From Thalassospira povalilytica (GTDB lineage Bacteria > Pseudomonadota > Alphaproteobacteria > Rhodospirillales > Thalassospiraceae): a DNA stretch of 64,000 nt. The stretch covers positions 248,001 through 312,000 of the forward strand of contig NZ_PGTS01000004.1 in assembly GCF_002844235.1 (NCBI RefSeq). Direction: 5' to 3'. The first letter of the stretch is position 1; every line of letters starts with the position of its first letter. Position numbers and translations under genes: made by a program. The notes under the pieces were generated by a model, which was not told the DNA's origin, ran no database searches, and was given only the letters and a program-made list of their open reading frames with translations. Of the stretch, positions 1-64,000 are shown piece by piece.

Positions 1-187
1 GGCCTCAGCAAGCGCACAGCACAAGGCAAAAACCGTCGCCATGGCCATTCAGGCACAGCAAATTGCCAATGCCCCGAATGCCGATCCCAAGGTTTTGGCA
101 GATACGGTTGCCGCCCTTGAAATGGTTGGACTGCATAGTGATGCCCAGCATCTGGCGACTGAACTGTTGCTGTCATTTGATCAGTAA
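1..187 (+). CDS. C-terminal end of an unidentified protein (5' truncated)
   Basis: An open frame enters from the left edge (first full codon at base 2) and stops at TAA 185-187, giving about 61 residues. They are rich in Ala, Gln, Leu and Asp and probably helical, ending in ...LLLSFDQ. The stop lies 12 bases before the xerD start, so the two are probably co-transcribed. I do not recognise the family. The call rests on an uninterrupted frame and composition matching neighbouring genes. Confidence 0.55.
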   Translation, partial: ASASAQHKAKTVAMAIQAQQIANAPNADPKVLADTVAALEMVGLHSDAQHLATELLLSFDQ

Positions 188-199
188 TGGAAACCGGCC

Positions 200-1150
200 A
201 TGGCCAAGGCACCGACAAGTTCGCTGATATCGGCCTTTCTTGAAATGATGGCAGCAGAGCGTGGCGCCAGTGCGCACACGCTTGATGCCTATCGCCGTGA
301 TCTTGAAGATTACGCAGCATCACTGTCGGCGGGAAAATCCGATCCAGTGCGTGCAGGTGATGCGGATGTGCGGCGTTATATGTCCCAACTCGGCGCGGCC
401 GGGCTTGCCCCGCGGACACAGGCACGGCGTCTTTCGGCCGTCCGCCAGTTTCACAAATTCCTGTATTCGGACGGGTATCGCAATGACGACCCGTCATCAA
501 ATATCGAAAGCCCGCAACAGGGACAGACATTGCCCAAATTCCTGTCGATTGACGAAATCGACCGCCTGATTGCCACCGCATCTGATCATCCGGGCATCAA
601 AGGCAAGCGCCTTCTGGCGATGGTGGAACTGATGTATGCGACAGGCATGCGTGTTTCCGAACTGGTCGAACTGCCCTTCGCCGCTGCGGCCCGCGATCCA
701 CGGATGCTGATTGTCCGGGGCAAGGGCAGCAAGGAACGGCTGGTACCGCTGTCTGATCCGGCGCGTGATGCGCTGCGCGATTATCTTGATGTCCGCGATG
801 CCTTCATTCCATCAGACAAATCAACGGGCCATGCCGACCGGCCCGGGCAATCCTCATACTTATTTCCGTCGCGCGGTAAAACCGGGCATCTCACCCGTCA
901 GATGTTTCTGAAAATGATCAAGGATCTGGCGATTGAAGCCGGAATTGCGCCGTCACGTGTATCGCCGCATGTACTGCGCCATTCCTTTGCCAGCCATCTT
1001 CTGGCCAACGGGGCCGATTTGCGGTCCCTGCAAAAGATGCTGGGCCATTCCGATATTTCGACAACACAGATTTACACCCATGTTCTCGAGTCCCGACTTC
1101 GCGGGCTGGTGCAGGAACATCATCCGCTTGCGCGCGTCAATGCGACCTGA
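200..1150 (+). CDS. xerD: Site-specific tyrosine recombinase XerD
   Basis: XerD with XerC resolves chromosome dimers at dif sites at the division septum, under FtsK control. The 316 residues match the usual 300-320. An N-terminal SAM-like core-binding domain (about 8-95) precedes the catalytic domain. The tyrosine recombinase residues are visible: Arg151 (GMRVSEL), Lys175 (GKGSK), His257 and Arg260 (HVLRHSF), His283 (LGHSD) and the nucleophile Tyr292 (IYTHV). It is not flanked by att sites, phage genes or a tRNA, which argues for the housekeeping recombinase rather than an integrase. XerC versus XerD cannot be settled by eye. The style (SLQKMLGHSDISTTQIYTHV) favours XerD. Confidence 0.93.
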   Translation: MAKAPTSSLISAFLEMMAAERGASAHTLDAYRRDLEDYAASLSAGKSDPVRAGDADVRRYMSQLGAAGLAPRTQARRLSAVRQFHKFLYSDGYRNDDPSSNIESPQQGQTLPKFLSIDEIDRLIATASDHPGIKGKRLLAMVELMYATGMRVSELVELPFAAAARDPRMLIVRGKGSKERLVPLSDPARDALRDYLDVRDAFIPSDKSTGHADRPGQSSYLFPSRGKTGHLTRQMFLKMIKDLAIEAGIAPSRVSPHVLRHSFASHLLANGADLRSLQKMLGHSDISTTQIYTHVLESRLRGLVQEHHPLARVNAT

Positions 1151-1236
1151 TCCGGGGTCGGGATCACCTGATTTGTCTAATACCTTTGCATAGGCAAAAG
1201 TCGATTATTTGACAAAAAAACGGACGTTTTCTGCGG

Positions 1237-1265
1237 ATGTCACATATTCGTAATCTAACTGTCAT
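1237..1265 (+). promoter_or_regulatory. Probable Pho box (PhoB site), three 7-bp repeats at 11-bp spacing
   Basis: Three seven-base units, ATGTCAC (1237-1243), TCGTAAT (1248-1254) and CTGTCAT (1259-1265), are separated by four-base AT-rich spacers (ATAT and CTAA). This is the 7-4-7 layout of PhoB sites, whose unit consensus is CTGTCAT or CTGTAAT. It lies about 100 bases before the EAL-GGDEF gene. Seen: repeats and spacing. Inferred: PhoB binding under phosphate limitation. Confidence 0.5.
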
Positions 1266-1363
1266 CAAGTTGTTGTCGAACCTGAGCTACGAGCATGATC
1301 AAATATTAATGTGACTCCTTCAATCCGGGAATTCAGGCCATTTTTGAAGATCGGGGAACTGCA

Positions 1364-3202
1364 TTGGCGTTTGATGCAGAAGATGAATTGATATCGGATC
1401 GACCCAAGACCAAACCGGTCATGCTGCGCAACTGGCAGCAGGTCGTTGAAAAAGTCGACTTTGCGTTCCAGCCCATTGTCAGCCCGCATACGGGTCATGT
1501 TTTCGGATATGAGGCATTGTTGCGCCGCTGGGAGGATGCCGGCTTTCCATCCATTCAGGCCCTGTTTGATACCGCGTGGGATACCGGAAACCTGCACAGT
1601 GTCGACATGTTGCTGCGGGCCAAGGCCATTCAGAAATTCGCGCGCATGCCTGACGCAAAACGTCTGAAGCTGTTTTACAATTTCGACAATCGCGTCGTAA
1701 AAACCGAAGATTACCAGCCCGGCCAGACGGCTGCACTTCTGGCCGATGCCGGTCTTGAACGCGATACGATCTTTCTTGAGATTTCCGAACGCCACGAAAT
1801 CAGCAATGCCGCCTATCTCAAGGATATTCTGGTGCGCTATCGCAGTCAGGGCTTCAAGATCGCCATTGACGATTACGGCAGCGGCTTTGCCCAATTGCGC
1901 GCGCTCTATGAATGCGAACCGGACATCATCAAGATCGACCGGTTCTTTATTGACGGCATTGATCGCGACCGGCGCAAGGAACTGTTTGTTACCCAGATCA
2001 CGGCCTTTGCCCACATGATCGCAGCCCAGGTCGTTGCCGAAGGCGTTGAAACCCGCGAAGAATTCCTGTGCTGCCGGCGGCTTGGCTGTGATCTGGTGCA
2101 GGGCTTCTTTATCGCCCGTCCGTCGACCGATCTTCCCGAACGCACCGATCTGGTTCAGGTCGCAGCCGACATCGCGGCCGATACCCGCCGCCAGTCTGAT
2201 CGCGACGATGATGTTGTGCGATCTTATCTTCTTGATACGCCAGCCATCCCCAGTGACATCAACCCGGTCGATATCCTGACCTATTTTCAGCAGAACCCCG
2301 ACATCACCCTGGTTCCGGTGGTCAATCAGGATGGCGAACCGATGGGGGTTGTGCGCGATTCCGAATTCAAGGCTTTCATCTATACGCCGTTCGGGCGCGA
2401 GTTGCTGCAAAACCCGGCCAATCGCGCCAATATCAAACGGTTTCTGCGCCGCTGTCCGGTTGCCGACATTCGCACCAGCCTGTCAGAACTTCTGGAAACC
2501 TTTGTTGCGACCAATGCGCTTGATGGTGTGATCCTGACGGAAAATGGCCGCTATCTCGGTGTGCTGGATCAAAGTGCGCTGTTGCGCGCGGTCAATGAAC
2601 GCAACACCCTGAATGCGCGCGATGAAAACCCGCTTACCCGTTTGCCCGGCAACAGCGCGATTTACCGCTATGCCGCCCATGCCCTGTCACAGCCGCGCAA
2701 ACGGCGATTTGCCGTCTATTTCGATTTTGACAATTTCAAACCGTTCAATGACCGCTATGGATTCCGCCAAGGGGACCGCGCGATCCTTTTGTTCAAGGAT
2801 ATCCTGGGCAAGGTGCTTAGTCAGAATGACTGGTTTGTCGGCCATATTGGCGGCGATGATTTCTTTGCCTATGTCCAGTCGATCGATTTCGAAGTCGCGG
2901 TCGAAGCCGTCCAGCGCGCCCAGGCCATGTTCGATGCCCAGATCAAAAGTTTCTATGACCAGGAAACCCGGGATCGCGGATATCTGATCGGCAAGGGGCG
3001 CGACAATAATGTCACCCGGTTCGATCTTATGAGTGTCAGTGCCGCCCTTGTGCGCATTCCCCCGGAACGCACCGACATTACCCTTGATCACATTTCGGTC
3101 GAGGCCGCCAAGCTTAAGGCGATTGCAAAAAACAGCGAAAACCGCTTTGCCAGCGGCATTTATGACGCCCCCTGCGCCCCCATTCCGGTCAGCGGGAAAT
3201 AA
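1364..3202 (+). CDS. EAL-CBS-GGDEF cyclic di-GMP signalling protein
   Basis: A soluble 612-residue protein that probably hydrolyses, and possibly also makes, c-di-GMP. The N-terminal EAL phosphodiesterase domain (about 30-265) keeps its key motifs: EAL at 50-52, LEISE, the metal-binding DDYGSG at 169-174, KID at 190-192 and AEGVET at 225-230. A CBS-like pair (about 290-410) follows, then a GGDEF domain (about 422-600) with the signature GGDDF at 496-500. That is a mild variant of GGDEF, so cyclase activity is uncertain. No membrane segment is seen. The start is TTG, chosen because GGGGA lies about eight bases upstream and no better in-frame ATG exists. The likely Pho box upstream suggests phosphate control. 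Confidence 0.88.
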   Translation: MAFDAEDELISDRPKTKPVMLRNWQQVVEKVDFAFQPIVSPHTGHVFGYEALLRRWEDAGFPSIQALFDTAWDTGNLHSVDMLLRAKAIQKFARMPDAKRLKLFYNFDNRVVKTEDYQPGQTAALLADAGLERDTIFLEISERHEISNAAYLKDILVRYRSQGFKIAIDDYGSGFAQLRALYECEPDIIKIDRFFIDGIDRDRRKELFVTQITAFAHMIAAQVVAEGVETREEFLCCRRLGCDLVQGFFIARPSTDLPERTDLVQVAADIAADTRRQSDRDDDVVRSYLLDTPAIPSDINPVDILTYFQQNPDITLVPVVNQDGEPMGVVRDSEFKAFIYTPFGRELLQNPANRANIKRFLRRCPVADIRTSLSELLETFVATNALDGVILTENGRYLGVLDQSALLRAVNERNTLNARDENPLTRLPGNSAIYRYAAHALSQPRKRRFAVYFDFDNFKPFNDRYGFRQGDRAILLFKDILGKVLSQNDWFVGHIGGDDFFAYVQSIDFEVAVEAVQRAQAMFDAQIKSFYDQETRDRGYLIGKGRDNNVTRFDLMSVSAALVRIPPERTDITLDHISVEAAKLKAIAKNSENRFASGIYDAPCAPIPVSGK

Positions 3203-3341
3203 GCCGCAATCCCCAACCAGCCACGTTCCCGGTTGGCATTACAATCCAACTACAAATTAACGCTTCAATTTATCGGATTGATGGGTAATATTCCGATCAA
3301 AGAAGACAACATCAACGATACTGAACGAGCATTCCGCATCA

Positions 3342-3695
3342 ATGGTCAGCGTTTCCTCATCCTCTGATCTGCAAACGGCAATTCCGGTCCGTCCGACCAG
3401 TCCGATTGCACAACGCCAGCAGTCCGAACAGGAACTTCAGCAACAGAATCAGGCTGTTGAACGCACAAGCCGTGCGGCTTTGACATCGGATCAGGAAATT
3501 GACCGTGCCGTTCAGGCCTATGAACGCGACCGCAACGAGCAGCAACGGTTCGTCAAGGAAGGCGCACAGGACACCGTCCTTGAAAACTATATCGACCAGT
3601 TCGATCCGTCGGGTTACGGCAAAAGCGGTTCGGCAAATTCCGCCAGTGCCAACAACGCGGCCGGACGTGGTCAATATATCAATATTCTTGCCTGA
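3342..3695 (+). CDS. Small Gln/Ser/Ala-rich protein with C-terminal GRGQxIxIxA tail
   Basis: A 117-residue protein of unknown function. It is hydrophilic and rich in Gln, Ser, Ala and Arg, with no signal peptide or membrane span. The middle (about 25-75) should form a charged helix. It ends in GRGQYINILA directly before the stop. The unlinked small gene at 27292-27513 ends in GRGQVIDIYA, and apart from this tail the two share only low-complexity composition. It sits alone between the EAL-GGDEF gene and the convergent esterase gene, 22 bases from the latter's stop. It may share the Pho-linked transcript upstream, but no evidence is visible. Confidence 0.65.
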   Translation: MVSVSSSSDLQTAIPVRPTSPIAQRQQSEQELQQQNQAVERTSRAALTSDQEIDRAVQAYERDRNEQQRFVKEGAQDTVLENYIDQFDPSGYGKSGSANSASANNAAGRGQYINILA

Positions 3696-3716
3696 CCGGG
3701 CTTGACCCATCGGGCC

Positions 3717-4367
3717 CTATTCGATCAGTCCGACGGCCCGTTTCAAGCCATCCCAATCCCAGATCATTTCAGCAAGACGGTCATAACCGGCCTTGTCCGG
3801 GTGATAGCCATCCCCGCGACGCAGGGCACGCTGCCAGGTTTCGTCTTCAAGTGTTCGTTGGAACAGATCAAGATAGGGCACATCAAACCCGCGTGCGGTT
3901 TCCAGATAAATCTGGTTCAGACCTTCAAGCCGTTCATTGATTTCCTGGCTTGATCTGCTGCCATTGATCACGGCCTGCGGACCGATCCACAAAGTCGGGG
4001 CAAGCTCGGCTGCAGCACCGATGATTTCGGCAGCATTCCCCGCAGATTTCGCCGGTGAAACCCGCATCGTGGTTTCTTCGCCGCGATCTTCGGCATGGTT
4101 GGCATCATTGACGCCAAAACTGAACATCAGAACTGTCGGGAATTCGGGCACCATGCGAAGCTCGGCCTCGAACTTCCAGCGCGCCTTCAGACCATCGGTG
4201 GTTTCCGCACGAATGCCAAGATTATAGATCGTGACTTCGCGTTTGGCTTCGTCAAGCAACCGACGGCCAAGACGCATCGGCCAGCCGCCCTTTTCCCCGT
4301 CGCGCACACCATTGACCAGACTGTCTCCAAAACAGCAAATGCGATGTCCGATTGCGCCTGTGCTCAT
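3717..4367 (-). CDS. SGNH/GDSL-family esterase or lysophospholipase
   Basis: A 216-residue hydrolase of the SGNH superfamily, which cleaves acyl esters with a Ser-His-Asp catalytic set. Block I (CFGDSLVNG, about 12-20) carries the nucleophilic serine in GDSL. Block III is GVND (about 89-92). Block V near the C-terminus is DGYHPDKAGY, with the catalytic Asp and His. No signal peptide is seen, unlike periplasmic TesA, so it is probably cytoplasmic. It is the last gene of a leftward operon. Its start overlaps the stop of the CCA-adding enzyme gene by four bases (ATGA), implying translational coupling. The substrate is unknown. Confidence 0.85.
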   Translation of the reverse strand: MSTGAIGHRICCFGDSLVNGVRDGEKGGWPMRLGRRLLDEAKREVTIYNLGIRAETTDGLKARWKFEAELRMVPEFPTVLMFSFGVNDANHAEDRGEETTMRVSPAKSAGNAAEIIGAAAELAPTLWIGPQAVINGSRSSQEINERLEGLNQIYLETARGFDVPYLDLFQRTLEDETWQRALRRGDGYHPDKAGYDRLAEMIWDWDGLKRAVGLIE

Positions 4368-5683
4368 TGCGTCTCCTGTTCGCCAGCTTTCGAAAGACTG
4401 GCAAGATATGCCATCAAGTCGTCCGGGCCGGGTGCAAAACCATGATCAAGCCAGTAATTTTCGGCCTGTTTCAAAAGTTCGCCGATCCGTGGTCCCGCCG
4501 GGGCGAGCCCGGCGGCAAGAATGTCGCGCCCTTGTATCGGCAATTTGACCGGCTGCCAATTTGTTGCCGCATCAATCAGGCTTTTCCATTCTTCGTTTTC
4601 CTGACGCGAACAACGTGGCGGCACAGATGCGCGCGTACTCCAAGCCAGCAACACCGCATCCCGAAATGCATCCGCCCCGATGCGATAAAGATCGCGGCGA
4701 ATGTCATCAACCGACATGTTCGGATCAATCAGCGGCGCATGGGAAACCATCGCGGCAAACCGTTCCGTTTGTTCATTGGACAGACGCAATGCGCGGGCAA
4801 GCTGTTCGGCGGCTTCAAGATTGTCATCCGCACCATTGTCACCCGTGACAAACAGGGACGCCAAGCGGCGCAACGGATCAGGACGAATGGCCGGTACAGC
4901 AAGTGCCGTACTATCAAGCCATTGCATGATCCGCAAACAGTCGGTGCGGGCAAGTTGCGGCAAGATCGTCGGCAAGATGCCAAAACCGATCATGTCGCCG
5001 ACCGTTCCGGCCGGGCTTTTGGCTCGCAAAAGTTTGAACAATTCTTCGCGGATGCGTTCCGCCGAAATATCAAGCAGCCCCTGCGCGCCCTTGCGACAGG
5101 CTTCTGCCCCGACCGGATCGATCGGGGGCCGCCCGAACCATGCCTGGAACCGGAAAAAGCGCAAAATACGCAGATAATCCTCGGCGATGCGGTTCTCGGC
5201 AACGCCGATAAAGCGTACCCGCCCTTCGCGCAGATCGGTTTCCCCGTCAAACGGGTCATAAACCGTGCCGTCCGGGTCACAGTAGATGGCGTTAAAGGTG
5301 AAATCGCGCCGCTTGGCATCGGCAAACCAGCTGTCGGTAAAGGCGACCTCGGCGTGGCGGCCATTGGTTTCGACATCGACCCGCAAAGTGGTGATTTCAT
5401 AGGAACCGGCATCGGTGATCGCGGTGATTGTCCCATGTTTGAGCCCGGTCGGAACAACCCGGATGCCAACCTTTTCAAGGGCGATCACGGTTTCTTCGGG
5501 TTTGAGGTCACAGGCAATATCAACGTCATGCAAATCACGTTTGAGCAACGCATCACGGACAATTCCGCCGACATAGCGCGCCTGACCGCCATGCTGGGCG
5601 ATGGCGTCAAAAACGCGGGCAGTATCATCGGCAACCATGATCCCGTATGGCTGCAATCTTCCGGTTGGTTCAAGTGCCGTCAT
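4364..5683 (-). CDS. cca: CCA tRNA nucleotidyltransferase / poly(A) polymerase family protein
   Basis: A class II nucleotidyltransferase that adds or repairs the 3' CCA of tRNA, or acts as a poly(A) polymerase. The N-terminal head has the diagnostic GGIVRD motif (about 40-45), followed by the metal-binding DVD of LHDVDIACD. Further family motifs are the RRDFT block (about 135), DPFDG and the ERIREE tract (about 210). The 439 residues fit the alphaproteobacterial CCA-adding enzymes, which lack an HD domain. The gene is 73 bases downstream of the DUF6111 gene and overlaps the esterase gene by four bases. CCA-adding and poly(A) activities cannot be told apart with certainty from sequence. Confidence 0.88.
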   Translation of the reverse strand: MTALEPTGRLQPYGIMVADDTARVFDAIAQHGGQARYVGGIVRDALLKRDLHDVDIACDLKPEETVIALEKVGIRVVPTGLKHGTITAITDAGSYEITTLRVDVETNGRHAEVAFTDSWFADAKRRDFTFNAIYCDPDGTVYDPFDGETDLREGRVRFIGVAENRIAEDYLRILRFFRFQAWFGRPPIDPVGAEACRKGAQGLLDISAERIREELFKLLRAKSPAGTVGDMIGFGILPTILPQLARTDCLRIMQWLDSTALAVPAIRPDPLRRLASLFVTGDNGADDNLEAAEQLARALRLSNEQTERFAAMVSHAPLIDPNMSVDDIRRDLYRIGADAFRDAVLLAWSTRASVPPRCSRQENEEWKSLIDAATNWQPVKLPIQGRDILAAGLAPAGPRIGELLKQAENYWLDHGFAPGPDDLMAYLASLSKAGEQETQ

Positions 5684-5756
5684 CGCACGTTTGGGCTTTC
5701 ACCGTTTACGGAGTGTAATCTGAAACAGGAGCAGACGGTTGTCCGTCAGACAGGTG

Positions 5757-6044
5757 TTATTTTTTCGGCTCGAAATAGCCGGGTTCGACAACACCGTCGC
5801 GTAATACCGGGGCATGATAAATGGAATCGGGTGGCGCACCAGTCCCCAATGCGGTGAAAATCAAAATCGCCGCCGTCAAGGCGACCCCCGCCCCGAACAG
5901 CAAAAGCCACGGGCCCTTGTTCCAGGGCGGAATGATATCGTGGCCTTCACGGATGGCCTTTGCGCGCGCCCATTTCAGCCACAGCCCGTAAATCACAAAG
6001 GGCAGGATCAATGGCAGGCCGATCTGGATGATTTGTCGCAACAT
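5757..6044 (-). CDS. DUF6111 family small membrane protein
   Basis: A 95-residue protein with two hydrophobic segments, about 5-23 (a Leu/Ile/Pro-rich stretch) and about 47-68, joined by a basic cytoplasmic-looking loop (KWARAKAIREG). The tail is soluble and acidic (GVVEPGYFEPKK). It resembles the DUF6111 proteins found between Nudix hydrolase and CCA-adding enzyme genes in Rhodospirillales. No enzymatic motif is visible. It lies 38 bases after the Nudix gene on the same strand, so it is probably in the same operon. Function unknown. Confidence 0.75.
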   Translation of the reverse strand: MLRQIIQIGLPLILPFVIYGLWLKWARAKAIREGHDIIPPWNKGPWLLLFGAGVALTAAILIFTALGTGAPPDSIYHAPVLRDGVVEPGYFEPKK

Positions 6045-6082
6045 GTTATTTCGTCCCGAACACTTGGCGTTGGTCGCTTGGC

Positions 6083-6727
6083 TTATAATTGCACGCTTGG
6101 TGCGTTGGCACGGATCACTTCACTGAAATTCACCAGCATCCCGGCGGTCGCCCCCCAGATGTAATATTCCCGATACGGGATTGCAAAATACCGTCGGCGC
6201 GTGCCTTCAAACGTGACGGTCTGCAATTTCTGATTTCTGGGATTGAGGATGAATTCAAGGGGTACTTCGAACACTTCGGCCACTTCGTGATCATCCGGTG
6301 TCAGATCAAAAGGCGGCGTCACCAGTCCGATCACCGGGGTCACCTGATAGCCGGTCACCGTATAATAGTCGTCAATACGACCGATCAGATCGATATGGCG
6401 GCGTGCCAGACCAATTTCTTCTTCGGTTTCGCGAAGGGCCGTTTCTTCAAGAGTTGCGTCTTCCTGTTCCTGACGACCGCCGGGAAAACTGATCTGGCCT
6501 GCATGATCACTAAGATGGTCGGTGCGTCTGGTCAGGATTACTTGCAAACCGGCATCGCGTTTGACCAGCGGCACCAAAACAGCAGCCGGGCGCGACACCA
6601 GTTCGCCTTCGGCAAAGGCACGCGCACGCGATTTCGAGCCGGGATAATCCACGGCATGATCACCGCGCCGTTGCAGAATGTCGGTCTGTGGGGCCCTGAG
6701 GGCAGCTATGATATCATCCGGGTTCAT
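6083..6727 (-). CDS. Nudix hydrolase, CoA pyrophosphatase type
   Basis: A 214-residue Nudix protein likely to split coenzyme A or its derivatives into 4'-phosphopantetheine and 3',5'-ADP. The Nudix box runs from GGRQEQED to the RETEEEIGL helix (about 82-106). Immediately before it is the motif specific to the CoA pyrophosphatase branch, LTRRTDHLSDHAGQISFPGG (about 64-83). It overlaps the upstream DUF1285 gene by four bases. It may instead act on another nucleotide diphosphate, but the pre-box motif makes CoA the best guess. Confidence 0.87.
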   Translation of the reverse strand: MNPDDIIAALRAPQTDILQRRGDHAVDYPGSKSRARAFAEGELVSRPAAVLVPLVKRDAGLQVILTRRTDHLSDHAGQISFPGGRQEQEDATLEETALRETEEEIGLARRHIDLIGRIDDYYTVTGYQVTPVIGLVTPPFDLTPDDHEVAEVFEVPLEFILNPRNQKLQTVTFEGTRRRYFAIPYREYYIWGATAGMLVNFSEVIRANAPSVQL

Positions 6728-7305
6728 TCAACCGTCTCCATCCGGCCAATTTCGAAGAACTGACCATGACTGTAAACACCGATACGTACCATATTACTGT
6801 CGGGATCTTTAATTTCATCAGCCAGTTCAACCAGTTGATAAAATACCGCGCGGTTCAGGCGCGCTTCAAGTCCGCGTTCCAGTCCGATATAGGGCGACGG
6901 TTCCCCGGTTTCAGGGTCATGTTCAACGCGTAACGGATGATCCGCATCCAGATCGACCCATTGGTCGATATTGGTGCGAAAACGGATGACCTGATCGGTG
7001 CCGTTGCCGTCATTTTGCAACTCGACCACGATAAAGGCGACATCTTCGACATCGATCCGGGCCATTTCGGCCGGGGTGACCAGCCAATGGCCGCCTTCAT
7101 CGTCACGTTGCAACACAGATGAAAAAAGTTTCACCAGTTCAATTCGACCAATCGGACCACCTTGATAGAACCAGGTTCCATCCCGACCTATAGACATAGG
7201 AATATCGCCGCAGATTTGCGGATGTCGGCCGTTACCGGGTTTACCCCCGCGCAGGCGCGACCACAATTTTTCGGCGAGATCGATGGTTTGTTGGTTATCA
7301 GTCAT
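6724..7305 (-). CDS. DUF1285 domain-containing protein
   Basis: A 193-residue soluble protein of the DUF1285 family, whose function is not known. Recognisable family stretches are CGDIPMSIGRDGTWFYQGGP (about 32-51), an LVKLFSSVL helix, and a core containing HWLVTPAEMARIDVEDVAFI. The frame stays open to 7407, but the ATG at 7305 (MTDNQQT) is preferred because family similarity begins shortly after it and the longer form would crowd the divergent moxR start at 7419. It heads the leftward operon DUF1285, Nudix, DUF6111, cca, esterase. Confidence 0.8.
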   Translation of the reverse strand: MTDNQQTIDLAEKLWSRLRGGKPGNGRHPQICGDIPMSIGRDGTWFYQGGPIGRIELVKLFSSVLQRDDEGGHWLVTPAEMARIDVEDVAFIVVELQNDGNGTDQVIRFRTNIDQWVDLDADHPLRVEHDPETGEPSPYIGLERGLEARLNRAVFYQLVELADEIKDPDSNMVRIGVYSHGQFFEIGRMETVE

Positions 7306-7418
7306 GCTGTACAGTTGATCCCGAGCCAGACGTGTTCCCGTAAGGTTTATGTGATCCCATCTGCGTTCTTCGATCTGCTGACATCCACGCTGCAACAAAG
7401 GAAGCAAAGTTTCGCATC

Positions 7419-8459
7419 ATGACAAACGCGCCACGTTTCCCCGAAGAAATGGGTTTTTCCCAAGATAGCAGTCTGGAACGCGACGCCGCTCGCCTGGACG
7501 AATGCGTCGCGCGGCTGGCCGAAGCCCGCAAAATGGTTTCATCCATTATATTTGGGCAGAATGACGCCGTAGAGCAAACACTTATCGGCATTTTATCAGG
7601 TGGCCATGTCCTGATGGTCGGTGCGCCGGGGCTTGGCAAATCATTGCTGGCCCACACATTGGGCAAAGTTCTGGGGCTTCTCGACAAACGTGTTCAGTTC
7701 ACCCCGGATTTGATGCCGGCCGATATTCTGGGTTCCGAAGTCCTTGAAGAAGGGGCAGACGGCAAACGTGCCTTCCGCTTTATCAAGGGACCGGTATTTT
7801 GCCAGTTGCTTCTGGCCGATGAAATCAACCGTGCCAGCCCGCGCACCCAGTCCGCCCTGTTGCAGGCGATGCAGGAGCGCGAAGTATCGGTTGCCGGATA
7901 CAGTCACAAGCTTCCCGAACCGTTCCACGTAGTCGCAACCCAGAACCCGCTTGAACAGGAAGGCACATATCCGCTGCCCGAAGCACAACTTGACCGCTTC
8001 CTGCTTGAAGTGCGGCTGGGATATCCGAATGCGGATGAAGAACGCAAAATCGTGACCGAGACCACCGGACGCTATCCCACCCGCCCGCGGCAGGTTCTTC
8101 AGGCCGACGATCTGGTCGAGGCACAGGACTTTGTCCGCCGCCTGCCGATGCCCGACCGGGTACTTGATACCATCATCGCGCTGTGTCGCGAATGCCGCCC
8201 CGAAAGCACATCAATTGCCGATATTCGCGACAATGTCGCCTGGGGTCCGGGCACCCGTGCGGCACAGGCGCTTTCGCTGGCATGTCGGGCACGTGCGATG
8301 CTGTTTGGCCGGTTTGCACCGTCACTCGAAGATATCGAAGAACTGGCCGTCCCGGTCCTGCGTCATCGATTTGGCCTGACCTATGGGGCCCGTGCCGAAG
8401 GCTTCACCGCCAAGGGCCTGATTACCGATGCGCTTGCCCACTTGCAGGAGAAACCATAA
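7419..8459 (+). CDS. MoxR-type AAA+ ATPase
   Basis: A 346-residue AAA+ ATPase of the MoxR family. These act as chaperones that mature metalloenzymes or envelope complexes together with von Willebrand-like partners. Walker A is GAPGLGKS (about 68-75) and Walker B is LLADEINR (about 129-136). The sensor region is VATQNPLEQEGTYPLPEAQ (about 171-189), with the arginine finger close by. It is the first gene of a tight four-gene operon. Its TAA is followed at once by the TTG start of the DUF58 gene. The client of this particular system cannot be named. Confidence 0.93.
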   Translation: MTNAPRFPEEMGFSQDSSLERDAARLDECVARLAEARKMVSSIIFGQNDAVEQTLIGILSGGHVLMVGAPGLGKSLLAHTLGKVLGLLDKRVQFTPDLMPADILGSEVLEEGADGKRAFRFIKGPVFCQLLLADEINRASPRTQSALLQAMQEREVSVAGYSHKLPEPFHVVATQNPLEQEGTYPLPEAQLDRFLLEVRLGYPNADEERKIVTETTGRYPTRPRQVLQADDLVEAQDFVRRLPMPDRVLDTIIALCRECRPESTSIADIRDNVAWGPGTRAAQALSLACRARAMLFGRFAPSLEDIEELAVPVLRHRFGLTYGARAEGFTAKGLITDALAHLQEKP

Positions 8460-9413
8460 TTGGCCGTCACTGCCGTGCATGATCATGTTGCAGCCGCACG
8501 TGCACTTGCCGCTCGGCTGCCCCAGCTGATTGATGAGTCGCGTCGCACGGCCATCAGTTTGCGCAGCGGCCTGCACGGCAATCGAAAAGTCGGGCCGGGC
8601 AGTGATTTCTGGCAATTCCGGCCCTATGTCCCCGGTGATCCGACCAACCAGATCGACTGGCGGCGATCCGCACGCAGCGATCATACCTTTATCCGCCAGA
8701 CCGAATGGCAGGCCAGCCACAATTACTGGATCTGGCCGGTTTTATCGCCATCCATGTACTGGTCATCAAGTGACAAGATCCCCAGCAAAGCCGAACGTAC
8801 CCTGATCATTTCGATCGCCCTGGCAGATCTTCTGATTCGCAATGGCGAAACCGTTGGCACATTTGATGGTGAACGCACCCGCATCACATCGGCCGAACAT
8901 CTTGAAAAACTTGCCCATGCGATGCTGGCAACCCCGCACAGTATTGCCGAACAGGGCGGAAGCATTCATGCCGGGCGCAAACATTCGATCCTGTTGCTTG
9001 GTGATTTTCTGGAATTTTCCGATCAAGGGGAAAAAACCGGCAATGTGATCCGCCGTCTGGGCCAATACCAGAATGACGGTGCCTTGGTCCAAATTCTTGA
9101 TCCGGCCGAAATATCCCCGCCATTTCGCGGGCGGATCAATCTGTTTGATACCGACGATCAGATGATCTATCGCAGCGAACGTTTCGAAGACATCGCCGAT
9201 GGATTCAGACAACGGGCGCAAAAATGGCGGGCGTCGGTGCGCGATGCGGCACGCCACAATGACTGGCTTTATGACCGGCATGTCACATCGGAAAGTGCCA
9301 GCCCGACATTGCTTGCGCTGTATCAACATCTTAGCGAACGGCAAAATCAAAGCGGGTCAAACGGCCGGGGACGCCCGACCCTGCATCGCCATAACCAGCA
9401 GGAGACGTCATGA
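8460..9413 (+). CDS. DUF58 domain-containing protein (MoxR partner)
   Basis: A 317-residue soluble protein with the DUF58 signature between about 38 and 80: GPGSDFWQFRPYVPGD, then IDWRRSARSDHTFIRQTE. DUF58 proteins usually occur next to MoxR ATPases and resemble VWA modules. The likely start is TTG at 8460, directly after the moxR stop, which suggests translational coupling. The C-terminus overlaps the next gene by four bases (ATGA). The last 30 residues are basic and low in complexity. Confidence 0.88.
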   Translation: MAVTAVHDHVAAARALAARLPQLIDESRRTAISLRSGLHGNRKVGPGSDFWQFRPYVPGDPTNQIDWRRSARSDHTFIRQTEWQASHNYWIWPVLSPSMYWSSSDKIPSKAERTLIISIALADLLIRNGETVGTFDGERTRITSAEHLEKLAHAMLATPHSIAEQGGSIHAGRKHSILLLGDFLEFSDQGEKTGNVIRRLGQYQNDGALVQILDPAEISPPFRGRINLFDTDDQMIYRSERFEDIADGFRQRAQKWRASVRDAARHNDWLYDRHVTSESASPTLLALYQHLSERQNQSGSNGRGRPTLHRHNQQETS

Positions 9414-12124
9414 GCCTTGCGGCCATCACATTCCTGCATCCGGCGATGCTGGCGGGCCTTATGGTTTTGCCGATTGTCTGGCTTTTGATCCGGTCGGCCC
9501 CGCGCGCACCCAAAAATGTGATCTTCCCGGCCGCACGTCTGTTGCGCGGCCTTAAAAGCCAGCGCCGCGACATTCAGCGCGCACCTATCTGGCAAACCAT
9601 TTTACGCTGTATCATTCTGACCTTGCTGATTGTTGCAGCCGCCCGCCCGGTCATGAACCGCAATGACTTTGCCGCCAATGACGGGGCCATTCTGATCATT
9701 GCCGATAACGGCTGGGAAAGTGCCGCGAACTGGACGCAATACCGCACCGCCCTGCAACAGATTGCCAATCAGGCCCGGTTTGATTTGCAGACCGTCTATC
9801 TGGCGCAAACCGCCCCCGAGGCCGCCGGGGCATCCACCTGGAAATTGCCAGAAATTGTCGGTCCGATATCGTCGCAGGGAACGGAAAACCTGATTGACCG
9901 GCTGCATCCGCGCCCTTGGAATTCCGATTATGCCGCCCTGTCGGACCTGATTTCCGAAAATCCTGAAATGACCAATGCCATCGGCAGTATTTTGTGGCTG
10001 ACTGATAATATGAACAGCCCGGGCAAAGCCGACATTGCCAGGGAACTTCTTGATGTTGCGCCAATCACCGTCATTTCACCGCCGCGCACTGACCGGATCG
10101 CCATTCGGGCCCTGACCCGGTCACGCACCGGAATGGTTGCAACCATCGCCCATGATCGCAGCGATACCCCGCGTGTGGTCAATCTTCTGGCGCGCGGGGA
10201 TCGGGGAACGGTTCTTTTGCGCCACAGTGCGGAACTTGCCGCGAATAGCGATCAAAGCGACATTGCGATCTTTTTGCCAAGCGACATCGCCAACGCCATT
10301 CAGGCGGTCGGCATCGAAGGCATTGAAAGTGCCGCGACCATGTATCAGACCGGGGCACGATGGCAACAACGGCGGGTTGGTGTGATTGTCAGTTCGGGCG
10401 ACAGTCCCGGCGTATTGTCCGATCAGTATTTCTTCCTTGATCGAGCCTTGTCGCCCTATGCCGATGTTACATATGCCCCGCTTGGCCAGTTGCTTGAACA
10501 GAAGGTCGACATTCTGGTGGCAACCGGGCCGATTTCGGGTCTTGGCAGCCAGTTTGAAACCCTTGAACGCTGGGTCAATGACGGGGGGATGCTGGTGCGC
10601 TTTGCCGGTGACAGTTCCACTGAAATCGGCAATGAATTCCTTCCGGTGACCTTGCGGCTGGGCAACCGTGATTTTGGCGGGTCGATGTCGTGGGAAAAAC
10701 CCAAACGGCTGCTTGATTTCCCCGATAACAGCCCGTTTTACGGCATCACCATTCCAAGCGACATCACGGTCAACCGTCAGCTTCTTGCCGAACCGGACCC
10801 CGATATCCTTGGCAAAACATGGGCCCGCCTGACAGATGGAACCCCGTTGATCACCAGTGCGGCACGCAATTCGGGCCGGGTGGTTCTGTTTCATGTAACG
10901 CCATGGGCGGACTGGTCGAACCTTCCGATGTCGGGGCTGTTTGTTGAACTTTGGCAAAAGATCCTGCCACTTGCCAGTCCAAGCAACCGGAACGATGCGG
11001 AACTGAGCACAAGCCTTCCGCCCCAATCGGTTCTGGACGGGTTCGGGCAAACCCATCAGCCTGATGCGCTGGTTTTGCCGGTGCGTTCGCCACTGCCAGT
11101 GCCAAATCCCCGTCATCCACCGGGCATCTATGGGGAAAACGGACAGGCCGTTGCGCTTAACCTTGGTCCGTCATTGACCAATATCGCCGATACCGTGGTT
11201 TGGCCATCCGGGGTCACCACGCGCAAGATCACAAGTCAGGATCAGGTCGACCTTGCGGCATTGTGCCTGTTGGGGGCACTTTTGCTGTTGCTGGTTGATG
11301 CGTTGATCCTGCTTGCCCTTCATCATCTAAGCTTGCGCCGGAACAGCAAACGCAATGCATTTACCACCATCTTGCTGGTCGTCGGGATTTCCGGTGTTGC
11401 AACCGCCATGCTTCTGGCAACAAACGGGACCGGTCATGCGGCATCGGTTCAGGAAGCCGCCCTGCAACCGCGGCTTGCCTATCTCAAGACCGGAGTTGCG
11501 CCGGTCGATCGGCTTAGCCATGCCGGGATGACCGGCCTTACGGAATATTTGCGCCGGCGCAGTGCCGCGGACCTTAACACGGTGGACGGGGTTGATCCGG
11601 AAACCGACGAGCTCAGTTTCTATCCGCTGATCTATTGGCCGCTTGTTGACGGACAGGCGGCGTTTTCCGAACGCGCGCGCGAACGGTTGAACCGCTATCT
11701 GAATAATGGTGGTATGATCCTGATCGATAGCCGCGACCGCGAAGTTCAGCCCGCCCGTCTGCGGCGCTTGCTGGCCGGGTTGGAAGTTCCGCTTCTTGAT
11801 CGGGCGCCGGGCGACCATATCCTGTTTCGCAGTTTCTATTTGCTTGATCATGCCTATGGCCGGTTTTCGGCCCCGTTATGGCTTGATGCGCGGCCCAATC
11901 AGCGCCTGGACGGGGTGGCATCCGTATTGTTTGGCGGCAATGACTGGGCATCGGCCTGGATGATCCCGGAAGGCCGCGATGAAATCCGCACCGAAGACAT
12001 CGCCCCGCGCCAGCGCGAACTGGCCGTGCGTTTTGGCATCAATCTTGTGATGTATGCGCTGACGGGCAGTTACAAGGGCGATCAGGTCCACCTGCCCGCC
12101 ATCCTTGAAAGGCTTGGCCGATGA
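9410..12124 (+). CDS. BatA-like N-terminus plus DUF4159 membrane protein
   Basis: A 904-residue protein. The N-terminus (about 1-80) resembles the aerotolerance BatA-type domain with two membrane segments (about 10-27 and 60-78). A large, probably periplasmic, region with a VWA-like layout follows. Two further hydrophobic stretches lie at about 615-640 and 650-672. The C-terminal part (about 690-900) matches DUF4159, with FYPLIYWPLVDG, NRYLNNGGMILIDSRD and a final helical segment. It overlaps the next gene by four bases. Such proteins form the membrane arm of MoxR/DUF58 systems in Rhodospirillales and Rhizobiales. The biochemical role is unknown. Confidence 0.84.
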   Translation: MSLAAITFLHPAMLAGLMVLPIVWLLIRSAPRAPKNVIFPAARLLRGLKSQRRDIQRAPIWQTILRCIILTLLIVAAARPVMNRNDFAANDGAILIIADNGWESAANWTQYRTALQQIANQARFDLQTVYLAQTAPEAAGASTWKLPEIVGPISSQGTENLIDRLHPRPWNSDYAALSDLISENPEMTNAIGSILWLTDNMNSPGKADIARELLDVAPITVISPPRTDRIAIRALTRSRTGMVATIAHDRSDTPRVVNLLARGDRGTVLLRHSAELAANSDQSDIAIFLPSDIANAIQAVGIEGIESAATMYQTGARWQQRRVGVIVSSGDSPGVLSDQYFFLDRALSPYADVTYAPLGQLLEQKVDILVATGPISGLGSQFETLERWVNDGGMLVRFAGDSSTEIGNEFLPVTLRLGNRDFGGSMSWEKPKRLLDFPDNSPFYGITIPSDITVNRQLLAEPDPDILGKTWARLTDGTPLITSAARNSGRVVLFHVTPWADWSNLPMSGLFVELWQKILPLASPSNRNDAELSTSLPPQSVLDGFGQTHQPDALVLPVRSPLPVPNPRHPPGIYGENGQAVALNLGPSLTNIADTVVWPSGVTTRKITSQDQVDLAALCLLGALLLLLVDALILLALHHLSLRRNSKRNAFTTILLVVGISGVATAMLLATNGTGHAASVQEAALQPRLAYLKTGVAPVDRLSHAGMTGLTEYLRRRSAADLNTVDGVDPETDELSFYPLIYWPLVDGQAAFSERARERLNRYLNNGGMILIDSRDREVQPARLRRLLAGLEVPLLDRAPGDHILFRSFYLLDHAYGRFSAPLWLDARPNQRLDGVASVLFGGNDWASAWMIPEGRDEIRTEDIAPRQRELAVRFGINLVMYALTGSYKGDQVHLPAILERLGR

Positions 12125-14196
12125 AACAGGGATGGCAGAATTTCCAGATTGCACCGTTGCTTGACGTCACCCTGCTGCAAGGTCTTGCATTGCTGTGCCT
12201 TGCGGCAATCATTCTGTTTACCCTGTTGCGGTTGCGCGGCACGGTTTGGCGGGCGGTTGTGATGGTTCTGGTTTTGCTGGCATTGCTTGCACCGCAATTT
12301 ACCGACCGCGAAAGCGAAAAGCTTAGCGACATTATCCTGGTTCTGGTCGACAGAACCGCCAGTCAGCGCATCGCAAACCGGGCGGCACAAACCGATGCCG
12401 CCATCGCCGAAATCAGGGACCGCTTCGCAGATGACCCGTCGGTCGAACTGCGCATCGAAGAAATCAGCGGTGAAACCGACACCCGGATGTTTGCCGTGCT
12501 CGACCGGCTTTTGGGCGGGATTCCGCGTGAACGTCTTGGCGGGGTGATGATGATCACCGACGGTCAGGTCCATGATATCCCGACCCGTCTTGACCTTGGC
12601 GCGCCGTTGCATGTTCTGATCAGCGGGGCGCGCGATGAACGCGACCGGCGTCTGGTCATTCGCCAAAGTGCCGATTACGGCATTGTCGGCAAACAGGCCG
12701 AATTCATGATCGAGGCCATTGACCATGACCTTCCGCCGGGAACGGCAATTCCGGTTCGGATGCTTCTGGAAGACGGCACCGAAGACGAAATTCTTCTTCC
12801 GGCCAATGAACAAAGCCGGGTCAGCATTCCGGTACCGCATGCCGGTTCGGTTCTGGCGGAATTGCGCATGGAAGATGCCCCCGAAGAAACCGACAAAAGC
12901 AACAATCGCCTGATCCTGGAAACCACCGGCGTGCGTGACCGGTTGCGGGTGTTGTTGCTCTCAGGCGAACCCCATCCGGGGGAACGTGCATGGCGCAATC
13001 TGTTGCGGGCTGATCCCGGTGTTGATCTTGTGCATTTCACCATATTGCGCCCTCCTGAAAAGGGCGATGACACCCCGATCAATGAACTTGCCCTGATCCC
13101 GTTCCCGATCCGCGATTTGTTTGAGGTCCGTCTGCGGCAATTTGATCTGATCATTTTTGACCGTTATCAGATGCGTGGTGTTTTACCGCCCCACTATCTT
13201 GAAAAGGTGGTGGATTATGTCCGTTGGGGCGGGGCGGCACTGGTTGTTGCCGGCCCCGAATATATCGGCCCGGATGGCCTTTCAAGCACAGCACTCGACA
13301 AGCTGATGCCTGCCGAGGCGACCGGACGGATCGTTGAACAACCCTTTGTCCCGCGCGTCAATGCGGCCGGCCGGTTGCATCCGGTAACTGCCGCGATTGC
13401 CGGATCGCCAACCACGCCCCCCAAATGGGGCCGCTGGTATCGTCAGATCGAAACCCGGGTGTCGGACCCCGATGCCATGACCCTTTTGACCGGGGCCGAT
13501 GAAATGCCGCTTTTGACCTTGCAACGGGTCGAAGAAGGCCGGGTCGCGATGCTAAGTACCGATCAGATGTGGTTGTGGCAGCGCGGGCATGACGGGGGCG
13601 GACCGGTGGCCGAACTTTTGCGCCGCCTGTCCCACTGGCTGATGAAGGAACCCGCCCTTGATGAAAACACCGTCACCACAACGCGCAGCCCGGATGGCGA
13701 AAGCCTTATTCTGAACTGGCGTAAAATCGGTGCGGCTCCGGAAATGGCCAATGTCATCAATCCGGAAACCGGTGAACAGATCAATGCCCGGTTCGAACAG
13801 CTTCCCGATCAGTCATGGCAGGCAACGGTTCCAATTGCCGAACGCGGTCTGATCCGGGTGGGGGTGCGTGACCGCAATGACCGGCGCCAAACCGCCTTGC
13901 ATGTTGACCGCGATGTTCTGACACCAGAAACCCAGAACACCAATTCAACACCGGAACTTCTGGCCGATCTTGTCGCGGCGAATGACGGCTTTATCGGCCG
14001 GATAGAAGACGGCCTTCCGGATTTCCGCCAGGTGCCCGATGACCGCGTCTGGCATGGCAGCAACTGGGCCGGATTTGTTGAAACCGACAGCTACAAAACC
14101 GTCATTGGCGGCATCACCAATCTGTTGCCGCTGCCTGTGATCGCGCTTCTGATCGGGGGAATTTGTCTGTTGGGATGGCGGGCTGAAAGCAACTAG
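12121..14196 (+). CDS. Large membrane-anchored protein of the MoxR operon (glutamine amidotransferase-like fold suspected)
   Basis: A 691-residue protein with two N-terminal membrane segments (about 16-36 and 40-60) and one near the C-terminus (about 663-685), so the bulk probably sits in the periplasm between anchors. The stretch IILVLVDRTASQRI (about 64-77) resembles the start of a VWA domain, but the metal-binding DxSxS is DRTAS, so it is degenerate. The middle (VRWGGAALVVAGPEY, about 363-377) is like the class I glutamine amidotransferase-like fold seen in DUF4159-linked proteins, without a recognisable Cys-His-Glu triad. It is last in the operon, overlapping the preceding gene by four bases. 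Confidence 0.75.
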   Translation: MKQGWQNFQIAPLLDVTLLQGLALLCLAAIILFTLLRLRGTVWRAVVMVLVLLALLAPQFTDRESEKLSDIILVLVDRTASQRIANRAAQTDAAIAEIRDRFADDPSVELRIEEISGETDTRMFAVLDRLLGGIPRERLGGVMMITDGQVHDIPTRLDLGAPLHVLISGARDERDRRLVIRQSADYGIVGKQAEFMIEAIDHDLPPGTAIPVRMLLEDGTEDEILLPANEQSRVSIPVPHAGSVLAELRMEDAPEETDKSNNRLILETTGVRDRLRVLLLSGEPHPGERAWRNLLRADPGVDLVHFTILRPPEKGDDTPINELALIPFPIRDLFEVRLRQFDLIIFDRYQMRGVLPPHYLEKVVDYVRWGGAALVVAGPEYIGPDGLSSTALDKLMPAEATGRIVEQPFVPRVNAAGRLHPVTAAIAGSPTTPPKWGRWYRQIETRVSDPDAMTLLTGADEMPLLTLQRVEEGRVAMLSTDQMWLWQRGHDGGGPVAELLRRLSHWLMKEPALDENTVTTTRSPDGESLILNWRKIGAAPEMANVINPETGEQINARFEQLPDQSWQATVPIAERGLIRVGVRDRNDRRQTALHVDRDVLTPETQNTNSTPELLADLVAANDGFIGRIEDGLPDFRQVPDDRVWHGSNWAGFVETDSYKTVIGGITNLLPLPVIALLIGGICLLGWRAESN

Positions 14197-14376
14197 GCCG
14201 CCGGTCGCCATATCTGATCACACGATCACCTATCGCAATGTGACCAGTCAATCTGTGCCTTCCGGCCCCGGTCACGGACCGTACTGATTGCAATGCTCTG
14301 CCCCCGACGCACAGATGATTGCCAGTTTGCACGCCTTCTGATCCGTTGCTTGCCCGTGTTAACAGGCCTGCTTCCG

Positions 14377-15342
14377 TTAAGGTGCGGGACGTTGACGGCC
14401 GCGGCCCTGTTTATATTCGTGACAGGCGGCCTGATGGAAATTGCACAAGCCGCCGCGGAATTTCTCGACCAGAAAATCGATAAAGACACGGACCTTGCTG
14501 GGCAGATGGCGACGTTCCGGATAAACGGCATAGATCCCGCCATTGTTAAGCGGGTCATAATCCTTGAGAATTCGGACAAGGCGGCCTTCGCTTAGTGCTT
14601 CGGCGACAATGAATTCCGGTTCGCGCGCAATGCCAAGCCCGCGAATGGCCGCGATCGAGGTGAATTCACCATTGTTGCACGACATGACCGGATTGACCCG
14701 CACCGTAACCGGGCCGTCCGGCCCTTCGAAATCCCAGATATTCGGGCTGGCCACGTTGGTATAGGCCAGGGTCTTGTGATCGGCCAGTTCCTGGGGCGTT
14801 TTGGGTTCACCAAACTGTTCAAGATAGGCCGGTGCAGCAACCACATGCCCGGTATAATCGGCAAGCTTGCGCGCGATCATGCTCGAATCCTTAAGCCGGG
14901 TGATACGGATCGCCATATCGAACCCTTCGGCCACCAGATCGACCATATGGTCGGCCAGATGAATATCCACATGCAGCCCCGGATACATTTCCATGAATTC
15001 GGTCACCAGTTGCGGCAAATACATCTGGCCAAATGTCAGCGGCGCAGAAATGCGAAGGGTGCCGCGCGGCGTACCGCGCAAATCAGTCAGCGCATGTTCG
15101 GCCGTTTCGATTTCTTCGACGACGCGTGCACAATGCTGATAGAAAGTTGATCCGGCATCGGTCAGGCTAAGACGACGGGTGGTACGATTGAGCAACCGGA
15201 TACCAAGACTGTCTTCAAGCTTGGTAACATGCTTGCTGACAGCGGATTTCGACATGCCAAGCTTGCGCGCCGCACCGGAAAAACTGCTTTCTTCGACGAC
15301 ACGGGCGAAAACGGTCATTCCGTCCAGATTACCGATCAACAT
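14377..15342 (-). CDS. LysR-family transcriptional regulator
   Basis: A 321-residue LysR regulator. The N-terminal winged helix (about 5-63) shows FARVVEESSFSGAARKLGMS and RLLNRTTRRLSLTDAG. The effector-binding domain follows (about 90-295). The ATG at 15342 is chosen because AGGAG lies seven bases before it. The frame's extension to 15423 has no such site. It is divergent from the glutathionyl-hydroquinone reductase gene, separated by 176 bases, so that gene is the likely target. The sub-type resembles the CrgA/DsdC-like single-gene regulators. The ligand is unknown, perhaps a quinone or electrophile (inference). Confidence 0.9.
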   Translation of the reverse strand: MLIGNLDGMTVFARVVEESSFSGAARKLGMSKSAVSKHVTKLEDSLGIRLLNRTTRRLSLTDAGSTFYQHCARVVEEIETAEHALTDLRGTPRGTLRISAPLTFGQMYLPQLVTEFMEMYPGLHVDIHLADHMVDLVAEGFDMAIRITRLKDSSMIARKLADYTGHVVAAPAYLEQFGEPKTPQELADHKTLAYTNVASPNIWDFEGPDGPVTVRVNPVMSCNNGEFTSIAAIRGLGIAREPEFIVAEALSEGRLVRILKDYDPLNNGGIYAVYPERRHLPSKVRVFIDFLVEKFRGGLCNFHQAACHEYKQGRGRQRPAP

Positions 15343-15518
15343 GATGATACTCCTGATCGTATCGCAACCCGACTGTTGCGTATTGGGAAACAAATAAATC
15401 TCACAACAGCGGATTGTCTTCAACGCGGAAATGGCAACAATAGCTGAAACAGCAAAATTTCCGGTCTGCCTGATATGACCCGACCGGTCATCGGCAGACC
15501 AAAAAATCGGAGAGAGAA

Positions 15519-16475
15519 ATGGGACAACTGGTAGACGGCGTCTGGCAAACGGAGTCCCTGCTTGCCAAGAACCGCAACGGTAAATTCAACCGGCAGGATT
15601 CAGCATTTCGCAATTGGCTGTCGGCCGATCCCGATGCAGAATTTCCGGCCGAGCCCGGGCGTTATCATCTCTATGTTTCCTATGCCTGCCCGTGGGCACA
15701 TCGCACCCTGATCTTTCGTGCGATCAAGGGCCTTGAAGACATGATTTCGGTCTCGGTCGTGCATTGGCATATGGGCGATGACGGCTGGCAGTTTTCACCA
15801 GAAGACGGTTTCATCGATGATCTGGGCAACCATGCGCTGCTTCATCAGGTCTATACCGCAGCCAAGCCCGACTACACCGGCAAGGTCACCGTGCCAGTCC
15901 TGTGGGATAAGAAATCGGGCCGTATTGTCAGCAATGAGTCATCGGAAATCATCCGCATGCTCAATACCGCCTTTGATGGCCATGGCGCCAAGGAAGGCGA
16001 TTATTACCCCGAAGATCTGCGCAGTGAAATTGATGCGGTCAATGACCGGGTTTATCACGATGTGAATAACGGGGTTTACAAATCGGGCTTCGCCACCAGC
16101 CAGTCGGCCTATGAAGAGGCCGTCACCACCCTTTTTGACACGCTGGACTGGCTTGAAGACCGGTTGGGTCAACAGCCCTACCTTGCGGGCGAGAAGCTGA
16201 CAGAAGCCGATTGGCGGCTATTCCCGACCCTGTTGCGGTTTGACGCGGTCTATCACGGGCATTTCAAATGCAATCGCAAGATGCTGCACGAATATCCCAA
16301 TCTCTGGAATTACACCAAGGCGCTTTATCAGCATCCGGGTGTCCGCCAGACGGTGCATTTCGACCATATCAAGAACCACTATTACCAAAGCCACCCGTCC
16401 GTTAACCCATCCGGGGTGGTGCCGGTCGGTCCTGATCTTGATTTTGATGGTCCCCATGATCGCGACCGCTTTTAA
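15519..16475 (+). CDS. Glutathionyl-hydroquinone reductase (Xi-class glutathione transferase)
   Basis: A 318-residue enzyme that reduces glutathionyl-hydroquinones to hydroquinones using glutathione. The N-terminal thioredoxin fold carries the catalytic Cys57 in YACPWAHR, the hallmark of the Xi/PcpF/YqjG group. The C-terminal all-helical domain includes the conserved EKLTEADWRLFPTLLRFD stretch (about 226-243) and the YHGHFKCN segment. AGAGAG about ten bases before the ATG is the ribosome site. It is divergent from a LysR gene and followed by a strong terminator-like palindrome at 16573, so it is probably a single-gene unit. Confidence 0.92.
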   Translation: MGQLVDGVWQTESLLAKNRNGKFNRQDSAFRNWLSADPDAEFPAEPGRYHLYVSYACPWAHRTLIFRAIKGLEDMISVSVVHWHMGDDGWQFSPEDGFIDDLGNHALLHQVYTAAKPDYTGKVTVPVLWDKKSGRIVSNESSEIIRMLNTAFDGHGAKEGDYYPEDLRSEIDAVNDRVYHDVNNGVYKSGFATSQSAYEEAVTTLFDTLDWLEDRLGQQPYLAGEKLTEADWRLFPTLLRFDAVYHGHFKCNRKMLHEYPNLWNYTKALYQHPGVRQTVHFDHIKNHYYQSHPSVNPSGVVPVGPDLDFDGPHDRDRF

Positions 16476-16572
16476 GGTCCCGGTCACCTGAACGTTGAAC
16501 CCCGCCCCCTGCCGGCCCGACCACAACGATATCGTGCCGCGATTTGATAAGTCGCCGGCATCCGGACAAACA

Positions 16573-16603
16573 AAAACCCCGCAAGCAATGCTTGCGGGGT
16601 TTT
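16573..16603. terminator. Bidirectional rho-independent terminator
   Basis: A 15-base perfect inverted repeat around A16588: AAAACCCCGCAAGCA, then TGCTTGCGGGGTTTT. It gives a GC-rich stem ending in T on the plus strand and T on the minus strand. It lies between the convergent hydroquinone reductase gene and the end of the F0 ATP synthase operon, and can serve both. Confidence 0.92.
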
Positions 16604-16625
16604 CAATTTCCGAAAACGGAAACTC

Positions 16626-17129
16626 TTAGTTCAGGCGACCTTTGATTTCCGCAATCGCGTTGTTCACCAACTCGTCTGCCTTGGCACCGGAAACCTTGTC
16701 AGTAACAAGGGCGGTGGTTGCCTTTGCTGCGATTTCGGCGACATGCGCACGAACTTCGGCAATGGCCTGGCTTTCAAGGTTGGAGATACGTTCCAGAGCC
16801 TGCTGTTCACGGCGTTTGAGTGCCGCTTTGAGCTCAGCCTGGGCGCTTTCAAGCATACGGTCGGCTTCTGCCTTTGCATGCGCGCGGATCTCGTCAGCTT
16901 CCTTCAGGGCTTCGCGCTGTTTGGCCTGATAATTGGCCAGAAGCTCTTGGGCTTCTTCGCGAAGACGCTGAGCTTCGTCCAGCTCGTCAGAGATCTTCTG
17001 AGCACGTTTATCAAGTGCGCTCGAGATGCCCTTAACAGCCTTGAAACCGCCAAAACCGGCGACCAGGACGAAAGAAAGCGTAGTCCAGGTGTATGGATCG
17101 GTAAGGAAAGTAACCTCTTGGGTTGCCAT
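16626..17129 (-). CDS. atpF: F0F1 ATP synthase subunit b
   Basis: Subunit b of the peripheral stalk, linking membrane subunit a to the F1 head. The 167 residues comprise an N-terminal membrane segment (about 12-30, TLSFVLVAGFGGFKAV) and a long charged coiled coil rich in Ala, Glu, Lys and Arg (about 35-150). It lies four bases downstream of the b' gene and is last in the F0 operon. Having both b and b' is typical of alphaproteobacteria and phototrophs, which use a b-b' heterodimer. Confidence 0.93.
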   Translation of the reverse strand: MATQEVTFLTDPYTWTTLSFVLVAGFGGFKAVKGISSALDKRAQKISDELDEAQRLREEAQELLANYQAKQREALKEADEIRAHAKAEADRMLESAQAELKAALKRREQQALERISNLESQAIAEVRAHVAEIAAKATTALVTDKVSGAKADELVNNAIAEIKGRLN

Positions 17130-17133
17130 TGTC

Positions 17134-17619
17134 TTACTCTCCTACAATCGCCGAAACAGCCTTGTCGGCAGTTTTGGCCTGAACCTTGACACCGATAAGT
17201 TTTTCGGTTGCTTCGCGGGCGATTTCCGAAGCTGCTTCTGCAACACCGGTCAGCGCGTCCGTTTTGGCATCCGCAATTGCCTTTTCGGCATCAGATGTCT
17301 TTTTAGACAGCTTCTTGACCAGTGCTTCGGTTTTTTTGGCTTGCTCTGCAGCAGCCTTTTCCGAGGCTTCGCGAATGTCTGCCTGGGCGGCATCACGAGC
17401 TTCTGCCAAAGCAGCCTCGTATTTCGCGATGGCGGCATCGGTTTCGTCTTTCAACGCCCGTGCCTTGCCAAGGTTGTCTTCGATGGTTTTCTGACGGCGC
17501 TCAAGCACTTCACCAACTTTCGGCAGCGCGATTTTCGACATCAGGAAATACAAGACGGCGAAAATGACGAACAGCCAGAAGATCTGTGCAGAGAACGTCG
17601 CAATATCAAACTGCGGCAT
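17134..17619 (-). CDS. atpG: F0F1 ATP synthase subunit b'
   Basis: The second peripheral-stalk subunit, b' (161 residues; also called atpF2 or atpX). It opens with MPQFDIATFSAQIFWLFVIF, a short polar start and a membrane helix (about 10-28), followed by the family's LPKVGEVLERRQKTI and a long Ala/Lys/Glu coiled coil. It sits between atpE and atpF on the minus strand. The 74-base gap to atpE contains GGCGAGGGACCC-type inverted repeats near 17646-17664, which may modulate the higher expression usual for subunit c. Confidence 0.92.
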   Translation of the reverse strand: MPQFDIATFSAQIFWLFVIFAVLYFLMSKIALPKVGEVLERRQKTIEDNLGKARALKDETDAAIAKYEAALAEARDAAQADIREASEKAAAEQAKKTEALVKKLSKKTSDAEKAIADAKTDALTGVAEAASEIAREATEKLIGVKVQAKTADKAVSAIVGE

Positions 17620-17693
17620 AGCCTACTCCCGAATTCAACGACACCGGCGAGGGGGTCCCTCGCCGGGCCGTGTATTCGCTCAAAAGGCGCCGA

Positions 17694-17918
17694 TTAGACG
17701 AACAGAACGATCAGCGCAACGACGAGTGCGAACAGTGCAATAGCTTCGGTAACAGCAAAGCCGATCCAGCCATACAGTTCAACGTCGCCTTTTGCAGCCG
17801 GGTTACGGCCAACAGTCGCAATCAGGCTCGACCAGATGTTACCAACACCAATACCGGCACCAATCATGCCAATAGCAGCCAGGCCAGCACCGATCATCTT
17901 AGCAGCATCGAGTTCCAT
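17694..17918 (-). CDS. atpE: F0F1 ATP synthase subunit c
   Basis: The proton-carrying ring subunit, 74 residues in two membrane helices joined by the conserved polar loop (RNPAAKGD, about 38-45). The first helix has the GxGxG packing motif (GIGVGN, about 22-27). The second (about 50-72) carries the proton-binding Glu in FAVTEAIALFALV. It lacks Na+-ring ligand residues, so it is a proton-driven enzyme. It lies between atpB and the b' gene on the minus strand. Confidence 0.96.
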   Translation of the reverse strand: MELDAAKMIGAGLAAIGMIGAGIGVGNIWSSLIATVGRNPAAKGDVELYGWIGFAVTEAIALFALVVALIVLFV

Positions 17919-17978
17919 AACTTCACCCTTTCGAATTTCTTAAAGGCAATCAGAAGAGATCACACCAAACCACACACA

Positions 17979-18701
17979 TCAGTGCATGTGGATTGCATCA
18001 TGGAGATAGATGCAGGTGAGAATTGTGAACACATAAGCCTGAAGCGCAGCAATGCCGAACTCCAGAACAGTAATCCCCGTCAGCAGAGCAAACGGAAGCA
18101 CGCCGAGAATGCCAATCAGGCCGACGAACCCACCGATAACTTTCAGCATGATGTGGCCGACGGTCATGTTTGCAAACAGTCGGATAGCCAGGCTGAACGG
18201 ACGAGAGAAATAGGAGATGATTTCAATCGGGACCAGAATGATCGCGGTCGCAATCGGCGCACCTTCAGGGAAGAACATCCGAAGGTAATGCGTGCCATGA
18301 CGCATGAAGCCGATGATCGTCACACCGATGAAGATCACCAGAGCCAGCGCGAAGTTAACCGCGATGTGGCTCGTGAAAGTAAAGCTGTGCGGGATCATGC
18401 CAAGCAGGTTCCCGAACATGACAAACATGAACAACGTGAAAATGAACGGGAAGTACTTGCGACCCGCGCTTCCGACGTTATCTTTGAGCATATTGGCGAC
18501 GAATTCGTACATCACCTCGGCAGCACCCTGCCAGCGACCCGGGACCAATGCACCGCGACGCATGGACAGCGTCATAAAGCACGTTACGAGAACGGCTGCG
18601 AATACCATCCAAAGTGCGGAGTTGGTGAAGGAAATATCAATGCCGCCAAGCGAAAGCTCGGCCAAGGGCTTGATTTCAAACTGCTCTAGCGGTCCAGCCA
18701 C
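17979..18701 (-). CDS. atpB: F0F1 ATP synthase subunit a
   Basis: The 240-residue proton-channel subunit. Five to six membrane helices are visible. The penultimate helix contains SLAIRLFANMTVGH (about 175-188), with the essential Arg that faces the c-ring carboxylate. The last helix has LEFGIAALQAYVFTILTCIYL (first part near 213). The start MAGPLEQFEI is 34 bases downstream of atpI. It is the second gene of the F0 operon; the F1 genes are not in this window. Confidence 0.96.
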   Translation of the reverse strand: MAGPLEQFEIKPLAELSLGGIDISFTNSALWMVFAAVLVTCFMTLSMRRGALVPGRWQGAAEVMYEFVANMLKDNVGSAGRKYFPFIFTLFMFVMFGNLLGMIPHSFTFTSHIAVNFALALVIFIGVTIIGFMRHGTHYLRMFFPEGAPIATAIILVPIEIISYFSRPFSLAIRLFANMTVGHIMLKVIGGFVGLIGILGVLPFALLTGITVLEFGIAALQAYVFTILTCIYLHDAIHMH

Positions 18702-18735
18702 CGTAATCCTCGCTCAATATTATAAGGCTTCGGGA

Positions 18736-19089
18736 TTATTTCCCGTCCCCCTGCTTGTGCTCCCTCATCGCACGACCAAGTCCGACAGCACTGTCATAGC
18801 CCTTGGCAACACGATAAGCGTTCAAGCCTCCGGCACCTGCCCCGAGAAAGACAAACAGAACAAGCAGCCAAGGCGTCGTATCAAGCACCCGATCCAGCGC
18901 CCAGCCAATCAACAAGCCAACAAGAACAGCAGCGATCATTTCCGCCGAAATTCTCATGCCAAGTGCCATCCCCTGGGATGGTTTGCCAGTCGCCCGGTTC
19001 GGGCCGTGCTTCTCTTCGCGTTTGCCTGCTACAGCTGCCAGCTTGCTTTCAAGCTCTTCTAATGAAGCGCGATCTTTGTCATCGCTCAT
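18736..19089 (-). CDS. atpI: ATP synthase assembly protein AtpI
   Basis: A 117-residue small membrane protein that helps assemble the c-ring. Its N-terminus is hydrophilic (ELESKLAAV, about 10-18) and basic. Two membrane helices follow at about 45-65 (SAEMIAAVLVGLLIGWALD) and 72-92 (PWLLVLFVFLGAGAGGLNAYR), the AtpI/AtpZ pattern. It is the first gene of the F0 operon, with a 440-base gene-free region upstream that probably holds the promoter. Confidence 0.9.
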   Translation of the reverse strand: MSDDKDRASLEELESKLAAVAGKREEKHGPNRATGKPSQGMALGMRISAEMIAAVLVGLLIGWALDRVLDTTPWLLVLFVFLGAGAGGLNAYRVAKGYDSAVGLGRAMREHKQGDGK

Positions 19090-19531
19090 TGTCGTGAACC
19101 CCGCTTTGGCAACCTTGCAAACGTCGCAAGGAAATGCGCGGGCAACATACTTAGCACCCCATGGGCTGTCAAGCTGTAAAACCCCGCCTGCGAAGCAGGG
19201 TCAAAACGCCAATAATTCTTTTTATTACAATAAGTTATATTGAATTATGTGAAGGAAAACACTTTTGCTCTTAGGCAATAGTCGCAGACGAATTTGCCCG
19301 GGCTTTGGCAATCACGCCAGCTACAACCGGCAGTTTCCCTTGGTTATCATGTGTTTGGCCTGAAACTGCACAACCGGTTGCAATGTGATCTAATTTCACA
19401 CAGGCCGGCGATTTTCACCTTTTTTGGTCGATATTTTACGACCTTGGCGTCTGTTTTGACGACCAATTGCACCGCAGGTTGGTCGATTCACACCGCCAGC
19501 ATATCGCAATCGGGAATCAGTACCGGCGTGC
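19090..19531. other. Gene-free region upstream of the F0 operon, with a cluster of GGTCG/CGACC repeats
   Basis: A 442-base stretch between atpI and the methyltransferase gene, both on the minus strand. No convincing gene is seen. The central part (about 19205-19275) is AT-rich and may hold the atp promoter. TTGGTCGAT occurs at 19424-19432 and 19479-19487, with CGACC between them at 19439-19443 and 19460-19464. These make nested inverted repeats of unknown role just downstream of the methyltransferase stop. A weak hairpin lies at 19177-19201. Confidence 0.6.
19177..19201 (-). terminator. Weak hairpin with short T run, possible terminator
   Basis: On the minus strand, CCTGC-TTC-GCAGG is followed by CGGGGTTTTAC. 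The stem is only five to six pairs and the T run four bases. It might end the methyltransferase transcript before the F0 operon. Confidence is low. Confidence 0.3.
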
Positions 19532-20863
19532 CTATTGCTTGCGGACCGTCAGCTGGCGTTCACTTTCGGCTTTTTGCCAACCTTCCGGCCTGCTGGCCAG
19601 CATCCAGTCGAACTTGTGAAACAGTGCCCACACAGCGCCAAGCGTGTTGATGGCAATCGAATTCATATCGATCGGCTGTTTATCAAGGATGTCATCGCGC
19701 AAGATCCGGACAAGATCGGCGACCGTGTTCTTGCCATCAAAGACCGCCAAAAGCCGCGCCAGATCAGGTCCTCCCGTCAGGTCGACGGCATTGCCGCTGC
19801 CATCTTCGATCAGAACGGGCTGCCCGGCCAGGGCAACAAGATCATCAAAGAAGGACGGGGTCGGTTTGACAAAGAAATAGGGTGCAAGATCCCCATCGGG
19901 CAGCATTTCAGCCGCCTGGGCGCGATCAGAACGGGTCAGGTAAAAAGCATGGAGCGGCATCGCACCGCTATATCGTTCACAAAATGCCTGCTGATCACGA
20001 AGCGGCATCGCCGACAGTTCGCGCAACAAAGCCGGATCACGCACCAGATTGCCAATCGCATAATGCGCCTTTCCCGTGCCACCAAAACCGAAAAATCCGG
20101 TAAAGGCCGCAACATGCAAATCAGCCGATGCGGCAAAGTCATAAACCCCGTGCACGTCATAGGCACATTCAACGGGATGCAACAGCAAATCGACAATTTC
20201 AGGATCGTTTTCAAGCAAACCTCTGATAAAGCCCGGACCGCCCCCCATCTTGAGCAACATGTTGTCTTCGGGCAAATTGCCAAGCAGCTTGCGCGTCATG
20301 GCAAGCTGTTCGGACAGGTCCTTGTTGTTCAGAAGCGGTTCGATCATTTTGCGCCATTCGGTCACGGCAAGACGCCCATGTTCGCCATAAACCATCACCC
20401 CCATCGCACCATCGGGCTTAAGAACCGATGCCAGATCACGAAGCCCTTCCTGCGGGTCTTCAAGATGATGGAGAACCCCGGCGCAATTGATGTAGTCAAA
20501 CCGGTCGGGTTTTGAGGCGGCGAATTCGGAAATGGTCGCGTTGACATAGGTGACATTTTCAAGACCGCGGGCCTCGGCACGGGCGCGGGCGACCCGGGTG
20601 CTTGCCTCGGACGGTTCAAGATAGGTCACCGATCCACCAACGTCGCGCAGCTGTTCGGCAAGCCAGATCATCGCATCGCCCGTTCCGCCCCCGGCAACAA
20701 GGGCGCGGAAAGATGCATCAATCACCTTTGTCCCGCCAAAGCAGTAATGATTGACGCGCGACAGGGTATCAAGCGGCGGCATCAACAAACGGTCTTTTTC
20801 CTCCTGCGGGTCGCGCAGCGGATAGGGAAACTGTTCGTAAAGTTCGCGCACTTTCTGGGACAT
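19532..20863 (-). CDS. SAM-dependent class I methyltransferase with C-terminal extension
   Basis: About 443 residues. The Rossmann-type domain (about 55-190) shows an unusual motif I (VAGGGTGDAMIWLAEQL), motif II YLEPSEAS and the product-release stretch YINCAGVLHHLEDP. About 200 further residues, through a helical segment ending in LLAVFDGKNTVADLVRILRDD, have the look of a small winged-helix or PqqD-like module. The substrate is unknown. The frame opens at ATG 20881, but the ATG at 20863 has a GGTGA before it, and the upstream ATG lies inside a 15-base inverted repeat (20879-20893), so the later start is preferred. It stands alone. Confidence 0.82.
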   Translation of the reverse strand: MSQKVRELYEQFPYPLRDPQEEKDRLLMPPLDTLSRVNHYCFGGTKVIDASFRALVAGGGTGDAMIWLAEQLRDVGGSVTYLEPSEASTRVARARAEARGLENVTYVNATISEFAASKPDRFDYINCAGVLHHLEDPQEGLRDLASVLKPDGAMGVMVYGEHGRLAVTEWRKMIEPLLNNKDLSEQLAMTRKLLGNLPEDNMLLKMGGGPGFIRGLLENDPEIVDLLLHPVECAYDVHGVYDFAASADLHVAAFTGFFGFGGTGKAHYAIGNLVRDPALLRELSAMPLRDQQAFCERYSGAMPLHAFYLTRSDRAQAAEMLPDGDLAPYFFVKPTPSFFDDLVALAGQPVLIEDGSGNAVDLTGGPDLARLLAVFDGKNTVADLVRILRDDILDKQPIDMNSIAINTLGAVWALFHKFDWMLASRPEGWQKAESERQLTVRKQ

Positions 20864-20972
20864 CAATCTATTCACCGTCATTGAATTTCAATGCCGGTGT
20901 AACATTGACGGTCCTATCAGTTCATTAATTTCCGATAATCTAATCACTGGATGGTGTTCACGGGCACGATCA

Positions 20973-23900
20973 TCAGCTCGTGAAATCAAGCTCGGTCTGT
21001 TCTTTTTTCGAATAGACTTCGGCCTGATGCAGATCGACCGATACCAGTGATGACACCCCGCGTTCGGCCATCGTCACCCCGAACAGACGGTTCATGCGGG
21101 CCATGGTCATACGGTGGTGCGTAATGACCAGGAAGCGGGTATTGGCATGACGGCCAATTGCTTCGAGCAGTTTGCAGAAACGGTCAACGTTGGCGTCATC
21201 AAGCGGTGCGTCAACTTCGTCAAGCACGCAGATCGGGGCCGGGTTGGTCAGGAACACTGCAAACAGCAAGGCAACCGCGGTCAGGGCCTGTTCACCACCA
21301 GACAACAGCGACAGATGCTGAAGCTTCTTGCCCGGCGGGGATGCCATGATTTCAAGCCCGGCTTCAAGCGGATCGTCGGCCTCGGTCAGCATCAGATGCG
21401 CACCACCGCCACCAAACAGGCGGACAAACAATTGCTGGAAATGTTTGTCGACTTCGTCAAACGCCGTCTTGAGACGTGCACGTGCTTCGCGATTGAGCTG
21501 GTTGATGCCATTGCGCAACTTTTCAATGGCAGCAATCAAATCATCGCGTTCGGACACCATGGTGTCTTTCTGTTCCTGCAATTCTGCCAGTTCGACTTCG
21601 GCACGCAGGTTCACCGCCCCAAGATTTTCGCGTTCGCGCGACTGGCGTTGCAGGCGGGCTTCGATATCGGCCTCGGCCGGGAGTTCCTTGGTCAGATCAA
21701 TCTGGCCAAGTTCAACCAGCTGGTCGGGCGTTGCATTGACGCGTTCGCGGATACGCTCGATCAAATCGCGGCGATGTTGTTCGGCCTGTTCAAGCAAAGC
21801 CTCGCAGCGCACGCGACCCTCGCGGGCTTCGGCCAGTTTCTGTTCAGCTTCCTTAAGATTATGGTCGGCTTCGCGCTGGGCATTTTCGGCCTTTTGCAGT
21901 TCGTCGGCCGCGTCCTTGCGGGTCTGATCGGCCAGTTCGATCCGGTCCGACAGGATCGCACGGCGTTCTTCGATCTCTTCGGGCTTGAGTTCAAGCTCCT
22001 CGATCTCCATGCGGGCTTCTTCCTGACGGTCGCGCAATTCGGCAACACGTTCCCCCGCGCCTGACGCACGTTCATTCCAGGTCGCAATTTCGTTTTCAAC
22101 AAATTCAAGACGCTTGCGCCGGCCCGACATTGCACTTTGCATGCGTTCCAGCATGCTTCTTGCTTCCATCTGATCGGCACGGGCATCGGAAAGATTGGCA
22201 CGCTGTTCGATCAGCTCGGCCTTGATTTCCATCAGACCTTCGCTGCTTTCTTCAGGCAGTGCTGACAGTTCTTCCTGTTCGGCGATGACTTCGTCAAGGT
22301 CTTGCTTGGCGCGCTTTTCGGCTTCTTCGGCGTTTTGCAGGCGGCTTTCAATAGCGCTGGCGTCGCGTTTGATATTGGCGATTTCTTCACGTGCACGCGA
22401 CAGCGTTCCTTCAGCCTCGCGCACTGCACGGTGGGCTTCCTGTTCGGCGGTGCGTGCGGCTTCGATTTCTTCATCAAGCCGTTCGACATTTTCAGTCGCA
22501 ATTTCCGAACGCTCAAGTGCGGCTTCGACCACGGCATCGGCTTCTTCAAGTTCGCCGCGCAATTCTTCAAGCCGGTTGCGTTGGCGCAAACGCACTGCTG
22601 CGGGCAATTCGGCCCCGGCCAGAATGCGGTACCCGTCCCAACGCCAAAGCGCCCCTTCGCGCGACACCAGCCGCTGCCCGACTTTCAAATTCTTGGACAG
22701 GAAGTTGCCCGTGGCATCATCGTCAACAATCCCGATCTGCCACAAACGGCGGTTCAAAAGTGCCGGGGCTTCGACAAATTTGGCAAGTGCCGTCACACCA
22801 TCGGGCAAGGCCGGATCATCGGTTGCCGGATCAATCGCCGACCAATGCATTGGCGCATCGGCGGCATCGGGCGCATCAAGATCTTCGCCAAGGGCCGCTG
22901 CCATCGCCAGTTCAAGACCGCTTTGCACGGTGATGTCTTCGATCACGCCAGAATATTTGTCGTCATCGCCGCCCTTAAGGAGACTTTCCAGCGCTTCGAT
23001 TTCCGCCATCAGGCGGGCCTTGCGGCTTTCGGCATCGCGCAGGGCATCACGTGCATCGCTTTCGGCCGTTTTAAGACTGTCTTCGCGGTCACGCATTTCC
23101 GCCAGCCGCATTTCGGCTTCTTCGACTGCCATCTTGCGCTGTTCGCAAAGCTCTTCGCATTCTTCAAGATGCATGTTTGCTTCTTCAAGGGCCTCGGTAA
23201 AGTCGGCCTCGATGCGGATATCATCAAGCTTTGCCACTGCCTCGTCATGGCGTTCAGTCAAACGATTGCGGCGCGCATTAAGTTCACTCAGGCGTTGCTG
23301 AACGGATTTAAGACGGGCTTCTTCCTCGGCGACCTTGCTGGTCAATGCTTCGACCGCACCTTCGAGTTCTTCGACACGGATGGCCTTTTCAGCGGCAATT
23401 TCACGGGCTTCGTCAAGCTCGTCATCTTCGCCACCCTGGGCTTCGCTCAGTTCTTCGCGTTCACGTTTAAGCTTTTCAAGCGCGCCCTGGGCATCACTTG
23501 CCAGTTCGGCTTCGCGGGCAAGGTCGGCGTCAATTTGCTGAATGCGCGCACGAAGCTGGCTCATCTGGGTTTCGATCTGTGCCTTGTCTTTATCAAGGCC
23601 TTCGCGTTCGATCAAAAGTCGTTGCAGGGCGGCAGCCGCATCGGCTTCCTTTTTGCGCAAGTCGGGAAGACTTGCGGCAATATGGGCCTGCACCGTTGTC
23701 GCCTCGGTCACTGACGAGGTCAGATCACGGACTGCACTTTCGCCAGCGACCAGCAATTCACGCGCATCATTCTGGCGTTTCTGTGCATCGGTCCAGCGGA
23801 TATGGAACAGCAATGCCTCGGTCTGGCGAATGCTTTCGGACAGTTTGCGATATCGTTCGGCCTGACGGGCCTGCTTTTGCAAACTGGCAATCTGGCCATC

Positions 23901-24506
23901 AAGCTGCACCAGAACGTCTTCAAGACGTTCCATATTCTGTTCGGCGTTCTTAAGGCGCAATTCGGCTTCGTGACGGCGTGAATGAAGACCGGTGATACCG
24001 GCTGCTTCTTCCAGGATCAGGCGCCGTTGGATCGGTTTTGCCCCGATAAGCGCACCGATCTTGCCCTGGGACACCATGGCATTTGATCGCGCGCCGGTCG
24101 CGGCATCGGCAAACAGCAACTGCACATCGCGTGCACGGACATCCTTGCCATTGACCTTGTAATTCGATCCGCCGCCGCGTTCGATGCGCCGGGTCACTTC
24201 AAGAAGATCGAAATCATTGAACATCGCCGGGGCTTTGCGTTCGCTGTTATCGAGCGTCACGGACACTTCGGCCACATTGCGCGCAGGACGGGACGATGTC
24301 CCGCCAAAGATAACGTCGGACATGTCGGAGCCGCGCATCTGCTTGGCCGATGTTTCACCCATCACCCAGCGCAGCGCTTCAACAAGATTGGATTTGCCAC
24401 AGCCATTCGGGCCGACAACACCTGTCAGCCCGTCTTCAACCAGCAAGTCTGTTGAATCGACGAAGGATTTGAACCCCGTCAGCCGTAGCGATTTAAACTG
24501 GACCAA
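20973..24506 (-). CDS. smc: Chromosome segregation protein SMC
   Basis: The 1177-residue condensin ATPase that compacts and segregates the chromosome with ScpA and ScpB. The N-terminal head has Walker A GPNGCGKSNLVEALRWVMGE (about 33-52). Two long coiled coils (about 170-500 and 660-1010) flank a hinge (about 515-650). The C-terminal head has the ABC signature LLSGGEQALTAVALLF (about 1080) and Walker B PICVLDEVDAPLDDANVDRF. Domain order and length match the SMC family, and no part is missing. It is last in the dciA, dsbA-like, smc cluster, 72 bases after the thiol oxidoreductase gene. Confidence 0.97.
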   Translation of the reverse strand: MVQFKSLRLTGFKSFVDSTDLLVEDGLTGVVGPNGCGKSNLVEALRWVMGETSAKQMRGSDMSDVIFGGTSSRPARNVAEVSVTLDNSERKAPAMFNDFDLLEVTRRIERGGGSNYKVNGKDVRARDVQLLFADAATGARSNAMVSQGKIGALIGAKPIQRRLILEEAAGITGLHSRRHEAELRLKNAEQNMERLEDVLVQLDGQIASLQKQARQAERYRKLSESIRQTEALLFHIRWTDAQKRQNDARELLVAGESAVRDLTSSVTEATTVQAHIAASLPDLRKKEADAAAALQRLLIEREGLDKDKAQIETQMSQLRARIQQIDADLAREAELASDAQGALEKLKREREELSEAQGGEDDELDEAREIAAEKAIRVEELEGAVEALTSKVAEEEARLKSVQQRLSELNARRNRLTERHDEAVAKLDDIRIEADFTEALEEANMHLEECEELCEQRKMAVEEAEMRLAEMRDREDSLKTAESDARDALRDAESRKARLMAEIEALESLLKGGDDDKYSGVIEDITVQSGLELAMAAALGEDLDAPDAADAPMHWSAIDPATDDPALPDGVTALAKFVEAPALLNRRLWQIGIVDDDATGNFLSKNLKVGQRLVSREGALWRWDGYRILAGAELPAAVRLRQRNRLEELRGELEEADAVVEAALERSEIATENVERLDEEIEAARTAEQEAHRAVREAEGTLSRAREEIANIKRDASAIESRLQNAEEAEKRAKQDLDEVIAEQEELSALPEESSEGLMEIKAELIEQRANLSDARADQMEARSMLERMQSAMSGRRKRLEFVENEIATWNERASGAGERVAELRDRQEEARMEIEELELKPEEIEERRAILSDRIELADQTRKDAADELQKAENAQREADHNLKEAEQKLAEAREGRVRCEALLEQAEQHRRDLIERIRERVNATPDQLVELGQIDLTKELPAEADIEARLQRQSRERENLGAVNLRAEVELAELQEQKDTMVSERDDLIAAIEKLRNGINQLNREARARLKTAFDEVDKHFQQLFVRLFGGGGAHLMLTEADDPLEAGLEIMASPPGKKLQHLSLLSGGEQALTAVALLFAVFLTNPAPICVLDEVDAPLDDANVDRFCKLLEAIGRHANTRFLVITHHRMTMARMNRLFGVTMAERGVSSLVSVDLHQAEVYSKKEQTELDFTS

Positions 24507-24578
24507 TCATGTCCCCCGGTCCGACCTCTGCCCCTGTTGCCGGACACCGCAATACGGTATCCGGCGAAATTGTTTTGC

Positions 24579-25175
24579 TTAGTCGATAAGATCTTCGACT
24601 TTTTCGATGAAGAATTCTGCTTCACGGGCACCGGCAATGGTTTCACCATCAAGGATGAAGCTCGGTGTCGAGGAAACGTTGAATTCCTGTTCGCCTTTCA
24701 TGCGCGATGCAACGATGGCATCGATCATTGCCTGATCGGCAAGGCAGGCATCAACCGCGTCGCTATTCATGCCCCCGAAACGCACGACCTGTTTGATGCC
24801 TTCGATCGGGTCTTCCGAACGCGCCCAGCTCAGCTGCGATTTGAACAGCATGCTCAGAACACCGAAATAACGATCATCGCCCGCACACTGGGCAACGGCG
24901 GCTGCGCGCAACGCAACAGCATCAAGCGGATAGTCGCGGAAAACCAGCTTCAGCTTGCCGGTATCAATCAGCTTTTCCTTGATCTCGGGCAGAACCTCAT
25001 TGTGGAAGGCTGCACAATGCGGGCAGGTCAAAGACGCATATTCAATCATGGTTACCGGGGCATTTTCGTCGCCCAGTACATGTTCTTTCCATTCTGTTGC
25101 ATGTGCCTGCTGGGTCCCAACGACACCAAGTGCAATCAGAAATGCACCTGCAAGAAACTTAACCGCCTTTAGCAA
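24579..25175 (-). CDS. DsbA-family periplasmic thiol-disulfide oxidoreductase
   Basis: A 198-residue secreted thioredoxin-fold protein. A signal peptide (about 1-26, cleaved after AHA) precedes a DsbA-like domain with active site C51-P-H-C54 and the cis-proline loop near VSSTPSFILDG (about 166-176). It forms or isomerises disulfides in the periplasm. The CPHC dipeptide is that of oxidising DsbA enzymes and the size is that of the short DsbA-like group (BdbD/ScsC-like). It lies between dciA and smc, a common arrangement in this class without a known functional link to SMC. Confidence 0.92.
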   Translation of the reverse strand: MLKAVKFLAGAFLIALGVVGTQQAHATEWKEHVLGDENAPVTMIEYASLTCPHCAAFHNEVLPEIKEKLIDTGKLKLVFRDYPLDAVALRAAAVAQCAGDDRYFGVLSMLFKSQLSWARSEDPIEGIKQVVRFGGMNSDAVDACLADQAMIDAIVASRMKGEQEFNVSSTPSFILDGETIAGAREAEFFIEKVEDLID

Positions 25176-25432
25176 GGAAACCTCCGTTAAAACAAAGTTT
25201 TGTGATTACAAGCCTGTTGCAGCGCGGGAGTCAACACACGCCACAAAACGGCTATTGCACCAACGAGTCGCCAAGGTCGCGTGAAAATGCGGCAAGACCG
25301 TGTTCGTTCATTTCAGGAAACTGATTCGATATTTGCAACACGCCAGCCCCGCCATCCAGCACACCGCACAACCATGTCGGCATGCACGCAAAGCATCCCG
25401 CGCCCATCATGGAAATATACAATCCGGGTTGA

Positions 25433-26038
25433 TTACTTCTTGCCGGTTTTGGGTTTGAGCCCGCCCGTCGCACCGGCGATATGACGCCCAAGCCGGGTCA
25501 GAACTTCACGCAGATGCGGGTCTTCGATCTTGTCGATGCTGGCCTGGTTGTTTTTTGCAATATTGCCTTCGGGAACACTGGTTGGCACATGGACCGTGCG
25601 TTCGGGACGGGAAATATCGCCCTGCATCATCTTGATGCGGTCCACCGCCCGATACCCGAAATAGGTATTCACCCGGTCAATGATCTGGGGCATGCGATGT
25701 TGCAGTTCGATCGCGACCGGGCCGGTGACACGGATCACCAGCGTTCCGCCACCGGCATTTTCGCCGCGCGGCGGGGAATATTTCACCGGCATGGTGAATT
25801 GTTCAAGGTCCCGCCCGACGATTTCGGCCCAATGCAGGATGATTTCCGTCTGGAAAAAACCGCGTTTCCGAACCAGCGGCCGGGTCAGGTTCCCGACCAA
25901 GGGCGCGACATTGCGCAAGCCCATCCGGCGTTCGGAACTGCCCATCGGGGTGATGTTCTGACGTTTCTTGACCGCGTTTTTTGCAGCAACCGACGCGGAT
26001 GTCTGATCCGCACCGGCAGATGTTTTCGTATCAGCCAT
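25433..26038 (-). CDS. DUF721 / DciA-like protein
   Basis: About 201 residues with a DUF721 (DciA) domain. DciA loads or activates the replicative helicase DnaB in bacteria lacking DnaC. Family features are GLRNVAPLVGNLTRPLVRKRGF-like helix entries (about 40-60), WAEIVG (about 69-74) and the region LVIRVTGPVAIELQHRMPQI (about 100-119), followed by a KH-like fold. The frame extends to a TTG at 26092, but ATG 26038 is preferred, and the spacing to mutY (26116) then allows a shared promoter region. The tail is basic (GGLKPKTGKK). Divergent from mutY. Confidence 0.85.
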   Translation of the reverse strand: MADTKTSAGADQTSASVAAKNAVKKRQNITPMGSSERRMGLRNVAPLVGNLTRPLVRKRGFFQTEIILHWAEIVGRDLEQFTMPVKYSPPRGENAGGGTLVIRVTGPVAIELQHRMPQIIDRVNTYFGYRAVDRIKMMQGDISRPERTVHVPTSVPEGNIAKNNQASIDKIEDPHLREVLTRLGRHIAGATGGLKPKTGKK

Positions 26039-26115
26039 ATCTTTTTGCTTGCTCAAGCCCGGTTCTTTCGTAGGGTCACTCGCAGATTCCAATCACAACA
26101 TAACACGGGACCGCC

Positions 26116-27189
26116 GTGCATTTCACCACTGACGATATATCCCGCCTCGGTCAGACCATGCTGGAATGGTATGATCGCCATCACCGCACCTTGCCCTGGC
26201 GCGCAGAGCCGGGCGAAACACCCAACCCGTACCACGTCTGGCTTAGCGAAATCATGTTGCAGCAAACTACGGTCCAGACCGTCGGACCATATTTTGCTGC
26301 GTTTCTGAAACGCTGGCCAACCGTGACCGATCTGGCCAATGCCGAACTTGATGATGTTCTTCATGCCTGGCAAGGGCTCGGATATTATGCACGGGCGCGC
26401 AATCTGCACAAATGCGCCAAGGTGGTCGCAACCGAATATGACGGTATTTTCCCCGATACCGAGGAAGGGTTGCTGAAACTGCCCGGTATTGGTCCCTATA
26501 CCGCCTGTGCGGTTGCTGCCATTGCCTTTGACCGCCATGCAAGTCCCGTGGATGGCAATATCGAACGGGTGATTTCGCGGTTATTTGCCCTTGAAACACC
26601 ACTTCCGGACGTCAAACCGGAAATCAAGGAAAAGTCCGCTGCCCTGACCCCGTCAAACCGCCCCGGCGATTATGCCCAGGCGCTGATGGATCTGGGGGCA
26701 ACCGTTTGCACCCCGCGCAACCCGGCCTGCGGCATCTGCCCCTGGCAGGCCGATTGCGAAGGCCGCAAGGCAGGCATAGCAGCCGATCTTCCCAAAAAAC
26801 GCAAAAAGGAACCGAAACCAACCCGGGTCGGCTATGCATTCTGGATCCGGCGCGAAGATGATGGTCGCATCCTGATCCGCCGCCGCCCGGAAACGGGATT
26901 GCTTGGCGGGCTTTACGAAGTCCCGGGCAGTGACTGGCGCGCGATTGACGCCCCCGATGATGTCATGCTGTCAGAGGCACCGGTTAAAGCCGCCTGGTCG
27001 GAACTTGATGGCACGGTCGGGCATACATTTACCCATTTCCATCTCAATGTCAGTGTTCTGGCCACCACCATTCCCGCCGGTCAGGCCGATGAAATGGACG
27101 GCAGCTGGACAACAATTGACGGCCTGTCCGACTTTGCCCTGCCGACAATCATGAAAAAGATCGTCCGCCATGCCCTGAAATACCGATAG
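26116..27189 (+). CDS. mutY: A/G-specific adenine DNA glycosylase MutY
   Basis: A 357-residue base-excision repair enzyme that removes adenine mispaired with 8-oxoguanine. Visible features are catalytic Glu45 in SEIMLQQTTV, the helix-hairpin-helix LPGIGPYTACAV (about 122-133), catalytic Asp146 in SPVDGN, and the iron-sulfur cysteines C198, C205, C208 and C214 (C-x6-C-x2-C-x5-C). A C-terminal Nudix-like domain (about 235-350) recognises 8-oxoguanine. The start is GTG at 26116, fitting the usual N-terminus of the family. It is divergent from dciA and ends at a terminator. Confidence 0.96.
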   Translation: MHFTTDDISRLGQTMLEWYDRHHRTLPWRAEPGETPNPYHVWLSEIMLQQTTVQTVGPYFAAFLKRWPTVTDLANAELDDVLHAWQGLGYYARARNLHKCAKVVATEYDGIFPDTEEGLLKLPGIGPYTACAVAAIAFDRHASPVDGNIERVISRLFALETPLPDVKPEIKEKSAALTPSNRPGDYAQALMDLGATVCTPRNPACGICPWQADCEGRKAGIAADLPKKRKKEPKPTRVGYAFWIRREDDGRILIRRRPETGLLGGLYEVPGSDWRAIDAPDDVMLSEAPVKAAWSELDGTVGHTFTHFHLNVSVLATTIPAGQADEMDGSWTTIDGLSDFALPTIMKKIVRHALKYR

Positions 27190-27233
27190 AGGTTCAGGCA
27201 TCCACGGGAACGGACAGACCACGATCACAATTG

Positions 27234-27266
27234 AAAAGGCCCGCGATTTTCATCACGGGCCTTTTT
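27234..27266. terminator. Terminator after mutY
   Basis: AAAAGGCCCG (27234-27243) pairs with CGGGCCTTTT (27256-27265), and a T run continues on the plus strand. The A run on the left arm gives a T run for the minus strand as well, so it can also end the convergent small gene at 27292-27513. Confidence 0.9.
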
Positions 27267-27291
27267 CTTATTATAACCTTGCACGGCGCGA

Positions 27292-27513
27292 TCAGGCGTA
27301 AATATCGATCACCTGTCCACGTCCCCCGGTCGGGGCCGGTGCGGCCTGCTGCGAGGTCTGCGTTTCTGCTGTTTGCTCGATCCGCTGTGTCTGCGGCGAA
27401 TTCAGGTCATTGCTACCCGTTTCTGAAATCGGGGCGGCTGCCTGCTGAATCTGGATCGGGTTGGGTGCATATCCTGCACCACCTACGGCACCTGCCTGCA
27501 TTGCGGTCTCCAT
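27292..27513 (-). CDS. Small Gln/Ala/Pro-rich protein with C-terminal GRGQxIxIxA tail
   Basis: A 73-residue hydrophilic protein, probably unstructured, rich in Gln, Ala, Pro and Thr. It has no signal peptide or membrane segment. Its C-terminus GGRGQVIDIYA is nearly the same as that of the 117-residue protein at 3342-3695 (AGRGQYINILA). AAGGA about four bases before the ATG supports expression. It lies between ccrM and mutY, bounded by terminators on both sides, so it is transcribed alone. Function unknown. Confidence 0.65.
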   Translation of the reverse strand: METAMQAGAVGGAGYAPNPIQIQQAAAPISETGSNDLNSPQTQRIEQTAETQTSQQAAPAPTGGRGQVIDIYA

Positions 27514-27570
27514 CTATCCTTACGGATAATATTTGATCGTCATTTCATAGCAATTTTTCGCGTAAAAAGC

Positions 27571-27601
27571 AAAAACCGGTGCAATTTTTCAATCGCACCG
27601 G
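27571..27601 (-). terminator. Terminator of ccrM
   Basis: On the minus strand, CCGGTGCGATT pairs with AATTGCACCGG around a GAAA loop, then TTTTTGCTTTTT follows. One GU wobble is present. The structure begins about 40 bases after the ccrM stop and also separates it from the small downstream gene. Confidence 0.9.
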
Positions 27602-27641
27602 CTTTGGGCATCAAAGATTTAATCGGAAAATCCGATCAGGA

Positions 27642-28781
<1,140 letters not shown>

Positions 28782-28794
28782 TCAACCGAAATAG

Positions 28795-28836
28795 TTAATG
28801 AAAGAGTTAACCGACTCCGAAATTTTTCAAGGATTC
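28795..28836 (-). promoter_or_regulatory. Candidate ccrM promoter with two GANTC sites and paired TTAA boxes
   Basis: GACTC at 28813-28817 and GATTC at 28832-28836 are CcrM targets. Read on the minus strand, TTAAC and TTAAC repeat eight bases apart, one more than the TTAA-N7-TTAA consensus of the cell-cycle regulator CtrA. In Caulobacter the ccrM promoter carries both kinds of element. The sites are seen; control by CtrA and methylation is inferred. Confidence 0.45.
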
Positions 28837-29155
28837 GCATTGTGTTAGAAAGTGCACCACCTGTTTAGACAATCTTAACCGGTCTGCTCCAAAAACCGGA
28901 AGATTTCAGTCCGGCAATCCCCGTCACCGCGCCAGGGTCAAATCCCCGGTCAGACCGGGCGGACTCCGCAGATCCAAAACAGTCTGCTTATCCTGAAATG
29001 CCGGCCCGGAAAGTCCCCCATCGCCTTTCAGGTGAAGAAACAATCACTTATACACGCGCCAAGCCGTATTTCCTCGCCCGGACGCGCTAAATGACCGGTT
29101 TAAATCACAAAAACTGACCGTTCGGACAGAACACGCTTTGCCTCATTTCTGATCG

Positions 29156-29163
29156 TGTATACA
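29156..29163. promoter_or_regulatory. Palindrome TGTATACA before the BMP operon, possible regulator site
   Basis: TGTATACA in the context CGTGTATACAAT resembles the short palindromes bound by FadR-type GntR repressors. It lies about 67 bases before the substrate-binding protein start, suitable for a promoter operator. No regulator gene is adjacent. Weak support. Confidence 0.3.
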
Positions 29164-29229
29164 ATCTGCCCACAATCTATGCATAAAAGTTGAACTTCGC
29201 ATAACGGCAATAACCTTCAGGGGGACAAA

Positions 29230-30234
29230 ATGAAGTCTGGCACTTTCAGCCTTTCCCGTCGTGCACTGCTTTCGGCCGTGGCCGCAGCAGCAGCGGTGGT
29301 TTCCTTTGGCTTTGGCACACCGGCACAGGCCGACCCGCTTAAAGTTTCGGCAATCTATACGGTTCCGGTCGAACAGCAGTGGGTTTCGCGCATTCACAAG
29401 GCGCTGAACGCCGCCAAGGAACGTGGCGATATTTCCTATGAATTTTCCGAAAACGTCGCCAATACCGACTATGAGCGCGTCATGCGCGAATATGCCGAAA
29501 ATGGTTCTGACCTGATCGTTGGCGAAGTCTTTGGCGTTGAACGCGCAGCACGCAAGGTTGCCGCACAATATCCCGACACCGCGTTCCTGATGGGGTCAAG
29601 CTTTGCCCCGGATGGCGACAATTTCTCGGTGTTTGACAACTTCATCCACGAGCCGAGCTATCTGGTTGGTATGGCTGCCGGTGCGGCAACCAAATCGAAC
29701 AAAATCGGCATGGTTGGCGGTTTCGCCATCCCGGAAGTCAACCGTCTGATGCATGCCTTCATGGAAGGTGCAAAATCGGTCAATCCGGATGTCGAATTCA
29801 TGGTGACCTTCATCAACAGCTGGTATGACCCGCCCAAGGCAAAAGAAGCATCCTTTGCCATGATCGATAAGGGTGCCGATGTCATGTATGCGGAACGTTT
29901 CGGCGTTTCGGATGCGGCCAAGGAACGCGGCATTCTTGCCGTTGGCAACGTGATCGACACTGCGGCCGATTATCCGGGCACGATCCTTGGTTCGGCACTG
30001 TGGCACATGGAAGCAACCATTGACCACGCCATCGAAGCCGTCAAAGCCGGTGAATTCAAAGCCGAAGATTACGGCAAGTTCAGCTATATGGAATATGGTG
30101 GCGGCAGTGTCGTTCTTGACGCAAGCCTCCTTCCCGAAGGCACGGTCGCCAAGGTCGAAGCCAAACAGGCAGAAATCCTTGACGGGTCATTCACCGTTAA
30201 CGTGAATGACGAAGAACCGAAATCTTCGATGTAA
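29230..30234 (+). CDS. BMP-family ABC transporter substrate-binding protein (nucleoside or nucleobase type)
   Basis: A 334-residue periplasmic binding protein of the BMP (Med) family, whose members bind nucleosides or nucleobases. The signal peptide has a twin-arginine-like start (SRRALLSAVAAAA, about 9-21) and ends near AQA (about 36). The mature part has BMP landmarks: VPVEQQWVSRIHKAL, the hinge around VGEVFGVERAARKVA, and GSSFAPDGDNFSVFDNFIHE. AGGGGG about six bases upstream is a strong ribosome site. It is the first gene of the transporter cluster and is followed by a hairpin that may raise its level over the membrane components. Confidence 0.92.
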   Translation: MKSGTFSLSRRALLSAVAAAAAVVSFGFGTPAQADPLKVSAIYTVPVEQQWVSRIHKALNAAKERGDISYEFSENVANTDYERVMREYAENGSDLIVGEVFGVERAARKVAAQYPDTAFLMGSSFAPDGDNFSVFDNFIHEPSYLVGMAAGAATKSNKIGMVGGFAIPEVNRLMHAFMEGAKSVNPDVEFMVTFINSWYDPPKAKEASFAMIDKGADVMYAERFGVSDAAKERGILAVGNVIDTAADYPGTILGSALWHMEATIDHAIEAVKAGEFKAEDYGKFSYMEYGGGSVVLDASLLPEGTVAKVEAKQAEILDGSFTVNVNDEEPKSSM

Positions 30235-30250
30235 GATTTCCTTAAATTTC

Positions 30251-30290
30251 AGGGGCAGTTCGGTGTAGAAGCCGGACTGCCCCTTATCTG
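30251..30290 (+). terminator. Hairpin after the substrate-binding protein gene (partial terminator or mRNA stabiliser)
   Basis: GGGGCAGTTCGG (30252-30263) pairs with CCGGACTGCCCC (30272-30283), with one GU pair, and is followed by TTATCTGTTT. The T run is broken, so read-through into the ATPase gene is likely. Hairpins here commonly keep binding-protein mRNA more abundant. Confidence 0.6.
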
Positions 30291-30464
30291 TTTGATCCCG
30301 ATTTCGGGATTGCGACAATTTGGGAACGTCACCGCATCTTTTCAGGCGCTTGATGCATACCGGGCACAGTCGGCAGGTTTGATCAACTTGCGCTTTGTGT
30401 TGCGGTCACGCACCATCGTCCTTTCGCCCCACAGCGTGACGCAAAAACAAAACGGAATGCCCGG

Positions 30465-32075
30465 ATGTCATCTGCTGCGCAAACATCACAACAAACGTCC
30501 CAAGACCTGCTGCTTGCGCTGGCAGGCATCACCAAACGATTTGGCCCGCTGATTGCCAATGACGCCATCGACCTGACGGTCCACAAGGGCGAAATTGTTG
30601 CCCTGCTTGGCGAAAATGGCGCGGGCAAAACGACCTTGATGAATATTTTGTTCGGTCACTATGTCGCGGACGAAGGCACGGTTACGGTTGCCGCGCGCGA
30701 CGGCAACCTTGAACAGCTTGAACCGGGCGCCCCGCAGGCTGCCCTGGATGCCGGGATCGGCATGGTTCATCAGCATTTCACACTGGCCGAAAACCTTACC
30801 GGCCTTGATAACATCGTGCTGGGAACCGAACCGATTTTCCGCCTGCGCCGCGACCGCACCAAGGCACGCGCCAAATTGGCGGAATTGATGGCCGGATCGG
30901 GATTGAATGTCGATCTGGATCAACCGGTTCACAAACTGACCGTTGGCGAGAAGCAACGCGTTGAAATCCTGAAAGCCCTTTATCGCGATGCCCGGCTTCT
31001 GGTTCTGGATGAACCGACTGCGGTTCTGACACCGCAAGAAGCCGACAGCCTGTTTGCCGTTCTTCGCAAACTGGCGCAGAACGGTCTGGCCGTCATCATC
31101 ATCGCCCACAAACTGGCCGAAGTTCTGGCCGTATCGCACCGGATTGCGGTTTTGCGTGGCGGCAAGAAAGTCGGTGAAATGATGACAAGTGATGCCGATC
31201 ATCGTTCCATCGCCGAATTGATGGTCGGGCGCGAAGTCCCGGTCAGTCGCCGTATCGCCCGCGAACCGGGCCAACCGGTCCTTACCCTTTCCGACGTCAC
31301 CATTGATCGCGGTGATTCAAGACGATCGCTGCATGGCGTTTCCATCACGGCCCATGAAGGCGAAATTCTCGGCATTGCCGGTGTGTCAGGCAATGGTCAG
31401 GCCGCCCTTGCGCAATTGATCGCGGGCCTTGATAAACCCGATCACGGTTCGGTCGAGATTTTTGGCCAAAAGGTCGAAAAATTCGACGCTCATCAATTTG
31501 CGCAAAACGGCATCGCCCGCATCCCCGAAGACCGCCATCATGATGGCATGGTCGGATCCATGACGGTGGCGGAAAATATCGCCATCGAAGATGTCCGCAA
31601 TGCCGGTTATCAGAAATTCGGTTTCCTTGATTTTGAGGCAATCCGCAAACGTGCCGAACATGCCATCACCGATTATGATGTGCGTTGCCCCGGCCCGGAT
31701 GCCCCGGCCCGCCTGTTGTCGGGCGGTAATATCCAGAAACTTATTCTCGCACGCGTTCTGGAAAAATCGCCGAAACTGATCCTTGCCAATCAGCCGTCCC
31801 GCGGCCTTGATGTCGGCGCACAATCCGAGGTCCACCGCCGTTTGCTTGAAGCCCGTCAAAACGGGGCGGCGGTGATCCTGATTTCAGAAGACCTTGATGA
31901 ACTTCTGACCATTTCCGATCAGATCGCCGTTATCCATGCCGGTCACATCACACCGGCAATGGCGACCGATACCATTGATCGATCCGAACTTGGATTGATG
32001 ATGGCCGGCCAGAAGAAAACCCATCATGCCCCGACCAACCAAAAGACCACCACGCATTCGGGAGAGACGGCATGA
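30465..32075 (+). CDS. ABC transporter ATP-binding protein (duplicated ABC module, BMP type)
   Basis: A 536-residue protein with two ABC cassettes in tandem, the arrangement of sugar and nucleoside importers. The first has Walker A GENGAGKTT (about 49-57), signature KLTVGEKQR and Walker B LLVLDEPTAVLTP. The second has a variant Walker A (GVSGNGQAALAQ, lacking the lysine), signature LLSGGNIQKLILAR and LILANQPSRGLDVG in place of Walker B, so only the first site is likely to hydrolyse ATP well. Its stop overlaps the first permease start (ATGA). Confidence 0.93.
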   Translation: MSSAAQTSQQTSQDLLLALAGITKRFGPLIANDAIDLTVHKGEIVALLGENGAGKTTLMNILFGHYVADEGTVTVAARDGNLEQLEPGAPQAALDAGIGMVHQHFTLAENLTGLDNIVLGTEPIFRLRRDRTKARAKLAELMAGSGLNVDLDQPVHKLTVGEKQRVEILKALYRDARLLVLDEPTAVLTPQEADSLFAVLRKLAQNGLAVIIIAHKLAEVLAVSHRIAVLRGGKKVGEMMTSDADHRSIAELMVGREVPVSRRIAREPGQPVLTLSDVTIDRGDSRRSLHGVSITAHEGEILGIAGVSGNGQAALAQLIAGLDKPDHGSVEIFGQKVEKFDAHQFAQNGIARIPEDRHHDGMVGSMTVAENIAIEDVRNAGYQKFGFLDFEAIRKRAEHAITDYDVRCPGPDAPARLLSGGNIQKLILARVLEKSPKLILANQPSRGLDVGAQSEVHRRLLEARQNGAAVILISEDLDELLTISDQIAVIHAGHITPAMATDTIDRSELGLMMAGQKKTHHAPTNQKTTTHSGETA

Positions 32076-33139
32076 TCCGCTTTGAACCCCGCGCCAATCC
32101 CGGCCCTGTTCTGACCTATGGCGTTCCGGTCATTGCCGCTGCCATTGCCATTTTGCTGGCGGCCATTCCGCTTGCACTGGCCGACGCCCCGATCATTCGC
32201 GCCTATGGCCTTATGATCAGTGGTGCATTCGGGTCGGTCTTTTCGATTTCCGAAATGTTGACCCGTGCGACACCCCTGATCCTGACCGGCCTGGCAGCAG
32301 CCATCGCATTCCGCGCAAAACTTTGGAATATCGGTGCCGAAGGCCAGCTTTATATGGGGGCCATGGCCGCCGTGGCCATCGGATCGGGTGTGATTGATGG
32401 TCCCAGCTGGATCATGATCCCGGTCGTGATGATTGCCGGTGCAATTGCCGGTGCCCTGATGCTGATCGGCCCGACTTTGATGAAAACCCGGTTGGGTGTT
32501 GATGAAGTCGTTACCACGCTTCTTTTGAACTTCATCGTTCTTCTGTTTGTTCAGATGATGCTTGAAGGGGCGCTTAAAGACCCGATGTCGATGGGCTGGC
32601 CGCAATCCGAGCCGATTATCGACAGTGCGGTTTTCCCGCCACTGATCGAACGGATGCGTGTTCATTTCGGCCTGATCATCGCGCTGGTGTCGGCCATTGC
32701 CCTGGCCGTCTTTGTCAAACGGACTGTTTGGGGCTTTGAAATTCGTGCAGTCGGTGAAAATGCCGCAGCCGCCAAATTCGCCGGTATTTCGGTCACCAAA
32801 ACAATGATCCTTGTTGCCGCCCTTTCGGGCGGTTTAGCTGGACTGGCCGGGGTTGCCGAAGTGGCCGGAACACGCGGTTATCTCGCAACCGACCTGTCAC
32901 CGGGTTATGGCTATGCCGGGATTGTTGTTGCCATGCTGGCGCGTTTGTCGCCGGTCGGTGTGATTGCATCGGCCCTGTTTGTGGCATCGGTGTTTGTCGG
33001 TGCAGATTCCATGAGCCGCGCCATTGGCGTTTCCAGTTATCTGGCTGATCTGATTGTCGCGATGGCGTTGCTTTGTGTTTTGATTGGCGGCTTCTTGACC
33101 CGGTTTACGGTTCATTTTGATCGCAAGACAGCCGGTTAA
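32072..33139 (+). CDS. ABC transporter permease (BMP type, first subunit)
   Basis: A 355-residue inner-membrane permease of the BPD_transp_2 family, with eight to ten hydrophobic helices starting at about 12-35. The family stretch LTGLAAAIAFRAKLWNIGAEGQLYMGA (starting near 74) and the EAA-like loop AVGENAAAAKFAGIS (about 225-239) are clear. It forms the channel with the next permease. The start overlaps the ATPase gene by four bases; the second permease follows after eleven bases with GGAG as ribosome site. Confidence 0.93.
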   Translation: MIRFEPRANPGPVLTYGVPVIAAAIAILLAAIPLALADAPIIRAYGLMISGAFGSVFSISEMLTRATPLILTGLAAAIAFRAKLWNIGAEGQLYMGAMAAVAIGSGVIDGPSWIMIPVVMIAGAIAGALMLIGPTLMKTRLGVDEVVTTLLLNFIVLLFVQMMLEGALKDPMSMGWPQSEPIIDSAVFPPLIERMRVHFGLIIALVSAIALAVFVKRTVWGFEIRAVGENAAAAKFAGISVTKTMILVAALSGGLAGLAGVAEVAGTRGYLATDLSPGYGYAGIVVAMLARLSPVGVIASALFVASVFVGADSMSRAIGVSSYLADLIVAMALLCVLIGGFLTRFTVHFDRKTAG

Positions 33140-33150
33140 GGAGAACAGAC

Positions 33151-34092
33151 ATGGAAATCATCGACATTCTTCTTGCCGCCAGCTTTTGGGAAGCCGCCAT
33201 TCGTATCGCGACCCCGCTGATCTTCGGGGTGCTGGGTGCGCTTGTTTGCGAACGCGCCGGGGTTCTTAACCTTGGTATCGAGGGGATCTTTACCGCAGGG
33301 GCCATGGCCGGATGGATGGCTGTTTGGCTGGGTGCCGGACTTTGGGCTGGCGTGCTTGTTGCCGCCCTGGCCGGTGCGTTCTTTGGCCTGATCCATGCGA
33401 TCCTGACCGTGCCACTTGGCCTTAGTCAGCACGTATCAGGTATTGGTGTGACGCTTCTTGCGACCAGCCTTTCCTATTTCACCTATCGCACGGCCCTGCC
33501 CGATGTGTCATCACCGCCGCGCATTGAACCGTTCCGTCCGCTTGATATTCCGTTCCTGTCAGATTTGCCATTCATTGGTCAGGCGCTGTTTTCACAAACC
33601 GCGATGACGATGCTGGCCCTTGTTCTAGTGTTTGTTACCGGCTGGGTTCTGTATCGCACACCACTTGGCCTTGCGATCCGTGCGGTTGGCGACAACCCGT
33701 CCTCGGTCGAGGCGCAGGGGCTTTCGGTTTATGGTCTGCGGATTGGTGCGGTTGTTGTCGGTTCATCCCTGATGGCACTGGGCGGCGCGTTCCTGACCAT
33801 GTCGGCCTTTGATGCGTTCTTCTTTGGCATGATCAATGGCCGTGGATGGGTTTGCATTGCACTGACCGTGTTTGCAAGCTGGCGTCCGGGCAAGGCATTG
33901 ATCGGTGCCCTGTTATTCGGGGCCTTTGATGCGTTTCAGGTTCGCCTGCAAACCGAAGTGGGCGCATTCCTGCCATCGCAGGTCTTCCTGATGATGCCTT
34001 ATATCCTGTCGATCATTGCCCTGATTGTTGTTGCCCGTAAGGCCGATTATCCCAAGGCGCTTCTGGTCCCCTGGTTCAAGGGCCAGCGTTAA
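33151..34092 (+). CDS. ABC transporter permease (BMP type, second subunit)
   Basis: A 313-residue permease, the shorter partner in BMP-type importers. The N-terminal family motif is ATPLIFGVLGALVCERAGVLNLGIEG-like (first residues near 20-40), and the coupling loop is IRAVGDNPSSVEAQGLSV (about 179-196). About nine membrane helices. The stop is 48 bases before the CodA-like deaminase gene. Confidence 0.93.
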   Translation: MEIIDILLAASFWEAAIRIATPLIFGVLGALVCERAGVLNLGIEGIFTAGAMAGWMAVWLGAGLWAGVLVAALAGAFFGLIHAILTVPLGLSQHVSGIGVTLLATSLSYFTYRTALPDVSSPPRIEPFRPLDIPFLSDLPFIGQALFSQTAMTMLALVLVFVTGWVLYRTPLGLAIRAVGDNPSSVEAQGLSVYGLRIGAVVVGSSLMALGGAFLTMSAFDAFFFGMINGRGWVCIALTVFASWRPGKALIGALLFGAFDAFQVRLQTEVGAFLPSQVFLMMPYILSIIALIVVARKADYPKALLVPWFKGQR

Positions 34093-34140
34093 TCGCACCA
34101 ATCCGTTTCTGACCGCCACCACAAGACCAAGGATGACGCC

Positions 34141-35430
34141 ATGCAAGCCGATCTGATTTTGAAAAATGCCAATATCGCCAATGGACAGGCGGGCGTTGAT
34201 ATCGCTTGTAGCAATGGAAAGATTGTCGATATTGGCCAGAACCTGAACATCCCCGCGACCGAAGAAATCGATTGTGGCGGCATGCTGGTCAGTCCACCCT
34301 TTGTCGACAGTCACTTCCACATGGATGCCACCCTGTCGCTTGGTCTGCCACGCATGAATGAGTCGGGCACCCTGCTGGAAGGCATCGCACTGTGGGGCGA
34401 ACTTAAACCGCTTCTGACACCCGAAGCCGTGATTGAACGCGCCCTTAAATATTGCGACCTTGCGGTATCCAAGGGTCTGCTTGCCATTCGCAGTCACGTT
34501 GATGTTTGTGATGACCGGTTGCTTGCGGTTGATGCGTTGCTTGAAGTTAAAAAGCAGGTCGCACCCTATATCGACCTGCAACTGGTTGCCTTCCCGCAGG
34601 ATGGCTATCTGCGCAGCAAAACAGCCAAGGAAAATACCATCCGCGCGCTGGACAAGGGCGTTGATGTTGTCGGCGGCATCCCGCATTTCGAACGGACGAT
34701 GGCCGACGGTGCGCAAAGCATTGCGGAACTTTGTGAAATGGCGGCCGACCGTGGCCTGATGGTCGATATGCATTGCGATGAGTCAGATGATCCGCTGTCG
34801 CGTCATATCGAAATGCTGACCTATGAAACCCAGCGTTTGGGGCTTCAGGGCCGGGTGGCCGGATCGCACCTGACATCGATGCATTCGATGGATAATTACT
34901 ATGTGTCCAAGCTGATTGCCCTGATGGCCGAGGCTGAGGTTTCCGCCATTGCCAATCCGCTGATCAACATCACCCTTCAAGGCCGTCATGATACCTATCC
35001 CAAACGCCGTGGCATGACCCGTGTGCCGGAACTGCGCAAGGCGGGTTTGACCGTGGCGTTCGGCCATGATTGTGTGATGGATCCCTGGTATTCGATGGGG
35101 TCGGGTGACATGCTTGAAGTCGCATCCATGGGGCTTCATGTTGCCCAGATGACATCACGTGATGATATCCGGGCCTGCTTTGATGCCGTGACCAAGGAAC
35201 CGGCCAAGATTTTGGGCCTTGATGGATATGGCATCGAGGTTGGCAACAATGCCGATTTCGTTATCCTGCAAGCCCGCGATACGATTGAAGCCATCCGGAT
35301 GCGGGCCAACCGCCTGTTTGTCATTCGGCGCGGTAAAATCATTGCCGAAACGCCGATGGCCCAGACCCGCCTGCATCTGGCCGACCGTCCGGATCATGTG
35401 CGTGAACATGAATATGCGCCGGGCCAGTAA
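34141..35430 (+). CDS. CodA-like amidohydrolase (cytosine deaminase family)
   Basis: A 429-residue metal-dependent amidohydrolase close to cytosine deaminase. Metal ligands are visible: HFHMD (first His pair, about 59-61), HCDE (about 211-214) with the catalytic Glu, and the Asp of GHDCVMDPW (about 307-315). The LQLVAFPQDG stretch keeps the substrate-contacting Gln of CodA. The residue after the metal-binding Asp is Cys, where E. coli CodA has Asp314, a substrate-specificity position. The enzyme may therefore deaminate or hydrolyse a different ring compound. It is co-directional with the transporter, implying that it acts on the imported compound. Confidence 0.88.
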   Translation: MQADLILKNANIANGQAGVDIACSNGKIVDIGQNLNIPATEEIDCGGMLVSPPFVDSHFHMDATLSLGLPRMNESGTLLEGIALWGELKPLLTPEAVIERALKYCDLAVSKGLLAIRSHVDVCDDRLLAVDALLEVKKQVAPYIDLQLVAFPQDGYLRSKTAKENTIRALDKGVDVVGGIPHFERTMADGAQSIAELCEMAADRGLMVDMHCDESDDPLSRHIEMLTYETQRLGLQGRVAGSHLTSMHSMDNYYVSKLIALMAEAEVSAIANPLINITLQGRHDTYPKRRGMTRVPELRKAGLTVAFGHDCVMDPWYSMGSGDMLEVASMGLHVAQMTSRDDIRACFDAVTKEPAKILGLDGYGIEVGNNADFVILQARDTIEAIRMRANRLFVIRRGKIIAETPMAQTRLHLADRPDHVREHEYAPGQ

Positions 35431-35479
35431 TTGGTCCGGTTCGGATTTGAAGACAACCTGCTGCTGAACGGATGCCGCC

Positions 35480-36088
35480 ATGTTCTATGAACCGGGAAAA
35501 ACGCCACATAACCTGCCCCATGATCCGTTCAAGGCCTGTGTGGCACCGCGTCCGATCGGCTGGGTTTCGACCCTTGATAAGAACGGGCGTCCCAACCTGG
35601 CGCCCTATTCGTTTTTCAATGCGGTGCTTGGCACCCCGCCGATGGTGATGTTTTCATCAGGTGGTTCGATTGACAGTCTGCAAAACGCCCGTGATACCGG
35701 CGAATTTGTTGTTGGCGTTGCCCCGCGTGCAATGCTTAAGGAACTGAATTTTTCCTCGTCCCCACTGCCGCCGGATGAAGACGAATTTGAATATGCCGGA
35801 CTTGAAAAGCTTCCGGCCAAATGCGTCAAACCGCATCTGATCAAGGGTGTTCCGATCCATATGGAATGCACGGTCTATCAGATTGTCGATCTGCCCAGTG
35901 CCTTTCCCGATAAACGGCCCTGTGCGATGGTGATCGGCACTGTGGTCGGGTTGCACATTGATGATGACATCATTCGCGATGGCATGGTCGATATCACGCT
36001 GTTTGAACCGCTGGCCCGGCTTGGCTATCAGGAATATGCGAGCGTATCGGAAACCTTTACGGTCCGCCGCGAGGATTTCTGGAAATAG
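35480..36088 (+). CDS. Flavin reductase-like FMN-binding protein
   Basis: A 202-residue protein of the flavin reductase-like, FMN-binding split-barrel family. The core has the pattern CVAPRPIGWVSTLDKNGRPN (about 15-34), LAPYSFFNAVLGTPPMVMFSSGG (first residues near 35) and NARDTGEFVVGV (about 70-81). Such proteins use FMN or supply reduced flavin to a monooxygenase. It follows the deaminase by 49 bases and probably ends the operon. No partner oxygenase is in view, so its substrate is unknown. Confidence 0.85.
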   Translation: MFYEPGKTPHNLPHDPFKACVAPRPIGWVSTLDKNGRPNLAPYSFFNAVLGTPPMVMFSSGGSIDSLQNARDTGEFVVGVAPRAMLKELNFSSSPLPPDEDEFEYAGLEKLPAKCVKPHLIKGVPIHMECTVYQIVDLPSAFPDKRPCAMVIGTVVGLHIDDDIIRDGMVDITLFEPLARLGYQEYASVSETFTVRREDFWK

Positions 36089-36256
36089 AAAACCCGTTAA
36101 CCGGTTGATTGGTTTCATCAAAACGACGCGCAAGCGCAAACAAACTGTCACAGAGAATCTCTAATGTGAACAAGAACACAGTTCGCTCGAACATTTACGG
36201 GCTTGAGCTGTGGGTTCTTGCACTTTTTTCAGATTTTTCTGTGGGGGATTTATTCC

Positions 36257-37558
36257 ATGAAACGGACGTTTGCAGCGGGCGTTGCCGGCTTTGCAGCCTT
36301 GCTTCTTGCCAGCGCGGCCATGGCAGGGGACGCCAGGGTTTTTGAAACCAAAAGCGCGATCAACAATCTTTCGACCGTGATGGTTGATGGCGGCAAGGCC
36401 CGTGATCTGACCATTGGTCTGGGCTCCGGTGCATATCGTCGTCCGGGTGATCCGGCCAACATGTTCTATGCGGTTTCCGACCGTGGTCCGAACTTTGTTT
36501 GCGGTGACGTTCAGGACGTTCTTGGCGTTGCCGAAGACGTCGTATGCAAAGGCAAGAAAGTCCGTATCTATCCGACCCCGGATTATTCCCCGTCAATCTA
36601 CACCATTTTCCTCAATGACGATGGCAGCTTTGACATCAAGGATGTCATCACCATCAAGGATCAGAATGGTGTTCCTCTGACCGGCCTTACCAACAAGCTG
36701 ACCGTTGCCAAAACCGAAAAGCCGGTTGATGCCAACGGCAACCCGCTTGAACAGTCCGTATCGTCAATCGATGCCGAAGGCATCATTCGCCTGTCTGATG
36801 GCACCTACTGGATTGGTGAAGAAAACGGCCCGTCCGTATTGCATGTTGCCGCAGACGGTACCGTGATCGAACGCATCGTTCCGGCCGGATCGGAAAAAGA
36901 TTTCGACGGTGCCGCCTATAAGGTATCGGGCGGACTTCCGGCCATTCTGGTGACGCGCCAGACCAACCGCGGCATTGAATCCATGGCCGTTTCGCCAGAC
37001 GAAACCAAGCTGTATTTCATGGTTCAGAACCCGCTGGCCAATCCGAATGCCGATGCCTACAAGGCGGCCAAGAACACCCGTCTGTTCGTTTATGATCGTG
37101 TGGCACAGAAGCTGACTGGCGAATATATCTATCAGCTTGATGATCCGCAGACCTTCCGCAACGATCCGTCCAAGAAACAGAATGCCCCGCGCATTTCCGA
37201 AGTCCTTGCCCTTGGCAATGACCGTCTGCTGGTTCTCGAACGGACCGACAAGACCACCAAGCTGCATGAAATCAAGCTTGATGGCGCGACCAACATCCTC
37301 GCAACCCGCTGGGATGACATGTCCACCAGCCCGTCACTTGAACAGCAAAATGACCTGTCGACCATTGATCTGGTTGCGGTGAACAAGACCCTTCGCTTTG
37401 ACAGTGCCGATTACCCGGAAGCACCGAACAAGCTTGAAGGCCTTGCCATCATGGGCGACGGCGCACTTGCCATGATCAATGACAATGATTTCGGCATCAA
37501 GGGCGACCCGACCAAGGTGATCCTGATTGGCGGTCTGGTTCAGGCCGACAAATTCTGA
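36257..37558 (+). CDS. Secreted esterase-like phytase family protein
   Basis: A 433-residue exported protein. The signal peptide MKRTFAAGVAGFAALLLASAAMA (shown only by its ends: MKRTFA to SAAMA) precedes a beta-propeller-like domain matching the esterase-like activity of phytase family, with LGSGAYRRPGDP, YAVSDRGPNF, YWIGEENGPSVL, RQTNRGIESMAVSPD and VLERTDKTTKLHEI. The family hydrolyses phosphate or carboxyl esters, but true phytase action is unproved for most members. The ATG at 36257 is chosen because GGGGGAT lies eight bases before it and the signal peptide begins there; the frame extends 54 bases upstream. A strong terminator follows. Confidence 0.87.
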   Translation: MKRTFAAGVAGFAALLLASAAMAGDARVFETKSAINNLSTVMVDGGKARDLTIGLGSGAYRRPGDPANMFYAVSDRGPNFVCGDVQDVLGVAEDVVCKGKKVRIYPTPDYSPSIYTIFLNDDGSFDIKDVITIKDQNGVPLTGLTNKLTVAKTEKPVDANGNPLEQSVSSIDAEGIIRLSDGTYWIGEENGPSVLHVAADGTVIERIVPAGSEKDFDGAAYKVSGGLPAILVTRQTNRGIESMAVSPDETKLYFMVQNPLANPNADAYKAAKNTRLFVYDRVAQKLTGEYIYQLDDPQTFRNDPSKKQNAPRISEVLALGNDRLLVLERTDKTTKLHEIKLDGATNILATRWDDMSTSPSLEQQNDLSTIDLVAVNKTLRFDSADYPEAPNKLEGLAIMGDGALAMINDNDFGIKGDPTKVILIGGLVQADKF

Positions 37559-37595
37559 TTTGATCTGTTGCCACCTTGGCAACTGCCACATCGCG

Positions 37596-37630
37596 GCAGG
37601 AAAGCTGTTATGCAGCTTTCCTGCTTTTTT
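37596..37630 (+). terminator. Rho-independent terminator after the phytase-like gene
   Basis: Perfect 12-base stem GCAGGAAAGCTG (37596-37607) with CAGCTTTCCTGC (37613-37624), loop TTATG, followed by TTTTTT. Confidence 0.95.
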
Positions 37631-37660
37631 ATTGGCTGAAATGGGCGTAAAAGCAGGCCC

Positions 37661-38635
37661 ATGATGACAAACACACAGACATTCGACACTCCGGACGGCA
37701 TTGATGCCGTTATTGAACCCATGGATGCAACCGGTTACCTCGCCCCTGTCGGGTTTGAGGATCAGCTGTTCAATGAACTGGGCGATGTCATTGAACGCCA
37801 TGACCGGTTGATGTTCGCACCCGGCCCGGAACGCCGCGTTTTCTGGGCGCAGAATGTCTGGCGCAATCCGGTCCGGATCGCCATCCCGTCGATCAAGGGT
37901 GCGGCCAAGATCCTGAAATTCAATCAGCGCAACTGGGCCCTGTTCAAGTTTGATCATTTTTCCCGCGCCAAGCTGATCGAAGGGCACCTGCCCCATGTAT
38001 CGGCAAAGCGTCAGGTATTTGGCGAACCGGCCCCGACCGCGCCGCTTGGTTCATGGACGCTGATTGATCCCGATACGATCATCGCATCGGCTGATTGTTC
38101 CAGCCCCTGGAAAAACGGCGATGTCGAATTTGAAGAAGACAAGGTCACACCGCCAAACCGCGCGTACCTGAAACTGTGGGAAGCATTCACACGGCTTGGT
38201 GCCTATCCGCAGCCCGGACAACGCACCATGGATCTGGGCGGAAGCCCGGGTGGATGGACCTGGGTTCTGCATGAATTTGGCACCGATGTCATTTCCATCG
38301 ACAAGGCGCGGCTGGACAGCAAAATTGCCAACTTGCCGCGCGTTGATTTCCGTCAGGAAAGTGCCTTTGGCCTCAATCCACAGGAAATCGGCCATATCGA
38401 CTGGCTGTGCTCGGACGTGATTTGTTATCCTGATCGCCTGTTCACACTGGTCAATCAGTGGATGGATGCAGGCATGGCGACCAACTTTATCTGCACCATC
38501 AAATTGCAGGGCGATACGGATTACTCCGCCATCACCCAGTTTGCCGATATTCCCGGATCAAAGGTCGTGCATTTGTATAACAACAAGCACGAACTGACCT
38601 GGATGAAGGTGCCCGGCGTTACCGATCAGGATTGA
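37661..38635 (+). CDS. RlmM-like FtsJ-fold 2'-O-methyltransferase
   Basis: A 324-residue protein. The C-terminal catalytic domain has the RrmJ/FtsJ-type SAM motif MDLGGSPGGWTWVL (about 190-203), the acidic motif SIDKARLD, DWLCSDVICYP and FICTIKLQG, which carry the K-D-K-E tetrad of ribose methyltransferases. The closest well-known enzyme is RlmM, which modifies C2498 of 23S rRNA. The N-terminal 100 residues probably correspond to a THUMP-like RNA-binding part. The last ten bases overlap the convergent GFA gene. Confidence 0.82.
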   Translation: MMTNTQTFDTPDGIDAVIEPMDATGYLAPVGFEDQLFNELGDVIERHDRLMFAPGPERRVFWAQNVWRNPVRIAIPSIKGAAKILKFNQRNWALFKFDHFSRAKLIEGHLPHVSAKRQVFGEPAPTAPLGSWTLIDPDTIIASADCSSPWKNGDVEFEEDKVTPPNRAYLKLWEAFTRLGAYPQPGQRTMDLGGSPGGWTWVLHEFGTDVISIDKARLDSKIANLPRVDFRQESAFGLNPQEIGHIDWLCSDVICYPDRLFTLVNQWMDAGMATNFICTIKLQGDTDYSAITQFADIPGSKVVHLYNNKHELTWMKVPGVTDQD

Positions 38636-39084
38636 TCAAGCTGCTTGATCGCCGGATCAAGCGGGTAATAGTCCCCCTTGTCCGCACAGAAAATCTGACC
38701 GGCTGTCGTCATGTTAGCGCTATCATCAAGGGTCCCTGGCATCACCGCCATATGATCGGTGCGCACCGGTCGCCAGAACAAACCGGTGCCGCATTCCTTG
38801 CAAAAACCGCGATCGGTTTTTTCCGACAAACGATACCAGCGCAACCCGTCATCGCGGATCAGATCAAGATGATGGCGATCAAACCGGGCATAGGAACTGA
38901 CATGGCCGTGCAGTTTGCGACACAGATTGCAATGGCACATGACCGTATCATCGACCGGTCCATTGATTTGATAGCGCACGGCACCGCAATGGCACCCACC
39001 GTGATAGCCGGTTTTTTCGGCTGAGTGTTTGTTCACCGCGACCTCCCCCGATCGGTGATGAATGGTACCTTTTTTATCTGTCAT
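38626..39084 (-). CDS. GFA family zinc-binding protein
   Basis: A 152-residue protein of the GFA family (glutathione-dependent formaldehyde-activating enzyme-like, Mss4 fold). The two zinc sites are seen in CHCGAV (about 32-37), CHCNLCRK (about 50-57) and CKECGTGLFWRP (about 92-103). The start ATG 39084 gives the usual length, although the frame stays open to 39723. Whether it binds glutathione is doubtful, as for most family members. Its end overlaps the RlmM-like gene by ten bases, in convergent orientation. Confidence 0.87.
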   Translation of the reverse strand: MTDKKGTIHHRSGEVAVNKHSAEKTGYHGGCHCGAVRYQINGPVDDTVMCHCNLCRKLHGHVSSYARFDRHHLDLIRDDGLRWYRLSEKTDRGFCKECGTGLFWRPVRTDHMAVMPGTLDDSANMTTAGQIFCADKGDYYPLDPAIKQLDQS

Positions 39085-39273
39085 GGTGTGCCGATAATGC
39101 AAGCACTGTGACACAGACTTTCCGTTCAACCCGTATTCATCACACCATTTCAGACAAATATGTTTGAGATTGATGAAAAGCAGTCCTATTCTGCGGCTTC
39201 TGTTCGGAGCCAGATGATGACGCCACCGCGCCATTCCCTGCCATCTGACCCCGCCCGAAAGTGATGGGATAAA

Positions 39274-40920
39274 ATGTCCGAAAATTCTTTCCATTATGAT
39301 GTGCTTGTCATCGGTAGTGGTGCTGCCGGTCTGTCCACTGCACTTAAACTCGCCCCGCATGTAAAGGTCGCTGTCCTGTCCAAGGGCAAGATCGATGACG
39401 GATCGACAAACTGGGCCCAGGGCGGGATCGCAGCGGTTCTTGATGCGACTGACAGCATCGAAAACCATGTTCGCGATACCCTGATTGCCGGTGCCGATCT
39501 GTGCAAACGTGAAACCGTTGAATTTGTTGCCGCCAATGCGCCGCGTGCGATTGCCTGGCTTGACGAACTTGGCATCCAGCTGACCCGTGATCCCGATGGC
39601 GACAACAGTCAGCCATTCCATCTGACCCGCGAAGGCGGGCACAGCCACCGGCGCATCGTCCATGCCGCCGACGCCACCGGCCGTGCGGTTCAGACCACCC
39701 TGCAAAGCCAGGCGGTCAATCATCCGAACATCAAGATTTTTGAAAATTATCTGGCGATTGATCTGGTCACTGATCGCAAATTCGGCGGCGAAGGTCGGCG
39801 TTGCATCGGTGCCTATGCGCTTGATCTTGAAACCGGCAAGGTAAAATCATTCAATGCCCGCACGGTTGTTCTGGCAACCGGTGGTGCCAGCAAGGTTTAC
39901 CGTTTCACATCCAACCCGGACGGATCGACCGGGGATGGTATCGCCATGGCATGGCGTGCGGGTTGCCGTGTGATGAACATGGAATTCAGCCAGTTCCATC
40001 CGACCTGTCTTTATCACCCGCAGGCCAAATCATTCCTGATCACCGAGGCCGTGCGCGGTGAAGGCGGCAAGTTGCTGTTGCCAGACGGCACACGGTTCAT
40101 GGACCGGTTTGATGAACGTGGTGAATTGGCCCCGCGTGATATTGTCGCACGCGCCATTGACCATGAAATGAAGCGTCTGGGTGCTGATTGCGTCTATCTC
40201 GACATCACGCACAAGGGCAAGGATTTCATCAAGGAACACTTCCCGACGATTTATGAAACCTGCCTTGGTTATGGCATCGACATGACCAAACAGCCGATCC
40301 CGGTTGTTCCGGCCGCCCATTACACCTGTGGCGGGGTTCTGACCGATCTGCGCGGGCGCACCGACTTGACCGGGCTTTATGCCATTGGTGAATGTGCGGG
40401 CACCGGTCTTCATGGTGCGAACCGTCTGGCATCCAACTCGCTTCTGGAATGTCTGGTCTTTGGCGAGGCCGCGGCCAATGACATTATCGAAGCTCTTCCG
40501 GTCGAAGATCATTTCAAACCGATCCCCGATTGGGATGAAACCGGCATCACCGATTCCGACGAGGAAGTCATTGTTGCCCATAACTGGGAACAGTTGCGCA
40601 ACGTGATGTGGGATTTCGTCGGCATCGTGCGCACCACCAAACGTGTGCAGCGCGCCCAGCACCGTGTTGATTTGCTGTTGTCGGAAATTGACGAATATTA
40701 CGGCAATTTCCGTGTCACCAATGACCTTCTGGAACTGCGCAACCTGTCAGTGGTGGCCAAGCTGATCATTCAATCGGCCCTGTGGCGTCGCGAAAGCCGT
40801 GGTTTGCATTATACCACCGATTATCCCGACCTTGATCAAAGCGGATCACCGCGCCAGACCATTCTAGTGCCTGAAAACTTTGCCGGTCGCTGGGTAATTG
40901 CCGGTCAGTGGAAAACCTGA
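39274..40920 (+). CDS. nadB: L-aspartate oxidase NadB
   Basis: The 548-residue FAD enzyme that oxidises L-aspartate to iminoaspartate, the first step of de novo NAD synthesis. The FAD-binding motif is [13 protein letters not shown] (about 12-24). Substrate and active-site stretches are [10 protein letters not shown] (about 46-55), [21 protein letters not shown] (first part near 113-125), [20 protein letters not shown] and [16 protein letters not shown]. The C-terminal helical domain (about 430-530) is complete. nadA and nadC are not adjacent; nadD lies 8 kb further on but not in the same unit. Confidence 0.95.
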
Positions 40921-40988
40921 CCGGCAGCCTGACGACACCAATCCATCCATACCAAAACATGCCCTGATGCCCGCAACGGAACCCCGCC

Positions 40989-41441
40989 ATGACCGCGCAC
41001 GCCACACTGATCGGAATTGCCCGCAAATCAAAGTCCCATGCGCCGATGGAGACACTGGATCAGGTTCAGGTCAGCACCGAACTTGGCGTTGATGGCGATT
41101 ATCGCGGGAAGTTGCGCCGTCGGCAGGTCACGATCCTGGCCGAGGAAGGCTGGAACGCCGCCATCAACGAAATCAGCAAACCTGATCTGCCCTGGACGAC
41201 AAGGCGGGCAAACCTGTTTGTGCGCGGGATCGATCTGCCCCGTGAAAAGGGCAGCAAACTTGTCATCGGCAGCGTAACATTTGAAATTACCGGGGAAACC
41301 GATCCCTGCCACCGCATGGATGATGCCGCACCGGGGCTAAAGGACGCCATGACGCCCGACTGGCGCGGCGGGGTAACGTGCCGGGTAATTGAAAGCGGCG
41401 AACTGGCGATCGGGGATCAGGTCACGATACCGGTGGCCTGA
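40989..41441 (+). CDS. MOSC domain-containing protein
   Basis: A 150-residue stand-alone MOSC domain, a fold related to the C-terminus of molybdenum cofactor sulfurases and often involved in molybdenum-linked reactions. Characteristic stretches are GVDGDYRGKLRRRQVTIL (about 28-45), GIDLPREKGSKLVIG and the C-terminal DAMTPDWRGGVTCRVIESG. The conserved Cys in GVTCRV and the ETDPCHRMD Cys are candidates for sulfur carriage. It sits 68 bases after nadB, possibly co-transcribed. Specific role unknown. Confidence 0.85.
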   Translation: MTAHATLIGIARKSKSHAPMETLDQVQVSTELGVDGDYRGKLRRRQVTILAEEGWNAAINEISKPDLPWTTRRANLFVRGIDLPREKGSKLVIGSVTFEITGETDPCHRMDDAAPGLKDAMTPDWRGGVTCRVIESGELAIGDQVTIPVA

Positions 41442-41528
41442 TCGTCGCAATCACACAGGAATTGAATTCGGGTATCGGGCAAACAGAATTTACATCAAAG
41501 GTTATTGATCAGCCGGGGGGAAGATCAG

Positions 41529-42599
41529 ATGAAAAAAGCTGAATTACCAGACAATGAAGCTGCCCGTCAGAAGTCGCTTGAAAGCATGGGCATTCTGACC
41601 AGTGATGCCGACCCCGAACTTGATCGTATTACCCGTGTTGCCCAACGCATTTTCGGATCGGAAATCGTGGCGATATCGCTTCTTGATAATGATCGCCAGT
41701 TTTTCAAATCCAACATCAATCAGCCAACATCGGAAACCCCGCGCGATATTTCGTTCTGTGGTCATGCCATTCTGGGTGACAAGACATTTGTCGTCGAGGA
41801 TGCCGAACATGACGAACGGTTCCATGACAGCCCGCTTGTCACCGGCATTCCCAATGTGCGTGCCTATGCCGGTGTGCCGCTGACCAATCCGGATGGTTTC
41901 AAGATCGGCGCATTGTGCGTGGTCGATACCCAAACCCGCCATTTCAGCGAGGAAGACCTTCAGATTCTTGAAGATCTGGGCCATTGGGCGGAAACCGCGA
42001 TTGCCCTGCGCTATGGCGCAAGAACCCCGCAACAGGTTCTTGATGATCTTGACCCGGCCAAACATGAATTGCTGATCGATCCGATGACGCGGACCTGGAA
42101 TGACGTCGGGATGAAGGAATTCCTGCACCGCGAATTGATCAATGCCCGTCTCAAGCATGACAGTCTTGCGATCTATCGGTTTGAAATCGATGACCACGAA
42201 AGACTGCTGCAAACCTATGGCAAGGACACCGTCAACCGGATCGTTCAGGCAATTGCGTCGGTTATCACATCATCATTGCGTGACCGCGACGTTGTCGGGC
42301 GGGTTGATGAATGCGGCTTTGCCTGTCTGATGCCCGGTGTGCGTCAGGAACAGACAAGTTTTCTTGGCTTCAAGCTGTGCGATACGGTGCGCGAACAATG
42401 CCGCTTTACCGACATGGAAGGCGAACCTGTGCGCATCACCATCAGTGTCGGCGCCACCTGGGCTGATCCCGACACCAAACTGCATTTCAAGGCCAACCGG
42501 ATCCTTGAACATGCGGCAAATGCCATGGATCAGGCCAAGGCCGACGGGTTTGAAAACGTTGTTTATCGCGCCCTTCCTGCACCAGACCAACCGGTTTGA
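41529..42599 (+). CDS. GAF domain plus degenerate GGDEF domain protein
   Basis: A 356-residue soluble sensor. The GAF domain (about 20-160) shows ERFHDSPLV, VRAYAGVPLTNPDGFKIGALCVVD and a DRQFF stretch typical of the redox- or ligand-sensing GAF group. The C-terminal GGDEF-like domain (about 190-345) keeps overall layout (LLIDPMTRTWND, and ISVGAT near 308-313), but the catalytic signature is GRVDECGFACLMP, so GGDEF is replaced and cyclase activity is improbable. The start ATG 41529 follows a strong GGGGGGAAG site; a TTG lies 24 bases upstream in frame. Confidence 0.85.
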   Translation: MKKAELPDNEAARQKSLESMGILTSDADPELDRITRVAQRIFGSEIVAISLLDNDRQFFKSNINQPTSETPRDISFCGHAILGDKTFVVEDAEHDERFHDSPLVTGIPNVRAYAGVPLTNPDGFKIGALCVVDTQTRHFSEEDLQILEDLGHWAETAIALRYGARTPQQVLDDLDPAKHELLIDPMTRTWNDVGMKEFLHRELINARLKHDSLAIYRFEIDDHERLLQTYGKDTVNRIVQAIASVITSSLRDRDVVGRVDECGFACLMPGVRQEQTSFLGFKLCDTVREQCRFTDMEGEPVRITISVGATWADPDTKLHFKANRILEHAANAMDQAKADGFENVVYRALPAPDQPV

Positions 42600-42617
42600 C
42601 GCGGTTGGTCCCCGGCA

Positions 42618-43235
42618 TCATTTTCTGATCGTTGATATCAACCGGTTGTGCATTTCGCCCGGTGTCATATCCGCCATTTCCGCCAACAAGATATAGGGAT
42701 CGCCGTCCAGTCCCAACAATTGGGCAAAGGCCGGTTCGGTTTTGACCCCGGCCATCTTCAGGGCCAGTACGCCTTTTGCGAAATCCGGCCCCATCAAATG
42801 CAATATCCGGGCTTCGACCAGCATATGAAGAAATCCGAATTGCGACATGACCGGACAGTTTGTTGCAAATATCTCGACAGGAAAGCCGCCACAGACAAAC
42901 CGGACAATCACCGCTGCCCCGACATTTGCCGTTGCCGCGCGATCATGACAGGAAAACTGCGCGAACGTTTCCAGTCGTGATATGGCAAATTTCCTGAACC
43001 GGTCCAAATCGGATGCATGACACAGAATATCGATATCGGAACTGGCGGTATCGATCCCGATCGGCAATGTCCCGGCAACAACCGGATCAAAATCCGAAAG
43101 GATGTCCATGACCCCGAATTTTTGCAGAATTTCTGCGGCCTGACGCCCACGCGAAGATGCCGACATCAACCGATCCAGCCCGCGAAAGTCATCACGACGA
43201 CACCCGCAAGGCCAATCCATTACTGTTTGGTTCAT
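42618..43235 (-). CDS. DUF4269-like nucleotidyltransferase-fold protein
   Basis: About 205 residues with the DUF4269 layout: a helical start (GRQAAEILQKFGVMDILSDFD), then GTLPIGIDTASSDIDILCHA, in which the SDIDI element is the metal-binding motif of the nucleotidyltransferase fold, followed by the family's VRFVCGGFPVEIFA. Members are predicted nucleotidyltransferases without known substrate. ATG 43235 is taken as start; ATG 43247 is a second option, and the frame runs on to 43328. It is convergent with the GAF-GGDEF gene, with an 18-base gap. Confidence 0.8.
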   Translation of the reverse strand: MNQTVMDWPCGCRRDDFRGLDRLMSASSRGRQAAEILQKFGVMDILSDFDPVVAGTLPIGIDTASSDIDILCHASDLDRFRKFAISRLETFAQFSCHDRAATANVGAAVIVRFVCGGFPVEIFATNCPVMSQFGFLHMLVEARILHLMGPDFAKGVLALKMAGVKTEPAFAQLLGLDGDPYILLAEMADMTPGEMHNRLISTIRK

Positions 43236-43374
43236 TGACAAAACCATTCCGTTTCTTGACCCGATCGACCAATGCGGAGATACCTGATAATCGCAGCCAT
43301 TCCAATCAGATGGTGCTGCGCCAGCCATTTGCGCATGTTCCTGTGCGCAGCCAACCAGAAAGCCCGTAAGTCAC

Positions 43375-44331
43375 ATGCTTGATATTCTGGCGATCACGTC
43401 ACCGATCTTCATGATCATCGCGATCGGCTATTTTGCAGTCTATCGCAATATCGTGCCGCAAAACATTGTGCGCGGCATGGGGGCATTTGTAATGAATTTC
43501 GCGCTGCCATGCCTGTTGATCCGGGCACTGGGGCAGCGTGATCTGACCGAAATTATCGAACCGGTCTATCTTCTGGCGTACGGGATCGGTTCGCTTCTGG
43601 TGTTTGCATTTGGCTATTTCTATGCCCTGAAAGTTGCCGGCAAAAGTCAGGCCAATGCCACCTTGCAAGGCCTTGGCATGTCGATGTGCAATAGCGGCTT
43701 TGTCGGATATCCGGTCGTATCCCAGATCCTTGGTCCGACTGCGGCAATCGGACTTGCGCTGTGTGTCATGATTGAAAACCTTGTGATGATGCCGCTGGTT
43801 CTGGTGCTGGGTGACAGTGCACAAAATAACGGGCAAAGCCGCGTACAGGTACTTGGCAAGGCGTTTGTCAATCTGGGGCGCAACCCGATCATTATCGGCA
43901 TTGCGATCGGACTTGTGATTTCGTTATCGGGCGTCACATTGCCCGGCCCGATTGTCCGGGTGATTGACATGCTGGCATCGGCATCGGGACCGGTTGCATT
44001 GTTTGTCATTGGCGGGGGCCTTGTCGGGCTGAAGCTTAAGGGGCTTCGCGTCGATATGGCACGCATCGTCAGCGCAAAGCTGTTGCTGCACCCGATTCTG
44101 GTTTTTGTTCTGGTTTATCTTCTGCCGGATATGGATCCGACTTTGCGGATCGCCTGCGTTGCCTTTGCCTGTTCCCCGATGCTCAGCATCTATCCGATTT
44201 TCGGCCAACGTTATGGCCACGAAGGATTGTGCGCGGCGTCACTGATGATGGCGACATCCCTGTCATTCATCACCATCAGCACCGCATTGTGGCTTCTCGA
44301 TACCACCCACGTCTTTGGTCCGCTGCCCTGA
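43375..44331 (+). CDS. AEC family transporter (auxin efflux carrier-like)
   Basis: A 318-residue inner-membrane protein with about ten hydrophobic helices in two repeats of five, as in the AEC (bile/auxin efflux) family, which in bacteria moves malonate, malate or other organic acids. Family features are the N-terminal ITSPIFMIIAIGYFAV, the ...NFALPCLLIRAL segment (about 44-55) and a helix break with LGMSMCNSGFVGYPVV (about 101-116). The substrate is unknown and the gene stands alone. Confidence 0.85.
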   Translation: MLDILAITSPIFMIIAIGYFAVYRNIVPQNIVRGMGAFVMNFALPCLLIRALGQRDLTEIIEPVYLLAYGIGSLLVFAFGYFYALKVAGKSQANATLQGLGMSMCNSGFVGYPVVSQILGPTAAIGLALCVMIENLVMMPLVLVLGDSAQNNGQSRVQVLGKAFVNLGRNPIIIGIAIGLVISLSGVTLPGPIVRVIDMLASASGPVALFVIGGGLVGLKLKGLRVDMARIVSAKLLLHPILVFVLVYLLPDMDPTLRIACVAFACSPMLSIYPIFGQRYGHEGLCAASLMMATSLSFITISTALWLLDTTHVFGPLP

Positions 44332-44396
44332 CATCCAAAGCAGCATCATCCGCCGCCGCTTAACGGTCTTCCTCTATCTGTCACCGGCGCAAGATT

Positions 44397-45566
44397 TCAC
44401 CTTGGTGGCTGGCCGAACTTTGGACGCTGTCCGGGGAAACCGCCACCCGACGGAGGATCACGGCGACCATCCGGGCCTGCACCACCTGGGCCACCACCCG
44501 GACCACCGCCTGAACCACCCCCAGGGCCGCCACCTGGTCCATTTCCACCGGGTCCACCGGGCGGCATGCCACCCGGCCCCTTGTTGAAGCTGGGATCGCC
44601 AATACCGGCCAACAGACGCGGGATGAACGGGAAACTCTCTGTCACGAAATAGGCATAGGTTCCTTGCGGATATTCCGGTGTCACGGTTTCGCGGCCATTG
44701 GCCTCGTCAAGGTCACCAAGACCGGGCACATATTCGAAATCCTCGCCATATGTTCCGTCATATGGCCCGCCCGGACCACCGGGACGCGTGCCGGTTTTGA
44801 CCCGCCATGAACTGCGCAACGCGACCACCGGTGATCCCGGATCATTGGGGTCGGCATAGCCAAACATCGCATAGATTGGGAAACCGTCGGCCGCAAAACC
44901 GATGCGAATGGAATGCTGATCGGGTGACCAGCTTTTTATCAGCCCCTTGGGCACGCCATGATAATGATAGGTGCCATCGGGCTGCACATGGGCATTGTTT
45001 TGATCAAGCCCCAGATCAAGGGTTGGTGAAATTGCTTCGTATCGCCAGCCGGACTGGCGATTGCGTTGCCAGAATTCCGCAGTATAGGGATCAAACGGAA
45101 CCCCGTTTACTGCAATACCGAATGACAATCGATCAATCGGGGCGAACCGCCCTGTGCGAACCGGGTTTAAAGGCAAACGGAACTCAAGAGACTGCGCCTT
45201 GATCGCATTGGGGTTGCGCCGGTTCGGGAAACTGCCGGTGGCATGATCGGGAATGGCGTTTGATGTGATGTATCGATACCGACCCTCTTCACGCATGCGG
45301 ACCTCGTTTGACAGTGCCCAGGCCTGCCGGGTCGGGTTCAAGACCATACCGGCCAGGGGCAACATGCCAAGCCCGACCAGAAGATTGCGCCGCATTCGGT
45401 CGACTTCTTTGCGTGTGTCGCCGATATATCTGCCCTCGTCCATCGGCGCGCGATCATGGTGATGATGGTGATGCTGAGGAGCGGATTGCTGATCCTGCTG
45501 CGCGTGAAGTTCGCTTCGTGTCAGTTTCGGCACCGGACTTTCCCCCAAAGGCAGATGTGGCGTCAT
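44397..45566 (-). CDS. YHYH domain protein with His-rich N-terminus and Gly/Pro-rich tail
   Basis: About 389 residues. The N-terminus has QSAPQHHHHHHDRAP (about 27-41), a natural run of six histidines, then a basic segment and a hydrophobic stretch (RRNLLVGLGMLPLAGMVL, about 59-76) that looks like a signal anchor or Tat-like signal. The YHYH domain (about 150-330) contains GTYHYHGVP, YAMFGYAD and TYGEDFEYVPGLGDLDEANG. The last 60 residues are Gly/Pro repeats. Function unknown; some YHYH proteins are found near metal-handling genes. ATG 45566 is one of several possible starts (45443 and 45395 are others). Confidence 0.75.
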   Translation of the reverse strand: MTPHLPLGESPVPKLTRSELHAQQDQQSAPQHHHHHHDRAPMDEGRYIGDTRKEVDRMRRNLLVGLGMLPLAGMVLNPTRQAWALSNEVRMREEGRYRYITSNAIPDHATGSFPNRRNPNAIKAQSLEFRLPLNPVRTGRFAPIDRLSFGIAVNGVPFDPYTAEFWQRNRQSGWRYEAISPTLDLGLDQNNAHVQPDGTYHYHGVPKGLIKSWSPDQHSIRIGFAADGFPIYAMFGYADPNDPGSPVVALRSSWRVKTGTRPGGPGGPYDGTYGEDFEYVPGLGDLDEANGRETVTPEYPQGTYAYFVTESFPFIPRLLAGIGDPSFNKGPGGMPPGGPGGNGPGGGPGGGSGGGPGGGPGGAGPDGRRDPPSGGGFPGQRPKFGQPPR

Positions 45567-45621
45567 CCTGATAGTTGGGGATAACGCCACACTGTTCCAG
45601 AGAAAAATCTGATATATCCGC

Positions 45622-47505
45622 CTAGCCTGGGATTTCACCCGCATGCGCAAGGATTTCCTCGGCCTCGCGGATTTCCTGTTGCTGGGCCCACATTTCCGAA
45701 TATAGCCCGTCCTGTGCCAGCAAATCCTGATGGCGGCCACGTTCGGCCACCTGCCCATCGCGCAGGACAATGATTTCATCGGCATCGATCACGGTGGAAA
45801 GCCTGTGCGCGATCACAAGGGTCGTGTGACCGCGCGATACATCACGCAGGGCCTGCTGAATGTCCTTTTCCGTTCTGGTATCAAGGGCCGATGTTGCCTC
45901 GTCAAAGATCATGATTTTCGGACGTTTGAGCAACATGCGCGCAATCGACACGCGTTGCTTTTCCCCGCCCGAAAGTTTCAGACCACGTTCACCCACCATG
46001 GTTTTGAACCCGTCGGGAAGACCGGCAACAAAACCGTCGATGCTGGCAAGTTTGGCAGCATTTTCGATTTCTTCCTGCGCGGCACCGGGGCGGCCATAGG
46101 AAATGTTATAGGCGATGGTATCGTTAAACAGCACGGTGTCCTGGGGCACGATGCCGATTTCCTGACGCAGTGAATTTTGCGTCACATCGCGGATATCCTG
46201 ACCGTCAACCGTGATCCGCCCGCCCGATACGTCATAGAACCGGAACATCAGACGCGTCAGCGTCGATTTCCCTGCCCCGCTTGGCCCGACCACGGCAACG
46301 GTTTTACCCGCTGGCACCTCAAAGCTGACACCCTTAAGGATCTTTCGATCCGGGTTATAGGAAAAATGAACATCCTCGAACCGGATCGCCGCATCCTTGC
46401 AGGCAAGTGCATTTGCGCCCGGCTTGTCTTCGACTTCCTTGTCGACATCAAGCAACGAGAACATACGTTCCATATCGGTCAGCGACTGTTTGATCTGACG
46501 ATAGACAAAGCCAAGGAAATTGAGCGGCATATAGAGTTGCAGCAAATAGGTATTCACCAGCACAAAGTCGCCCACCGTCATGGTGCCGTCTTTGACCCCC
46601 TGGGCTGCCAGCAACATGTTCAGAACAAGACCGACCGCAATGATCGCACCCTGCCCGACATTGAGCTTGGAAAGCGAAACCTGTGACTGGACTGCTGCAA
46701 TCTCATAGCCCCGCAATGCGGCGTCATACCGTTTTGATTCGTGGGCTTCGTTGTTGAAATACTTGACCGTTTCGTAATTGATCAGACTGTCGATCGCCTT
46801 GGTATTGGCCTCATCGTCGCGCTTGTTCATTTCACGGCGGAACTTCATCCGCCATTCGGTCACGACCAGCGTAAAGACGATATAGATCACGATGGTGACA
46901 AAGGTGATCAGCGCAAACCAAACATCATAAAGCGCCCACAGAATCACCGAGACCATGACAATTTCGAGCAGGGTCGGCAGGATATTGAACAGCATGAAGG
47001 ACAACAGGAATTCGATACCCTTGACCCCGCGTTCAATCGCACGTGACAGCCCGCCCATCTGACGGTCCAGATGAAAGCGCAGCGACAATCCATGAAGATG
47101 TTCAAAAACGCCAAGGGCCGATGTGCGAATGGCCCGCTGGGCCACCTTGGCAAAGATCGCATCGCGCATCTCGCCAAATGCCGCCACCAGAATACGCACA
47201 AGGCCATAACCGACAATCAGCGCAACTGGCACAACGATCAGTGATGTACCATCCGTCCCGCCCGACTGCGCTGCTGATTGCGCGGCATCACCGGCCTTTT
47301 CCCCGCCGCCCAGCGCATCGACCGCGTATTTGTATAATACCGGAATGTAAACGTTTGCGACCTTGGCCCCGACAAGAAACAGCAAGGCCAGAACCACCCG
47401 CGCCTTAAGTTCGACTTCGCCGCGTGGCCACAAATAGGGCAGAAATGTTTTGATAACGCCAAACTCCGCGCGCGCGGTCGGCTGATCGGAACCCATATTT
47501 TTCAA
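45622..47505 (-). CDS. Atm1-type ABC exporter (fused permease and ATPase)
   Basis: A 627-residue half-transporter of the ABCB7/Atm1/HMT1 group, which exports glutathione-linked metal or sulfur species. A membrane domain with six helices (about 40-330) contains the glutathione-binding region typical of the group (for example [14 protein letters not shown], about 240). The ATPase domain (about 375-610) has Walker [11 protein letters not shown], signature [13 protein letters not shown] and Walker [13 protein letters not shown]. The TTG start at 47505 is supported by GGGGA seven bases before it; ATG 47496 is the alternative. It is divergent from proA. Confidence 0.9.
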
Positions 47506-47747
47506 TTTCTTATCCCCAAACAGGTACCGGACAGCATGGCGGGATGCGCACGGTATGTCTTTTCATTCTGTCCCAAACAGATGGACCGGAATGCCCGCTT
47601 TGGCAAGCACGCATGGACGTTTATCCACTTAAGATCATTGCGAACTGCGGGTTTGATGTCTATTTTGCCAATTTGTTGATAAAATCTCAAAACGGCGGGT
47701 TTGACGCAGGTGCGATCAAACCGCTTTCTAGGAACGGAACCAGGACC

Positions 47748-49034
47748 ATGACGGCGCTTGCCAGTATCGAAAGTCAGGACATCGCGACGCTTATGCGCGA
47801 AATGGGCATCAATGCCCGCACCGCTGCACTCGAACTTGCACAGGTCCCGTCAGAACCAAAAGTAGCCGCCCTGAAAACCGCCGCCGCAAAGCTGCGCGAA
47901 AATGCCGCCACCATTCTTGAAGCCAATGCCAAGGATATGGAAGCCGGCCGTGCAAAGGGCCTTACGGCTGCTCTTCTGGACCGTCTTGCCCTTGACGAAG
48001 CCCGGATCGAAGGCATTGCATCGGGTGTCGAAGCGGTCGCGGATCTTCCTGATCCCGTCGGTCGTGAACTGGCCCGCTGGAGCCCGGAACATAACGGGCT
48101 TGATATCGCACGCGTTTCGGTACCGCTTGGCGTGATTGGCATCATTTATGAAAGCCGCCCGAACGTTACCGCCGATGCCGGTGCCATGTGCATAAAATCA
48201 GGCAATGCCGCGATCCTGCGCGGCGGGTCGGAAAGCTTCAACTCGTCGCGCGCGATCTTTGATTGCATGAAAGCCGGCATCATCGAGGCTGGCCTGCCCG
48301 AACATGCAATCCAGATGATCCCGGTGACCGATCGTGCCGCGGTTGGCGAAATGCTGAAACTGTCGGACTATATCGATGTGATCGTGCCGCGCGGGGGCAA
48401 GTCGCTTATTTCGCGCATTACCGATGAAAGCCGCATTCCGCTGTTCAAACATCTTGAAGGCCTTTGCCACACCTATGTCCATGCCAGTGCCGACCCGCAA
48501 AAGGCCGTGGATATCGTGGTCAATGCCAAGATGCGCCGCGTTGGCATTTGTGGTGCGACCGAAACCGTCCTGATTGACAGTTCGGTTGCCGGGCGTCTGT
48601 TGCCCCGTATTGCCGAGGCACTGGTTGCCAAGGGCTGCGAGCTGCGCGGTGATGAAACCGCACAGGCGATTGATGGCCGCATCAAACCGGCAACGGCGGA
48701 TGACTGGGTCACCGAATATCTTGATGCGATTGTCTCGATCAAGGTTGTCTCGGGTGTTGATGAAGCCGTCAATCACATCAACACATATGGTTCACACCAT
48801 ACCGATGCGATCATTGCCGAAAACGCCACCGCCACCGCGACCTTCCTCAACGGGGTTGATTCGGGGATCGTGATTGTCAATGCATCGACCCAGTTTGCCG
48901 ATGGCGGCGAATTTGGCATGGGGGCAGAAATCGGCATTTCGACCGGCAAGCTTCATGCACGCGGTCCGGTCGGAGTCGAACAGCTGACCAGCTATAAATA
49001 CATCGTGCGCGGTCGGGGTCAGACCCGTCCATGA
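47748..49034 (+). CDS. proA: Glutamate-5-semialdehyde dehydrogenase ProA
   Basis: A 428-residue NADPH-dependent reductase converting gamma-glutamyl phosphate to glutamate-5-semialdehyde in proline synthesis. The catalytic Cys lies in VGICGATET (about 266-274). Other family blocks are VPLGVIGIIYESRPNVTADA (first part near 123), AILRGGSE, IVPRGGKSLI and FADGGEFGMGAEIGIST. ATG 47748 is preferred (AGGA five bases before it) over the frame's opening at 47544. It overlaps nadD by four bases and so heads the proA-nadD-rsfS-rlmH run. Confidence 0.95.
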   Translation: MTALASIESQDIATLMREMGINARTAALELAQVPSEPKVAALKTAAAKLRENAATILEANAKDMEAGRAKGLTAALLDRLALDEARIEGIASGVEAVADLPDPVGRELARWSPEHNGLDIARVSVPLGVIGIIYESRPNVTADAGAMCIKSGNAAILRGGSESFNSSRAIFDCMKAGIIEAGLPEHAIQMIPVTDRAAVGEMLKLSDYIDVIVPRGGKSLISRITDESRIPLFKHLEGLCHTYVHASADPQKAVDIVVNAKMRRVGICGATETVLIDSSVAGRLLPRIAEALVAKGCELRGDETAQAIDGRIKPATADDWVTEYLDAIVSIKVVSGVDEAVNHINTYGSHHTDAIIAENATATATFLNGVDSGIVIVNASTQFADGGEFGMGAEIGISTGKLHARGPVGVEQLTSYKYIVRGRGQTRP

Positions 49035-49639
49035 GCGTCCCTGCGCCAAGATCGCATGTCGCACCAAAACGCGTCGGATTGCTGGGCGGGTCATTCAACC
49101 CCGCCCATGAAGGGCACCTTCATATATCACTAGAAGCGTTGAAACGCCTGCAATTGGACGCGGTTTGGTGGCTGGTATCCCCGCAGAACCCGCTTAAGTC
49201 CAGAACCGGTATGGCCGACCTTGCCGATCGCTTTGATTCTGCACTGATGATGGCAAAGCATCCCCGCATTGTTGTTTCTGCAATTGAAACCGAGCTTGGA
49301 ACCCGCTATACGGCCGACACTCTTGCAGCCTTGCAACGTCGTTTTACCCAAACACGGTTCGTTTGGCTGATGGGAGCAGACAACCTGGCTCAGTTCCATA
49401 AATGGAAATGGTGGGACAGGTTGATTTTACGTGCTCCCATTGCGGTTATCGACCGTGAGGGGTATTCTAACAAGGCATTGTCCGGAACCGCCGCGCGCCG
49501 TATGGAACGCTGGCGTATTCCCATGGACAGGGCGGGTTTGCTGGCCGATCTTGATGTTCCGGCCTGGGTATACCTGCCGATCAAGCGCCATCCGGCCTCT
49601 TCGACCGCAATTCGCGCCGAAGGCAGATGGCAGGTGTAA
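49031..49639 (+). CDS. nadD: Nicotinate-nucleotide adenylyltransferase NadD
   Basis: A 202-residue enzyme that adenylates nicotinic acid mononucleotide to deamido-NAD. The nucleotidyltransferase motif GGSFNPAHEGHL is at 19-30, with the (H/T)xGH element HEGH. The second signature is SSTAIRAEG near the C-terminus (family form SSTxIR). WLMGADNLAQFHKWKWW (about 115-131) is also typical. Its start overlaps the proA stop by four bases. Confidence 0.94.
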   Translation: MSVPAPRSHVAPKRVGLLGGSFNPAHEGHLHISLEALKRLQLDAVWWLVSPQNPLKSRTGMADLADRFDSALMMAKHPRIVVSAIETELGTRYTADTLAALQRRFTQTRFVWLMGADNLAQFHKWKWWDRLILRAPIAVIDREGYSNKALSGTAARRMERWRIPMDRAGLLADLDVPAWVYLPIKRHPASSTAIRAEGRWQV

Positions 49640-50082
49640 GCAACACGGAGAGGTGCGTTTCGGGTTATCCGACCATCCCGTGGAAAGTTAAGGTGGCGAC
49701 CATAGGTACCGCAAAACAAACTCTGAAGCCGGGCGAAATGCTTGCGCTGATCCAGAGATCGCTCGAAGACGACAAGGCAGAAGACCTTGTCACCATTGAT
49801 CTGACCGATAAAACCTCCCTTGCCGATCATATGATCATTGCAACCGGCTCGTCATCACGTCGTGTGGCAGCCATGGCAGAACATATTGTCGAAGCTATCA
49901 AGGATGCCGGTCAGGGCCGTGCCCAGGCAGAGGGCAAGGAACAGGGTGACTGGGTTCTGGTTGATACCGGCGATGTCATCGTTCATCTGTTCCGTCCGGA
50001 AGTTCGCGCCTTCTACAACATCGAAGAGATGTGGGGCGTTGAAAACCCGGCTCTGAAACAGCAGGCAGCGCGGCTGTATTAA
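49627..50082 (+). CDS. rsfS: Ribosome silencing factor RsfS
   Basis: RsfS binds ribosomal protein L14 and blocks joining of subunits during starvation. The family core is KAEDLVTIDLTDKTSLADHMIIATGSSSRRV (in parts from about 51), DWVLVDTGDVIVHLF (about 110-124) and FYNIEEMW. The ATG at 49627 overlaps nadD by 13 bases and has GAAGG before it. A GTG at 49693 would give a 129-residue form closer to the usual start and is equally plausible. The nadD-rsfS-rlmH order is common in proteobacteria. Confidence 0.92.
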   Translation: MAGVSNTERCVSGYPTIPWKVKVATIGTAKQTLKPGEMLALIQRSLEDDKAEDLVTIDLTDKTSLADHMIIATGSSSRRVAAMAEHIVEAIKDAGQGRAQAEGKEQGDWVLVDTGDVIVHLFRPEVRAFYNIEEMWGVENPALKQQAARLY

Positions 50083-50158
50083 CAGCCCGCGCTGTTTGGC
50101 GCCTGCCCGTTGCGGGCGTCACTGAACAGATATCTGCATAACGGTCTGGATCTGAGAC

Positions 50159-50617
50159 ATGCAAATTACCCTTGCTGCGGTCGGGCGGATGAAAGCCGGC
50201 CCCGAAAAAGATCTGTTTGACCATTATGCAGCCCGGCTGCGCTGGCCCTTTGCCGTACGCGAAGTCGAAGAAAAGAAAAAACTCCCCCCCAATCAGCTCA
50301 AAGACCGCGAAGCAGAATTGCTGCTTGGCGCCATACCCGACAACGCGTTCCTGATTGCCCTTGATGAACGCGGCAAGGAATATGGTTCGATCGAGTTTGC
50401 CCAAAAACTCGAAGGCTGGATGGATCAGTATGCTGGCAATATCGCCTTTGCCATTGGCGGGGCAGACGGACATGGCGCGGCCCTTAAATCCCGCGCCAAT
50501 ACGTTGTGGTCACTGGGCAAGGCGACCTGGCCGCATATGCTGGTGCGCGCACTGATCGCCGAACAGCTGTTCCGCGCACATGCTATCCAGACCAACCACC
50601 CCTATCACCGCGAATAA
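50159..50617 (+). CDS. rlmH: 23S rRNA pseudouridine-1915 N3-methyltransferase RlmH
   Basis: A 152-residue SPOUT methyltransferase that modifies pseudouridine 1915 in helix 69 of 23S rRNA. The knot region contains IALDERGKEYGSIEFAQKL (about 61-79), FAIGGADGHG (about 98-107) and the C-terminal WPHMLVRALIAEQLFRAHAI, with the final residues HPYHRE, the last three essential in E. coli. Length equals the family's 150-160. It ends the proA-nadD-rsfS-rlmH run. Confidence 0.95.
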   Translation: MQITLAAVGRMKAGPEKDLFDHYAARLRWPFAVREVEEKKKLPPNQLKDREAELLLGAIPDNAFLIALDERGKEYGSIEFAQKLEGWMDQYAGNIAFAIGGADGHGAALKSRANTLWSLGKATWPHMLVRALIAEQLFRAHAIQTNHPYHRE

Positions 50618-50713
50618 AATATCGGGTGCACTGCACCCCCTGTCCTGACGACCTTTTCGTTCAGATCGCAACGGATGACCGAGTGAAGAAATCGCTTCTC
50701 TCGTTTTTCGTGC

Positions 50714-50730
50714 ATGTTGCCTTGCAACAT
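50714..50730. promoter_or_regulatory. Inverted repeat ATGTTGC-CTT-GCAACAT before the first receptor gene
   Basis: A perfect 7-3-7 inverted repeat about 86 bases before the ATG of the first receptor fusion. A near-identical copy lies before the second receptor gene (52701-52717), and a related repeat lies before the SDR gene (58163-58181). Operator function is inferred from position and repetition. Confidence 0.5.
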
Positions 50731-50794
50731 ATCGCCATTCCCGCTAACATTTTCATCACAAGAAAAAAACATTCCCAATATCAAAAATACTCTT

Positions 50795-50811
50795 GGGTAG
50801 TGGCGAGGCTT
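50795..50811 (+). promoter_or_regulatory. Conserved leader and ribosome site of the receptor genes (first copy)
   Basis: GGGTAGTGGCGAGGCTT ends five bases before the ATG at 50817 and recurs with one change at 52771-52787. The GAGG part is the ribosome-binding site. The conservation shows that the duplication included the 5' untranslated region. Confidence 0.5.
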
Positions 50812-50816
50812 TGAAA

Positions 50817-52586
50817 ATGGAACAAACCGTCTTTTCGGCAGATCAGGCCGCCGATGACGCGCGCAATGGTGGTGCATCCGAAGCACAGATCAGGGATCTG
50901 ATGCGCGGCATTTCAGCTGCCCTTGATTACATTCAGCATCTTCTGGAATTTGCCAATACGGCCGGCGAAAGCCAGGACAGCCTGATGCGCGAGATTGATG
51001 TGCGATCAAACAATTTGCGGGCCGGGCTTGATGAAACCCGCCGTGAAATTGCCAACAGCACCGACGTTGCCCACGAAGTTCAAAACACCACCCGATCAAC
51101 CGTTGCCAGCAAGACCGACGCCATCCGCACCGATCTTGAACGCATCAGCGCCGAACTTGAAACCAAGGCCGAAGGCGCCAACAAGGTTCTGGGCGCGATC
51201 GAGGATATCGGCAAGGGCATCAAACTTCTGGCGCTCAATGCTGCCATCGAAGCGGCCCGGGCCGGGGATCACGGGCGGGGCTTTGCCGTTGTCGCCAAGG
51301 AAGTCGGCAATCTGGCCCAAAGCACCATGCAACGCACCAACGAGGCAGTCGATCTGATTGACCTGTCGGAAGTCACACAGGCACTGCGCAAAAGCATGGC
51401 CAATATCGGCAGCGACCTTGACAGTCTGGGCAGCGAGATCGAAGCATCCCTTGCCACGCTTCAGGAACGGTTTGCCAATATGTCCGAACGGCTTTCGGAC
51501 ATTTCCGAACATAACCAGGTGGTGTTTGAATTGCTGTCAGGCAGCAAGGATGCATCGGCCCGCACCCGCAACAAGGTGACCTGGGCGCGGACCGATACCA
51601 GAACACTGGCCACCACATTGGCCGATGCCGGAACAGCCCAGCAAAAACTTGCAGGCTTTTTGAAAACCAACCACCTGCATGATGACCCAACCTTTGACCG
51701 GCTGGCTGATATCAAGGCGCGCGGTAAAATCCGCATTGCCATCGAACCGGCCTTTGTCGGGTTGTCATTCCGCCTTAGACCCGGGGATCCGTTGCGCGGA
51801 CTGGATGCGGACTATGCGCGCGCACTGGCAAAATGGCTTGGTGTGGAATGTGAATTTGTTGAACATCCTTGGGATTTGCTGACCGAACTTCTGTTTGTCG
51901 GCACCAAACCGGGCAGCCCCACCGCCGATGTGGTCTGGAGCGCCCTGCCACCAAGTGAGTTTTACAAAGGTGTCGCCTATTCGGATACTTATACCTATCT
52001 GAATTTTGCGCTATGTCGCCGGGCTGCCAATAGCAGCATCAACCGCCTCGCCGATCTTGATGGCAAGGTTCTTGGCATCATCAATGATCCGGTGGCCTTT
52101 ACCGTCCTTGAAGAACAGGGGCTTCGCTGGGCAGGAAATGAAAACAAGCCCGGCGGTATCGCCAGATTGTCCAATCTGATCGCCTATAGCGACCAGACCC
52201 GCCTGCATGATGCCCTGGCCGACGGGGCCGTTGATGCCTTTGCGGTGGATCAGCCGATTTTCCACTGGGCGGCCAACAACCCCGAAAGCCCCTGGCACGG
52301 CCGGATCGAAGTTCTGCCGGGCAATATCCTGCCCTTGCCTTACTATTATACCGCGGCGGTCGCGGCCGATCCGTCATCATATAACCTGCTTGCCGCGATC
52401 AATGAATTCATCGCCGGGTTCCGCCCCACTCCGGAACGGGCCGCCATTGAAAAACTGTGGCAGGGACAGGCCATCAATCATCATCTGACCTACAAGGATG
52501 AAGCGGGCAATCTGATCGGCGCGGACGAACTTGAAACGCTTTATCACGCCCATTGCCGCAAACACGGCATCCGGATTGACGCATAA
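50817..52586 (+). CDS. Soluble chemoreceptor-tip / solute-binding domain fusion protein, first paralogue
   Basis: A 589-residue protein. Residues 25-240 are helical and carry the chemoreceptor signalling tip: [19 protein letters not shown] (136-153), then [17 protein letters not shown] (154-170). Residues about 295-560 match the family 3 periplasmic solute-binding fold ([42 protein letters not shown]). There is no signal peptide, no transmembrane helix and no HAMP domain, so the binding domain should lie in the cytoplasm. The Arg that grips amino-acid carboxylates in this fold is not apparent at [11 protein letters not shown]. It probably couples to CheW/CheA and senses an internal metabolite (inference). 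ATG 50817 is chosen over 50793 for the GAGG site. Confidence 0.85.
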
Positions 52587-52593
52587 GGCAACA

Positions 52594-52639
52594 TGATCAC
52601 GGCATCGCCGGGCGTTCAGTCCGGACGATGCCGTGATCA
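52594..52639. repeat. Long inverted repeat between the two receptor genes
   Basis: TGATCACGGCATCG (52594-52607) pairs perfectly with CGATGCCGTGATCA (52626-52639); the loop contains a second CCGG/CCGG pairing. It begins seven bases after the stop of the first receptor gene. No T run follows, so it may act as an mRNA-stability or processing hairpin rather than a classical terminator. Confidence 0.65.
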
Positions 52640-52700
52640 ACCCGCAACACCCCCAAAACAGATCACCACCGTCACAGATCCTGTTTCGCAAATTCATAAT

Positions 52701-52717
52701 ATGCTGCCTTGCAACAT
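52701..52717. promoter_or_regulatory. Inverted repeat ATGCTGC-CTT-GCAACAT before the second receptor gene
   Basis: Differs at one position from the repeat at 50714-50730 and stands at a similar distance (75 bases) from the start codon. The shared part includes the ten bases CTTGCAACAT. Confidence 0.5.
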
Positions 52718-52770
52718 AACTCGCCCGACGGTAGTGTTTCCCTAAAAGAAATAATTATTCCTAATTCAAC

Positions 52771-52787
52771 GGGTAGTGGTGAGGCTT
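52771..52787 (+). promoter_or_regulatory. Conserved leader and ribosome site of the receptor genes (second copy)
   Basis: GGGTAGTGGTGAGGCTT, five bases before the ATG at 52793, matches 50795-50811 except for one base. Confidence 0.5.
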
Positions 52788-52792
52788 GAAGT

Positions 52793-54628
52793 ATGGAAGA
52801 GACCATTCTGGCACCGCGTGATGACAGCATCACGCAAGATGATCACGTTTCGACACCCCAACAACATGATGCATCCGGCTTGGCAAAGGATGCAGAAACC
52901 GAAGAAAAATCCACGGCAAGTTCAAATGATCTTGCCCCGCTGATGCGCGGGATATCTTCGGCACTGGATTATATCGAACATCTTTTGACATTCGCCAATA
53001 CGGCGGGCGAAAGCCAGGACAGCCTGATGCGCGAAATTGATGTCCGGTCCAATAACCTTCGTACCGGCCTTGATCAGACCAAACGCGAAATTGACGAAAG
53101 TACCGCGACCGCCAGCACGGTTCAGGATGCCACCCGCACCACCGTTTCATCCAAGACCGATGCCATTCGAAGCGACCTTGAAAAGATCAGCCAGGACCTT
53201 GAAACCAAGGCCGAAGGTGCAACCAAGGTGCTGAGTGCGATCGAAGATATCGGCAAGGGCATCAAGCTTTTGGCGCTCAATGCCACGATCGAGGCGGCAC
53301 GCGCTGGCGAACACGGGCGCGGTTTCGCCGTCGTCGCCAAGGAAGTCGGCAATCTGGCCCAAAGCACCATGCAGCGCACCAACGAGGCGGTCGATCTGAT
53401 TGACCTGTCTGACGTAACCCGGTCCTTGCGCGAAAGCATGGCAAATATCGGAAGCGACCTTGACAGTCTTGGCAGCGAAATCGAAGAAGCCCTTGGCGGG
53501 CTTAAGGATCGTTTTGCTGCGATGTCGGGGCGCCTTGACCATATCAGCGGCCATAATCAGGTTGTTTTTGAACTGCTTGATGCCAGCAAGGAATCATCGG
53601 CACGCACCCGCAGCAAGGTTTCCTGGGCCACCGGCGAAATTGGCAACCTGTCGGCCTGCACCACCGAGGACGCCGCGACCAGCGCCAAGCTTTCGCAGTT
53701 TTTGCGCAGCAATCATATCCATGATGACCCGGCCTATGACCGGCTGGCAGATATCAAGTCACGTGGCAAAATCCGGATTGCGATTGATCCGGCATTGGTC
53801 GGCGCATCATTCCGCCCCCAAAAGAACGGCCCGCTGCACGGCATTGATATCGACTATGCCCACGCCTTTGCCAAATCGATCGGCGTTGCCTGCGAATTTG
53901 TCGAACATCCCTGGGATTTGCTGACCGAATTGCTGTTTGCCGGCAAAAAGGCCGGGCAACCGCCCGCCGATGTTGTGTGGTGTGCATTGCCACCGAGCGA
54001 CTTTTACAAGGGTGTCGCCTTTTCAGATACCTACACCTATCTTAACTTTTCGCTGATCCGGCGTCCGGAAAACACATCGATCAATACAATCGCCGACCTC
54101 GAAGGCAAGGTTCTTGGAACGGTCAATGACCCGGCCGCCCTTGCGGTTCTTGAAGATGTCGGATTGCGCTGGGCCGATAATGAAAACAAGCCCGGCGGCA
54201 TTGCCAAACTGTCGAACATGATTGCCTATGGCGATATTTCGCGGGTTCATGATGCGGTTGCGACCGGTGCGATTGATGCCTTTGCAGGCGACCATCCGGT
54301 CTTTCACTGGGCATCAAGCAACCCGCAAAGCCCGTGGCACGGGCGGCTTGAAGTCCTGCCCAAACCGATCCTGCCCCATCCGTTCTTCTATGTCGCGGCC
54401 GTCGCGGCCGACCCGGCTTCCTATACGCTGTTATGCGCGATCAATGATTTCATTGCCCGGTTCCGCACCACCCCGGAACGGGCCGCGATTGAAAAGCTGT
54501 GGCAGGGTGAGGCCATAAATCATCACCTGACCTACAAGGACGAAGCCGGCAATCTGATCGGGGCCGACGAACTTGCCAACAGCTATCAGGCCCATTGTCG
54601 GAAATTCAACATCGATCCGGCGAAATAA
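52793..54628 (+). CDS. Soluble chemoreceptor-tip / solute-binding domain fusion protein, second paralogue
   Basis: A 611-residue tandem paralogue of the preceding gene, similar along its whole length apart from the first 45 residues, which are a longer acidic tail. The signalling tip is [19 protein letters not shown] (about 157-175) followed by [17 protein letters not shown]. It differs from its partner by Thr for Ala in ALNA(T/A)IEAARAG. The solute-binding domain (about 315-580) keeps the same odd PPSDFYKG segment. No signal peptide or membrane span. Sequence differences concentrate in the binding domain and N-terminus, suggesting different ligands. A hairpin immediately follows, then the DeoR gene. 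Confidence 0.85.
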
Positions 54629-54653
54629 GGCGGGGCACCCCATACAACACGCT

Positions 54654-54687
54654 GGCGCGATGATGGTATCGGCACTATCATCGCGCC
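54654..54687 (+). terminator. Hairpin ending at the deoR-type start codon
   Basis: GGCGCGATGAT (54654-54664) pairs with ATCATCGCGCC (54677-54687), and the next base is the A of the ATG at 54688. It lacks a T run. It may reduce read-through from the receptor gene or mask the start of the regulator, which has no visible Shine-Dalgarno sequence. Confidence 0.5.
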
Positions 54688-55452
54688 ATGGCAACAAACA
54701 AAAAATCCCTGCGACAACAACGCATTCTGCGTGAACTTGACCATGAACCGTCCCTGCGGATCATTGATCTGGCAGACCGTCTTTCCGTGTCGACAGAAAC
54801 CATCCGGCGCGACTTTGACGAACTGACCCAACAGGGATTGATCAACCGCACCTATGGCGGGGCGGTGCGTCGCCAGTCAAGCGAGCCGGGACTTAATGAA
54901 CGCCACAAACTTCATATCGCCGAACGTGAACTGATTGCCCGCCACGCCATGCCTGTACTGGCCGGGACCCGCCATATCATGATCGGATCGGGTGCGACCA
55001 CGGTCCATGTTGCCAAACGGTTGGCCGTAACCATGAATGACCTGACAGTCATCACCCATTCATTCGGGGTGGCAACGGTTCTTGCCATCAACCCGACCAT
55101 CCGGGTCATCATGGCACCGGGCCTTTATCACGCCCAGGAAGGCGCGATGCATGGTGCGCAAACCATCCGTTTTCTTGAAAATTATCGGGTGGAATGGGCG
55201 ATCCTTGGCGCCAGCGGCCTTGATGAAGATGGCGCAAGCGACGCCCTGATCGAAGCATCCGAAGTCTATGCCGTCATGATGGAACGGGCGACACGGTCCA
55301 TGATCGTTGCCGACCATACCAAATTCAATCAGGCCTTCCCGGCGCGCTATTGCGACTGGGGAAATGTCGATATCCTGATCAGTGATCAGACACCACCCGG
55401 ATCCCTTGGCGATACCATCCGCGATACCGGTTGCCTGATCAAGGCCGGCTGA
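54688..55452 (+). CDS. DeoR/GlpR-family transcriptional regulator
   Basis: A 254-residue repressor-type regulator. The N-terminal winged helix shows RQQRILRELDHEPSLRIIDLADRLSVSTETIRRDFDEL (in parts from about 8), the DeoR signature. The C-terminal effector-binding sugar-isomerase-like domain (about 85-240) has GSGATTVHVAKRL, ILGASGLDEDGA and the ADHTKFNQAFPAR stretch. Effectors of this family are usually phosphorylated metabolites. It is convergent with the lyase-kinase operon and downstream of the receptor genes, and may control them. No Shine-Dalgarno sequence precedes the ATG. Confidence 0.92.
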   Translation: MATNKKSLRQQRILRELDHEPSLRIIDLADRLSVSTETIRRDFDELTQQGLINRTYGGAVRRQSSEPGLNERHKLHIAERELIARHAMPVLAGTRHIMIGSGATTVHVAKRLAVTMNDLTVITHSFGVATVLAINPTIRVIMAPGLYHAQEGAMHGAQTIRFLENYRVEWAILGASGLDEDGASDALIEASEVYAVMMERATRSMIVADHTKFNQAFPARYCDWGNVDILISDQTPPGSLGDTIRDTGCLIKAG

Positions 55453-55501
55453 CTGCCAAGTGCTGATTGCTGATTGCCGATGTGCCGATCGCCCCAACCG
55501 A

Positions 55502-56836
55502 CTAACCACAAGCACGCAGGGATTTTCCAAGCGCCTCGATAAAGAAATCGACTTCTGATCGTTTCAGGCACAGGGGTGGGCGAATTTTCAAGGTTTGCCC
55601 GTATTTTCCCGCCGCTCCGATCAGAACACGGTGACGGCGCATGGCATTGATGACATCGCCCACCAGTTGACCGCTTGGTCGGGTCGGGTCACCGTCTTCT
55701 GACAGATCCACCCCCAAAAACAGCCCCGCCCCGCGTATATCACTGATCCGGCCATCCAGTTCGGCCAGATGCTGCAACCCTTCACGCAAATAGGCCCCGC
55801 AAACCGCGGCATTGTTCTGAAGATTTTCATCACGGATGACATCAAGCACCGCAAGACCCGTGGCCGCGGCAACCGGGCTTGCGGCAAAGGTGTTGAAATA
55901 GCCGACATCCTCGCAAAATGCGGCCAGCATTTCGGGCCGTACCGCGATCCCGGCCATCGGAAAACCATTGCCCATCGGTTTGCCCATGCTGACGATATCA
56001 GGGACGACGTCATGACGCGCAAATCCCCAAAACGCATCCCCGGTCCGGGCAAATCCGGGCTGGACCTCATCGGCGATGAACACACCGCCTGCACGGCGAA
56101 TAACCGCAACAGCCAGTCGGAAGAACCCCTTGGGATTGGAAAAGACCCCGTCACTTGAAAAGATGCTGTCGACAATCAGGGCCGCCACCCCGTGCCCGCG
56201 CTCTTTCAAGGTGATCGCAGCCGAATGCACCGCATCAGCAAACCCGGCGGCAATATTGTCGCCATAGGCATGCTTGCCCGGTGGTGCGATGGCAATCACG
56301 TGATCGGGCAAAACACCACGTTTGACTGCCGATGGCGATATCTCGGTCACAGCCGCCGTATTCCCGTGATAGGCACTTTCCGTCACGATGATGCCACGCG
56401 CCTTGGCCGCACGTTGCGCAATCCGGATGGCAAGATCGTTGGCCTCGCTACCGCTACAGGTCAGGACAATGTTTTCCAGATGGTCCGGAAATGTCGCCTT
56501 AAGGCGATCAAGATAGGTTTCAACTGTCTGATGCAGATAACGACTGTTGATATTCAGCCGGGCGGCCTGATTGGCCATGGCACTGACCACTTTTGGATGG
56601 CAATGCCCGACTGACGGCACATTGTTATAAAAATCGAGATAGTTGGTGCCATCGGCCGCTGTCATCCAGCACCCCGATGCCGACACCATTTCGATCGGGT
56701 CGCGATAAAACAGTACGGAGGCCGCCCCGACATTGCGCAACCGGCGCCCCAAAAGATCGCTTTGGGGGCTGTCTTTTTTCTGCGGGCCATGATTGTCAAA
56801 GGCATTCATATCCAGAATGGGGCGCGCCTTGGTCAT
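55502..56836 (-). CDS. Class III PLP enzyme, probable phospho-lyase (AGXT2L-like)
   Basis: A 444-residue class III aminotransferase-fold enzyme. The PLP Lys is in VSMGKPMGNG; VFIADEVQPGFARTG is the cofactor-binding Asp block. The signature NNVPSVGHCHPKVVSAM and LNINSRYLHQTVETYL is the style of AGXT2L1 (ethanolamine-phosphate phospho-lyase) and AGXT2L2 (5-phosphohydroxylysine phospho-lyase), as is YFNTFAASPVAAATGLAVL. These release ammonia and phosphate rather than transfer an amino group. The pairing with an overlapping kinase gene fits a kinase-then-lyase route. ATG 56836 is used; the frame extends to 56995 inside the kinase gene. True transamination is not excluded. Confidence 0.85.
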   Translation of the reverse strand: MTKARPILDMNAFDNHGPQKKDSPQSDLLGRRLRNVGAASVLFYRDPIEMVSASGCWMTAADGTNYLDFYNNVPSVGHCHPKVVSAMANQAARLNINSRYLHQTVETYLDRLKATFPDHLENIVLTCSGSEANDLAIRIAQRAAKARGIIVTESAYHGNTAAVTEISPSAVKRGVLPDHVIAIAPPGKHAYGDNIAAGFADAVHSAAITLKERGHGVAALIVDSIFSSDGVFSNPKGFFRLAVAVIRRAGGVFIADEVQPGFARTGDAFWGFARHDVVPDIVSMGKPMGNGFPMAGIAVRPEMLAAFCEDVGYFNTFAASPVAAATGLAVLDVIRDENLQNNAAVCGAYLREGLQHLAELDGRISDIRGAGLFLGVDLSEDGDPTRPSGQLVGDVINAMRRHRVLIGAAGKYGQTLKIRPPLCLKRSEVDFFIEALGKSLRACG

Positions 56837-57834
56837 TACGCCCCCTCTGCCGCAAGATAGCTTTGCGCCATGGCGATGGTGCCGTCGGTAAAACCGGTTC
56901 CCATTTCCCGGGCGGTCGGCGTTTCGGGATGGCTGGCAATCCAGGCCGTCAGCAACAACCGTCTGAGCATCACAAAACTGTCGAGCATCGCACAATCGGC
57001 ATCGGAAAACGGCGCAATCGTGCGATATCCCTCTATCCAGGCTTCCTTAAGCGCCGGCACAATCGGGTCCAGTTCGATAAAGCTGATGGCCGCGGCAAAG
57101 TCATAGCCAAACCAGCCAAATCCGCAGTCATCAAAATCAATAACGCCAAGCCGGTCCCCATCGACCAGAAGATTGGCCAGTCGCAGATCGGCATGGATCA
57201 GACCAAACCGGTCATTGCCCATACCAAACGTCACAAGCTTCTGATCCAGATGCTGGCAAACGCGCGTCAGCACCGCCAAACCGGTCGCATCAAGACCCGG
57301 TGCAGCACGCCAGTCCCCCCAATGCGGGGTCGCGCCAAGGGTCGTGTCAAAGGTCCAGCTTTTGCGCACAAAATTGACCGACCGTGCCCATTGCCGCGCA
57401 TGCCCGTGCAGGCGCGCACTGATCGCGCCCAGCTTGAAAAAACCATCCACCAGCGCATCATCCGCAGATGGTTCATCGCCTTGCATGAAATCAAAAGCAA
57501 CAACATGGCGACCAACCCCTTCCTGATCGAACTCGGCAACCAGTGATCCGTCACTGCGCATGCGCGGCTTGGGTGTGTCGACCACCTCGGCAGCGCGAAG
57601 CGCATTGATCCAGGCCAGCTCAGACTCGATTTCAGACCGTGTATGATATCCGGGGCGATGAACCCGCAAAATCAGCCGTGCGTCCGTTTTCGGGTCTGTC
57701 GCCAGAAACGTTGCATTCTCTGACACGGTCAAAAGCCTGACATCGGCATCAGCCCCCATGCCCCACCCCGGCAGAACCGAAATCGCACCGTCACGCAGGC
57801 GGCCAATCAGTTCGTCATCATATATTCCGCCCAA
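56836..57834 (-). CDS. APH-fold small-molecule kinase (hydroxylysine kinase-like)
   Basis: A 332-residue aminoglycoside phosphotransferase-fold kinase. Catalytic residues are in HADLRLANLLVD (about 214-225, HxDxxxxN) and the metal-binding IDFDDCGFGWFGYDFA (about 230-245). The N-lobe has ILRVHRPGYHTRSEIESELAW. Such kinases phosphorylate amino alcohols, hydroxylysine, choline or homoserine. The stop shares a base with the start of the PLP enzyme gene, so they are translated as a pair, consistent with making the substrate for the phospho-lyase. The ATG at 57834 is divergent from the SDR gene. Confidence 0.85.
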   Translation of the reverse strand: MGGIYDDELIGRLRDGAISVLPGWGMGADADVRLLTVSENATFLATDPKTDARLILRVHRPGYHTRSEIESELAWINALRAAEVVDTPKPRMRSDGSLVAEFDQEGVGRHVVAFDFMQGDEPSADDALVDGFFKLGAISARLHGHARQWARSVNFVRKSWTFDTTLGATPHWGDWRAAPGLDATGLAVLTRVCQHLDQKLVTFGMGNDRFGLIHADLRLANLLVDGDRLGVIDFDDCGFGWFGYDFAAAISFIELDPIVPALKEAWIEGYRTIAPFSDADCAMLDSFVMLRRLLLTAWIASHPETPTAREMGTGFTDGTIAMAQSYLAAEGA

Positions 57835-58296
57835 TGCAGCCTCCCCTTTTGCGCTGTTCCGGTCCCCGGCTCACCTGTTGGCCTGTGCCCGATCCAACAA
57901 TCTTTAACCTACCGTCATCCGGCCACGGCACGACCACCGGCATCACCGCCTTAACCGCGTCCTCGCGTTCCGGCATGTCCCGGCATGCCCCTTCATGTCG
58001 CCGTCCCGCCTTTGCCGCCCTGCCTTTGCCCCCCGGCCTTTGGTCGTCCTTACCGGCCATGGCAGCAGGCTCCCCTCGAACTAACGGGCTTTAACTGGCG
58101 GGCTTTCTGATAAGCCGTCCGAAACAGTGTTCTGTGAATAGTGCGCCTTAAAATGTGTAACTTGCAACATTTTTTGTTGCATCACGGAAAAAACCACCCA
58201 ATCATCAGGAAAACACATCGCAACACACAATCAGGGTAGCGCCACACCATCCCCATCGGGGTATCGGACACTGGCACCTTCACGAAAGGATCCACC
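57835..58296. other. Divergent regulatory region between the kinase-lyase operon and the SDR gene
   Basis: 462 bases with no convincing gene. The half next to the kinase gene (57850-58070) is GC-rich and has loose CGGCATG/CCGGCATC-like repeats. The half next to the SDR gene turns AT-richer and holds the inverted repeat TGCAACA-N5-TGTTGCA at 58163-58181. Confidence 0.6.
58163..58181. promoter_or_regulatory. Inverted repeat TGCAACA-N5-TGTTGCA before the SDR gene
   Basis: A perfect seven-base inverted repeat around five T, 116 bases before the SDR start. Its left part (CTTGCAACAT, 58161-58170) is identical to ten bases of the repeats before the two receptor genes, so one regulator may bind all three. 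Confidence 0.45.
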
Positions 58297-59076
58297 ATGC
58301 TGACTTCAATTTCGGGAAAAACTGTCATCGTCACGGGTGGCTCCAAAGGGATCGGCAAGGGCATCGCCAACGTCTTTGCCAAACAGGGGGCCAAAGTCAT
58401 GATTGCGGCCCGCACAGAAAAGGATGCGGCCATCGCAGTTGGCGAAATCACGGGTGCTGGCGGGACGGCCGATATGGTTTTGTGTGATGTGTCGGACTGG
58501 GATCAGGTCGCCGGGATGGCGGAATATACTGCCAAGACGTTTGGCGGCATTGATATCCTGTGCGCCAATGCCGGAATTTTCCCGCAAGTCAAAATGATCG
58601 ATATGACGGCAGATGACTGGGACCAGATCATGACCACCAACCTTAAAAGCAGCTTTCTGTGCGTTAAGGCCTGCATCCCCTATTTTGAAAAAGCCGGCAA
58701 GGGACGGGTTGTGATTACCTCATCGATCACAGGCCCCGTAACCGGTTATCCCGGCTGGTCGCATTATGGTGCGTCCAAGGCCGGACAACTTGGCTTTATC
58801 CGCACCGCGGCAATGGAACTGTCGCGCTATAACACGACGATCAATGCCGTCATGCCCGGCAATATCATGACCGAAGGCCTTGCCGACCTTGGTCAGGACT
58901 ATCTGGATTCAATGGCCAGTTCGATCCCGCTCAAACGTCTGGGCAGCGTCGAAGACATCGCCAATGCGGCCCTGTTCTTTGCCTCGGACGAAGCGGCCTA
59001 TATCACCGGGCAATCCATCGTCGTTGACGGCGGCCAAATCCTTCCGGAATCGCTTGATGCCTTGGGCGAGATTTAA
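58297..59076 (+). CDS. SDR-family oxidoreductase (short-chain dehydrogenase)
   Basis: A 259-residue short-chain dehydrogenase/reductase of the FabG-like classical type. The cofactor motif is VTGGSKGIGKG (about 11-21), with NAG at ILCANAGIF. The catalytic Ser lies in VITSSITG and Tyr-x3-Lys in HYGASKAG. The C-terminus is GQSIVVDGGQILPES. It probably uses NAD(P) to oxidise an alcohol or reduce a ketone, for example the product of the neighbouring kinase-lyase route (inference). AAAGGA about nine bases before the ATG is the ribosome site. Confidence 0.9.
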   Translation: MLTSISGKTVIVTGGSKGIGKGIANVFAKQGAKVMIAARTEKDAAIAVGEITGAGGTADMVLCDVSDWDQVAGMAEYTAKTFGGIDILCANAGIFPQVKMIDMTADDWDQIMTTNLKSSFLCVKACIPYFEKAGKGRVVITSSITGPVTGYPGWSHYGASKAGQLGFIRTAAMELSRYNTTINAVMPGNIMTEGLADLGQDYLDSMASSIPLKRLGSVEDIANAALFFASDEAAYITGQSIVVDGGQILPESLDALGEI

Positions 59077-59170
59077 AATCTAAACAAGAAACTTAGTCAA
59101 GAAATGCACTTTAAGTTTGCATCCGATTTCCCGTTTGAATACAGATATTTCTGAATTTCAGGGGAGATCT

Positions 59171-59836
59171 ATGATGGAACGTCGCCACCTTAAACTTATT
59201 GCAGTTCTGGGATGTGTCGCATTTCTTGGCGCCTGTGCCACATCGCGAAGTGTCGTACAAATCGAAGAGCCGGATACCATCGAGAACCCGACGGAGGGTG
59301 TCGAAGTCCGAATTCTGGAAGTGAATGACAAACGGCAATTCGAAATTGATCCGCCGCGACCTGATATCCCGTCACTTGCCAATGACGAAATTGATGACGA
59401 TGCGATCACGGCGCGCGCATATGCCCGCAAACGCAACACATACGGCATGGCGTTGGGCGATGTGCTGATTCCGGAAGGCAAAACCGTTGCCGATGCCATT
59501 GCCAGAACCGTGGAAAATGGCTTCCAGGCTGCCGGATACCGCGTCCTGACACCCGCCGACCCCAATTACGATAAGGCTGCCGATGTCAAAGTCGACATTG
59601 CCGAGTTTTGGTCGTGGTTCGAACCCGGCTTCTGGCAGGTCACAGTCCACAATCGAAGCGACATCACCATCACGACAGATGCCGCAATTGCGCCCGAGCC
59701 GATTAAAGTGACTGAACACTACCGGGAAAACATGCAGATGGTTCTCGACAGTGATTGGCAGGCCAGCGCGATCAAAGCGTTAAAGCAGGTACGCGAAACA
59801 ATCACAGAACAGCTACAAAAGCTCTCGGTGCAATGA
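59171..59836 (+). CDS. Outer-membrane type lipoprotein (YajG-like)
   Basis: A 221-residue lipoprotein. The signal peptide ends in the lipobox FLGAC (about 18-22), so Cys22 would be lipidated. Residue 2 after Cys is Ala, not Asp, so sorting to the outer membrane is expected. The mature part resembles YajG: the segment VADAIARTVENGFQAAGYRVL and a final SDWQASAIKALKQVRETI. ATG 59171 is selected for the AGGGGAG nine bases before it. It is followed by a terminator and its role is unknown. Confidence 0.82.
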   Translation: MMERRHLKLIAVLGCVAFLGACATSRSVVQIEEPDTIENPTEGVEVRILEVNDKRQFEIDPPRPDIPSLANDEIDDDAITARAYARKRNTYGMALGDVLIPEGKTVADAIARTVENGFQAAGYRVLTPADPNYDKAADVKVDIAEFWSWFEPGFWQVTVHNRSDITITTDAAIAPEPIKVTEHYRENMQMVLDSDWQASAIKALKQVRETITEQLQKLSVQ

Positions 59837-59866
59837 AGCGTTGATAACCGTCATTCCGCAAAACTC

Positions 59867-59893
59867 AAAACCGCGCCATGATGGCGCGGTTTT
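59867..59893. terminator. Bidirectional terminator between the lipoprotein and DHFR-like genes
   Basis: AAAACCGCGCCAT (59867-59879) pairs with ATGGCGCGGTTTT (59881-59893) around one G, with T runs on both strands. Serves the two convergent genes. Confidence 0.93.
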
Positions 59894-59897
59894 TCGT

Positions 59898-60437
59898 TCA
59901 GATATCATGCAATCCATACTGGCTGCGCACCACGCCGGAATTATAGCGTTCTGATGCCAGCAACCGTGGCTTGATGCCACCGGCGTCACGCCCGAACAAT
60001 GATATGCCGTCCCCCAGAACTTCGGGGATCGTAAAGATATCCAGCTGATCGGCAAAGCCGCCAAACAGGAACTGTGTGACCACACTTCCGCCGCCAACAA
60101 CCCAGATGTCGCCATCGCCATTGCGGCTGTCGCGAAGCTGATCGACAAGTTCGATAATGCTGCCGCCATAGGCCTCGGTATTGGCCGGACGGTCTTGCGG
60201 AAGATCGCGTGATGTCAGAACGATGGTGCGGCGGGCCTCATAGGGCCAATCGCCAAATTCCATCACCTGATCAAAGGTGTTTCTGCCAATGATCAGCGTG
60301 CCTACGGAGTCCAGAAAATCATCAAAGCCGAATTCGGCCGGATCATATTCATCCAGCCAATCCACCGCACCATTGGTGCGCGCAATGAAGCCATCCAGAC
60401 TGACCGCGATGTAAATGCGGAACAGCTTTTTGCTCAT
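59898..60437 (-). CDS. Dihydrofolate reductase-fold (RibD C-terminal) protein
   Basis: A 179-residue protein with the DHFR/RibD C-terminal fold: FRIYIAVSLDGFIART (about 5-20), GTLIIGRNTFDQVMEFG, TIVLTSRDLPQ and DIWVVGGGSVVTQFL (NADPH-binding GGG). These stand-alone proteins reduce unknown substrates; genuine folate activity is doubtful. ATG 60437 replaces the TTG at 60449. Convergent with the lipoprotein gene. Confidence 0.87.
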   Translation of the reverse strand: MSKKLFRIYIAVSLDGFIARTNGAVDWLDEYDPAEFGFDDFLDSVGTLIIGRNTFDQVMEFGDWPYEARRTIVLTSRDLPQDRPANTEAYGGSIIELVDQLRDSRNGDGDIWVVGGGSVVTQFLFGGFADQLDIFTIPEVLGDGISLFGRDAGGIKPRLLASERYNSGVVRSQYGLHDI

Positions 60438-60601
60438 GTCTAGGTCCAACCTTTGGTGGGGTCTTTGCCCCTTGTTTGCTCGCGCAGATCATAACAGATC
60501 CCAAACCAAAGGTCGCAAGAAACACATTTCACCAACCGCCGGTGAAATGACTGTATCACCCAAAACGTTGATTTAAATCGCGTTTCATCAATGTTGTAAC
60601 A

Positions 60602-62044
60602 TCAACATTCAACCACGTTGACATTGACAGCAAGGCCACCCTGACTGGTTTCCTTGTACTTGCTTTGCATGTCGAGTCCCGTCTGGCGCATGGTTTCGAT
60701 CACACGATCGAGCGACACGGTATGCTGCCCGTCGCCGCGCATTGCCAGTCGCGCGGCATTGATTGCCTTGACCGCGCCCATGGTGTTGCGTTCGATGCAT
60801 GGCACCTGCACCAGACCGCCAATCGGATCGCATGTCAGGCCAAGATTGTGCTCCATCCCGATTTCGGCGGCATTTTCAACCTGCTCAGGCGTACCGCCCA
60901 GAACCGCACAAAGCGCGCCTGCGGCCATTGAACAGGCAACACCGACCTCGCCCTGACAACCGACTTCGGCCGCCGAGATGGATGCGCGTTTTTTATAGAT
61001 CGACCCAATCGCCGCCGCGGTCAGAAGAAATTCGCGAATTTTGGTCTGACTGACATTAGATCCGAACCGTTCGTAATACCGAAGCACGGCCGGAATGACG
61101 CCCGCCGCACCATTGGTCGGTGCGGTCACGACACGTCCGCCTGCGGCATTTTCCTCGTTCACGGCAAGGGCATAAAGATTGACCCAGTCAATCACCGTCA
61201 GCGGGTCGCGAAGGCCCGCTTCGGGTTTTTCGGTCAATTCATGATAAAGCTTTGATGCCCGGCGTTTGACATTCAACCCGCCGGGCAAAATGCCATCGGT
61301 TTTGCACCCGCGATCAATGCAATCCATCATTGCCCGATGAACACGATCGACAAATTCGTATGTTTCGTCCGGGCTGCGCCAGCTTTGTTCATTGGCCATC
61401 ATGATTTCGGCAATCGATGCACCTTCGCGTTTGCAAATGGCCATCAATTCATCGGCCGATGAAAACGGATGGGGCAGCGTGATATTGTCGCCGGAATATT
61501 CCGCCCCGCGATCATCGCCAGACACGATGAACCCGCCACCGACCGAGAAATATTCCTGTTCATGAATTTTCACGCCATCGCGGTCAAATGCGGTGATCCG
61601 CATGCCATTGGGATGCTGTGGCAGGGTTTCGGTAAAGTGAAACACCAGATTGGTTTCACGATTGAAATCAACCGGATGCTTGCCATAAAGCTGCAATTGC
61701 GCGCTGCTGTCGATGGCCTGCACGGTTGGCGCGACATCATCGGGGTCCACACTGCGCGGCCGATGGCCCGAAAGCCCCATGATTACGGCCGTATCGGTGG
61801 CGTGTCCCTTGCCGGTCAGGGCAAGCGATCCGTAAAGATCGACCACAACACTGCCCGCCTTGGTCAAAAGATTGCGGGCATCAAGTTCAAGACAAAACCT
61901 GTATCCGGCGCGCATTGGTCCGACGGTATGCGAACTCGATGGTCCGATCCCGATGGTATAAAGATCAACAACAGAAAGGTTTACGTCTTGCACAGAACCG
62001 TCCTGCGATCCCGAACGGGGACCGGTGGCGGGATTGGTGGTCAT
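60602..62044 (-). CDS. sdaA: L-serine ammonia-lyase (iron-sulfur type) SdaA
   Basis: A 480-residue iron-sulfur enzyme that converts L-serine to pyruvate and ammonia. The beta domain with [12 protein letters not shown] (about 37-48) is fused to the alpha domain. Cluster ligand cysteines are in [18 protein letters not shown] and [17 protein letters not shown] 62044 follows GGAGG seven bases away, an ideal ribosome site. The frame opening at 62200 overlaps the riboswitch and is rejected. It is monocistronic and controlled by a glycine riboswitch, so it should be induced when glycine is abundant, with glycine converted to serine first. Confidence 0.95.
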
Positions 62045-62110
62045 AAGGGCCTCCTTCACGGCTCTTGAACGCGCGAAAATCGCGCCGTTTACGAACCGGT
62101 GTCTTGCCCC

Positions 62111-62332
62111 CTCTGTCCCTTGACCTGAGATTGTGCGCCCATGGGTCGAAAACAACATCAACCCACAGGTTTTCATCCTTCGGTGGAAGCCGGTTGTCAT
62201 ACATGTTTGATCTGTATGCGTGCCGAATTCTCTCTCCAGAGCCTCTATCCGCGACGGTCCATCTGCCTGAGAGTTTTATGGGGCTATTGCTCCTTCGGCG
62301 CCGGTTATGCGGGTAACCGGGCTCTCCCGTCG
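62111..62332 (-). ncRNA. Tandem glycine riboswitch upstream of sdaA
   Basis: On the minus strand, aptamer 1 spans 62332 to 62252. P1 is CGACGG pairing with CCGTCG, and the conserved core has GGGAGAGC, CGCCGAAGGAGCAA, AAACTCTCAGGC and GGACCG. Aptamer 2 spans 62241 to 62111, with P1 CTCTG pairing with CAGAG and core stretches GGAGAGA, CCACCGAAGGATGAAAA, AATCTCAGGTCAAGGGACAG. This is the standard two-aptamer layout. The short expression platform (62110-62045) holds GCGCGA-TTT-TCGCGC and the GGAGG of sdaA. Whether it acts on transcription or translation is not certain; the lack of a T run favours translation. Confidence 0.92.
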
Positions 62333-62611
62333 TGGTGCGAGACGCCATTTCTGCCGCCTCTGAGGATCACCGTTGGGGGCAGATTATCTGTGTCTGATAC
62401 CCCTGTCAAAAAGCAGCTTTGCACCTGCAAAAAATTCCAGGTCGGGGTACTGTTTCGCGGCCACATTCGTGCTAAATTGCCGAAATTACACATTTGCCTG
62501 TTGTGAGTAACGGTTGACCCACCCTGCCCGCACAACAGGATTGATGGCGAATTACCCGGTAAGTCACCATATTTACGGGTAATTCAGCCTTTATCTCTAT
62601 CAGTGGGGTTT
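62333..62611. other. Divergent region between the riboswitch and gpmI
   Basis: No gene. It must contain the promoters for sdaA (leftward) and gpmI (rightward). The inverted repeat AATTACCCG-N17-CGGGTAATT (62550-62558 and 62576-62584) is 28 bases before the gpmI start codon. Confidence 0.55.
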
Positions 62612-64000
62612 ATGAACGTGACTGTATCGAATTCCGTAAAGCGCCCGCGCCCTGTGGTGCTGTGTATTCTGGATGGCTGGGGGTATCGCGAAGAAACCAA
62701 GGACAACGCCGTTGCCTTGGCCAATACGCCTGTCTGGGACGCGCTTTATGCCAATTATCCGACCGGATTCCTCAAGGCTTGTGGTCTGGATGTCGGCCTG
62801 CCCGAAGGTCAGATGGGCAATTCGGAAGTCGGTCACATGAACCTCGGTGCCGGTCGTGTCGTCATGCAGGAACTGCCCAAAATTGACGAGGCCGTCAAAA
62901 CCGGAAGCATCGCCGATACCGATGCCGTCAAGAAAATCATCGCAACGCTGCGCGATAGCAAGGGTGTCTGCCACATTGCCGGTCTTCTGTCCGAAGGTGG
63001 CGTGCATTCCCATCAGGCCCATATGGCCGCCCTTGCCAAAATCATCGCAGGCGCCGGTGTGCCGGTCAAAATTCACGCCTATCTTGATGGCCGTGATACC
63101 GCACCGAAAAGTGCTGCCAAATTCCTTGAGAAATTCCGCGCCCTGATCGGCGATGCCAATGTCGAGATTGTCACCGTGACCGGGCGTTATTACGCCATGG
63201 ACCGTGACAACCGTTGGGAACGCGTCAGCCAGGCCTATTTCACCATGGTTCAGGGCAAAAACTATGCCGATGGTCGCACTGCCGAAAGTGCGGAGGTCGC
63301 AATTGCCAATGCCTATGCGAATGACACCACCGACGAGTTTGTCCTGCCAACCGTGATTGGCGATTTTGACGGGATCAAGGATGGCGATGGCATTCTGATG
63401 ACCAATTTCCGTGCCGACCGTGCGCGTGAAATCCTTGCTGCCCTGTGTGCGCCGGAATTTGACGGGTTTGACCGCGGCACCGCGCCGAAATTTGCCGTAC
63501 AGGCCGGCATGGTCGAATATTCGTCCGAACACGCCAAATACATGGATGCGATCTATCCGCCGCAAACCCTTCCCAACATCTTTGGCGAAGTGGTTTCCAA
63601 GGCCGGGCTGAAGCAGCTTCGCATTGCCGAAACCGAAAAATATCCGCATGTGTCGTTCTTCTTTAACGGCGGCGAAGAACAGGTCTTCGAAGGCGAAGAC
63701 CGCATTCTGGTCGCATCGCCCAAAGTCGCGACCTATGACCTTCAGCCGGAAATGTCCGCACCCGAAGTCACCGAAAAACTGGTCGCTGCCATCAAGTCGG
63801 AAAAATATGACGCGATCATCCTGAACTTCGCCAACCCCGACATGGTCGGGCATAGCGGCATTCTGTCGGCTGCTATGAAAGCAGCCGAGGCTGTTGATAC
63901 CTGCCTTGGCAAGGTGATTGATGCGATCAAGTCGGTTGGCGGCGTTGCCTTTGTCACCGCCGACCACGGCAATTGCGAGGTCATGGTCGATCCGGAAACC
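62612..64000 (+). CDS. gpmI: 2,3-bisphosphoglycerate-independent phosphoglycerate mutase GpmI (3' truncated)
   Basis: The first 463 codons of GpmI, open to the window end. It interconverts 3- and 2-phosphoglycerate using two Mn ions. The phosphatase-type metal site begins with LCILDGWGYRE (about 17-27), the catalytic Ser is in QMGNSEVGHMNLGAGR (about 67-82), and further blocks are LSEGGVHSH, YLDGRDTAPKSA, TGRYYAMDRDNRWERV, MTNFRADRARE and FANPDMVGHSG, VTADHGNCEVM. A start at ATG 62612 follows GGGG five bases upstream. Full-length enzymes have about 510 residues, so about 45 are missing. It replaces the cofactor-dependent mutase in glycolysis and gluconeogenesis. Confidence 0.95.
   Translation, partial: MNVTVSNSVKRPRPVVLCILDGWGYREETKDNAVALANTPVWDALYANYPTGFLKACGLDVGLPEGQMGNSEVGHMNLGAGRVVMQELPKIDEAVKTGSIADTDAVKKIIATLRDSKGVCHIAGLLSEGGVHSHQAHMAALAKIIAGAGVPVKIHAYLDGRDTAPKSAAKFLEKFRALIGDANVEIVTVTGRYYAMDRDNRWERVSQAYFTMVQGKNYADGRTAESAEVAIANAYANDTTDEFVLPTVIGDFDGIKDGDGILMTNFRADRAREILAALCAPEFDGFDRGTAPKFAVQAGMVEYSSEHAKYMDAIYPPQTLPNIFGEVVSKAGLKQLRIAETEKYPHVSFFFNGGEEQVFEGEDRILVASPKVATYDLQPEMSAPEVTEKLVAAIKSEKYDAIILNFANPDMVGHSGILSAAMKAAEAVDTCLGKVIDAIKSVGGVAFVTADHGNCEVMVDPET

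Follow-up and report, generated by a model that had tools for sequence, protein, structure and literature searches.

What might a bacterium sense by placing, inside its own cytosol, a solute-binding domain on the end of a chemoreceptor? The question is raised by two genes of Thalassospira povalilytica that lie in the window considered here, a stretch of 64,000 nucleotides. Gene A (50817..52586, + strand) encodes 589 aa and its paralogue, gene B (52793..54628, + strand), 611 aa; these are the two adjacent paralogues that the original prediction had described, and their proteins are 73% identical. Judged by their sequences, both are soluble (class IV) chemoreceptors in which an MCP hairpin is followed by a family 3 solute-binding protein (SBP) domain.

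Domain architecture and cytosolic location

The MCP signalling domain (MCPsignal, PF00015) covers residues 113-232 of A (51153..51512, + strand; E 5.8e-24) and 130-252 of B (53180..53548, + strand; E 1.4e-23), and the solute-binding domain (SBP_bac_3, PF00497) residues 305-550 of A (51729..52466, + strand; E 6.4e-10) and 327-572 of B (53771..54508, + strand; E 1.7e-11). All four matches exceed the curated Pfam cut-offs, and no CZB domain was found among the Pfam matches of the two proteins. In the AlphaFold model of A one half is helical and the other an SBP fold (mean pLDDT 82); an amino-acid-binding protein is the top PDB match of the full model (Foldseek E 2.0e-15), and the leading structural matches are proteins that bind ornithine, glutamine or arginine. 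Pfam, AlphaFold and Foldseek agree with the original prediction in placing the tip in the N-terminal half and the solute-binding domain in the C-terminal half. That prediction had also proposed a structural model of the tip and, modelled alone, the MCP half of A is indeed predicted to form a hairpin like that of the Thermotoga chemoreceptor 2ch7 (TM 0.67 by query), with a helix break at residue 149. In the first full-length model, by contrast, one helix continued past the tip and broke only at 181-183. Given the break at 149 in the separately folded MCP half, and the resemblance of that half to known hairpins, we do not trust the full model in this region, where its pLDDT block means are 63-73. 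Both models still show a break at residues 182-183, in the conserved "DLS".

An in-frame stop permits 23 extra codons upstream of A and only 1 upstream of B, and the 19-residue Kyte-Doolittle mean peaks at 0.99 in A, at 1.44 in B and at no more than 1.49 in the listed open frames of their relatives. For A and B, in-frame stops and hydropathy thus exclude a signal peptide, a membrane helix and a hidden upstream start, and the listed frames of the relatives have no membrane helix either; the absence of signal peptide and membrane helix, as first claimed for A and B, holds. It is therefore very hard to believe that the architecture is an annotation artefact, with a signal peptide concealed by a mis-called start or a C-terminal half that has some other fold: the stops lie close upstream, no hydrophobic stretch occurs in A, B or the listed relatives, PF00497 is over its cut-off in both proteins and the SBP structure matches reach E 2e-15. 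Neither of the outcomes that the original prediction had named as fatal to it, an upstream start adding a signal or helix and a C-terminal half of another fold, was found.

The claim that a tip-first, sensor-last order is unusual was too strong, since the matched passages of PMC12871147 describe this order as established in the TlpD-type (CZB) soluble receptors. These receptors resemble A and B in being soluble, in having an MCP hairpin that precedes the ligand domain at the C-terminus, and in a tip and sensor core that stay conserved across distant bacteria; their sensor, however, is the zinc-binding CZB domain rather than an SBP fold, and H. pylori TlpD adds an N-terminal PAS domain.

Sensor domain and signalling tip

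Within the family to which A and B belong, mean identity (13 rows) is 57% in the sensor, 27-28% in the coiled-coil arms and 66% in the tip. In amino-acid-binding SBPs a TxER-type arginine holds the carboxylate of the ligand. When the ordinary SBPs of the same genome, found by hmmsearch, are aligned with the family sensor, this arginine is missing from the latter and the aligned position is variable; the amine-site aspartate is retained. A and B accordingly share with the family 3 proteins (PF00497; glutamine-, ornithine- and arginine-binding) the two-lobed fold and the conserved aspartate, but differ from them in having no export signal (periplasmic or lipoprotein), in their fusion to an MCP, in the loss of the arginine and in a family-specific invariant pattern, CEF.EHPW ... 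NDP ... PGG.

The conserved tip of A (residues 126-170; 51192..51326, + strand) has GIK in place of QTN. The QTN triplet ahead of the tip, a usual feature of MCPs and no formal family criterion, is present in 24/29 other MCPs of this genome and absent from all 13 family rows; position by position, Q, T and N occur in 0/13, 1/13 and 1/13 of the family rows as against 27/29, 28/29 and 26/29 of the other MCPs. These 29 are those of 33 that the tip pattern recognised (L052, L055, L060 and L066 were unmatched). In Tsr numbering, N381, E385, an acid at 391 and E402 are kept in 13/13 rows and V398 in 12/13, with G at 404 in 7/13. The genome encodes one CheW frame, plus a frame of 912 aa that contains two CheW domains and is interpreted as CheA. 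The conserved tip core of the family fits a putative CheA/CheW output; the missing QTN and the G at 404 in part of the rows count against it.

Family distribution and neighbouring genes

The search for the same architecture and its neighbours that the original prediction had advocated uncovered a rare fusion family, scattered through the alpha- and gammaproteobacteria and linked to methylated-amine genes (the best 3 candidates per genome were scored in the whole-family searches). There was no description of a cytosolic MCP-SBP_bac_3 fusion in the openly licensed PMC literature, among the matches listed, which is weak evidence of absence. No sensor domain standing alone came to light among 385 genomes of the class to which the window belongs (cut-off E 1e-20) or among 369 of the class that includes G577 (presumed Gammaproteobacteria; cut-off E 1e-25), with the best 6-7 candidates per genome considered, so that weaker single domains could be missed; eight matches in these searches fall in open frames of 575-664 aa. 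Nor did 72,556 plasmid records give a tblastn match at E 1e-30. Apparent in-frame TGA stops in the matches of G577 and G037 lie at the match end, and the open frames (597 and 561 aa) contain none. The family comprises 31 rows, without the second copy of L010, which is broken into two fragments; row set A1 has 30, also leaving aside L029, whose N-terminal part is out of frame with the rest, while sets A2 and A3 draw on 19 of the 30 and the tip and identity counts on 13. In the family tree B pairs with the Marinomonas receptor (support 100/98), so a recent tandem duplication does not by itself account for A and B; the tree has long branches, and only the A clade, the B clade and this pairing are used.

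In 5 of the 18 loci outside the genus the receptor gene lies inside a methylated-amine cluster: the order is DmmA-Fer2-HODM-[receptor]-EamA-Amt-PurU-Mgd-like in Vreelandella, GMAS-MgsABC-[receptor] in two Magnetospirillum clusters, and Tmm-Tdm-PAS/MCP-Amt-[receptor], with HODM farther along, in P. mangrovi and likewise in G577. Within the genus, HODM (PF11927, dimethylamine-monooxygenase-type) occurs in 13/13 carriers of the receptor versus 1/16 non-carriers. That single exception also has no match for the flanking gene rlmH, and its receptor region may for this reason be unassembled; neither receptor nor HODM is present in G387 or in the pair G389/G390, which group with the carriers. The association within the genus rests on 2-3 independent changes (sign test p 0.5). 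The genome of A and B itself has Tmm, Tdm, Dmm-, GMAS-, Mgs- and Mgd-like genes. Beyond the genus, 8/18 carriers have PF11927 versus 11/62 non-carriers (Fisher p 0.028, uncorrected for kinship); the other 10 carriers gave no match to it. Several of the 18 carriers are near kin, and the 62 non-carriers, often smaller genomes, were picked by hand and not at random from several hundred. A methylated-amine pathway is evident in 9 of these 18, and in the other 9 none was found with the genes searched. Two kinds of match were set aside as pathway evidence: that of Roseibium to PF11927, with no dmm cluster and no other pathway gene in the surrounding 19.5 kb, and those of L021 and L138 to PurU, which at only 30-35% are taken as ordinary formyltransferases. 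Neither PF11927 nor a methylamine gene close to the receptor was seen in two Marinomonas-type, three f40 and other genomes. On this genomic evidence the fusion family tracks methylated-amine catabolism, an association that is new here, and its distribution and neighbours suggest that A and B steer swimming by reporting methylated-amine metabolism. No single paper combining methyl-accepting chemotaxis with dimethylamine monooxygenase was found in the openly licensed PMC literature, among the matches listed.

Proposed ligand and output of the receptors

Our best explanation, held tentatively and at slightly less than an even chance, is that A and B are cytosolic sensors of methylated amines, or of the intermediates of their breakdown, that couple this metabolism to CheA and to steering. 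The two-lobed SBP domain would sit on the C-terminus of a dimeric MCP hairpin, distant from the tip, and would bind an amine-type ligand connected with the breakdown of methylated amines: either imported methylamine or dimethylamine, or gamma-glutamylmethylamide (GMA) or N-methylglutamate (NMG) downstream. Closure of the lobes could then shift the coiled coil and alter CheA activity via the tip, so that the cell would steer by the supply state of its own methylamine metabolism. GMA and NMG are alpha-amino acids, for which the missing arginine would be expected to be needed, and this counts against them. A broader evolutionary version, conceivable but more doubtful, is that a periplasmic-type SBP domain moved to the cytosol and, recast by the loss of its carboxylate anchor as an intracellular sensor of methylated amines or GMA/NMG, gives marine and other bacteria a metabolism-coupled methylamine taxis via a family-specific tip. 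The original prediction of an internal signal is probably right; its observation is confirmed and its interpretation partly supported.

It is, by comparison, unlikely that these cytosolic receptors bind some other ligand (an amino acid, a polyamine or another amine), their methylamine link reflecting shared lifestyle and gene traffic. The immediate neighbours in Thalassospira, which count against the methylamine reading, are not a methylamine cluster but a block whose substrate could be such a ligand: a DeoR-family regulator (54688..55452, + strand), a class III aminotransferase (55502..56995, - strand, start uncertain), an APH-type phosphotransferase (56836..57834, - strand) and a short-chain dehydrogenase (SDR; 58297..59076, + strand). 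The 10 carrier loci read have this block together with the receptors, and 5/16 non-carriers read lack it at the corresponding position. The Marinomonas-type, f40 and other genomes devoid of methylamine genes, and the ornithine-, glutamine- and arginine-binding proteins that head the structural matches, point the same way. Yet a search of the 18 outside receptor loci at E 1e-10 gave no match to the aminotransferase or the APH of the block, methylamine genes stand beside the receptor in three separate lineages, and the carboxylate arginine of amino-acid binders is gone.

The output could also differ, if the tip had been released from the CheA/CheW array to leave a chemoreceptor-like regulator of another kind, and this we regard as rather improbable. 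The loss of QTN across the family rows is only suggestive of it, B and A rank just 33rd and 34th of 35 by MCPsignal score, and the matched part of PMC12623472 offers a precedent in Tls of E. coli, which sequesters FlhDC. Tls is, like A and B, an MCP signalling domain outside a canonical receptor; it is, however, a truncated Trg fragment without a sensor, which A and B do carry. Against such a release, the hairpin and tip core are retained across the family, the excess of tip over arm identity suggests a conserved partner, other MCP genes lie near the receptor in P. mangrovi and G577, and CheW and response-regulator genes do so in Marinobacterium. With its divergent QTN site, the family would be a natural experiment on the tip residues that array entry requires.

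For the methylated-amine reading there are partial parallels. The dCache_1AM domain, as presented in the matched text of PMC10104139, is a methylated-amine sensor derived from an amino-acid sensor, as we propose for A and B, but its fold is dCache, and for A and B the amine ligand is suggested by genomic association only. The corresponding text of PMC10613068 describes MtpA of Methylobacterium, a cytosolic methylotaxis sensor and soluble MCP that reports one-carbon metabolism, much as A and B may do; unlike them, it has only an MCP domain recognised and responds to formaldehyde and methanol oxidation. Were the methylated-amine reading true, a sensor fold would be added to the soluble chemoreceptor repertoire, the family would have a testable ligand class, and chemotaxis would be tied to marine methylated-amine cycling, for which the literature matches listed include no account of a cytosolic sensor, although the breakdown genes are known.

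Upstream of the two genes lie possible operators, the palindrome TGTTGCCTTGCAACA before A (50715..50729, + strand) and the near-palindrome TGCTGCCTTGCAACA before B (52702..52716, + strand). An operator common to the receptors and the methylamine cluster was considered and rejected, the exact palindrome being absent from L146 and L147. The palindrome is present in 20/20 upstream regions compared, 87-102 bases ahead of the start. The TGYTGCCTTGCAACA site is a candidate protein-binding site.

Domains and predicted fold

As originally predicted, genes A (50817-52586, 589 aa) and B (52793-54628, 611 aa), whose products share 73% identity, each join an MCP signalling domain to a C-terminal SBP_bac_3 domain; the Pfam matches exceed the curated cut-offs for both the former (E 5.8e-24 in A, 1.4e-23 in B) and the latter (6.4e-10 and 1.7e-11). 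The predicted absence of a signal peptide or membrane helix also stands by hydropathy, since the open frame upstream of the annotated start spans 23 codons in A and a single codon in B, and the Kyte-Doolittle mean stays below 1.5 in every 19-residue window of A, B and the listed open frames of their relatives. By domain and fold this family is a chemoreceptor, not a CZB receptor, and its sensor has the SBP_bac_3 fold yet lacks both the export signal and the arginine that are usual in that family.

The AlphaFold model of full-length A (30-row alignment, mean pLDDT 82) pairs an extended helical half with an SBP fold. In the PDB the latter is matched best by ornithine-, glutamine- and arginine-binding proteins (lowest Foldseek E 2.0e-15, with TM values by target of about 0.75-0.8 in the leading rows); the helix passes straight through the tip, with low confidence there. 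Modelled alone (19 rows, mean pLDDT 86), the MCP half is interrupted at residue 149, where the classical tip lies, and a second time at the conserved 'DLS' of residues 182-183. Almost all of it aligns with the Thermotoga chemoreceptor 2ch7 (TM 0.67 by query); Tsr structures match more weakly (TM 0.50-0.61). The two entries that Foldseek ranks first by E-value are low-TM integrative models of Bacillus receptors. With the turn at 149 the arms measure about 128 and 118 residues, which predicts that the sensor is attached at the hairpin end distal to the tip.

Conservation and a proposed mechanism

Among 13 diverse rows, mean pairwise identity falls from 66% in the 45-residue tip to 57% in the sensor and 27-28% in the two arms. 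This pattern is not peculiar to the family, since a similar retention of tip and sensor core is reported for TlpD (PMC12871147), a receptor with a like layout. As a comparison set we took the 29 other MCPs of the genome that are matched by the tip pattern, which leaves four of 33 unrecognised. In Tsr numbering, N381, E385 and E402 occur in all 13 family rows and V398 in 12; position 388 is R in eight and H in five, and position 391 is always acidic. Of Q374-T375-N376, the family retains Q in no row and T and N in one each; the other MCPs have them in 27, 28 and 26 cases, with all three in 24 of 29. Position 404 is G in seven and R in six family rows, and K in 29/29 of the others.

In family 3 proteins a TxER-type arginine binds the carboxylate and an aligned aspartate the amine. 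The arginine, seen in AncQR and one SBP of the same genome, is absent at the aligned, variable position of the sensor; D478 of A, aligned with the amine-site aspartate, is invariant in 30 rows. Most likely, A and B act as cytosolic dimers whose C-terminal sensor would close on an amine-type metabolite, altering the coiled coil and through it CheA. Such a shift of the sensor from amino acid to amine would resemble that of dCache_1AM (PMC10104139). The genome holds one CheW frame, a 912-aa frame that carries two CheW domains and is presumed to be CheA, and 35 MCP-domain matches, so that a single array would be the natural partner of A and B. We found no description of a cytosolic MCP-SBP_bac_3 fusion among the open-licence papers listed by our literature searches, which proves little.

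Distribution and descent

The same architecture occurs beyond the window: a scan with A of 84,980 species, one genome each, returned 22 loci, in Thalassospira, Marinomonas, Magnetospirillum, Vreelandella, Roseibium, Marinobacterium, Pseudomonas mangrovi, Methylobrevis, Aquisalimonas and others. With the sensor as lone query, the best 6-7 candidates scored per genome again included fusions only. The family is rare among the genomes searched (6/385 of the class, 7/398 of the phylum) and present in 13 of 29 in the genus. Two intact matches were found in ten of these carriers and a single one in two; the remaining carrier combines A with a split second copy. A 30-member tree, whose long branches limit further inference, places A and B in distinct, supported clades and groups B with the Marinomonas receptor (100/98); this grouping argues against a simple recent tandem duplication and makes transfer between genera likely. 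Broken copies occur in T. profundimaris 35 (L010 8936-10782; the second copy, split over two frames) and Methylobrevis (L029 6464-8310; N-terminal part out of frame with the rest).

Methylated-amine genes and the candidate ligand

The main new result of our analysis is a genomic link with methylated-amine genes, which accompany the receptor at 5/18 of the loci from other genera, spread over three lineages (7-10 kb of flank read, less for L025). In Vreelandella utahensis the receptor gene is flanked to one side by HODM (dimethylamine monooxygenase alpha-like; PF11927) together with DmmA-like and Fer2 proteins; its other flank holds one EamA and one Amt-family transporter, a PurU homologue and Mgd-like genes. 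In two Magnetospirillum it lies downstream of homologues of GMAS, MgsA, MgsB and MgsC (N-methylglutamate pathway), and in P. mangrovi and genome G577, whose receptors are 62% identical, it accompanies Tmm, Tdm, PAS-MCP and Amt-family genes, with HODM and Fer2 5-6 kb away. In both of these clusters Tdm and Amt are separated by the PAS-MCP gene (L030 3307-4293, L133 12401-13384), and in L133 a 4HB-MCP gene also follows the receptor gene. A diverged Amt-family protein, a candidate amine transporter, recurs in methylated-amine clusters with or without an adjacent receptor gene (L133 10789-12153, L030 4547-5917, L024 9803-11110, L146 18294-19580; 57-73% mutual identity).

The genome of A and B itself carries, on a different contig, a whole methylated-amine set: Tmm (NF058570), Tdm (NF053776), HODM/Fer2/DmmA homologues, PurU, a type III glutamine synthetase, Mgs-like and sarcosine-oxidase-like proteins. 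The synthetase and the oxidase-like proteins are provisionally taken as GMAS and Mgd; these names and Mgs are our reading of homology and gene order, with help from the pathway in PMC5520151. Within the genus, PF11927 occurs in 14/29 genomes, namely 13/13 carriers and 1/16 non-carriers; the exception, G404, also lacks a match for the flanking gene rlmH, so that the assembly may lack this region. Fisher's p of 2e-7 for this co-occurrence is too optimistic owing to kinship: on an rsfS-rlmH tree (28 genus genomes, G404 left out) receptor and PF11927 both show three changes, and supported branches offer just two independent pairs, both in agreement (sign test p 0.5). Outside the genus, PF11927 is found in 8/18 carriers (near kin being L019/L134, L022/L023 and L135/L136/L137) against 11/62 chosen non-carriers (p 0.028). 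No further pathway gene surrounds the Roseibium match. Each of the remaining seven stands among dmm genes, in six cases together with Tmm or Tdm as well. The pathway is evident in 9/18 outside carriers, including the two Magnetospirillum. It was not seen in the other nine (Roseibium, Marinomonas, G547, which is 87% similar to the Marinomonas member, three f40 genomes, Rhodovibrionaceae, SYSU D60014 and Aquisalimonas) by searches that, for the N-methylglutamate genes, were less than genome-wide.

Methylamine or dimethylamine would fit as ligand, being consistent with the loss of the carboxylate anchor; gamma-glutamylmethylamide or N-methylglutamate would agree with a cytosolic location and with the Magnetospirillum context but is at odds with the missing arginine. 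The main rival is that the ligand could derive from the substrate of the neighbouring block of DeoR regulator, class III aminotransferase, APH kinase and SDR genes (54688-59076, between rlmH and a gene at 59898-60449). In its favour, all ten Thalassospira carrier loci read (L009-L018) share the order rlmH - receptor(s) - DeoR - aminotransferase III - APH - SDR, and in all five non-carriers read, out of 16, rlmH directly joins the far-side flanking genes, with zero block genes between. For an amine-type ligand tied to methylated-amine catabolism, we propose that A and B would work like MtpA, which reports on one-carbon metabolism.

Upstream of A (50715-50729) and B (52702-52716) lies the conserved site TGYTGCCTTGCAACA, a possible operator. 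It occurs in 20/20 upstream regions of A and B copies compared, 87-102 bases ahead of the start, and its exact form, among 160 loci, only in those holding A/B genes or their upstream ends. The window has these two exact sites and three at ≤2 mismatches (0.40 expected; three reached in 2/100 shuffles). Finally, in Marinobacterium mangrovicola (L028 2410-6254) the receptor adjoins response-regulator, CheW, HAMP-MCP and Hpt genes, a set that we take to resemble a Pil-Chp cluster.
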